This document shows positions 1 to 34,657 of a DNA stretch of 34,657 bases, piece by piece. The notes beneath the pieces were generated by a model. That model had not been told where the DNA came from and made no database searches. It worked only from the letters and a program-made list of their open reading frames with translations. Made by a program: the position numbers and the translations under genes. Position 1 is the first letter of the stretch, and each line of letters opens with the position of its first letter. The DNA lies in NCBI GenBank assembly GCA_018646985.1, contig JABGTR010000008.1, positions 1 to 34,657 on the forward strand. The letters run 5' to 3'. This DNA is from Minisyncoccota bacterium. Its GTDB lineage: Bacteria > Patescibacteriota > Microgenomatia > UBA1400 > PJMF01.

Positions 1-338
1 CTTTGAGAGTAAGTTCTAATCTCTTCTAACTTACCCTGATCCATTAAATCAACTAGTGATCCAAGATCTCCCGCATTCCTACTCAACCTATCCGGAGCCC
101 AAGTTAAAATGCCGTTAAACATGCCTTTATCTATGTCGGTGAGTAGTTGGACAAAAATTAGCCGATTGCCTGATTTTTTAGCTGAATGACTCTCTTGTCT
201 AACTTCAACTATATTTAAATTTTCCCTTTCTACTAACTCCTTCATCTCCTTAATTTGTGAGCCAATCGACATGGTTTGTCGCTCATCTGACTCAGAAGAT
301 TTGCGGGCATATAGGCAATATTTTATTGTTTCAGTCAT
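1..338 (-). CDS. Large serine recombinase (resolvase/invertase N-terminal catalytic domain), truncated by the left window edge
   Basis: Reverse complement from ATG at 338 reads MTETIKYCLYARKSSESDERQTMSIGSQIKEMKELVERENLNIVEVRQESHSAKKSGNRLIFVQLLTDIDKGMFNGILTWAPDRLSRNAGDLGSLVDLMDQGKLEEIRTYSQ. The YARKSS catalytic-serine motif and the 'ILTWAPDRLSRN' motif are typical of large serine recombinases. Not in the ORF track because there is no stop inside the window. Confidence 0.9.
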   Translation of the reverse strand, partial: MTETIKYCLYARKSSESDERQTMSIGSQIKEMKELVERENLNIVEVRQESHSAKKSGNRLIFVQLLTDIDKGMFNGILTWAPDRLSRNAGDLGSLVDLMDQGKLEEIRTYSQ

Positions 339-384
339 CTTATTCCTTTCTCAAGGACTAAGGTACCGTAATGGGTCAGGAAGT

Positions 385-654
385 CTAGTCGGAAGAACTA
401 ATAGTATCCATAACATACTGCAGGGAGTTGTTCTTAAAATTGAGTGGGATGTTATTAACTCCATCAGACATACTGTCTACAAACATAGAATGATTTGATT
501 TAATTGCATTGGGAATAAATTTGTCGTCATAAAACTTTTTAATATCCTTATCCTTAACAAATAGCATTTTGAATAGCTTCAGACACTCTAAGTCTTCAAC
601 ATCAATCATTTCTTCTAGATAGAAATTTAGAACCAGAGCATTATTCAACCCCAC
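385..654 (-). CDS. Hypothetical 89-aa protein immediately upstream of, and co-oriented with, the serine recombinase
   Basis: Open ORF on the recombinase strand, 46 nt upstream of its ATG; acidic/lysine-rich composition plausible for a real small protein; no family recognised. Confidence 0.4.
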   Translation of the reverse strand: MGLNNALVLNFYLEEMIDVEDLECLKLFKMLFVKDKDIKKFYDDKFIPNAIKSNHSMFVDSMSDGVNNIPLNFKNNSLQYVMDTISSSD

Positions 655-724
655 TAAGAGTCTCCCTAGAACATTAGTGAGTTATAATCACCTCTACAAA
701 GGTCTTGTGGCTATGGGACACGTT

Positions 725-748
725 GGTTCCAGACCCACATGCTCCGCA
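725..748 (+). repeat. tRNA-Ser 3'-end-like site #1 (21-nt class): gGTTCCAGACCCACATGCTCCGca
   Basis: GTTC...CTCCG spacing of 21 nt, identical to the real tRNA-Ser T-arm/acceptor geometry; 18/21 identical to site #6. Confidence 0.7.
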
Positions 749-879
749 GTAACGTAAAAATTCTGGTAGACCCATCCTTTTTACTATTATAGATTGATGG
801 TGCTCACTAAATATTCCCTAAGTTCAATGATTTTCAGTTTTGGAGCCTAGATAAAAAAACTTAACTTAGATAGTATATA

Positions 880-3564
880 GTGATGAAAAATAAGTCGTAT
901 CACGATTTATCAACTGCAAATACTCTTGAATCTCTAGGTACATCCACCAAAGGCCTCTCCAGTGCAGAAGCTGGTTTACGCTCAAAAAAATTTGGTTTAA
1001 ATAACCTCCCACAAGAAAAAAAACTATCAGCCACTTGGCTCTTTTTTCAGCAATTTAATAATCCACTTATATATGTATTACTTTTTGCTTTAATCCTTAG
1101 TTTTGCAACAGCTCATTTTGTAGATGGCTGGATAGTTTTGGTGGTAATCCTTGTCAGCGGAGTAGTTGGGTTTTTACAAGAATACAAAGCTGATAAAGCA
1201 CTCGCTCATCTTAGTGAGATGGTAAAGTACAAAACAAGAGTGGTGAGAAATGGTGAAGAGGTTGTAGTAGATCAAGAAAAAATAGTACCAGGAGACATTA
1301 TTGTTTTATCGCCTGGTGACAAGATTCCTGCTGATTCAAGATTACTGGAGGCACAAAATCTTGAGATAATTGAAGCAGCCCTAACAGGAGAGTCTTTTCC
1401 TTCTAAAAAATCTACAACTATTTTATCACAAAACACCTCCCTAGCCGATAGAAAAAATATGGTTTTTATGGGAACTGTGGTAGCCAGAGGAAAAGCAAAG
1501 GCGGTTGTGGTGGCTACAGGCATACACACCGAGTTGGGTCACGTTGCAAACCTAGTAAAAGAAGTAAAGAGTGGACAAACTCCCCTGCAAAAACAACTTG
1601 CTGACTTTGGAAAAACAATGGGCTTGATATTAGTTGGAGTAAATATTCTTATCTTTGGCATTGGGATTTTAACAGGTAAACCTCTCTTTGAGATGCTCAT
1701 GACTTCAGTGGCGGTAGTTGTTTCGGCCGTGCCAGAGGGATTGCTGCCCGCGATGACTGTAGTATTAGCAATTGGCACACAGAAACTTGCCAAGCGCAAG
1801 GGTTTGGTCAGAAAAATGGTGGCCGCAGAAACATTGGGTTCAGTGTCTGTAATCTGTACTGATAAAACAGGAACCATCACTAAAGGAGAGATGAGAGTGG
1901 CAGAGATCATTACTGAAAAAACAAAAGTCTCTCATGATGGAGACTCTTTTTCTTCAACCATTCAACCTGATGGAGAAGCCAGTCATGTTATTGCCCTGAA
2001 AATAGGATTGCTTTGTAATAACGCAATAATTGAAAACCCTGAAGATAATCTCAGTGAATGGACTATTGTTGGTGATGCGACAGAAAAGGCTCTTCTCTTA
2101 GCAGCGCGTTCCGCTGGATTAAAAAAAGAGATGTGGGAAGATGATGAGCCCAGAATTGCCGAGGTTCCTTTTGACTCGGAGTATAAGTTTATGGCGACTC
2201 TACATGAACAGAAAAAAGGCTGTGCGCTTTACGCTAAGGGAGCTCCAGAAAAAATATTATCCCTCTCATCTCACGTAGATGTTGAGGGAATTAAAACAAA
2301 ATTAAGTAACGATAAAAAAAATAAAATTCTTAAACAACATCAACACCTAACTAGTAAGGGCTTGCGAGTACTAGCAGTTGCATATCAACTTGAAGATGAT
2401 CCAGTAGAATCTAGTAAATTTTCTAGGGATAAGGTTAACAATCTAGTGTTTGTGGGGTTAATAGCATTAAAAGACCCAATAAGACCAGAGATTAAGCGCA
2501 CAATTGCACAATGCGTTAGAGCTGGAATTAAACCAATTGTCATTACGGGTGATCATAAACTAACTACCATGGCAATTGTTGCAGAGGCAGGAATCAAGGT
2601 ATCTGCAGATAGTGTCATAGAGGGCAGTGAATTAGATGAAATAACCGATAAAGAGCTTCAAGATGTGGTAAAAAATGTAACTATATTTGCTCGAGTTGAA
2701 CCAAAGCATAAAATCAGAATAATCACTGCCTTCCAGGCAAACGGCGAGGTAGTAGCAATGGTTGGTGATGGCGTTAATGACTCTCCAGCAATTAAAAAGG
2801 CAGATATAGGCGTTGCTGTTGGATCAGGTACCGACGTGGCTAAAGAAACTGCTGATCTAGTCTTAATGGATAGTAATTTCAAAACAATTGTCGAAGCAAT
2901 TAAAAGAGGTAGAATTGTTTTTAACAATATCCGCAAAGTAGTTTTATATCTAGTCACAGATGCATTCTCTGAGATGATTATTGTTGGCAGCTCAGTGGTG
3001 CTAGGACTACCTCTTCCCATTCTGCCTGTTCAAATACTGTGGATAAAACTAATAGAAGACGCGGCACCCGCCATATCCCTATCTTTTGATGAAATTGAAG
3101 AAGATGTAATGAATGAAGCACCAAGGAAAAAAAACGAGCCAATATTAAATACTGAAATGAAAAAACTAATTGCTTTTTACTCAATTATTATGGATGTGAC
3201 ATTATTTGGTCTGTTCTTTTACTATTGGAAAACAAGCGGAGATCTAGATTATGCAAGGACAATAACTTTTGTGGGACTAGGCTTAGCTTCGCTTTTTTAT
3301 ATCTACTCAGTTCGAGGATTAAAGCTGTCAATTCTACAGATAAATCCATTTTCTAACAAGCTTTTTGCTTCAGCCACAGTAGCGGGAATCTTATTGTTTT
3401 TGGTCGCTCTATATGTGCCATTCTTTAATAAAATTCTTCACACAGTGCCGCTGGGAGTTAATGAGTGGCTGGTGCTTGGGGGATATGCCTTAATGAGTAT
3501 TGTTGTGTACGAGGTAGGAAAAAAACTGACTATTGCTAGAACTAGAACCAGCAGTAGCCACTAG
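880..3564 (+). CDS. Cation-transporting P-type ATPase (Ca2+/PacL-like)
   Basis: DKTGTIT phosphorylation motif, TGES, MVGDGVNDSPAIKKADIGVAVG hinge motif, N-terminal cation ATPase domain, about 10 TM helices. Confidence 0.95.
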   Translation: MMKNKSYHDLSTANTLESLGTSTKGLSSAEAGLRSKKFGLNNLPQEKKLSATWLFFQQFNNPLIYVLLFALILSFATAHFVDGWIVLVVILVSGVVGFLQEYKADKALAHLSEMVKYKTRVVRNGEEVVVDQEKIVPGDIIVLSPGDKIPADSRLLEAQNLEIIEAALTGESFPSKKSTTILSQNTSLADRKNMVFMGTVVARGKAKAVVVATGIHTELGHVANLVKEVKSGQTPLQKQLADFGKTMGLILVGVNILIFGIGILTGKPLFEMLMTSVAVVVSAVPEGLLPAMTVVLAIGTQKLAKRKGLVRKMVAAETLGSVSVICTDKTGTITKGEMRVAEIITEKTKVSHDGDSFSSTIQPDGEASHVIALKIGLLCNNAIIENPEDNLSEWTIVGDATEKALLLAARSAGLKKEMWEDDEPRIAEVPFDSEYKFMATLHEQKKGCALYAKGAPEKILSLSSHVDVEGIKTKLSNDKKNKILKQHQHLTSKGLRVLAVAYQLEDDPVESSKFSRDKVNNLVFVGLIALKDPIRPEIKRTIAQCVRAGIKPIVITGDHKLTTMAIVAEAGIKVSADSVIEGSELDEITDKELQDVVKNVTIFARVEPKHKIRIITAFQANGEVVAMVGDGVNDSPAIKKADIGVAVGSGTDVAKETADLVLMDSNFKTIVEAIKRGRIVFNNIRKVVLYLVTDAFSEMIIVGSSVVLGLPLPILPVQILWIKLIEDAAPAISLSFDEIEEDVMNEAPRKKNEPILNTEMKKLIAFYSIIMDVTLFGLFFYYWKTSGDLDYARTITFVGLGLASLFYIYSVRGLKLSILQINPFSNKLFASATVAGILLFLVALYVPFFNKILHTVPLGVNEWLVLGGYALMSIVVYEVGKKLTIARTRTSSSH

Positions 3565-3680
3565 AATTTTATTCCCCTTTGAAGATTGAAAGTTAATAGT
3601 AAAAAAACTATAATATGTCTTTAATACTTGTTTATTTTAAATATCAATTACTACTTATTTAGTTTGTCTATCTGCATAAC

Positions 3681-5231
3681 ATGCCTGCCAACTTAATTAA
3701 TTCTTTTATTAGAGTAAAAAAAGCCATCTTAAAAGTTTTTCAAGCTGAAGACAACCAGTTTAAAAAAAGTAATCGTCAGACTGTCAACCCAGCTAAACCC
3801 CCAGTTCTCTCAACTAAGCAAAAAAATGAACAAGAGCTAAGGCAACTATTTTCACAAATCTTGATTAAGGAAATCAATAAATCAAAGATAAAAGCAAGTA
3901 ACTTACGGGTGGAAAATTTCTTTATTACCCAAGAAGGGGTGAAGGTATTTTTTCACTGCGTTCAAGACACTCAGATCAAAGTCTATTTGCATCTATTGGA
4001 GCTAGCCCACCCTGATCACGCTTTGTGGAAAAAACCCAAGTTTATCGCCACTGTTGGTAATATAGAAGATGATTGGCAATTCCAACAACTAACTAAAACT
4101 AGTGGCGAATACTTAGCTACTTGGCATTCCTCCACTTTGGGCAATAAAGAGATTAAATACCCAAGACACTTAATTAAAAATGAGATTGAGCTTAAGCACA
4201 AACCTCAAATTTTACACAAACCCACTTCTAACCCCATGCTTGAGCCAAATGCAGCAAACTCATGGGAAGCATTTTGCACTTTTAATCCTGCAGCTATTTA
4301 TGCAGCAAATAAAGTTCACTTGCTATATCGAGCTCAAGGTCATGATTATGTTTCGCAAATCGGATACGCCTGCAGTGAAGACGGTCTGACTATTAATAAA
4401 CGCTTAAACCAACCCGCCTATCGTCCCAATCAAAAATTTGAAGGCGCAACCATGCCCCTGGGAAATCCTGGCAATGACTTTGTTTCTGGAGGTGGCTGTG
4501 GAGGTTGTGAGGATCCACGCGCTACTATTATTAACGACCGTGTTTATATGACTTATGTGGCTTACGATGGCTGGAATCCGCCTCGCATAGCATTAACCTC
4601 AATCACCCTATCAGATTTTTTAGATCATAATTTCTTATGGGAAAAACCAGTTTTAATTTCCAAACCCAATGAAGTTAATAAAAGTGCGGTGATTTTTCCA
4701 GAAAAGATCAATAATAAATATGTCATTATGCATCGTGTTTTCCCCAACATCTTAATTGACTTTGTAGATGATTTAAATTTTGATGGCTACACATATCTCA
4801 GGGGTGAGCATAAAATTTCTCCTCGCTCCCAAGAGTGGTGGGACAGCCGAAAAATTGGCGCTGGTGCTCCGCCATTAAAGACCCAAGACGGATGGCTATT
4901 AATTTACCAGGCAGTTGATGATAAGGATGCTAGTGAATATAAGGTTGGTGCGATGCTACTTGATCTGAATGATCCAACCAAAGTACTATATCGTTCTACT
5001 AAACCAATCCTAGAGCCTCGCGAAAAATATGAAAATTACGGCTTTAAAGCTGGGGTGGTTTATCCATGTGGAGCTGTAATTAAAGACAACACCCTATTTG
5101 TTTACTACGGCGGAGCTGACTCATGTGTTTGTGTGGCAACCGTACCACTGAAGCAGTTTTTGGGCAATCTTAAAGCTACTGGAATCACTCACCTTAAACC
5201 TAGTATGCTGGGATTAGGAATAACACAGTAG
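3681..5231 (+). CDS. Glycoside hydrolase family 130 protein (mannoside phosphorylase-like) with an N-terminal extension
   Basis: GCGGCEDPRATIINDRVYMTYVAYDGWNPPRIAL, KSAVIFPEKINNKYVIMHR, and repeated beta-propeller blades typical of GH130. Confidence 0.85.
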   Translation: MPANLINSFIRVKKAILKVFQAEDNQFKKSNRQTVNPAKPPVLSTKQKNEQELRQLFSQILIKEINKSKIKASNLRVENFFITQEGVKVFFHCVQDTQIKVYLHLLELAHPDHALWKKPKFIATVGNIEDDWQFQQLTKTSGEYLATWHSSTLGNKEIKYPRHLIKNEIELKHKPQILHKPTSNPMLEPNAANSWEAFCTFNPAAIYAANKVHLLYRAQGHDYVSQIGYACSEDGLTINKRLNQPAYRPNQKFEGATMPLGNPGNDFVSGGGCGGCEDPRATIINDRVYMTYVAYDGWNPPRIALTSITLSDFLDHNFLWEKPVLISKPNEVNKSAVIFPEKINNKYVIMHRVFPNILIDFVDDLNFDGYTYLRGEHKISPRSQEWWDSRKIGAGAPPLKTQDGWLLIYQAVDDKDASEYKVGAMLLDLNDPTKVLYRSTKPILEPREKYENYGFKAGVVYPCGAVIKDNTLFVYYGGADSCVCVATVPLKQFLGNLKATGITHLKPSMLGLGITQ

Positions 5232-5245
5232 AAAGTATTAATAAT

Positions 5246-7192
5246 TTGGACTCTAAAACTATGACTAATATTACCGTCACTCGCTCTTCGCACAACCCTC
5301 TACTTAAGCCCAGCCCAGAATTGCCGTGGGAAGCAGCAGCTACATTTAACCCTTCAGTTTTGGTTGAAAATAATCAATATCATATGGTTTATCGAGCTTT
5401 ATCGGCTCAGCAAAATTATGAAGGCCAAATTTTTAATCTATCAACCATCGGTCTAACCACTAGTAGTGATGGAACAGAGTTTAATTCAAGCCCACACAAA
5501 CAATTCATTGTTCCTAGTGAGGTTTTTGATCACTATGGCTGTGAAGACCCACGTCTAACAAAAATCGATGACGAGTATTTTATTTGCTACACCGGTCTAT
5601 CTGCCTGGCCACCAAATGCTAAGAGCATTAAGGTAGCCATAGCTATTAGCAATGATCTTAAAATTATTAAAAAAAAGCATTTAGTGACACCATTTAATGC
5701 CAAAGCCATGGCATTGTTTCCAGAGAAAATTAATGGTCAATATGTAGCTGTTCTTACAGTTAACACTGATCAACCACCGGCCCATATTGCCATTGCCAGA
5801 TTTGATTACAAAGAGCAAATCTGGGATCCAGATTTTTGGCGCGATTGGTATCTTCACCTAGAAGATCATATTTTATGGTTGCCTCGTTTTAATACTGATC
5901 ACGTAGAAGTTGGAGCGGTGCCAGTTAAAACTGATAAGGGCTGGGTTTTGATTTATTCTCATATTCAAAACTACCTACAACCAGAAAAAAGAATTTTTGG
6001 GATTGAAGCTGCCTTATTGGATGTCTCTGATCCACAAAAAATTATTGGCCGGACTAGCAAACCTCTCTTACAACCAGTCTTAAAATACGAGCTGGAGGGT
6101 ATGGTTGAAAATGTTATCTTTCCCTCTGGAGCAGCTATCGTAGGTGATGAGTTTAAAATTTATTATGGAGCAGCTGATACAGTAGGTGCTGAGGCGAGTG
6201 TTAGATTAGATGTCTTTCTAAGTTTACTAAAAAATAGTGATACTAAAGGAATACTTAAGTTTAATAAATTTAAAGACAACCCCATCCTATCTCCACACGA
6301 AGACCAGCCATGGCAAGCTCAGGCTGTATTTAATAGCGCTGCACTTTATGAGAATGACCAATTTTATTTACTTTTTAGAGCCATGTCTTGGGATAATACT
6401 TCTACCATTGGCTGTGCTGTCAGTGATGATGGTTTCAACTTTACTCAATTAGCCAATGATCCTATTTATGTGCCAAGGATGGAGTTTGAGAGTAAATATA
6501 GGCCAAATGCTTTTTCAGGATGTGAGGATCCACGCCTTACAAAATTTGGCGATCGTATTTACATGTTTTATACTGCCTATGACGGACAGCGCCCACCTCG
6601 AGTAGCATTGACATCAATTAAAGAATCAGACTTCTTTGCTCACAATTGGCTATGGAAAGAGCCTATTTTGATCTCCAATCCAAAAATAGATAATAAAAAT
6701 GCTTGCTTATTTCCTGAAAAAATTAACGATAAATTTGTTGTATTGCACCGTACCGCTGGCCATGAGATAGCTATTGATTTTATAAATGAGCTATCAGACC
6801 TCAATCAAGAAAATATTTTATTAGAAAAAGAAGCGGCAATTAGCCCCAATCCAGATGGGTGGGACAGCGCAAAAATTGGTATTGCTGGTCCACCAATTAA
6901 AACAGAGAAAGGCTGGTTATTAATTTATCATGGGGTAAGTAGGTTTGATAAAAACTATCGATTAGGTTACATGATCCTTGACTTGGAAGATCCCTTTCAT
7001 GTTTTATATCGCAGTTCGTATCCGATTTTAGAACCACAAATGGAGTTTGAGAAAAAAGGCATTATTGATAATGTAGTTTTTTCTTGCGGTGCTGTTGAAA
7101 AAGATGGCTTATTCTACCTTTATTATGGTGGTGCTGACAAAGTTATGTGCGTAGCAACAATGGAAATTAAAAAGCTGCTGGATGTAGTTTAA
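5246..7192 (+). CDS. Tandem two-domain GH130 protein
   Basis: Two consecutive GH130 domains: first with YGCEDPRLTKIDDEYFICYTGLSAWPP, second with SGCEDPRLTKFGDRIYMFYTAYDGQRPPRVAL; each is followed by an 'LFPEKIN' and a 'GWLLIY'-type segment. Confidence 0.85.
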   Translation: MDSKTMTNITVTRSSHNPLLKPSPELPWEAAATFNPSVLVENNQYHMVYRALSAQQNYEGQIFNLSTIGLTTSSDGTEFNSSPHKQFIVPSEVFDHYGCEDPRLTKIDDEYFICYTGLSAWPPNAKSIKVAIAISNDLKIIKKKHLVTPFNAKAMALFPEKINGQYVAVLTVNTDQPPAHIAIARFDYKEQIWDPDFWRDWYLHLEDHILWLPRFNTDHVEVGAVPVKTDKGWVLIYSHIQNYLQPEKRIFGIEAALLDVSDPQKIIGRTSKPLLQPVLKYELEGMVENVIFPSGAAIVGDEFKIYYGAADTVGAEASVRLDVFLSLLKNSDTKGILKFNKFKDNPILSPHEDQPWQAQAVFNSAALYENDQFYLLFRAMSWDNTSTIGCAVSDDGFNFTQLANDPIYVPRMEFESKYRPNAFSGCEDPRLTKFGDRIYMFYTAYDGQRPPRVALTSIKESDFFAHNWLWKEPILISNPKIDNKNACLFPEKINDKFVVLHRTAGHEIAIDFINELSDLNQENILLEKEAAISPNPDGWDSAKIGIAGPPIKTEKGWLLIYHGVSRFDKNYRLGYMILDLEDPFHVLYRSSYPILEPQMEFEKKGIIDNVVFSCGAVEKDGLFYLYYGGADKVMCVATMEIKKLLDVV

Positions 7193-7320
7193 TAAATTTC
7201 TGCTCATCATAATCTAAAAAAACAATGTTGTTTAGTAGAATGACACAATCAGAGCTTCGCAACAGCTTAAATGTAAGCTAAAATGGCTCAAAACCTATAG
7301 CAACTAGAGGTAAGTATGGT

Positions 7321-7346
7321 GTGGGTTCGAATCCCTCCACCTCCGC
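7321..7346 (+). repeat. tRNA-Ser 3'-end copy, site #2 (21-nt class): GTGGGTTCGAATCCCTCCACCTCCGC
   Basis: 26 nt exactly identical to the 3' end of tRNA-Ser(GGA) at 16541-16566; no tRNA 5' half precedes it. Confidence 0.95.
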
Positions 7347-7392
7347 AAGGCGGTATGAGCAATATAATAACAAACTTAGATTAGTATGTTTT

Positions 7393-9123
7393 TTAGTCTT
7401 TAACAAATGAAAAAGTAGATAAAATTTCATCTAACTCTTCGTATCCAACTTGATAAGTGTCAATTTTTATATACTCTGTATCATTTTTGGGTATATAAAT
7501 ATCTATGTCACTAAACATTCCTGGAGGATTAACTATCACTGCATTTAATTTGGCAATAGTAGTGTAGGGTTTTGCTTCTTCAACTCCTTCTGAGATTAAA
7601 AAATCAAGTAAAGGCTGTTCTTTTGATTTAACTTTTTTTGAAAAAGATAAATATCCACTAGTACAAATTGGACCACCAGTTTCCGTATAACATTCCTCAG
7701 GCAGATTTATTTTCTCTCCATCAAAGCTCCATTCTTGAGGATATTTTAAAGAGAAGCCTAGCTGGCTATTCTTTAACTCTTTCCAATTTATTGTTGAAGT
7801 CAAGAATTTTATACTCGATAAAATCTGTTCTCCATCGGAGTAATCACTAATCTCTTTATGATGAACTTCAAATAAATATATATAGCCATCTTTACTAACA
7901 ACACTCATCTTGAATGATGTGCCACTCTCTTCACTATATGCGGACACCTCTGCGTAGTAAGCATCTCTCCCTGCAACTATTGAAGAAGAAATATTTTCAA
8001 CTACCACTTTTCTACTCCACAGATTATTTTGAATATCAAAACCAATATTTTCCCACCAATCTTTTGCTGATAAATCAGACTTATAAATAAAAGCTCTAAA
8101 AGATGAAGAGCTGGTATTTGGTTTTGCTACGCTGATTTCTACCAAAGCATCTCTATTATTTTCATCACTTTCAAAAATCTGATAACCTTCAGCTATTGGA
8201 TAATCAAATGAAAAGCCATACTCTTCATTAATGTAATTTTTGTAAACCTGATCTGATTGATTTACCTCAATTGATTCAAATATCTCATTCATGGCACCAC
8301 TTGGTAAAGGTTCCTGCCCTCCATGAAAGACATATAGATTTTTATTAAACTCAACCATATAGCGTGGAATTGAACCTGGCCCTCCTTCTTCTGAGTAACA
8401 ACTGTCAGGTTTAAAATCAACTACACTCACATTCTTATTTTCAAGTGAGACTGGTTTAGAATACTCTCTCTTTAAAGTCCATCCAGCTCCCTTACTCTCA
8501 CAAAAATCTAAAGTATCGCTGTTGTAGTTAGCGATATATTCTTCTGCAGACATTTCTGAATTTAAAGATGTAATTTTACAAATATTTAAGCCACCAGCTA
8601 AATAAATATGATTACTATTGTCACCACCAGACACTGCCTTTTCCCAGACTGGCTCATAGTATTGGCTAGTGAAATAACCATTGCCAATTTTTACACAATC
8701 ATCAACTAAGGGGTCAGCTTCGGCAGTTTCTGAAGAAGTAAAGCCGTGACAACCTTCAAATCCATTGCAGTATGGAACTCTCAATTTAAAGTCAGACAAA
8801 ACAACCTCTTCCCAAGGGCTAAAAGCTTCCACCCAAATTGAACTATTTTCCTTAAAATCTTCAGAAAGTAGCTCCTCTAATACAGAGCCTTGAGTTTCTG
8901 TTCTATCAAAACCAACAGGTTCATTATTTACTTGAGTAGAAAAGAAAGAAACAATAATAATCAAAGCTAAAGAAATCAGTGTCCCCACCAAAAGACTTTT
9001 CTTATTAATTCTCAGAAAAGATCTGTTAACAACAGGTTCTTGATCTATATCTATTTGAGTGTCTATAGCTTCACTCTTCTGATCTAGATTATTATTTTTA
9101 TCTTCTTGAGGATTTAGCGTCAT
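7393..9123 (-). CDS. Membrane-anchored hypothetical protein with repeated PsbP-like segments
   Basis: N-terminal TM helix (SLLVGTLISLALIIIVSFFS) and repeated 'EYGFSFDYP'/'QLGFSLKYPQEWSF' motifs. Confidence 0.7.
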   Translation of the reverse strand: MTLNPQEDKNNNLDQKSEAIDTQIDIDQEPVVNRSFLRINKKSLLVGTLISLALIIIVSFFSTQVNNEPVGFDRTETQGSVLEELLSEDFKENSSIWVEAFSPWEEVVLSDFKLRVPYCNGFEGCHGFTSSETAEADPLVDDCVKIGNGYFTSQYYEPVWEKAVSGGDNSNHIYLAGGLNICKITSLNSEMSAEEYIANYNSDTLDFCESKGAGWTLKREYSKPVSLENKNVSVVDFKPDSCYSEEGGPGSIPRYMVEFNKNLYVFHGGQEPLPSGAMNEIFESIEVNQSDQVYKNYINEEYGFSFDYPIAEGYQIFESDENNRDALVEISVAKPNTSSSSFRAFIYKSDLSAKDWWENIGFDIQNNLWSRKVVVENISSSIVAGRDAYYAEVSAYSEESGTSFKMSVVSKDGYIYLFEVHHKEISDYSDGEQILSSIKFLTSTINWKELKNSQLGFSLKYPQEWSFDGEKINLPEECYTETGGPICTSGYLSFSKKVKSKEQPLLDFLISEGVEEAKPYTTIAKLNAVIVNPPGMFSDIDIYIPKNDTEYIKIDTYQVGYEELDEILSTFSFVKD

Positions 9124-9293
9124 ATCTTTTTATTGTATATGAAGTAAAATTTGTAAACAAGCTTGCACAGACTAACTTACAGAGCTCATGTTTTGTAAGA
9201 TTTCAAATGTAATCTAAAAAAGCGGTTTAGTTTTAGACTATGTTAAAGGTAAGTGAGATTAACTGCTAAAATAGGATCAGGAGTGATCAAGAA

Positions 9294-9324
9294 GTAGGTT
9301 CTAACTTAATCTCAGGTCCTCCGC
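9294..9324 (+). repeat. tRNA-Ser 3'-end-like site #3 (26-nt class): gtagGTTCTAACTTAATCTCAGGTCCTCCGc
   Basis: GTTCTAA...CTCCGCA with 26-nt spacing, intergenic, + strand. Confidence 0.55.
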
Positions 9325-9393
9325 AACCAAGAATTGGAATTTAAATTCTAATTAAGTTACAATAAGTTTAGTTATTTAATTGGAGACAAAACT

Positions 9394-9591
9394 ATGAATG
9401 TTGATAAAAAAACCACAAAGGTAGCTTTAGTTTCTCTGGCTATAGCTTTAGTTTGGTCTACCCCATCTATCAAGGCAGTTTCAATTGGAACATCTACTCC
9501 TACAGAGACAGTAATTAGCGTATTGATTCGTACTGTAATAGTTTTTGCCTTTGTAAGACTTGTCCTATCTATTGCTGGCAAGAAAAAATAA
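9394..9591 (+). CDS. 65-aa small membrane protein
   Basis: Two hydrophobic segments (VALVSLAIALVWSTPSIKAV; VISVLIRTVIVFAFVRLVLSIAG), basic tail KKK; the only plausible gene between two repeat sites. Confidence 0.6.
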   Translation: MNVDKKTTKVALVSLAIALVWSTPSIKAVSIGTSTPTETVISVLIRTVIVFAFVRLVLSIAGKKK

Positions 9592-9614
9592 GCAATCCAC
9601 TTTTCTCAAATAAA

Positions 9615-9642
9615 GTTCCAAGATCGTCCCACGCTCCCCGCA
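9615..9642 (+). repeat. tRNA-Ser 3'-end-like site #4 (26-nt class): GTTCCAAGATCGTCCCACGCTCCCCGCA
   Basis: 22/28 identical to site #5, same 26-nt spacing, intergenic. Confidence 0.6.
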
Positions 9643-9648
9643 AAAAAA

Positions 9649-10437
9649 ATGAATCAAGAACAACAGGAGTTTTCAAAAAGAATAGCTGCTCTCACCGATG
9701 TAAGTTTATTGCTCACAAACAATCTTAAAGAAATTAAATTTGGCCCAGATGACTTAGAAAAACTTAAAAAAATAAATTTTCCTGTAATATTTGCTACCAC
9801 GCATCTATCAGATCTGGATACAACTGCCTTTCTTAATGTCTTGGCGAAAGAAACTAAAATTATGGTTTCTGTAGCATATGAATCTTCTCAAGAAAGTCCC
9901 CTTCAAAATTCAGTCGGTTGGTTTAATTTATCAATCGCAAAATTAATGGTTGGTAAAGAAAATTTCTTGCCGATTACCTCTCATCAGGGAAAGGGCGTGC
10001 TTGCACCCAAAGACTATGAGTCTCAAGCTGAAATAATCAAAAATGGAAGATCTATTGTCATGGCTGGCTACCATTCTAGAAAAATAGACAAGGCACGAGG
10101 AATAAGACATATTGGCCACAATCAACGTGGAGTAACCTTACCTAATAAGGGTGGAGTCGGAGCAGTTTTTTTATCTATTCTATCTGGTGCTCCAATAGTA
10201 CCAGTGGCCATTGACATAGAAAGTGATAAATTTAGACCAGGAATCTCTGTAAAAATAGGTGAGCTTATCTCTCCAAAAGTTAGCTCTGATTTTAGCAACT
10301 GGGAAAAAATGACTTCAGAAGAAAAAAGATTCGCAATTAGAGAATTAAGACATTACTCTGACATGATATTAAAATCTCAAGCTTCGATGTTGCCCACTGA
10401 AAAAAGAGGGAGACAATCTCAGGACTTACTTTATTGA
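9649..10437 (+). CDS. 1-acyl-sn-glycerol-3-phosphate acyltransferase-like (PlsC superfamily)
   Basis: HX4D motif (THLSDLD), GRSIVMAGYHS segment, APIVPVAID motif. Confidence 0.7.
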   Translation: MNQEQQEFSKRIAALTDVSLLLTNNLKEIKFGPDDLEKLKKINFPVIFATTHLSDLDTTAFLNVLAKETKIMVSVAYESSQESPLQNSVGWFNLSIAKLMVGKENFLPITSHQGKGVLAPKDYESQAEIIKNGRSIVMAGYHSRKIDKARGIRHIGHNQRGVTLPNKGGVGAVFLSILSGAPIVPVAIDIESDKFRPGISVKIGELISPKVSSDFSNWEKMTSEEKRFAIRELRHYSDMILKSQASMLPTEKRGRQSQDLLY

Positions 10438-10446
10438 GAGTTAAAA

Positions 10447-10474
10447 GTTCCAATTTCTTCCTACCCTCTCCGCA
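10447..10474 (+). repeat. tRNA-Ser 3'-end-like site #5 (26-nt class): GTTCCAATTTCTTCCTACCCTCTCCGCA
   Basis: 22/28 identical to site #4, same length, intergenic; lies 10 nt after the preceding stop codon and 2 nt from the next gene's stop. Confidence 0.6.
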
Positions 10475-10476
10475 GC

Positions 10477-11301
10477 TTAAGATCCATATGCTGTTAAATA
10501 ATCATTATATGATTTCATCAATCCCTTTATCGATGGATGAATTTCAGAATATTCAACCTGTCCAATTTTTCGAATAGGCAATATTTTAGAGCTGGTGCTA
10601 GTTAAAAAGCCTCCATCAAACTTAGCGATGCTATTTACACTAAGCTCCTTTTCAATAAATTTAAATCCCAAGCTGATGGCAATAGGTTTCAACGTCATCA
10701 AAGTAACACCAGATAACATACGAGACAATGGAGCATGATAGATATTTTTTCCTTTTACAAAACAGAGATTCGTTCTTGTTCCCTCAAGTACAATTCCTTT
10801 ATTGTCTACCAAAAGAGCATCGTAACAACCGACCTCTTTTGCTTTTTTGTAAGCAATATAACTACCCAGCATATTAAGAGTTTTTGCAGTAGGATATTTT
10901 CTCTCATACTTCTCAAGTATTAGACTAACTCCTTTTTTATAAAATTTTCTATTCGGATACAAAGGTGCTAATGGCAAAATAGTAAGACTAACTTCATTAC
11001 CTCCAATCAACAATAGCTTGATTTTATATGAATCTTGCTCTAATTTTTGAACAAGCTCTATAATTTTTTTCTTAACATAAGTTTTAGTAAATTTATGTTC
11101 AAGACCAATTGCAGTAGCAGAATATAGAAGACGCTCAACGTGTTGATCTACAAAATACAATACACCTTTCCTAACTTTTAGACTTTCATATACTCCATAA
11201 CCATAACAGTATTCAATATTATTGAAAGGAATTGTCGCTTTTTTAATAGGCTTAATAACTCCATTTAGTGAGAAGTGTTTGAAACGAAATATTTCATCCA
11301 T
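10477..11301 (-). CDS. Class IV aminotransferase (BCAT / D-Ala aminotransferase / ADC lyase fold)
   Basis: YGYGVYESLKVRKG, LNMLGSYIAYKKAKEVGCYDALLVDNKGIVLEGTRTNLCFVKG typical of PLP fold-type IV. Confidence 0.85.
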   Translation of the reverse strand: MDEIFRFKHFSLNGVIKPIKKATIPFNNIEYCYGYGVYESLKVRKGVLYFVDQHVERLLYSATAIGLEHKFTKTYVKKKIIELVQKLEQDSYKIKLLLIGGNEVSLTILPLAPLYPNRKFYKKGVSLILEKYERKYPTAKTLNMLGSYIAYKKAKEVGCYDALLVDNKGIVLEGTRTNLCFVKGKNIYHAPLSRMLSGVTLMTLKPIAISLGFKFIEKELSVNSIAKFDGGFLTSTSSKILPIRKIGQVEYSEIHPSIKGLMKSYNDYLTAYGS

Positions 11302-11402
11302 TGTTATTAACAGTATAATGCATTTTTAATACAAGAAAAATAATTGGAAGATAAAGGGTCATTGATTTATTAGAGTGACAATATGGTTTGCAAGACACTA
11401 TT

Positions 11403-11426
11403 GTTCTAGACCAGCATGCTCCGTCA
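11403..11426 (+). repeat. tRNA-Ser 3'-end-like site #6 (21-nt class): GTTCTAGACCAGCATGCTCCGtca
   Basis: 18/21 core identity to site #1, 24/32 over an extended gapless alignment; followed by inverted repeat GTCATTA-CC-TAATGAC. Confidence 0.7.
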
Positions 11427-11430
11427 TTAC

Positions 11431-12669
11431 CTAATGACTTTGAATCCTAATTAGTTTCCTAGCAGCCGCCATCCCCAAAGCTTGTAAGATTGCTCCAGCA
11501 GCAATCACTGTCATTACTCCCAGTTTTTTATCTAAATAATGAAAAGCAGCTAATATTAGCAGCATTGAACTGACTCTTCCTAAATTAATAAAGAACTCAT
11601 GATCAAGCACATAAGCATAGTTATCTGCTATCAGCCCTTCACCTTGAGTTTCTGTGGCCTTTGACATAATCGGAATATAAACAAACCAGAAGAGATTTCC
11701 TGAAACAATCATTGCCGTAATGTAAATAATTAACGTCAACTGACCAAAATTTACTAACAATAACAAAACTGCAACTAGCAGTGACAGAGTGCTCAACATA
11801 AGTAGTCTGAATCTATCCTTAGGCTGCATCTTACGTCCCACCATGTAAATAATTAGCCCCACCACCACCGCTAGTGCTGATTTTATAACTCCTAATACCC
11901 CCTCATCTCCAATAAAAGATAGAGTGATCGCTTCCACCACGGTTGCTCCCACCGCCATCTGCATAGTAGATGCTAAAACAAAAGTTCTAAATAATTTCCA
12001 ATCTGGACTTACTTTCTTAGGCCAAAAATGAGTTACTTTAAGAGTTGGAAACTCTTTAATTGAATTTAAAAAAATAGTTCCAACAAAGAGTACTATTACA
12101 CCAAAACCCATGATAGTCACATAAGCACCTTCAGCTCCAAAATTGGGCTGAGTACGAGACCAAACAATTAGCCAACCTGCTAAAAGTGGCAAAATTACTC
12201 CACTTAAATTTCCCACTAAAGTTACAATCCCAGAGATGTAATCTCGCTCTCTATCTTCAGTCAAAGTTGGGAAAATAAAGTTGCGGTTAGCCCAATAAAA
12301 ACCTGATGACAAACCAACTATCAAGCCCACACTAAAAATATTCCATAAGCTCAAAGTCTGAAATAAAAATAAAATTGCCAATGACCCACCTTGCAAAATC
12401 GAAGCAGGAATAAAAATGCGTCGCACATCCATAAACTTAATCAAAAAAGCATTAAGGTGAAAACCTAGTAAAATCATAATATAGACACCTAAATTAAAAA
12501 CTGCGATTGAAGAGATACTGTTAGTGCTAATAAAGAGATAGGCATTAGCAAACACAAAAATCAAATTATTGGAAATAATTTGACAAAAAATAGACAGCAC
12601 AAATTTTTGTACATCTGGTCTAAGCTGATGGAAAATACTCAGTTCACGCCTGAGCCGATCTCTTAACAT
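11431..12669 (-). CDS. MFS-type transporter
   Basis: About 12 hydrophobic helices, MFS-like pattern; overlaps the downstream-oriented GT2 gene in an operon. Confidence 0.75.
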   Translation of the reverse strand: MLRDRLRRELSIFHQLRPDVQKFVLSIFCQIISNNLIFVFANAYLFISTNSISSIAVFNLGVYIMILLGFHLNAFLIKFMDVRRIFIPASILQGGSLAILFLFQTLSLWNIFSVGLIVGLSSGFYWANRNFIFPTLTEDRERDYISGIVTLVGNLSGVILPLLAGWLIVWSRTQPNFGAEGAYVTIMGFGVIVLFVGTIFLNSIKEFPTLKVTHFWPKKVSPDWKLFRTFVLASTMQMAVGATVVEAITLSFIGDEGVLGVIKSALAVVVGLIIYMVGRKMQPKDRFRLLMLSTLSLLVAVLLLLVNFGQLTLIIYITAMIVSGNLFWFVYIPIMSKATETQGEGLIADNYAYVLDHEFFINLGRVSSMLLILAAFHYLDKKLGVMTVIAAGAILQALGMAAARKLIRIQSH

Positions 12670-13588
12670 AAGAGCTTATTATACCTTTAATTGTCCCCAC
12701 CATTACTCCCCAATCTGAGACTATTTGCAAAACTGGCAGGTAATACCAGCTTCTATCTAGATACTGAGCATTTTTCCACATCGCCCAGAATGAGTAAATA
12801 CTAGCACTAACCACTACAAAAGCAGCACATAAAATCCAATTTGGACAGAAAAAGACAGCCGCTAAAAATAAGAAGATAAGATAACGACAGAAAATTAAAT
12901 ATGACTTAATACGCGTAATGCCAGCTCGAGCATCGTACTGAGCCATTCCCATCACAGTTTGATAAAAATCTTGCCAGGTTTCAATCGGCCACCAAGCTAC
13001 CTTAGCTTTCTGAGTAAAGGTAAGTTTGAATTTAGCTTGTTCTAGGCGATGGGCAAAATCATAGTCTTCGCTCAAAGTTAAACTCTCGTCAAAACTACCT
13101 ACTGCTTGCCAAACCTGCTTCTTAATCATCATCGATCTGGTAGCTGGTAAGAAATGAGCTGGATTAACTCTATCTGGCATGACTAGCATGTATGGCACTA
13201 CCGCTGCCTGAAAAGCTGTCTCTGGAGCAGCGTCATAATAACCAGCTACTACTTCAGCCTGAGATTTAGTAGCTGCTTGAGCTAGTTTTTCCAACCAATC
13301 AGTGTGAGGCATACATCCAGCATCGGTAATAGCGACCCATTCATTTTTTGCTAGTTTGATACCAAAATTTCTGCCAGCACTCCGATTGCCTTTTTTAATA
13401 ATTAATTTCAAAGGAAAGCTAGGATGTTTTTTTTGGAAGACTTTAATTAATTGAACTGTATCATCAGTGGAACCAGCATCAATAATAATAACTTCAGCAG
13501 GCTGATATGTTTGCGAAGTCAAACCTAATAGTAAAGCTGCAATTGTTTCGACTTCATTTAATACTGTCACTATCACTGAAATATTCAT
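12644..13588 (-). CDS. Glycosyltransferase family 2
   Basis: ISVIVTVLNEVETI...VIIIDAGSTDDTV...GRNFGIKLAKNEWVAITDAGC. Confidence 0.9.
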   Translation of the reverse strand: MNISVIVTVLNEVETIAALLLGLTSQTYQPAEVIIIDAGSTDDTVQLIKVFQKKHPSFPLKLIIKKGNRSAGRNFGIKLAKNEWVAITDAGCMPHTDWLEKLAQAATKSQAEVVAGYYDAAPETAFQAAVVPYMLVMPDRVNPAHFLPATRSMMIKKQVWQAVGSFDESLTLSEDYDFAHRLEQAKFKLTFTQKAKVAWWPIETWQDFYQTVMGMAQYDARAGITRIKSYLIFCRYLIFLFLAAVFFCPNWILCAAFVVVSASIYSFWAMWKNAQYLDRSWYYLPVLQIVSDWGVMVGTIKGIISSYVKRSAQA

Positions 13589-14643
13589 TTAAGCTCCCAC
13601 AGCTGTTGATACTGATCTGCAATTTTCTTCCAAGTTTGCTGCTGGGCCCAAAGACGGGCTTGACGCGAATACTTATCTAAAACCAGAGTATTGTCTAGGA
13701 GCTCAAGAATTTGTTTTTTTAGCTGTTCTTCACTAGTTGAGACTAGCATGTAAGTAGAGCCTGGATATGACTTTAAGTATCGCTCTTTTAACTGTTGTGA
13801 ATAGAGTGCGCAAACTATTTTTCCCTGAGCTTGAGCTTCTAAAATAGACAGGTAGGAGGCAGACCAAACTAGGTCTGCTTTTGAGATATATTTAGTTAAA
13901 TCTGTAACCATCCCCGTGACTTGCCCATACCGCTCACATTCTTCTCGGTAAAAACCATCGCCTACCCAAGTTATTTTAATATCTAAAATTGATTTTAATT
14001 TTTTAGCCAAAGTCAAATACTTTTCTAAATCATTCTCTGCTTCCAACCGACCCACAAAAACGATATGTATTTTTTTTCCTATCTTCTTAGCTTTAAGCTG
14101 ATCATTTATAACTCCCCCATAGATAACTAAATCAGGCTTGTCCCAATAAAATTCTTGGATGTAGTCACCCACATGAATCGTCTTTAGAGCCAGCTTGCTC
14201 CAACACCACCGGGCTAACTTATTTTTGAAAGGCACAGGGAACTGTCCCTCCCAACCATGAAAAGTCAGGTAAATTTTCGACCAAAACAGAGGTAAAAGCG
14301 GCAATAGCCACCAATAAACATCATGAACATGAATTATGTCTGCTTTAAGTAAAAGTTGTGAATGTTTAGCCACCTGCTGCCAAACTGTTAATTTTTCTAT
14401 TAATTTAAGATCATAATTTTTCCCCAAATCAATCCTATTCACCTCAACCCTATTAATAGTTTCTTGAGCAGGCAAGCTGCTGTCGTGGAGCTGAGTTAAA
14501 ACTGAAACCTGATGACCTTGTTTAATTAGTTCTTTACTCACCTGATTTACATGAGTTTCAACGCCACCTAAGCGTGGCTCATAAAAAGGAGTTATCTGTA
14601 AAATTTTTACGGGCTTAGTTTTTATTACGGCTGTGGTAGGCAT
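13585..14643 (-). CDS. Glycosyltransferase family 4/1 (GT-B)
   Basis: ILQITPFYEPRLGGVETHVNQVSKELIKQGHQVSVLT; VFVGRLEAENDLEKYL. Confidence 0.9.
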   Translation of the reverse strand: MPTTAVIKTKPVKILQITPFYEPRLGGVETHVNQVSKELIKQGHQVSVLTQLHDSSLPAQETINRVEVNRIDLGKNYDLKLIEKLTVWQQVAKHSQLLLKADIIHVHDVYWWLLPLLPLFWSKIYLTFHGWEGQFPVPFKNKLARWCWSKLALKTIHVGDYIQEFYWDKPDLVIYGGVINDQLKAKKIGKKIHIVFVGRLEAENDLEKYLTLAKKLKSILDIKITWVGDGFYREECERYGQVTGMVTDLTKYISKADLVWSASYLSILEAQAQGKIVCALYSQQLKERYLKSYPGSTYMLVSTSEEQLKKQILELLDNTLVLDKYSRQARLWAQQQTWKKIADQYQQLWELK

Positions 14644-14663
14644 TAAGTTTTATCCTTACTGGC

Positions 14664-16424
14664 ATGATATCACTTACGCTCTGCGTTTTCCTATTTTTAC
14701 TGGCTAAACCAATCCAGGCTAGTGAGGTTTTATTTACAGATGAATTTATTGTTGATAATTTGGAGAGTTGGGCTGTAGTGCGAAACAGCCAGCACCATCA
14801 CCCTGAAAAACCGTGCTTTAATGGCGGATATCCAGCAGAATGGGAAGTCACTGATGGAAAACTCGGCATTAATATTAACAGCGGTGCTTGTATCACCGAA
14901 ATAATTCCCCAAAACCTAGATTTATCTGAGGTCAATAACTATGAGTTTGAGTTTGAGTGGTACTTTCCAATATCTACTCATATGGATCGCAATGTCTTGA
15001 TAAAATGGCAAGACGTGGATAACTGGTATGGGCTACATATTTTAGACGATAAGATATTGTTGGAAAAAGTAATTGCTGGAAAAGCTGAATCTTTGTACAA
15101 CAACTGGGGATATTATCAATTTGAAGCTGATCAAAACTATGATTTTAGAATTAGTGTCATCAATGACCTAATTACAGTCTGGATAAATGACCAGCAAATT
15201 TTACAAACTCTAGACAGACCTCCTTTCTTAATAAGAAATAAAACAGTGGGTTTTCGAGCCAGCAGTGGCAATATTTTCCAATCAAGCTCCTGGTTTGATA
15301 ACTTAATTGTTAAATCTTTAGATCAAGATGGTGAAAAAAAACTTAGTGTCCCACTCTATAAACAACATGATCCTAAGTGGAAAAATCATGAGTATGATCA
15401 TGCAAATGATTGGTCGAAGTCACCATCCATTGCCCGTTGGGGTTGTGCTCTGACTGCGATGACGATGATTCTGGACTACCATAGCATTAATCAACTCCCC
15501 AACGATCAAAAACTGAACCCAGCCAGTTTAAACGCTTGGCTGCAGGATCAAGATGATGGTTTTATTGGTGGAGGGTTAATCAACTGGCTGGCGGTGACTC
15601 GTTTAACTAAAACAATAAGCGAAGTACTGAAAACACCTACTCTAGAATACGAGTGGCTAGAAGGAGAAATTAAAAATGCAGTTGATGAGATTGATAAAAA
15701 TCAGCCAGTAGTTTTACAAATACCAGGGCATTTCTTAGTTGGTAATGGCTATGATGCCTCAAAAACAGATTTGCTCATTAAAGACCCAGCTTACCAACGA
15801 GATCTGCTAAGCCAACACGAGGCTGACCTACAGTCAATTCGCTCATTTAAACCTAGTTATACTGACTTGAGTTATCTACTAATTGTCCATGACCCAGAAA
15901 CAAAAATCTCTTTAATTGATGAAAGTGGTCAAATACCAGCTAAATTAAAAATCTACCAAGAATATGTTAAAAGCAATGAAGCTGAAGAACAAACAAAAAT
16001 TAAAATAATTCAAAGCTTAGCCAAACCAGAAAATGAAAAGTATCTACTAAAAACTGAGGGCGGAATAATTGAAATCTATACTTATGACACTGAAGGTGAA
16101 GTCACAATATTGACGCAAGAAGTTATTGGCAACAAAATTTTTGAGCTAAACTATGATTCTCAAAGTAAAAGTCAGTTAATAGAAATAACTAATAAATTTA
16201 CCCTCCTAAGAGATTTACTTAAAACCTTGTATGAGTCTGGAGAAATAACTACTAAATATGCTTATCTAAAACTAGACCAACTAGCTGCTTATGCTGAAAA
16301 TGATGAGCTAAACCGAGAAAGATATCAAGAACTGATCATTAAAAAAATTGGTGATTTAACTGAATTTATCACTAGCTCAGATGTTATAATTAAACACCTG
16401 AGGTCGTATAGCTCAGCTGGCTAG
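14664..16424 (+). CDS. Secreted protein with a concanavalin-like N-terminal domain and a C39-like cysteine peptidase domain
   Basis: Signal peptide; 'SVPLYKQHDPKWKNHEY...RWGCALTAMTMILDYH...QPVVLQIPGHFLVGNGYD...LLIKDPAY' C39-like pattern. Stop codon lies inside tRNA-Val. Confidence 0.8.
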   Translation: MISLTLCVFLFLLAKPIQASEVLFTDEFIVDNLESWAVVRNSQHHHPEKPCFNGGYPAEWEVTDGKLGININSGACITEIIPQNLDLSEVNNYEFEFEWYFPISTHMDRNVLIKWQDVDNWYGLHILDDKILLEKVIAGKAESLYNNWGYYQFEADQNYDFRISVINDLITVWINDQQILQTLDRPPFLIRNKTVGFRASSGNIFQSSSWFDNLIVKSLDQDGEKKLSVPLYKQHDPKWKNHEYDHANDWSKSPSIARWGCALTAMTMILDYHSINQLPNDQKLNPASLNAWLQDQDDGFIGGGLINWLAVTRLTKTISEVLKTPTLEYEWLEGEIKNAVDEIDKNQPVVLQIPGHFLVGNGYDASKTDLLIKDPAYQRDLLSQHEADLQSIRSFKPSYTDLSYLLIVHDPETKISLIDESGQIPAKLKIYQEYVKSNEAEEQTKIKIIQSLAKPENEKYLLKTEGGIIEIYTYDTEGEVTILTQEVIGNKIFELNYDSQSKSQLIEITNKFTLLRDLLKTLYESGEITTKYAYLKLDQLAAYAENDELNRERYQELIIKKIGDLTEFITSSDVIIKHLRSYSSAG

Positions 16425-16475
16425 AGCACACGATTCACATTCGTGAGGTCCCTGGTTCGAGTCCAGGTACGACCA
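16402..16475 (+). tRNA. tRNA-Val(CAC)
   Basis: Acceptor GGTCGTA/TACGACC, D-arm GCTC..GAGC, anticodon arm CACGA-TTCACAT-TCGTG, T-arm CCTGG-TTCGAGT-CCAGG. Confidence 0.95.
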
Positions 16476-16482
16476 CATACCA

Positions 16483-16568
16483 GGAGGTGTCGCATAGTGG
16501 CCAATTGCACACGCTTGGAAAGCGTGAGTCTTATGACTCCGTGGGTTCGAATCCCTCCACCTCCGCCA
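16483..16568 (+). tRNA. tRNA-Ser(GGA) with encoded CCA
   Basis: Acceptor GGAGGTG/CACCTCC, G73, long variable arm (GAGTCTTATGACTC), anticodon loop TTGGAAA, ends GCCA. Confidence 0.95.
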
Positions 16569-16637
16569 TGCAGGGACTATAGAACCTAATTTTAAATAAC
16601 CATTGTGTAATTATCTGGTATTTGAGATAATATTTTT

Positions 16638-17477
16638 ATGGAACCCAACCAGCCAACAGAGCAACCCAATCAGGTTCCACCAATTTCTTCTCAATCGATG
16701 AGTTCTCCAGCTTCTGTTTTCGAGCCAAAGTCATCTAAATTAGCCACTATTTTTTTAGTTTTTATTTCCATATTTTCCCTTTTTGGTCTATTTTACTTTT
16801 ATCTCCAAACTCAATTACTCAAACAGCAATTAAGTAGTTTACAAACTTCTTCAAATTACACGGAATCAACTAGGATAATTCCTAAGCCAACACTCACACC
16901 ATCAGCTTCTCCAGCCGTAGATTCACCACTATTTCAAATAAAAGAGCTTAGTTTGACTTTTCAATTGCCGGTTAAGCTATTAAAAAAAGGTAATTGGGAA
17001 ACGATAACTCTTCCAAGCGATACGGGCAACAATATTTGTTTTCACTTATTGCCGAGCACATCATGGTTAGTAAAATCTGTTAAAGCCGGTGGGGTTGGAA
17101 TTTGTTCTGGCAAGTATTTAACAATAAATAGTGTTTCTTCTGATTTTACAGCAGGAAGAGGCGGTAGTTTTACTGACATATCTGGATATCACATAAAAGA
17201 TGGGCAATATTTTTTAGGGCTTGATAATTCAGAGGGAGAGCGACCACTCACTACAAATAGCCCAAAAGAAGTTGCAACTTCTAATGGATTAAAATATTTG
17301 TTTATAACTGGAGAAAGTATTGATAATCCAGGGCAATTGTTGCCAGACAAATATGTTGGAGCACTAATAAATACAAGCAATCCAAAGTATCCAGGAATAG
17401 TAATTGCAATGGAACTTTCTGATCAACTAACTGTAGTCGACTTTAGTCAAATATTAGATACATTAAAATTCGAATAA
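16638..17477 (+). CDS. Hypothetical membrane-anchored protein
   Basis: Pro/Gln/Ser-rich N-terminus, one TM helix (LATIFLVFISIFSLFGLFYFYL), extracellular domain of unknown family. Confidence 0.65.
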   Translation: MEPNQPTEQPNQVPPISSQSMSSPASVFEPKSSKLATIFLVFISIFSLFGLFYFYLQTQLLKQQLSSLQTSSNYTESTRIIPKPTLTPSASPAVDSPLFQIKELSLTFQLPVKLLKKGNWETITLPSDTGNNICFHLLPSTSWLVKSVKAGGVGICSGKYLTINSVSSDFTAGRGGSFTDISGYHIKDGQYFLGLDNSEGERPLTTNSPKEVATSNGLKYLFITGESIDNPGQLLPDKYVGALINTSNPKYPGIVIAMELSDQLTVVDFSQILDTLKFE

Positions 17478-17534
17478 TAGGCTCTAAGTTGGTACACACA
17501 CCTCCACTAATTGTCGAGAATGAAGTAGTATAAT

Positions 17535-18482
17535 TTGTTAATGAAATTCGGCACTACTTTTAGTCACAGACAACTTCAGCATTTATCATGTCCCGTTTCC
17601 AAAGCTTTAGATAAAGCTATCGAGTTAAATTTTGACTATCTAAGAATCTGTGCCTACTGGGATGAGATTGAGAAAATCGAAGGTGAATACGACTGGTCTC
17701 AGCTAGAAAAAATATTAAATACTTGTCAAAAAAATCAACAAGGGGTGGTTCTGACTCTTGGAGTCAAAGCTCCCCGCTATCCAGAATTCTACTGGCCTGA
17801 CTGGATAGAAAAAAAAGATCCCAATCACAAACAAACTCAAGAAAAAATATTAAACTTTACTAAAAAAACTATTAAAAAGTTTAAACATTTATCTTGTATC
17901 AAGTATTACCAAATAGAAAATGAGGCTCTTGATCCATCTGGTCCTGATAACTTAGTAATTCCTCTTTCATTCTTAACCAAAGAAATTTCTGAAGTTAAAA
18001 AACTAGACAAGGTGAATGGTAAAGCCAGAGAAGGTGCCCTGGGGCACAACAGAAGAGTAATCACTAGCTTGTGGGCCAATGAACTATCAAGAAGAAACTT
18101 ATTGCCTCAGCTAACAAAATCATCAGATATAGTTGGCCTCGACCTTTATTACCAACAATTTGTTGGAAAAATATTGGGAAAATCATTCTATATGGGACCA
18201 CTTGATAGCCAGCAAAAAATAAAAAAGCTATTGACTAAAAACACTCAAGAATTCTGGATTATGGAGCTTCAAGCAGAGCCATGGGAAGCAAATAAGCATG
18301 ACTACTTAGCTAAGAATCCCAAAAGCATCTCTCCAGAAAAAATTAAATCCTCCTACCAACAAGTCAGTCGCCTCCCAGTTTCGACTATTTTATTCTGGGG
18401 TTTTGAGTACTGGTTTTATCAACTACACAAAAATAATAACCATAGCTATTTTGAGATTATTTCTGATATCATTTCCTCTTAA
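17535..18482 (+). CDS. TIM-barrel glycoside hydrolase-like protein (clan A)
   Basis: LRICAYWDEIEKIEGEYDWSQLEKI; YYQIENEALDPSG; IMELQAEPW (acid/base and nucleophile-like positions). Confidence 0.7.
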   Translation: MLMKFGTTFSHRQLQHLSCPVSKALDKAIELNFDYLRICAYWDEIEKIEGEYDWSQLEKILNTCQKNQQGVVLTLGVKAPRYPEFYWPDWIEKKDPNHKQTQEKILNFTKKTIKKFKHLSCIKYYQIENEALDPSGPDNLVIPLSFLTKEISEVKKLDKVNGKAREGALGHNRRVITSLWANELSRRNLLPQLTKSSDIVGLDLYYQQFVGKILGKSFYMGPLDSQQKIKKLLTKNTQEFWIMELQAEPWEANKHDYLAKNPKSISPEKIKSSYQQVSRLPVSTILFWGFEYWFYQLHKNNNHSYFEIISDIISS

Positions 18483-18488
18483 ACCAAT

Positions 18489-19325
18489 ATGAGTAATCAC
18501 GTCATTGTTTCTAATCAAAAAAAATTAGATTTTAAAACTAATCGTCTTCAACAAGCTGGCCCTCAGTCAATCGGCATTGTCTCAGACTTTGATCGCACCC
18601 TCACCTATGCTTTTCAAAATGGCCTAGATACGTCCACTAGTGCTAGTTTGCTGCAGAGAACAAAAACAATCTCTGACTCTAGCATTAAACAACTAAAAGA
18701 CTATTACCATAAGTATAGAGCCAAAGAAATCGATCCTAATCTAGATGATGTAACTAAAGCTAATCTCATGGAGGAGTGGTGGATAAGCGTATTTGATGTT
18801 TACATTCAGCAAGCCGTTAATAAACAACTCATTCACCGGACAATCGAAGAACATGAATTGCCTCTTAGAGATGGATGCGTTGATCTATTGAACAACCTAG
18901 AATCAAAAAAAATACCTTTACTAATTTTTTCAGCTGGAATAGGTGATGTTATTCAACATTACCTCAATTATCGTCAATTAAATTCTAGTAATATCAAACT
19001 AGTTTCTAATTTTCTTATCTATAATAAATTGGATGAAATTATTGACTATCAAAAACCCATCATTCACTCTCTTAATAAAACAGAGGCGGTGATAAAAGAT
19101 GAGCAGCAGCAGATGATTGCTCAGAAAAATATCATTCTTTTGGGAGACTCCACCCATGATCCTTTTATGATCAATGACAATCAACACGATCTCATCATAA
19201 AAATCGGATTTCTAAATAGTCATGAAAGTCAGTTTTTGGATAAATATCAACAACTTTATGATGTAGTCATTTTAAAAGATCAGGGACTAGATTATGTAGT
19301 AGAATTAGTGAACAAACTAACATGA
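18489..19325 (+). CDS. HAD-superfamily phosphatase resembling pyrimidine 5'-nucleotidase (UMPH-1/cN-III)
   Basis: SDFDRTLTYAF (motif I), LRDGCVDLLNNLESKKIPLLIFSAGIGDVIQHYL, HSLNKTE, ILLGDSTHDPFM (motif IV). Confidence 0.7.
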   Translation: MSNHVIVSNQKKLDFKTNRLQQAGPQSIGIVSDFDRTLTYAFQNGLDTSTSASLLQRTKTISDSSIKQLKDYYHKYRAKEIDPNLDDVTKANLMEEWWISVFDVYIQQAVNKQLIHRTIEEHELPLRDGCVDLLNNLESKKIPLLIFSAGIGDVIQHYLNYRQLNSSNIKLVSNFLIYNKLDEIIDYQKPIIHSLNKTEAVIKDEQQQMIAQKNIILLGDSTHDPFMINDNQHDLIIKIGFLNSHESQFLDKYQQLYDVVILKDQGLDYVVELVNKLT

Positions 19326-21052
19326 AAACTACTTTTACTCTTAACTGGAAAATCGCCGGCCAAGCTGGTGAAGGAGTAATGGTTATTTCTAAAATGATGG
19401 CTAAGATCTGCAAGCGTCATGGCTTGCAAGCTTTCAATTACCTCGAGTACCCATCTCTCATCAAAGGTGGCCACCAAACTGGACAAGTTTTTGCTAGCAG
19501 TAAACAAGCGAGTTGCCAAAAAAAAGACTTGGATATTCTGGTAACTTTCAACAAAAATGGCTTTAAAGAGCATCAAGATGAGATCACTTCAAAAACCTTG
19601 ATCATTTATAACTCCGATGCCGGACCTCTAGACAAGAAAGAGTATAGCCATCTTACTAAGAATATTGTAGAAATTCCCTTTCGCTCTCTGACTAAAGAAA
19701 AAACTGGTTCCTTTAATGCTGCCAATATTGCCGTCTTAGGAGCATCGGCTTATTTTTTAGGCTTTAATCTGAAAATTGTTAGAAAAATAATTAGAGATGA
19801 ATTTGCTGGTAAAGGTGAAAAAATTATTAAAGATGACTTACTAGCTTTCAAAGCTGGCTTTGCCTTTGCTAAAAAACTTGGTCAACCTCTAAAACAAACT
19901 CCACAGGTAGAAGATGATCAGATTTTACTCACTGGAAATGAAGCCGTTGGCTTAGCTGCGATTGCAGCCGGAGTTCAATTCTACAGCGCCTACCCAATGA
20001 CTCCAGCCACAGCTTTATTGCATTATTTAGCTTCACAACAAGAAAATTACCCACTGATAGTCAAGCATTCTGAAGACGAGATAGGAGCTATTAACCATGC
20101 ACTAGGAGCTTCTTTCGCAGGTGTGAGAGCTATGACTGGCAGCTCAGGGGGTGGTTTTGCTCTCATGGCAGAGAGTGTTTCTTTTGCTAGCATGGCTGAG
20201 ATACCGCTAGTAATCTTAGAAGCGCAACGAAAAGGGCCCGCCACTGGCCTACCCACCTGGACAGAGCAAGCTGACTTAAGCTTTGTGCTGACTGCTGGCC
20301 ATGGTGATTTACAACGAGTGGTCTTCACTCCCGGCACAGTAGCAGAACACTTTGAACTGACTATTAAAGCCTTCTACTTAGCAGAAAAATACCAAATTCC
20401 AGTTTTTATTTTGAGTGATAAATTTATTTTAGAGTCTCACCAAACCATGACTCAGCCAGAGCTGAAGCATAATCATCCTCGCCAAAACATGATTAAGTCT
20501 GCCCCTAAAGACAGTTCATTTCGTCGCTATAAGGCAACTAAAACTGGAGTTTCTCCACGCAGTATTCCCGGACAAAAGTATGGCTTACAACTTACTAATT
20601 CTTATGAACATGACGAGTTTGGTTTTGGCACTGAAGAGATCACTCCCACCATTGCTCAAGTAGATAAAAGAACTCGCAAGATGGATAGCATTGCAAAAGA
20701 AATAGCTCAGCCTTACTTAGTCGGTCCTAAAGAAGCTGAGACTACTTTTGTTTGTTGGGGCTCAACCATCAATGTTGTTTCCCAGCTCATCCACCAGCAA
20801 TCATTAAGCAAAAAGAAAACGGTAAATGCGATCCATCTGCCCACCATGTGGCCTTTCCCTAAAAAAGAATTTACTAGATTGGCCAAGCTAGCTAAAAAAC
20901 TAGTCATGGTCGAAGGCAATCAATCTGGTCAAGGAGAGCGATTAATCAGCCAAGAAACTGAGGTCGTTTTTACAGATAGAATTCATCGTTACGATGGCCG
21001 ACCTTTTTATGCAGAAGATTTACAAAGTTGGTTAGAAAAGAATAGTAAATAA
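19322..21052 (+). CDS. 2-oxoacid:acceptor oxidoreductase, fused gamma-alpha subunit
   Basis: WKIAGQAGEGVMVISKMMAKICKRHGLQAFNYLEYPSLIKGGH; GNEAVGLAAIAAGVQFYSAYPMTPATALLHYL. Confidence 0.92.
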   Translation: MKTTFTLNWKIAGQAGEGVMVISKMMAKICKRHGLQAFNYLEYPSLIKGGHQTGQVFASSKQASCQKKDLDILVTFNKNGFKEHQDEITSKTLIIYNSDAGPLDKKEYSHLTKNIVEIPFRSLTKEKTGSFNAANIAVLGASAYFLGFNLKIVRKIIRDEFAGKGEKIIKDDLLAFKAGFAFAKKLGQPLKQTPQVEDDQILLTGNEAVGLAAIAAGVQFYSAYPMTPATALLHYLASQQENYPLIVKHSEDEIGAINHALGASFAGVRAMTGSSGGGFALMAESVSFASMAEIPLVILEAQRKGPATGLPTWTEQADLSFVLTAGHGDLQRVVFTPGTVAEHFELTIKAFYLAEKYQIPVFILSDKFILESHQTMTQPELKHNHPRQNMIKSAPKDSSFRRYKATKTGVSPRSIPGQKYGLQLTNSYEHDEFGFGTEEITPTIAQVDKRTRKMDSIAKEIAQPYLVGPKEAETTFVCWGSTINVVSQLIHQQSLSKKKTVNAIHLPTMWPFPKKEFTRLAKLAKKLVMVEGNQSGQGERLISQETEVVFTDRIHRYDGRPFYAEDLQSWLEKNSK

Positions 21053-21056
21053 AAAT

Positions 21057-21920
21057 ATGTCTTGCATCACTAATAAATCTATCAAGTCTCCCATCACTCC
21101 GACTTGGTGCCCTGGTTGTGGTGACTTCATGATTCTCAATGCTCTCCAAAAAGCACTGGTGGAGCTGGAGCTAGAAGAAGCCAATACTGTTATTTTCTAT
21201 GGAATTGGCTGTAGTGGCAACATGGCCGATTTTAACCGAGCCTATGGTTTTCATGGTTTACACGGTCGGGCTCTACCCAGTGCCATTGGCGCCAAGCTAG
21301 CCAATCATAAACTAAAAATAATTATCATTGCTGGTGATGGTGACTTTTACGGTGAAGGTCTAAATCATTTTATCTCTCTTGCTAGAGGTAATCACGATGT
21401 AACTGCAATCATTCATAATAATAGTCGTTATAGTTTAACTACTGGTCAAAGCTCGCCTACTACTAAAAAAGGCACTAAGACTAAATCTACTCCCACTGGA
21501 CTAGTTGAAAAGCCTTTCAACCCAATTGCTAGTGCTTTAGTGGCAGAAGCTAGCTTCGTGGCTAGAGGATACAGCACTAAATTTTTAGAGCTGATTCAAT
21601 TAATTAAAGCGGGTGTCTCTCATCCTGGCTTTTCATTAGTAGATGTTATTCAGCTCTGTCCTACATTTAATAAAAAAGAAAATCATCCTTTTTTTGCAGA
21701 AAGAATTTATGATTTAGCTGCAGAAAAGCATGATGCTAGTAATAAGATGGCAGCTATCACTAAAGCCCAAGAAACGGAAAAAGTACCGCTAGGAATCTTT
21801 TACCAAGATAAAGAGTCTATGCCGTATCATGCTCACCTATCTCAACTAGAAAAAAAGAGCTTAGTAGATCAGTGGTCAGCCAAAACTAACATTAAAAAAG
21901 CAATCAGAAAGTTCAGATGA
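21057..21920 (+). CDS. 2-oxoacid:ferredoxin oxidoreductase beta subunit (TPP-binding)
   Basis: TWCPGCGDFMILNAL; GIGCSGNMADF; GDGDFYGEGLNHF TPP motif. Confidence 0.92.
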   Translation: MSCITNKSIKSPITPTWCPGCGDFMILNALQKALVELELEEANTVIFYGIGCSGNMADFNRAYGFHGLHGRALPSAIGAKLANHKLKIIIIAGDGDFYGEGLNHFISLARGNHDVTAIIHNNSRYSLTTGQSSPTTKKGTKTKSTPTGLVEKPFNPIASALVAEASFVARGYSTKFLELIQLIKAGVSHPGFSLVDVIQLCPTFNKKENHPFFAERIYDLAAEKHDASNKMAAITKAQETEKVPLGIFYQDKESMPYHAHLSQLEKKSLVDQWSAKTNIKKAIRKFR

Positions 21921-22315
21921 AAAAAATTATTTTCTTTTTACTAGCCTTAACTGCAGGATTTTATCTTTACCAGCAGCAAAGCCTAGAAAATTCTTTAGTG
22001 GTAGAACCTAGCCCAGCTCCTACAGAAACTGAATATGTTCAAGAAGAAATCAATACTCAACTGATCTTAACCGCTAGTGAAAATGGCCAGACTGCACTCG
22101 AGCTTTTAGAGGCCAATGCAGAAATTAAAACTAAAGACTATGGTGACGCTGGCGTATTTGTAACTGGCATTGATGACGTTGAGAGTAATAATGAGTCCTA
22201 CTGGGCTTTTTATGTAAATGATGAATATGCCCAACAAGGAGTTAGCCAAACTATTCTAGAAAGTGGCGACATCATTAAGTTTATTTATGAAGAAATCAAT
22301 CAAGAAGAACTCTAA
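21917..22315 (+). CDS. DUF4430-domain (transcobalamin C-terminal-like) secreted protein
   Basis: N-terminal signal/TM; TALELLEANAEI...YWAFYVNDEYAQQGVSQTILESGDIIKFIYE. Confidence 0.75.
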   Translation: MKKIIFFLLALTAGFYLYQQQSLENSLVVEPSPAPTETEYVQEEINTQLILTASENGQTALELLEANAEIKTKDYGDAGVFVTGIDDVESNNESYWAFYVNDEYAQQGVSQTILESGDIIKFIYEEINQEEL

Positions 22316-22793
22316 ATCCACCATCATTGCAGTCGCAGCTTTTGTTTCTAGACTGGGATATTTACCAGCTAATATTAGTCCATTGGGAAGCTTTGGATTT
22401 TTTGGTAAAAACAAATGGCTATTTTTTGCCACCATTATTATATTTGACTGGCTAGTAGGTGGTTTCTATCCTGGATTTTGGGTGACATACTTAGGGTTTG
22501 CCATGTACCCATTACTAGGTAGATTAGCTAGAAGTACTCGCCTCAAACTAACTCTACTGCCCCTCGCTTCATTCTCTTTTTTCCTCATCTCAAATTTTGG
22601 AGTGTGGTGGTATTGGTATCCACATACAATAACAGGATTAACTACTTGCTACTTACTAGCAGTCCCTTTTTATAAACAAACCCTAATTGGCGACCTAGTG
22701 TTTGGCTACGGCTATCTGTTAGTCAAAAAATGCCTAGCTAATCTTAGTGATTATGATGCTCTTCTTCCTCTGCAGCCATTGCCTCAGCCCTAG
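22287..22793 (+). CDS. Integral membrane protein, DUF6580-like
   Basis: NISPLGSFGFFGKNK...FDWLVGGFYPGFWVTYLGFAMYPLLGRL...GVWWYWYPHTITGLTTCYLLAVPFYKQTLIGDLVF. Internal ATG at 22287 chosen over the ORF start at 22263. Confidence 0.65.
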   Translation: MKKSIKKNSKSTIIAVAAFVSRLGYLPANISPLGSFGFFGKNKWLFFATIIIFDWLVGGFYPGFWVTYLGFAMYPLLGRLARSTRLKLTLLPLASFSFFLISNFGVWWYWYPHTITGLTTCYLLAVPFYKQTLIGDLVFGYGYLLVKKCLANLSDYDALLPLQPLPQP

Positions 22794-23142
22794 TTTTATG
22801 AATAGTTCCATCAGCATGGTGAGCTGGAGAGTAGATGGTGTACATCTTCAACATTTCTGTCTCTGAAGTGTTAATCACATTGTGTTCAGCTCCAGCTGGA
22901 ATAACTACTGAGTCACCGTCTTTGACAATGTACTCTTGTCCATCAATAACTACTTTACCTTCACCAGCCTCAAATCTAAAAAATTGATCATTGTCTGGAT
23001 GAACTTCACTTCCAATATCTTCATTTGACTGAAGAGCCATCAAAACTAATTGGCTCTTAGGGCCAGTGAAAAGCACTTTTCTAAAGAAATTGTTCTCTAG
23101 TGTATCTTCTTCAATGTGGGTATAAAAACCTTGCATAATCAT
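22744..23142 (-). CDS. Cupin-domain protein
   Basis: EVHPDNDQFFRFEAGEGKVVIDGQEYIVKDGDSVVIPAGAEHNVINTSE. Confidence 0.9.
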   Translation of the reverse strand: MIMQGFYTHIEEDTLENNFFRKVLFTGPKSQLVLMALQSNEDIGSEVHPDNDQFFRFEAGEGKVVIDGQEYIVKDGDSVVIPAGAEHNVINTSETEMLKMYTIYSPAHHADGTIHKTRAEAMAAEEEEHHNH

Positions 23143-23219
23143 CTCCTTAATTGCTTAATAACGCTATGCCTATGCTACTCTACGCCAAACGATAAAACAA
23201 TACAGTTCCAGTAAACTTT

Positions 23220-23864
23220 ATGATTGATAATCGTAGGGTGCTGAACTTTATTTTAGATCTTATTTTTCCTAAGTTTTGTATTGGCTGTAATAAATTTGAT
23301 ACTTATATTTGTGAAAAATGCTACGAAAAAATAAACTTTTATCCATTGGAGGTTAATCCCGAAATCGAAGACTGTCAGTTAAATAAAATAATTGTCGTCG
23401 CCCAGTATGAAGACATTGTTAAAAAACTCATTACTACTCTCAAATACAAAAGCATCAAAGATATTGGCCAAACTCTAGCCAGAATTACTTATTATTCTAC
23501 TGATTTTCCTCAAGTAGATGTAATTACTGCAGTCCCACTCCATCATCAAAAACAACGCCAACGTGGTTTTAATCAAGCTGCGGAGATTGCTTTAGAGCTG
23601 AGTGTGCTTACTCAAACTCCTTTTATGAAGTTACTAAAAAGAACTAAGAATTCTTCACCGCAAGCAAAAATTAGTAATAAAAACAAACGTCTCTCGCATC
23701 TTAAAAATACTTTTGCTCTTAATCAGAAAATATTAAATTTAGAATCAGTGATGATTGTTGATGACGTCACTACTACTGGTACAACCCTAAATGAGTGTGC
23801 GCTAGTTTTAAAACAAGCTGGTATTAAAAAAATTTACGGCTTAATTATGGCTCACGGGAATTAG
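23220..23864 (+). CDS. comF: ComF family protein (phosphoribosyltransferase-like)
   Basis: Zinc-finger FPKFCIGCNKFDTYICEKCYEKI; QRGFNQAAEIA; VMIVDDVTTTGTTLNECALVLKQAG. Confidence 0.9.
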   Translation: MIDNRRVLNFILDLIFPKFCIGCNKFDTYICEKCYEKINFYPLEVNPEIEDCQLNKIIVVAQYEDIVKKLITTLKYKSIKDIGQTLARITYYSTDFPQVDVITAVPLHHQKQRQRGFNQAAEIALELSVLTQTPFMKLLKRTKNSSPQAKISNKNKRLSHLKNTFALNQKILNLESVMIVDDVTTTGTTLNECALVLKQAGIKKIYGLIMAHGN

Positions 23865-23866
23865 AA

Positions 23867-24301
23867 CTACTGTAAATTCTCTAGACAATAATATTCTTCG
23901 TCTCCAGAGTCATCAAAGGCAGTGCAATCATCTGTATCACTATTACCACCACTTCCTTGCTCTAGCAAAGCACAAAGACAGTAAGTATCTGCAGTACAAA
24001 CTGGAGCATAAGCGTAAGAGCCACCTTTTGGATCTGAGGGAGTGACGCCATTCATATGATCAGTGACGGCATCTTCACAAGCTCCGCTTGTTCCGGCTCC
24101 TTGATAGTCAGTATATTCGGAGTAGGTCTGCTCTAGAGCATCTTGCCAGGCTTTCAGATCACCTCGACGACGAGCATCACGACCTCTTTTTTGTGCAGTC
24201 GTAAATGCAACGGCGCTAATTGCAACTAAAATACCAATGATAGAAATAACTACTAAGAGCTCTAATAAACTAAAACCATTTTTATGCTTCGTCATATACA
24301 T
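23867..24301 (-). CDS. Type IV pilin / pseudopilin-like protein
   Basis: Prepilin motif KNGFSLLELLVVISIIGILVAISAVAF. Confidence 0.9.
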   Translation of the reverse strand: MYMTKHKNGFSLLELLVVISIIGILVAISAVAFTTAQKRGRDARRRGDLKAWQDALEQTYSEYTDYQGAGTSGACEDAVTDHMNGVTPSDPKGGSYAYAPVCTADTYCLCALLEQGSGGNSDTDDCTAFDDSGDEEYYCLENLQ

Positions 24302-24360
24302 CCATTATGCTCATTAACCTGGTGAGTTGTCAATCCAAGTGTTATAATATAGGACATTAC

Positions 24361-24779
24361 GGGGATGTATTGATTCGACGTAATATGCTCATTAACATCT
24401 GCAGACCGTCTTTGACCTAAAGACGTTAAACAAGGTTAAAACATAACTGCAAATAAAACTCGCAGTCAAGTTGCAGGTAACGGCTTTTTTAGCCCAATAA
24501 TGGAGACCCTTGGGTCTGCATTTAAACCAGCAGCTCCACAAATGCTTTACGCATAAACTGGCATTCATGAGCCTAATTTCACTAGCGTTGACTCATGGGT
24601 GAAACCTTAGTTAGTGTGACAATGAATTATTGCTTGCCATGATTCATCTAAGATTTATGACAAGCCTTAAGTAAAATCCGTTTGTTTATTCACGTTTTAC
24701 TTAATATGAAAGATAAACTAAGTCTGTAGGTGGTGTTATTGTTCAGTTGCGGACGCGGGTTCACTACCCGCCATCTCCA
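24361..24779 (+). ncRNA. ssrA: tmRNA
   Basis: 5' GGGGATGTATTGATTCGACG and 3' GCGGGTTCACTACCCGCCATCTCCA form the tRNA-like domain (GGGGATG/CATCTCC); TATAAT at 24343-24348 upstream; candidate tag ORF from GCA at 24449. Confidence 0.93.
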
Positions 24780-24801
24780 CATTTTTCTGCTAAGATACTT
24801 T

Positions 24802-25632
24802 ATGGCTGTTTCCGTATCACTCCCTAACGAAAATGATCTTAAGCAGCAGCTCTCCCAACTAAACCCATTTCTTTGTCCAGATAAACTCAGTCAATTTTTC
24901 CCTGAATATAATAAATTTTCTCGAGACAGAGATAGATTTGGCATCTGGCATACTCCAAATATCAAACGAAAAATCCGAGATCATAAAGGAAAACACTCCA
25001 AAGTCCTATTGCTACTTTCCGGAGTAGCTGGTGGTGGCAAAGACGCTATTCGTGAAAAAATCACCCAAGTATTTCCCAGCTCAATCTTCAAGATCATCAC
25101 TGCTACTTCCAGACAACCTCGCGAAGGAGAACAGCACGCCGTCGACTACTATTTTTATGACTCCACCCCCAACTTTAAAAAAGCTATTGATAATAACGAG
25201 CTTTTAGAATGGGTTCCTCAAGGAAGTAGACTCTACGGTCTACCTAAAGTCAGTCTGACCGATGCCCTGGCACGCCCCGAGCCAATCATCGCTACTCATG
25301 TCGAGATGACTGCCTGGCCAAAAGTAGCCAAATTCATTGAGCAAGACGTCGTAAACAAACCATTCATTCTCAAAGTATTTGTCATGCCTCATATGAGATA
25401 CAACAAATATGCTAATGACTGGCTGACAGGACAAAGACAAGACTATGATGCTCGAATGAGCCGAACTCTCTGGGAACTAGATAAGGCCCCACAAACTGCA
25501 GATTTACTCATTAGCAATCACATCGACACATACACTCCATTCTTAGAGTGGCAAACTAGGTCTTTGATTAGATTAATCCGGGAAGTACTAACTACTGAGA
25601 CTAAAAATCAGTTTTCAGCCTGTTCAGGCTGA
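24802..25632 (+). CDS. Guanylate kinase-like P-loop protein
   Basis: VLLLLSGVAGGGKDAIREKITQVFPSSIFKIITATSRQPREGEQHAVDYYFYD. Start at ATG 24802 because the longer ORF start (24730) lies inside tmRNA. Confidence 0.75.
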   Translation: MAVSVSLPNENDLKQQLSQLNPFLCPDKLSQFFPEYNKFSRDRDRFGIWHTPNIKRKIRDHKGKHSKVLLLLSGVAGGGKDAIREKITQVFPSSIFKIITATSRQPREGEQHAVDYYFYDSTPNFKKAIDNNELLEWVPQGSRLYGLPKVSLTDALARPEPIIATHVEMTAWPKVAKFIEQDVVNKPFILKVFVMPHMRYNKYANDWLTGQRQDYDARMSRTLWELDKAPQTADLLISNHIDTYTPFLEWQTRSLIRLIREVLTTETKNQFSACSG

Positions 25633-27809
25633 CTCAGATAAGCTTTGATTGCTTCCATATTTACTTCTCTAGGCTTACTACCTTCATGAGCACCCACCAA
25701 CCCAGCATCATGAAGCTGGTCCAAAATTCTAGCTGCCCGTGCATAACCGACAGACAATCTTCTTTGGATCAATGAAGAGCTAGCTTTGTCATATTGAGCG
25801 AATAACTTTACGGCATCAGTGAAGAGTGGATCATTGTCTTTATTCCCCATTCCCACCGAGCCACCCACCACCGCTGATGATTTATATTTACTAATAATTT
25901 CTTCCTCATAATCTGGTTGTTGACCTTGTGACTTCAAGAAATCAATTAGCTGCTTAATCTCTTTATCATTCACATAAGTACCCTGGACACGCATTGGTTT
26001 AGACTGAGAAGGAGGAATAAATAACATGTCACCTTTACCTAATAGTTTCTCTGCACCTGGCTGATCTAAAATAACTCGTGAATCAGTCATTGAGGAGACA
26101 TTAAAAGCCACTCTAGAAGGAACATTAGCTTTAATTAAGCCAGTGATAATATCAACCGATGGTCTCTGAGTAGAAAGCACTAAGTGAATCCCCACTGCTC
26201 GGGCCATCTGAGCAATTCGAGTAATGGATTCTTCTACTTCCGATGGTGAGAAGAGCATTACATCAGCTAACTCATCAATCACAATCACAATACTAGGCAT
26301 AGCAGCAAAACCAGCTAGTTCATTATAACCAGCGATATTCTTCACCCCGACTTCTGCCAACTTCTTGTAACGATTTTCCATCTCTACCACTGCCCACTTC
26401 AAAGCTGAAACTACTTTCTTAGGATCGACAATAACTGGTGTCAATAAATGAGGAATACCGTTGTAACCAGTTAGCTCAACGCGCTTTGGATCCACCAAAA
26501 TAAATTTCACCTCAGCTGGACTAGCTCTAAACAAGACAGAGCACAAGAAACTATTTATTCCCACCGATTTACCAGAACCAGTAGCTCCAGCAACGAGCAC
26601 ATGAGGCATGGTTGAGACATCAGAAATCAAAGGTTTACCGCTAACATTAATACCCATCGCCCAAGCTAATTTGCTCTTATGCTTTTTCATTTGTGGAGCT
26701 GAAAGCATCGTCTTGAGTGTGACATACTCAGCCGCATGGTTAGGAACTTCAATTCCAACTAAAGATCGACCTGGAATTGGAGCTTCAATTCGAATCTGCC
26801 CAGTCGGAGCTGCTAAAGCTAGTGCCAAATCTGTCGAAAGATTAGTAATTCGACTCAGCTTAGTCCCCTTAGAAATATCTAGTGCATACTGAGTTACCGA
26901 AGGACCATAGTTAACCTCTGCCACCTTTGCTTTAATTCCAAATGATTCTAGAGAATTTTCAATAACTTGAGCGTTTTCTTTGACATCACCTCTATCAGCT
27001 TCACCTCCTCTAGAAGAGGACAGAAGAGATAGTGGTGGATACTCCCAAATAATTTGGCGAGTGTTAACTGTAGCATCAGACAAACCTTCTGGGTGATCTT
27101 TATCTGCTGGGGCCACAGCAGGAGCTTCGCCAACCACTGCGGTTCCAGTTTGGTCTGCAGGCTCTTCCTCCGTGGCAGGATCTGCTTTTTTGTCACTCTG
27201 ATTAATTTTAATGTCAGCTTTTTTACCAAAAGCAAAATCTAATTTTGGCAACTGGAATCCCTTAGCCTTATCAATTTCTTTCTCAACTTTTTTAGTAACT
27301 TTTTCTTCCTGCTTCTTCTTCCTATTTTCCTTGTATTTGGTTAACCCATCTAAAATCTCAATAAATGAAAGCTGGAGCATGATCAGCATCCCAATTAACA
27401 ACACCCCGAAAAATACTACATAAGCTCCTGAAGTAGAGAGAAGTTTTGCTAGGTTAGTAAAAGTATTTTGGCCGATATCACCAGTTTTCAAAGCACCAAT
27501 GCTACCCAACATTAACAAGATTACTCCTAGTAAGACGTGGGGCTTAGACCACTTCCATTTACTCTGAAACATGACTAATCCGGAAGAAATAAACACAAAT
27601 GGGAGGAACAACATGCTCAACCCCAAGCGATCAATTAAAAATTGATTCACTCGAGCTAACAACTCACCTTGACCAGTAAATGAAACCGCTACTAATAAAC
27701 CAAAAATGATTAAGACCACTCCAGATACAGTATGAGTGGTTTCTTTTCTAATCTTCAAAACCACTGGTTTCTTACTTCTTCGTTTTTTGTATTTGCGTTT
27801 CCTTGCCAT
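25608..27809 (-). CDS. ftsK: DNA translocase FtsK/SpoIIIE
   Basis: N-terminal TM helices; PHVLVAGATGSGKSVGINSFL; VIVIDELADVM; STQRPSVDIITGLIKANVPSRVAF; C-terminal gamma winged-helix. Confidence 0.95.
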   Translation of the reverse strand: MARKRKYKKRRSKKPVVLKIRKETTHTVSGVVLIIFGLLVAVSFTGQGELLARVNQFLIDRLGLSMLFLPFVFISSGLVMFQSKWKWSKPHVLLGVILLMLGSIGALKTGDIGQNTFTNLAKLLSTSGAYVVFFGVLLIGMLIMLQLSFIEILDGLTKYKENRKKKQEEKVTKKVEKEIDKAKGFQLPKLDFAFGKKADIKINQSDKKADPATEEEPADQTGTAVVGEAPAVAPADKDHPEGLSDATVNTRQIIWEYPPLSLLSSSRGGEADRGDVKENAQVIENSLESFGIKAKVAEVNYGPSVTQYALDISKGTKLSRITNLSTDLALALAAPTGQIRIEAPIPGRSLVGIEVPNHAAEYVTLKTMLSAPQMKKHKSKLAWAMGINVSGKPLISDVSTMPHVLVAGATGSGKSVGINSFLCSVLFRASPAEVKFILVDPKRVELTGYNGIPHLLTPVIVDPKKVVSALKWAVVEMENRYKKLAEVGVKNIAGYNELAGFAAMPSIVIVIDELADVMLFSPSEVEESITRIAQMARAVGIHLVLSTQRPSVDIITGLIKANVPSRVAFNVSSMTDSRVILDQPGAEKLLGKGDMLFIPPSQSKPMRVQGTYVNDKEIKQLIDFLKSQGQQPDYEEEIISKYKSSAVVGGSVGMGNKDNDPLFTDAVKLFAQYDKASSSLIQRRLSVGYARAARILDQLHDAGLVGAHEGSKPREVNMEAIKAYLSQPEQAEN

Positions 27810-27829
27810 GACCTAGAGTATAACCTGAA

Positions 27830-29494
27830 TTATCTGGCTTCGTATATAACTGGTACTATTAAAGGCTCTCGTTGAATAATCTTATATAGTTTACGACTTA
27901 ATTTTCTTTCAATCGCTTGCTTCAGTTTTGCATCAGAAGTATTGCTCTTACCACTCACGATTTTTGCAGTTTCTTCTTTGATAAATTGAATAACATCTTC
28001 TGCTTCCTTCATAAATACAAAGCCTCTAGAAACAATCAACATCTTCTTTAAATCAAAACTCCCCTTAAATCGAGGCATAACTAGCACGATAATCCCGGCT
28101 TCACTCAGAGCTCTGCGATCAGCTAAAACGACTGGACCCACATCTCCGATACCTTTACCATCGACCATCTTTGGCTTGATATCAAACTTTTTATTAATAC
28201 TAAACTTTTCATGAGAAAATGAAATGACTTCCCCGTCTTTAGGTAGTAAAACTCGATTGTCCTTTATTCCCAATGGTTGAGCGACTGCTTTCTTAAATAA
28301 GACTCGATGACGATCCTGACCACCAATTGGCATCACATACTGTGGATTAATTATAGAAACTAGTTCTTTCTGCTCAGCTGCTCCAGCATGACCAGATTGA
28401 TGCAGATTAGGTTTAATATCAGGGTAAATTACCTCGACATTATTACTAGCTAGCTCATCAATAGCTCCGTAGTAGTTAAGCTCATTTCCGGGGATAGCAT
28501 GAGCAGAGAAAACTACTTTATCTTGTGGATTAATCCTCACTGATCGATGTTCTCCAAAGATAGCTCTCATCATCGATGAGCCCTCTTGTCCTTGGCTACC
28601 AGCAATGATTACGCATAACTTATCATCTGAATAATCATCCATATCTCGTTTATCAATCAACATCTCCTTAGGAATTTCGAGCTTGCCTAAGGCTAGAGCA
28701 ATTTCAACATTCTGTTCCACACTTCGACCAATAAAGACCACTTTTCGACCATGTTCTTTGGCTGCAGTAATAGTCTGTTGGATACGATGAATATGAGAGC
28801 TCATCAAAGTAATAACAAACTTACCCTGTGTATCTCTCATGGTTTCTTCAATTGCTGGACCAGTAGTAGACTCAGATGGAGACCACTCCGAGCGTTCAAC
28901 TCGTAAACAGTCGACCAGCATACAGAGCACACCTTTTTCACCTACTTTTCTAAGTAAATCATAGTCTGGAACTACCCCATCTACTGGATTTTTATCAAGC
29001 TTAAAGTCTGTCCCGTGATAAATAACTCCTTCTGGAGTATCAATAGTAAAATGCTTAGTATCTGGAACTGAGTGAGTCATCGCATAAGGAGTCAGGGTGA
29101 AGTACTGACCAACCTGGAAAGGCTGATTATCTCTGACTACAGTCACATCTCGTTTAACTTTTCTATCGCCCATTCGTTGTTTAGCAAAACCAGCTGTCAG
29201 TGATGAAGCAAAAATAGGAAAGTCATCGGGTAATTCTGGCAAAATATATGGGGTAGCCGCAATATGATCATCATGACCATGAGTCAGCAACAGCCCTACA
29301 ATTTTCTTACCTTGTTCTAGTAACTGTTGCAAATAAAAGATATCTGGAATTAGAATATCTACTCCCGGCATGTAGTGATCTGGAAACCCAATTCCACAGT
29401 CTACAATCAGAATCTCTTCTTCATAGATGTACAAATACATGTTCTGGGTAACCTTACCCATTCCGCCTAGGGGAATTATTTCTAACTGAGACAT
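27830..29494 (-). CDS. rnj: Ribonuclease J
   Basis: IPLGGMGKVTQNMYLY; LLTHGHDDHIAATPYIL; metallo-beta-lactamase/beta-CASP layout with the RNase J C-terminus. Confidence 0.93.
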   Translation of the reverse strand: MSQLEIIPLGGMGKVTQNMYLYIYEEEILIVDCGIGFPDHYMPGVDILIPDIFYLQQLLEQGKKIVGLLLTHGHDDHIAATPYILPELPDDFPIFASSLTAGFAKQRMGDRKVKRDVTVVRDNQPFQVGQYFTLTPYAMTHSVPDTKHFTIDTPEGVIYHGTDFKLDKNPVDGVVPDYDLLRKVGEKGVLCMLVDCLRVERSEWSPSESTTGPAIEETMRDTQGKFVITLMSSHIHRIQQTITAAKEHGRKVVFIGRSVEQNVEIALALGKLEIPKEMLIDKRDMDDYSDDKLCVIIAGSQGQEGSSMMRAIFGEHRSVRINPQDKVVFSAHAIPGNELNYYGAIDELASNNVEVIYPDIKPNLHQSGHAGAAEQKELVSIINPQYVMPIGGQDRHRVLFKKAVAQPLGIKDNRVLLPKDGEVISFSHEKFSINKKFDIKPKMVDGKGIGDVGPVVLADRRALSEAGIIVLVMPRFKGSFDLKKMLIVSRGFVFMKEAEDVIQFIKEETAKIVSGKSNTSDAKLKQAIERKLSRKLYKIIQREPLIVPVIYEAR

Positions 29495-29561
29495 AAATGA
29501 GCCTTTCTAACTAGCCATTATCAATAACTATACAAAATATTTATATACGTATCTTAACAGA

Positions 29562-30632
29562 TCAGTACTGAGGTAAGAAGATCTTCACATTTTCTGGAGC
29601 AATGATGACCTCTTTATAACCTCGTTCTACCATAATTCGGGCTGCCTTACGGACAGCACCCTTGAGGTTACGCTGCAGAGTTCTGATACCAGCATCAAAC
29701 CCCAATGGTCTAACCATCTTTGGCCAAACTTCATCTAATATAACAAATTGACCTTCTAATAAGCCCGCCTCTTCTAAAAGCTGCGGCATAATATATTTTT
29801 TACCGATCATGATCTTTTCATCATCTGTATAGGAAGGCATGGAAATTTTTTCCATACGATCCAACACAGCGGTAGCAATCCCACGAGTATTGTTACAAGT
29901 AGCGATAAAAATTGCCTGAGACAGATCAATTGGATAATCAATAAAGTTGTCAACGAATTGATTGTTCTGAGCCGGATCTAGTAACTCAATTAAAACACCC
30001 ATGATATCCGAATTAGCTTCTTTTGCCACACGATCAATTTCATCAAGCAAGATAACCGGATTTCTGACTCCAGACTCAGCCACACCCCTAATAACTCGCC
30101 CTGGCTCTGAGCCTAGAATTAACCTTGAATTGCCCCTGAGTTCTTTGGAGCTGCCCATGCCACCAAAAGGAATTCGGACAATCTTTCTCTCTAAAGCTTC
30201 TGCCAATGAAAAGGCAAAGGTGGTTTTACCAGTACCGACTAGACCAACTAGCAATAAAATTGGCGCTTTAAACTCACCATCCGCAGCTTGTTTGCTGCGT
30301 AAATTTAAAACTGAAACGTACTCTAAAAAACGATCTTTAACGTCATCCATCCCGTAATGATGTTTATCAAAAATTTCTTTAGTTTTCTTGATATCTAATC
30401 TGTCTTTAGTAGTTTTTTGCCAAGGAATTTTGAGCACCCACTCGATGTATTTACTAACTTTTTCGTATTTTTCATCATAACTACCTAGCTCCACCGATCT
30501 CTCCAAAGATACAATATCTTTAGAGACCTTGTGATTCATTTCAGGTGGCATCGCAGACTTAGAAACTTGATCTTTAAGATCTTGAATCTCTTGCTGGAGG
30601 ATTTTATTATAATCTGTCATAGGGCAGGACAA
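29562..30632 (-). CDS. Lon-type AAA+ ATPase module lacking the Ser-Lys protease domain
   Basis: Lon-like linker (SYDEKYEKVSKYIEWVLKIPWQKTTKD), Walker A GLVGTGKT, LLDEIDRV, arginine-finger/sensor region; ends after the AAA lid with no protease domain. Confidence 0.85.
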   Translation of the reverse strand: MSCPMTDYNKILQQEIQDLKDQVSKSAMPPEMNHKVSKDIVSLERSVELGSYDEKYEKVSKYIEWVLKIPWQKTTKDRLDIKKTKEIFDKHHYGMDDVKDRFLEYVSVLNLRSKQAADGEFKAPILLLVGLVGTGKTTFAFSLAEALERKIVRIPFGGMGSSKELRGNSRLILGSEPGRVIRGVAESGVRNPVILLDEIDRVAKEANSDIMGVLIELLDPAQNNQFVDNFIDYPIDLSQAIFIATCNNTRGIATAVLDRMEKISMPSYTDDEKIMIGKKYIMPQLLEEAGLLEGQFVILDEVWPKMVRPLGFDAGIRTLQRNLKGAVRKAARIMVERGYKEVIIAPENVKIFLPQY

Positions 30633-30638
30633 CTTTTA

Positions 30639-31565
30639 TTATACAACTTTCTTTAACTCTTCTTTAGTCAATAATCCATCTTTACCACCAACTTTTTGGA
30701 CCACACTGGCAGCATTTTTCTTGCCCCAGTTAGCCTGTTGGCTAATGCTAGCTCCATTCAAAATAGCTGAAATATAACCCACTGCAAAACTGTCGCCAGC
30801 GCCTGTCCCATCGGCAGCAACTACTTTTTCTCCTTCATATTGGTGGGCAATCTTTCCAGATTGATAAACTACTCCACCTTTATCACTATTAGTAACTATA
30901 ACTTGAACACATTGACGATGAAGTTGCTCCTGAACTGGAACCAAGCTCTCCCATTCATTTTGATTAACAAATAAGGCTGCTATATTCAGGCCTGTTAGAT
31001 TCAACTTACCAGAATTAAGCAGCTCGATCTCAGCTCGACCTGGATTCCAAGAGAACTGTTTCTTATGATTGCTAATTAAAGCAAATATCTTTTGCAAGGC
31101 TGCCTGTTGACCAGAAATACTAGATAGATGAATCCACCTGGCGTTGATAAGTGCATGATCTGGAATATCTTTCGCATCCAACATCGAGGCAGCTCCTCGA
31201 TGAACCATAATAGTTCTGGCTCCATCTGGAGCTGATAGAATTACGCTGCCACCAGTTTCTTCTTTACGCTCTGATATCAGTAGTGATGCATCAACTTGCT
31301 CATTTTTAAAATCATTTAGAATCAATTCTGACCAAGAATCTTGGCCCATTTCAGATACCACTCCCACCTTAAAACCCATTCTAGAAAAGCCAACTGCAGT
31401 GTTGCTGCCACCGCCGCCAGTGGTGACTTTGAAGCTATCTACCTCGACCTTTTCATCATATTTCTCGCACAACCACAGCGCAGAGTTTTCTTTTTTCAAA
31501 TGAAATTTTTGCGAACTCACAAAAATATCAACTAAAGATGAGCCGATACTAATTACATCATGCAT
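30639..31565 (-). CDS. PfkB-family carbohydrate kinase
   Basis: GGGGSNTAVGFSRMG; ADGTGAGDSFAVGYISAI. Start at MHDVISIGSSLVDIF (31565) rather than the longest ORF start. Confidence 0.9.
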   Translation of the reverse strand: MHDVISIGSSLVDIFVSSQKFHLKKENSALWLCEKYDEKVEVDSFKVTTGGGGSNTAVGFSRMGFKVGVVSEMGQDSWSELILNDFKNEQVDASLLISERKEETGGSVILSAPDGARTIMVHRGAASMLDAKDIPDHALINARWIHLSSISGQQAALQKIFALISNHKKQFSWNPGRAEIELLNSGKLNLTGLNIAALFVNQNEWESLVPVQEQLHRQCVQVIVTNSDKGGVVYQSGKIAHQYEGEKVVAADGTGAGDSFAVGYISAILNGASISQQANWGKKNAASVVQKVGGKDGLLTKEELKKVV

Positions 31566-31566
31566 A

Positions 31567-32214
31567 CTAATCTTTCTTTTCTTTAGATCGAGAAAGACCG
31601 CATCTATCCTCGAGTTCTTGTTCAAACTCATTAAGAGCTTGAATCATTTCTTTTTCGTCTTTGACGATTTTGTAGACTTGGCTTTCTTTTTCGCCAATAA
31701 AAAAATGCTTATCAATAACGCTAATAACTTCATGCCAGAACTCCCCGTATAAAATTAATGGTTTGTGATTGCCGTAATATAAATGAGCTAACAACCAAAC
31801 GGTGGCCCACTCACTCAAAGTGCCAGTGCCACCTTCAAAAATTATAAAAGCATCAGCTAAATCTATTAAACCAAACATCCGCTCCACATAATTAGCAGTT
31901 TTTATTTCTTGATCGACATTGTTCTCATGATAACGGCCTTCAAACTCTGGCATGTCCTTGGGGTAGAAGGTAACAGCAATAGTCTCGCCATCCGCAGACT
32001 CAGCTCCAGCGGTAGCCGCATCCATCACTCCTGGACCACCCCCATCGATAACTACTTTATCGTGATAAGCCAAGTAACGAGCTACATTGAAAGCTTCCTG
32101 ATAGAGAGGATGGTCTTTATCTACATCCGCACTGCCAAAAATAGCTACTTTCTTGATATTACAATGAGTTTGTTGCTTAGGAATCTTAACTGGAATCTTA
32201 ATTTGAGAGTTCAT
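31567..32214 (-). CDS. LOG-family / TIGR00730-type Rossmann-fold protein
   Basis: VIDGGGPGVMDAATAGA; FEGGTGTLSEWATVW (PGGxGTxxE-like). Confidence 0.88.
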   Translation of the reverse strand: MNSQIKIPVKIPKQQTHCNIKKVAIFGSADVDKDHPLYQEAFNVARYLAYHDKVVIDGGGPGVMDAATAGAESADGETIAVTFYPKDMPEFEGRYHENNVDQEIKTANYVERMFGLIDLADAFIIFEGGTGTLSEWATVWLLAHLYYGNHKPLILYGEFWHEVISVIDKHFFIGEKESQVYKIVKDEKEMIQALNEFEQELEDRCGLSRSKEKKD

Positions 32215-32241
32215 GTTAACTCTAGTGTAATCTGATTTAGC

Positions 32242-32898
32242 CTAGCTCATCAACTGGGAGTATTGATGAATAGCATCAAGGGGCTCAGTAGCTCGCCAGA
32301 TTCCACTCCCCATAGCCACTCCTCCAACGCCATACTCTGTTAAGAGATCAGCTAGATCTGCTTTAACTCCACCATCAACGATAATTTCAACATCTTTTTT
32401 AGCTAATTTTTTAATCTCGATAATTTTTTCTAGTGCATGTTGATTAAATTTTTGACCCTGAAATCCTGATTCGATCGTCATCAACTGAATAATGTCTAAC
32501 TCATCCCAAACGTTTTCATCGATCGCTGAGACAGGAGTGTGCAAGTCCAAAGAAAGACCCACCTTCCAACCCTGAGCCTTCAGTTCTTGAACATACTCTA
32601 ATTGAAAACTCATTCTTTCAACTTGAGCAATGATGGCTCTAATTGGCAGCCCATCTTTAATCTCAACTAGCTCTCGCACGTAATCCATCGGCTCCTCTGT
32701 CATCAAATGAAAATCTATTTCCAGTTCATCATGATCTATACCCACCAAATCAAGTGGGGTGATTGTTAGATTATCTGCGAAATGGCCATCTATAATATCT
32801 ACCTGAATTACTTTTATAACTCCACTATTTAAAACAAGATCTAGTTGTTGTTGATACTCTTCAATAGATAAATTTAAAAGGCTAGGATAAAGATTCAT
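32242..32898 (-). CDS. rpe: Ribulose-phosphate 3-epimerase
   Basis: VIQVDIIDGHFADNLT; DFHLMTEEP; MTIESGFQGQKF; EIIVDGGVK. Confidence 0.88.
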   Translation of the reverse strand: MNLYPSLLNLSIEEYQQQLDLVLNSGVIKVIQVDIIDGHFADNLTITPLDLVGIDHDELEIDFHLMTEEPMDYVRELVEIKDGLPIRAIIAQVERMSFQLEYVQELKAQGWKVGLSLDLHTPVSAIDENVWDELDIIQLMTIESGFQGQKFNQHALEKIIEIKKLAKKDVEIIVDGGVKADLADLLTEYGVGGVAMGSGIWRATEPLDAIHQYSQLMS

Positions 32899-33331
32899 AT
32901 TTCCTTATTTTATCAAGTCTTCTCAAATATCGCTCCTCAGATTTAAATGGAGTCGTTAGAAAAATAATAATCATCTCTTTAGCCTGCTGAAAATCAGAAT
33001 ATTCTGACGAAATAGCCAATACATTCAAGTCATCATGTTGACGAGCATGGCGGACTTCATCAGCATTAATCCCAGTTGAGGCCCTGATACCTTTGACCTT
33101 ATTAGCAGAGATATTAACTCCTACACCTGAACCGCAGATCACAATTCCCCTAGATTCTGGATCACTCTGAACCTTCTCTGCCGCAGCAAAGGAGAAATCA
33201 GTAAAATCATCTTCAGGGTCATATTTTTCATTACCACAATCAACCACCTCATACTCTTCCTCAATTAACCATAGCTTAAGATGCTCTTTGAGCTCAAAGC
33301 CACGATGGTCAGCGCCAATGTATATTTTCAT
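32882..33331 (-). CDS. rpiB: Ribose-5-phosphate isomerase B (RpiB/LacAB)
   Basis: MKIYIGADHRGFELKEHL; VVDCGNEKYDPEDDFTDF; GIVICGSGVGVNISANKVKGIRA. Start at the MKIYIG methionine. Confidence 0.92.
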   Translation of the reverse strand: MKIYIGADHRGFELKEHLKLWLIEEEYEVVDCGNEKYDPEDDFTDFSFAAAEKVQSDPESRGIVICGSGVGVNISANKVKGIRASTGINADEVRHARQHDDLNVLAISSEYSDFQQAKEMIIIFLTTPFKSEERYLRRLDKIRKYESLS

Positions 33332-33415
33332 ATTACGGACCCTGTCTTTTTTGAGTGATAATGAAAGAAAAGCAGCTGGTACGTAAGATGCTGTGCATAA
33401 ATTCAAAACCCTTAA

Positions 33416-34333
33416 TTAATCATTATCATCGTCATCATCTCTATTATTACTGCCTCTATTTCCCCGATCATGTTGATTCTCCTCATCATCCTGTTGAGAA
33501 TCAAGCGCATCTTGCTGTTGCTGTACTTCCAGTTGCTGCTGTGCCTCTTGTTGCGCACGCTCCTCAGCTCTTTTTTGATCTTCTAAAGCCTGCTGTTGCT
33601 CTCTCTGAGCTTCATCTGCCGCCTTTTGAGCTGCCTCTTGTTGTTTTTTCTCTAATTTATCTGCTGCTTGTCTTTTCTTTTCTGCTTCAAGAGCTGCTGC
33701 TTCTGCTTGATGTTGTTGCTGTAGTCGTTCATTTTCTAAAGCCACTAGTCTCAATCTTTCAAGCTCTGCTGCAATCTCTACCTGAGTTGCTTCAAATTGT
33801 ATTCGAAGTTCAGCTTGGGCAGCTTCATCTACATAAGAATTGGATTCATAGTAATAATTATTAACTACTTTGTTGGTGGGATTGGGATTAGTGGGGTTAG
33901 GGTTAGTGGGGTTATTCGCCTGATTGGCGGCAGCAACCTGCTGTTGACCTAGGCTAGCCTGAGTTTCTTGTAGAGTCTGAATATATTCAGCTACTTGCTC
34001 AGCTTGCTTGTCTAAGTTTTTAACCTTTCCAATAGAAGTAGTGGTGTCAGTCACTTGCTCATTCAAATTTTTTAAACTTTTGATGACAAAGGGAGTGTCA
34101 GCTACTTGTTCTACCTCTAACAAACGCCTTTTAGTAAACTTCATCTCTATATCGCTAGTGGCTGAGTTTGAGGGTTTCATTACTAGCAAAAGAGCATCCT
34201 CTAAAACTATCTTAGTAGAATACATCGAGTCTCCAGGAACTGCATTTTCAGATGCCATGACAGCACCAGCAGGAATAAGCAATAAAGTTAAAATTACCCA
34301 AGAAGCTCTATTTAAAAAAACTTTAGTAGTCAT
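33416..34333 (-). CDS. DUF5667-like secreted protein with NPTNPNP linker and Q/A/E-rich coiled coil
   Basis: Signal peptide; AVPGDSMYSTKIVLEDALLLV; NNPTNPNPTNPNPTNK; long Q/E/A-rich helix and Asp/Asn tail. Confidence 0.75.
   Translation of the reverse strand: MTTKVFLNRASWVILTLLLIPAGAVMASENAVPGDSMYSTKIVLEDALLLVMKPSNSATSDIEMKFTKRRLLEVEQVADTPFVIKSLKNLNEQVTDTTTSIGKVKNLDKQAEQVAEYIQTLQETQASLGQQQVAAANQANNPTNPNPTNPNPTNKVVNNYYYESNSYVDEAAQAELRIQFEATQVEIAAELERLRLVALENERLQQQHQAEAAALEAEKKRQAADKLEKKQQEAAQKAADEAQREQQQALEDQKRAEERAQQEAQQQLEVQQQQDALDSQQDDEENQHDRGNRGSNNRDDDDDND
33878..33911 (+). repeat. G-rich short repeat (GGGATTGGGATTAGTGGGGTTAGGGTTAGTGGGG)
   Basis: Five G-runs of 3-4 with 3-6-nt loops; complementary strand encodes the NPTNPNPTN linker. 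Confidence 0.85.
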
Positions 34334-34360
34334 TTGAACCTTTAGCTAATTTTTAAACTT

Positions 34361-34519
34361 CTAAAAACCTAACTCTGCTTTGACTTCTTCAGTCATCATA
34401 TCAGTGGTCCAAGGTGGATCAAAAGTCAGCTCCACCAACACATTCTTATCTATATCAAGGCCTTTTATATCCACCAATGAGCTCTTCACCATCGTACCAA
34501 ATACACCTGCTAAAGGGGG
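34361..34519 (-). pseudogene. 5'-truncated DUF59/MIP18-family fragment
   Basis: Open frame reads PPLAGVFGTMVKSSLVDIKGLDIDKNVLVELTFDPPWTTDMMTEEVKAELGF*, matching the C-terminal part of DUF59; an in-frame TAA at 34520-34522 removes the N-terminal half. Confidence 0.65.
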
Positions 34520-34585
34520 TTAAGGGAAAATTTGCGTTGGTTTTTTAGTTAGTTTTCATTGATGTTTGGGGTAAATGTGTAATAA

Positions 34586-34606
34586 TTAGCACTTTAAGAG
34601 TGCTAA
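34586..34606. promoter_or_regulatory. CIRCE-like inverted repeat TTAGCACT-TTAAG-AGTGCTAA
   Basis: Perfect 8-bp arms matching CIRCE half-sites, but with a 5-nt rather than 11-nt gap between these 8-mers; immediately upstream of an edge ORF beginning MGIFMKKNG at 34607. Confidence 0.5.
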
Positions 34607-34657
34607 ATGGGTATATTTATGAAAAAAAATGGTGTCAGAAATGTGGTGAAAAGTTAC

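Follow-up and report, generated by a model that had tools for sequence, protein, structure and literature searches.

The described systems closest to the locus analyzed here are the SCC and composite SCC islands of staphylococci, integrons, the additive flexible islands at tRNA-Lys of Methylophilaceae, and tycheposons. In SCC, the large serine recombinases CcrAB or CcrC integrate elements at the 3' end of a conserved gene, rlmH, and elements with and without a recombinase accrete in tandem and in one direction. Integrons use the tyrosine recombinase IntI, and their arrays, some without a nearby recombinase, run from an anchor site through single-gene cassettes each ended by a site of fixed direction. 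As far as the available excerpt of the source goes, the Methylophilaceae islands combine variable cargo beside the tRNA gene with repeats of its last nucleotides, which are short, exact and varying in number, and a serine recombinase goes unmentioned in that excerpt; tycheposons are described there as tRNA-anchored cargo elements that use a tyrosine recombinase (XerD) and other tRNA genes (PMC10872708).

Here we analyze a window of 34,657 nucleotides, the whole stretch of DNA under study, which is contig C34 of an 881-kb metagenome-assembled genome (MAG) in 45 contigs. CPR bacteria such as its host, which belongs to a large uncultured group, have very small genomes, and to our knowledge their routes of gene acquisition are poorly understood; a literature search of limited scope found no description of arrays of the kind reported below in CPR. 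The first-pass annotation had read positions 1–11430 as a cassette array of a serine recombinase delimited by sites that resemble the 3' end of tRNA-Ser, and comparative data support this reading. We propose, with a probability of about 0.78, that tRNA-Ser genes anchor arrays in which autonomous elements and cargo cassettes stand in tandem, and that these units are moved by the family of serine recombinases to which the enzyme at the left end of the window belongs.

The six tRNA-Ser 3'-end-like sites noticed earlier (725, 7321, 9294, 9615, 10447 and 11403) are all present on the + strand, and their GTTC-to-CCG lengths are indeed 21, 21, 26, 26, 26 and 21 nt. They do not form a single set: 9294 and 11403 are degenerate, and the six split into three families, type B (725 and 11403), type A (7321) and type D (9294, 9615 and 10447), with the 26-nt sites set apart as a separate family by BLASTN against relatives. 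Overall, the site classes comprise families A, B and D and gene-less structured units (C). Apart from the core, there is little similarity among the left arms of the three types. The type-A core (7325–7347) and the 3' end of the tRNA-Ser(GGA) gene on contig C21 have the same sequence; the site is of a terminal type, with no right arm after it. Many array sites are followed by a conserved right arm, R1, of ~106 bp; within the window, it is found only 3' of site 725.

Sites were modelled as double-stranded half-sites, and matrices built from the sites of relatives only were run over the whole 881-kb genome with the reversed sequence as a control. Five sites (725, 9294, 9615, 10447 and 11403) were top-ranked genome-wide by these models from other genomes. 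The three best matches of the type-D core matrix end at 9642, 10474 and 9325 (scores in the table), followed by the next real match at 15.3 and a reversed-genome maximum of 9.2. For the type-B 45-mer matrix, ranks 1 and 2 fall at 748 and 11425, all other matches score 4 or less, and the control gave no matches. With a 25-nt half-site matrix, also from relatives, four non-tRNA array sites exceeded the control maximum, including those ending at 748 and 7347 in the window; the rest of the matches over that maximum lie at tRNA ends and, at 24781, at a 3' end resembling that of a tmRNA. Judged by the half-site matrix alone, 9294, 9615, 10447 and 11403 had passed for chance matches, an assessment overturned by the family-specific matrices. 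The motif, which the first-pass annotation allowed might prove equally frequent elsewhere, was thus confined and not spread over the genome. The tmRNA-like 3' end (GGTTCACTACCCGCCATCTCCACA) occupies window positions 24758–24781; ARAGORN reported no tmRNA.

Profile scans of relatives, a check proposed earlier, showed that arrays recur behind tRNA-Ser genes across Microgenomates-type CPR MAGs. Within the order, type B gave 32 matches in 20 of 94 genomes (one in the control) and type D 19 matches in 12 of 94 (none in the control); across the class, type B was found in 42 of 288 genomes, against one match of the reversed pattern. In the 881-kb genome itself, significant HMM matches to type A and to the right arm were restricted to the array on contigs C21, C22 and C34 and its tRNA-Ser ends. 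In other families of the order, R1 lies directly behind tRNA-Ser genes of four isoacceptors (GCT, CGA, GGA and TGA) and behind array sites; it was found once behind tRNA-Asp. More arrays stand behind tRNA-Ser in four genomes that were outside model building (G203, G127, G250 and G192), and the pattern is also present in the single-contig genome G042. The nearest tRNA-Ser gene is on the strand of the site for 36 of 39 sites, a count that supports rather than proves the rule, as the loci were chosen for holding sites or tRNA-Ser; the three exceptions are all on one contig, which apparently starts inside its array. Some cassettes are opened by a second type of right arm (TCCYAGGATTCGAACTACAGTGACG; L225, L226 and cassettes of G042:C1). 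A search of IMG/VR returned one contig with a type-B site, no match to the core-plus-R1 pattern and one distant recombinase.

The layout of an array bounded by sites was borne out, except that its start lies outside the window, at a genuine tRNA-Ser(GGA) gene on C21. Exact 141-bp overlaps join C21(+), C22(−) and C34(+), and the scaffold is supported by the recombinase ORF, which runs across the C22/C34 join and is matched by relatives along its entire length at about 80% identity. The scaffold is nevertheless an inferred join, and all data come from MAGs, in which contigs may be misbinned. Two more array sites lie outside the window, at C22:1740 and at the C21/C22 junction, where C21 contributes the left arm and C22 the right arm of a complete site. 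From the tRNA-Ser(GGA) gene, the array continues with a right arm, genes for a CsoR-like and a DUF4395 protein, a type-A site and right arm, genes for 212-aa and 402-aa proteins and a phosphoesterase, a second type-A site and right arm, and a 155-aa ORF with the recombinase on the other strand. It passes into the window within the recombinase gene, and there the type-B site at 725 and its right arm are followed by the P-type ATPase and two GH130 genes, the type-A site at 7321, the 576-aa gene, a degenerate type-D site, the 65-aa gene, a type-D site, the 262-aa gene, another type-D site, the aminotransferase gene and a degenerate type-B site. In this array, only one unit between sites contains a recombinase. 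The units had been described as discrete and functionally unrelated. Pfam identifies the P-type ATPase, the GH130 proteins and the aminotransferase; the 262-aa protein, previously labelled an acyltransferase, matches nothing in Pfam or NCBIfam. On C21, a truncated homologue of the 576-aa protein lies behind tRNA-Ser(CGA).

Table 1. Array features and the adjoining duplicated block in the window.
Feature	Position	Strand	Evidence
N-terminal 112 aa of 432-aa large serine recombinase	3..338	-	Pfam Resolvase + Recombinase + Zn_ribbon_recom; remainder on C22
Type-B site, left arm and tRNA-Ser T-arm/acceptor mimic GGTTCCAGACCCACATGCTCCGCA	658..748	+	HMM E=1e-15; 54.9 bits
Right arm R1, ~106 bp	750..854	+	HMM E=3e-25, model including R1; conserved behind tRNA-Ser/array sites of relatives
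Cargo: cation-transporting P-type ATPase	880..3564	+	Pfam; counterpart in G002:C10 begins directly 3' of type-B site
Cargo: two GH130 glycoside phosphorylases	3681..7192	+	Pfam PF04041
Type-A site, left arm and tRNA-Ser(GGA)-identical core	7209..7347	+	HMM E=6e-38; half-site score 33.2
576-aa protein	7393..9123	-	No Pfam/NCBIfam match
Degenerate type-D site, 26-nt class	9296..9325	+	18.7 bits, genome rank 3 for type D
65-aa protein, cassette gene	9394..9591	+	ORF
Type-D site AAGTTCCAAGATCGTCCCACGCTCCCCGCA	9613..9642	+	42.3 bits, genome rank 1 for type D
262-aa protein, flanked by type-D sites	9649..10437	+	No Pfam/NCBIfam match
Type-D site with left arm	10421..10474	+	39.8 bits; matches sites of G017 and G001 by BLASTN
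274-aa class IV aminotransferase, cassette gene	10477..11301	-	PF01063 E=6e-41
Degenerate type-B site	11381..11425	+	21.9 bits, genome rank 2 for type B
Second, diverged MFS-glycosyltransferase-glycosyltransferase-586-aa-tRNA-Val-tRNA-Ser(GGA) block	11431..16568	.	~79% nt identity to copy on C21
tRNA-Val(CAC)	16402..16476	+	ARAGORN
tRNA-Ser(GGA) copy 2, no right arm behind	16483..16568	+	ARAGORN

At the junction between the end of C21 and the start of C22(−), the break coincides exactly with the final base of the site core. This is a possible sign of variation between cells; we do not count it as evidence because most contigs of the MAG end in 141-bp overlaps. That the whole pattern might be chance or an artefact of assembly is suggested by the 45-contig state of the MAG and the contig ends within the array; given the genome-wide ranks against reversed controls and the recurrence in G042 and across the class, we regard this explanation as hardly credible.

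The array is flanked by two copies of the MFS-to-tRNA-Ser(GGA) block, the first of which (C21:21250–26255) precedes it and the second of which follows the degenerate type-B site. Window positions 7347–16568 are part of a duplicated chromosomal block. Two genomes of the same genus, G001 and G002, have a single MFS-to-tRNA-Ser(GGA) block. We hypothesize that the second block might derive from a circle that closed between two tRNA-Ser genes in a relative and then integrated at this place.

Differences between relatives with breakpoints at the sites had been set as a test, and units are indeed found in varied contexts with breakpoints at sites. A flavodoxin and cupin cassette is present twice in G042, one copy in each of two arrays, and in another genus (G001) the cupin without the flavodoxin lies behind tRNA-Ser(CGA). 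In G002, the P-type ATPase unit stands behind a type-B site with a left neighbour that differs from that in the window. Single-gene arrays occur in G054:C8, behind tRNA-Ser(CGA), and in G039:C92 and G001:C10. The description of the locus as a cassette array holds for such single-gene cassettes and has to be widened to larger cargo units and autonomous elements with a recombinase. Large autonomous elements ending in type B were found in G042 (22 kb) and G043; among their genes are the recombinase, a ParB-methyltransferase fusion, a methyltransferase, a type III restriction subunit and a LexA-like repressor (L152, L218 and L139). Cargo-only units, judged from protein starts, include a 3.9-kb ABC-transporter-like operon in G046 and an ABC-like operon with two-component genes in G203. 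Within one genus, the tRNA-Ser(CGA) locus holds an autonomous element (G043), ABC cargo (G046) or gene-less units (G035 and G005).

Could unrelated islands or prophages have entered tRNA-Ser genes singly, through different integrases, and left 3'-end duplications, with the small units as products of decay? The 3' ends of tRNA genes are frequent targets, several site classes exist, some genomes have no close recombinase, two of the six sites are degenerate, and in G018 R1 and the type-B arm alone remain, at most 211 bp from the tRNA. We still find this explanation improbable, given that conserved site families with arms of their own occur in many genera and are not plain copies of the tRNA, that one cassette recurs in different arrays with sites on either side of it, and that single-gene units stand between consecutive sites. 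Tandem arrays of mobile units anchored at tRNA-Ser remain our preferred reading.

Gene-less structured units of about 120–200 bp, with a site core at their end, lie directly behind tRNA-Ser or a type-B site (L253, L258, L271, L251, L230, L138, L141 and L148), and two gene-less modules are arranged in a different order in G035 than in G043. G005 was rejected as an example of an empty site, as the sequence behind its tRNA-Ser is common to other small units. Together with the likeness of the sites to the T-arm, the gene-less units would fit sites that are RNA features, such as tRNA-like 3' ends, terminators or processing signals, rather than recombination sites. This is very unlikely: in the site-unit loci searched, Rfam returned nothing but tRNA at the gathering score, the modules bounded by the sites vary from one genome to another, and the right arm is associated with the recombinase locus.

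A large serine recombinase had been placed at the left end of the window, on the opposite strand, and this is correct; the gene is cut by the contig end, and at its full length of 432 aa the protein has the Resolvase, Recombinase and zinc-ribbon domains (Pfam) that characterize large serine recombinases. Its closest PDB chains by sequence are a YokA resolvase homologue and recombinases of conjugative transposons, and its relatives come from Pacebacteria, Woesebacteria and other Microgenomates-type CPR MAGs. In G054, G002, G043 (two loci) and G064, a recombinase gene lies on the opposite strand within about 0.5–2 kb of a site; thus, the closeness to one attachment site expected of large-serine-recombinase elements is found in several loci. 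All eight genomes with the Ser-type recombinase have sites, versus 20 of 86 others (Fisher p=2.8e-5, with loci preselected for sites or tRNA-Ser and kinship ignored, and hence support rather than proof). In a tree, recombinases beside tRNA-Ser form one clade, separate from those beside tRNA-Glu, and none of 500 shuffles was as clustered. The sister recombinases beside tRNA-Glu have the same layout (L153, L181, L182 and L137), and therefore the recombinase clade seems to have changed its target.

By association, the array sites appear to be served by the family of the 432-aa recombinase, less certainly so for type D. Some genomes have type-B or type-D sites and yet lack a close relative of the recombinase (G001, G039 and G017), and therefore another enzyme may move some of the classes, or the arrays may be relics. 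A true integron, with the tyrosine integrase IntI and folded single-stranded attC sites, would account for single-gene cassettes, fixed site direction and non-autonomous cargo, and yet is extremely unlikely here. The enzyme of the array is a serine recombinase and the sites mimic a T-arm; the IntI profile TIGR02249 had no match above its curated cut-off in the genome, and weaker matches to it occurred in 14 of 14 control genomes.

The mechanism that we propose for the tRNA-Ser-anchored arrays is as follows. The 432-aa recombinase would insert DNA circles at the tRNA-Ser 3' end. The left half-site would be the T-arm/acceptor end of the tRNA, or the mimic in which each unit terminates on its far side, and the right half-site would be R1 or a different arm with which the unit begins on its near side. 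Exchange inside CCGC would restore the tRNA and leave a new junction that can be used again, and repeated insertion would produce a row of units with all sites in the direction of the tRNA. We infer the position of the exchange from the bases flanking CCGC: the preceding one varies with the tRNA, and the following one keeps to the right arm, being A in all 22 R1 sites scored. Some units are autonomous; most are cargo only, from ABC operons and the P-type ATPase with GH130 genes down to single genes, and would presumably be moved in trans. The repeated tRNA-Ser-targeted integration that was first offered as an alternative to an array is therefore not really separate from it, and is likely the mechanism of the array itself. 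In a model of serine integrases, attP half-sites have their zinc-ribbon motif 5 bp farther from the centre than attB half-sites do (PMC3783163). By analogy, the 21- and 26-nt classes, which show the same 5-bp difference, might speculatively correspond to attB-type and attP-type half-sites.

If this picture is true, a class-wide tRNA-Ser cassette system would be a main route of gene gain for these CPR bacteria, and would add to integrons a second means of assembling rows of exchangeable single genes. The sites are a simple handle by which adaptive cargo can be found across thousands of MAGs, and studies of target choice by serine integrases would profit from the recombinase clades at tRNA-Ser and tRNA-Glu. 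A broader version, held tentatively and at somewhat less than even odds, is an independently evolved Microgenomates platform with permanent tRNA-Ser anchors and T-arm-mimic ends, in which one recombinase family shuffles genes and operons in trans class-wide and the 21- and 26-nt classes are attB and attP.

Compared with the described systems, the arrays share with SCC a large serine recombinase, integration into the 3' end of a conserved gene, one-directional tandem accretion, and elements both with and without a recombinase. They differ in their target, which by insertion site is the tRNA-Ser family and not the rlmH gene used by Ccr, and in their single-gene units, T-arm-mimic ends, several site families and Microgenomates CPR host. 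With integrons they have in common an anchor site, tandem cassettes each ended by a site of fixed direction (36 of 39 sites, and the single-gene arrays), single-gene cargo and arrays without a nearby recombinase; the serine recombinase in place of IntI, the tRNA gene as anchor and the additional multi-gene and autonomous units set them apart. The Methylophilaceae islands, as excerpted, resemble the arrays in variable cargo by a tRNA gene and repeated last nucleotides, where the arrays have arm families and a recombinase clade, and tycheposons resemble them in tRNA-anchored cargo and differ in recombinase and tRNA genes (PMC10872708). Thus, the system is plainly serine-recombinase integrative in appearance and fits none of the four fully; on our best reading, the arrays work like an integron or a composite SCC island and are a member of neither.

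Follow-up and report, generated by a model that had tools for sequence, protein, structure and literature searches.

A large serine recombinase within a tandem cassette array behind a tRNA-Ser gene in a Patescibacteria genome

The window analysed here is the whole of contig C34 (34,657 nt), part of an 881-kb, 45-contig bin that is 97.6 % complete. At its left edge it carries the start of a gene for a large serine recombinase (LSR), which faces a repeated attachment-like site, and this arrangement raises the question of whether the enzyme is the platform integrase of an integron-like system. This had been proposed in an earlier sequence-only reading, in which the site just upstream of the recombinase (site #1) was taken as the primary attachment site next to its integrase, with the cassettes on its far side. 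The window contains the following relevant features.

1..338, minus strand: N-terminal 112 codons of the LSR, the remainder lying on C22:142-1105 (141-bp exact overlap, continuous ORF, Pfam, colinear homologues)
360..392, plus strand: conserved element AAGGTACCGyn...AAGTCTAG shortly before the start codon of the LSR (nhmmer and strict pattern); a candidate operator, leader or attI-like element
385..654, minus strand: small ORF of 89 aa between the LSR and site #1, without a family match
660..724, plus strand: type II left arm of site #1, the right end of the LSR cassette; the same arm occurs at G007:C26, G007:C6 and the G005 sites
725..773, plus strand: site #1, a 49-bp cassette–cassette junction; left half GGTTCCAGACCCACATGCTCCGC at 725-747, right half (P') ending in GACCC at 769-773
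748..7323, plus strand: cassette 4, without a recombinase; P-type cation ATPase at 880-3564, GH130-family proteins at 3681-5231 and 5246-7192
7236..7346, plus strand: right end of the array, made up of a type I left arm and 26 nt (7321-7346) identical to the 3' end of tRNA-Ser(gga), with no P' arm after it
16402..16568, plus strand: tRNA-Val(cac) and a second, unoccupied tRNA-Ser(gga), its 84 nt identical to the occupied copy on C21

The minus-strand ORF beginning at 338 does carry the LSR signatures ascribed to it, YARKSSESDERQ and WAPDRLSRN, and within the window it comprises 112 aa (338..3) before running off the edge. Positions 1-141 of the window are the exact reverse complement of C22:1-141 from the same assembly, and extending the contig leftward through this overlap, as had been suggested, yields one continuous ORF of 432 aa in which the Pfam domains Resolvase (E-value 2.3e-18), Recombinase (1.3e-15) and Zn_ribbon_recom (2.6e-6) follow one another in that order. 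As C34 and C22 together specify a single ORF with all of these domains, the gene is edge-truncated rather than broken, and a pseudogene is ruled out. The protein is colinear with homologues 57–82 % identical to it, including across the contig junction, and its C-terminal ~90 aa can be aligned across them; YARKSS and DRLSRN (catalytic Ser/Arg motifs Y.R.S and DRLSR) are invariant in seven homologues. The best matches in the PDB are the SPbeta YokA integrase (9dxh) and the TP901-1 integrase (3bvp). The LSR is an active-looking enzyme.

The far end of C22 leads on to a third contig, C21, whose final 141 bases are exactly the start of reverse-complemented C22; such overlaps would be the expected product of a de Bruijn assembler with k=141 at graph branches. 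Read through both overlaps in the direction of the window plus strand, the inferred order is tRNA-Val, intact tRNA-Ser(gga), P' arm, cassette 1, junction C22b, cassette 2, junction C22a, LSR cassette, site #1, cassette 4 and the tRNA-Ser-like end at 7346. The two tRNA genes occupy C21:26096-26255 (tRNA-Ser at C21:26172-26255) and the P' arm follows immediately, so that both further sites and an intact tRNA-Ser, which had been proposed as something to look for beyond the recombinase, are present there.

Site #1 was correctly placed upstream of the LSR start, its GGTTC...CCGC half ending at 747, 409 nt from the start, and it is matched by the P' profile (hit R1) at 76.7 bits. It is one instance of a recurring site of ~49 bp that opens with GGTTC, takes 23 nt to reach ...CCGC and, 21 nt later, ends in GACCC. 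The sequence is repeated at C22a and C22b, half sites are found at window 7324-7346 and behind the C21 tRNA-Ser, and the GGTTC-44-GACCC geometry is present at four sites of the source genome. No recombinase is present in cassettes 1, 2 or 4, the LSR being in cassette 3 of the four, between two junction sites (C22a and site #1). With a site on each side of the LSR, site #1 is ruled out as an attI; it is a junction inside the array, and the primary site is the tRNA-Ser gene 7.4 kb to the left of the window. Cassettes do lie on the far side of site #1 (cassette 4), but also on the other side (cassettes 1 and 2). As site #1 is a junction and the tRNA-Ser the primary site, the integron topology is only partly right: recombinase-free cassettes with a common site are indeed present, but the LSR is itself in a cassette and the fixed point is the tRNA gene. 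None of what had been named as speaking against the association of recombinase and sites was encountered, as the gene is no pseudogene, sites and a tRNA flank its other side, and relatives carry the LSR beside the same sites.

The cassettes range from 1.3 to 6.6 kb, and no conjugation genes were seen in them. Cassette 1 carries a CsoR-family repressor and a DUF4395 protein, and cassette 2 three larger ORFs, one of them a metallophosphoesterase; a PADLOC search of the source-genome array returned no convincing defence gene. Elsewhere in the source genome, a further P' site lies behind tRNA-Ser(cga) (C21:19358-19441), whilst serine recombinases outside the array are found only on C26 and C17. 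In the congener G007, the tRNA-Ser(gga) of the same locus holds a different short element with a type II arm end, which marks the locus as a hot spot.

The same arrangement recurs in relatives. Six other loci of the family carry an LSR 57–82 % identical to this one; the P' arm is on the tRNA side in all five that are readable (the sixth contig is too short), and an intact tRNA-Ser is on the contig in four of these five (tga, cga, cga and act), the fifth ending in a tRNA-like core. The close homologues in G007, G022 (two copies), G021 and G038 lie at most about 1.0–1.6 kb behind the P' arm. In most relatives no other element separates the LSR from the tRNA, towards which its 3' end points; this is the topology of a tRNA island. 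A profile of the core plus P', searched in 88 genomes of the order, detected 37 sites in 20 of them. Directly after an intact tRNA were 21 of the 36 readable sites (19 at tRNA-Ser, covering all five isoacceptors, and two at tRNA-Asp), the rest being junctions or contig ends, and many P' sites had no LSR adjacent. Nearly every genome had only two tyrosine recombinases, both Xer-sized, and none was listed beside a P' site. In one LSR-free array (L097, G007:C26:320-12345), candidate defence models in PADLOC are matched by an AAA_13/DUF2130 pair and by a helicase of 1562 aa. Behind a tRNA-Ser(gct) in G038 (L093/L147, G038:C1, minus strand near 820900-823300) three more GGTTCCAGACC ends lie ~0.9–1.4 kb apart, a spacing that suggests very small cassettes.

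A wider survey took in the best 80 LSR loci among genome contigs, all from named Patescibacteria lineages or from bacterial MAGs without a lineage name. A tRNA within 3 kb had its 3' end facing the LSR 3' end at 43 of the 66 loci with room, and none had the same orientation; on the LSR 5' side, used as an internal control, a tRNA lay within 3 kb at one of 61 loci. The targets include tRNAs for Ser, Glu, Gln, Asn, Asp, Trp, Arg and Lys. Measured from the T-loop G (before TTC) to the start of GA[CT]C, the distance was 43 in 23 loci and 40–46 in most others, and the right-end motif GGTTCYAGACC occurred 15 times on the tRNA strand against three on the other. For most LSR loci no attR was found within 10 kb, and searches for long tRNA direct repeats upstream of the 80 LSRs gave, for most loci, runs comparable with those in shuffled sequence. 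More distant LSRs of the same family (≤41 % identity, >5 kb of 3' room), meant as a negative control, faced a tRNA within 821 bp in 15 of 16 cases, the lone exception being the C17 LSR of the source genome; tRNA targeting is thus broader than this clade. Most of the other, longer LSRs of the family (L228-L247) likewise face tRNA 3' ends (Asn, Val, Leu, Gln, Pro, Met, Ser and Gly), and their arms differ.

Sites of LSRs are typically ~50 bp long with a short core. Here, a GACC box ~43 bp past the T-loop GTTC of the tRNA delimits a ~49-bp site whose midpoint is the 3' terminus of the tRNA, GGTTC and GACC being about equidistant from a centre just past the last tRNA base. Right ends at five loci (L176, L189, L190, L209 and L225) have GGTTC-like starts and share with the host tRNA only its last few bases and not the acceptor stem, which would place the crossover at the tRNA 3' terminus. 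Two other ends speak against this: at window 7321-7346 (26 nt) and at L096 (18 nt) the match to the host tRNA extends through the acceptor stem, for which a T-loop crossover would be the better fit. Both ends were found by tRNA similarity and are therefore a biased sample. Left arms fall into types I, II and III, and one consensus does not account for them all. No circular form or excision product was seen.

Taken together, we favour, at a probability of roughly 0.78, the reading that an LSR lineage of Patescibacteria integrates at tRNA 3' ends, here at tRNA-Ser, with integrase-free cassettes stacked in tandem. On this model the LSR would read the chromosomal site partly as the conserved T-loop box GGTTC, ~20 bp inside the tRNA, whilst the element half, P', would supply a GACC box at the same distance on the opposite side, the two halves making up the ~49-bp site. 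Because this site is centred on the end of the tRNA, insertion would leave the tRNA gene whole. The left arm that ends each cassette could pair with the P' arm of the next, and as the arms would remain functional after each insertion, successive insertions would stack in tandem. Of the four cassettes behind the tRNA-Ser(gga), the three that carry cargo only were most likely moved in trans by the LSR, which may still be at work on these sites today.

Close to the LSR start, a further conserved sequence has to be considered. This element, AAGGTACCGC-N9-12-AAGTCTAG and ~30 bp long, lies ~17–380 bp upstream of the LSR start at about 40 of the 80 loci (by nhmmer, weak matches included), among them L149, L150, L157, L159, L162-L165 and L175; its strict pattern gives 20 matches on its own strand against none on the opposite one. 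At some loci it is present in two copies around small ORFs.

Three other explanations were weighed against tRNA-targeting by the LSR. It is improbable that a tyrosine integrase makes the insertions and the LSR is mere cargo. The 3' ends of tRNA genes are the usual target of such enzymes (PMC4383910, PMC5704250), T-loop/3'-end targeting is classic for them, the 26 nt of tRNA repeated at the array end (7321-7346) are of tyrosine-like core length, and in one genome of the family (G036:C49) a tRNA-Ser-like match does lie within ~100 bp of a non-Xer tyrosine recombinase. Against this, the only two tyrosine recombinases of the source genome are Xer-sized and outside the array (one is split across contig ends), no P' site in the family has one adjacent, and the LSR is the site-adjacent gene in every readable close relative; moreover, most right ends have only the last few tRNA bases in common, and a 49-bp site is of LSR size. 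We consider it just as doubtful that the locus is a strict serine-recombinase integron, in which a platform LSR with its own attI gains cassettes singly. Integrase-free cassettes with common sites would suit it, as would the conserved element directly upstream of the LSR start at about half of the loci, beyond which cargo diverges between relatives. The LSR, however, is part of the array and has a site on either side, the fixed point is a tRNA gene, a small ORF separates site #1 from the conserved element, and cassette insertion at that element was not seen.

The remaining alternative is an assembly chimera, in which C21, C22 and C34 derive from more than one strain or species with mobile cassettes in common and the four-cassette array as drawn does not exist. 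The contig joins are branch-point adjacencies of the assembly graph, the contigs breaking exactly at the 141-bp overlaps, and if two strains shared cassettes a chimera could result. In addition, the array is flanked on both sides by diverged tandem copies of one block (window 7393-16568 and C21:19484-26255), comprising a 576/538-aa gene, an MFS gene, two glycosyltransferases, a 586-aa protein, tRNA-Val and tRNA-Ser; the 586-aa protein is 77 % identical between the two copies. In the congeners G007 and G008 the MFS–glycosyltransferase block, which ends in tRNA-Val and tRNA-Ser(gga), is present once, and a search run without a positive control found no 576-aa neighbour gene in six relatives. In G007, however, a single block joins the left flank to the right flank without interruption, which places C21 and C34 side by side; the only tRNA-Ser genes for tga, cga and gct in this 97.6 % complete bin are on C21, and the LSR ORF continues through the join. 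A chimera is therefore unlikely, if slightly less so than the other two explanations.

In its topology the array corresponds to a genomic island at a tRNA gene, enlarged by tandem accretion, and not to an integron platform. It resembles an integron in having recombinase-free cassettes that share a site and a single integrase, but the recombinase is a serine and not a tyrosine enzyme (no intI is involved), the cassettes are multi-gene and the integrase is inside a cassette rather than outside the array beside an attI. As in the tRNA islands of tyrosine integrases (Islander class), insertion is at a tRNA 3' end, the tRNA stays whole, the integrase lies beside the tRNA and islands occur in tandem; an intact tRNA at one end (C21:26172-26255) and a displaced 3' fragment at the other (window 7321-7346) were both found. 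Unlike that class, the integrase is an unrelated serine enzyme, the island contains no tyrosine integrase, and most right ends share a short core at the end of the tRNA and no long stretch of identity. The large serine integrases of phiC31, Bxb1, TP901-1 and SPbeta (YokA) have the same Resolvase/Recombinase/Zn-ribbon order, ~50-bp sites and a short core, as most right ends do here, whereas this LSR is 432 aa with a shorter C-terminal part and targets tRNA gene 3' ends. Staphylococcal SCC elements (Ccr) also combine serine recombinases, tandem arrays and cargo cassettes without a recombinase of their own (for SCC-like islands, PMC10581047). All three traits recur here, but SCC elements insert in rlmH with ccr genes, in contrast with one short LSR at tRNA-Ser and other tRNA genes in Patescibacteria. 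In ICE/IME/CIME accretion, integrase-less elements with intact att sites stack beside an integrase-bearing one (PMC5704250), much as integrase-free cassettes stack with the LSR-bearing one here; the differences are the cassette size, the lack of visible conjugation genes and the tRNA-targeting serine integrase.

According to reviews, it is tyrosine integrases that use tRNA 3' ends (PMC5704250); serine integrases, by the account of open reviews, avoid tRNA genes, and the word tRNA is absent from the main text of the main LSR survey (PMC10083194). In the open-access literature on Patescibacteria and serine recombinases we found nothing on tRNA targeting, and an earlier notice elsewhere is possible. 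We class the locus as a genomic island of a serine integrase that is unusual in its target and in having cassettes free of integrase, and it contradicts the working rule for serine integrases. It provides a simple, testable recognition rule (T-loop GGTTC, tRNA 3' end and GACC at fixed spacing), identifies a route by which the reduced genomes of Patescibacteria acquire multi-gene cassettes, likely with defence genes among them, and makes available numerous short LSRs whose sites can be predicted. More tentatively, and with our doubts somewhat outweighing our confidence, there may be a Patescibacteria-wide cassette system built on serine recombinases, in which the enzyme reads the universal T-loop box at a fixed distance and can therefore land at tRNAs of many isotypes. 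Behind these tRNAs, small cassettes without an integrase, anti-phage genes among their cargo in some cases, would be collected and shuffled in trans. Such a system would do for the tiny genomes of Patescibacteria what integrons do elsewhere.

Two further observations concern neighbouring systems. The tyrosine recombinase of G036 (C49:583-1151), ~100 bp from its tRNA-Ser-like match, represents a separate tRNA-targeting system in the same family. Finally, 43 relatives of the LSR (L252-L294) are on IMG/VR viral contigs, among which no clear excised circle was recognised; several of them face tRNA genes, and hence the same enzyme may be in use among Patescibacteria phages or prophages.
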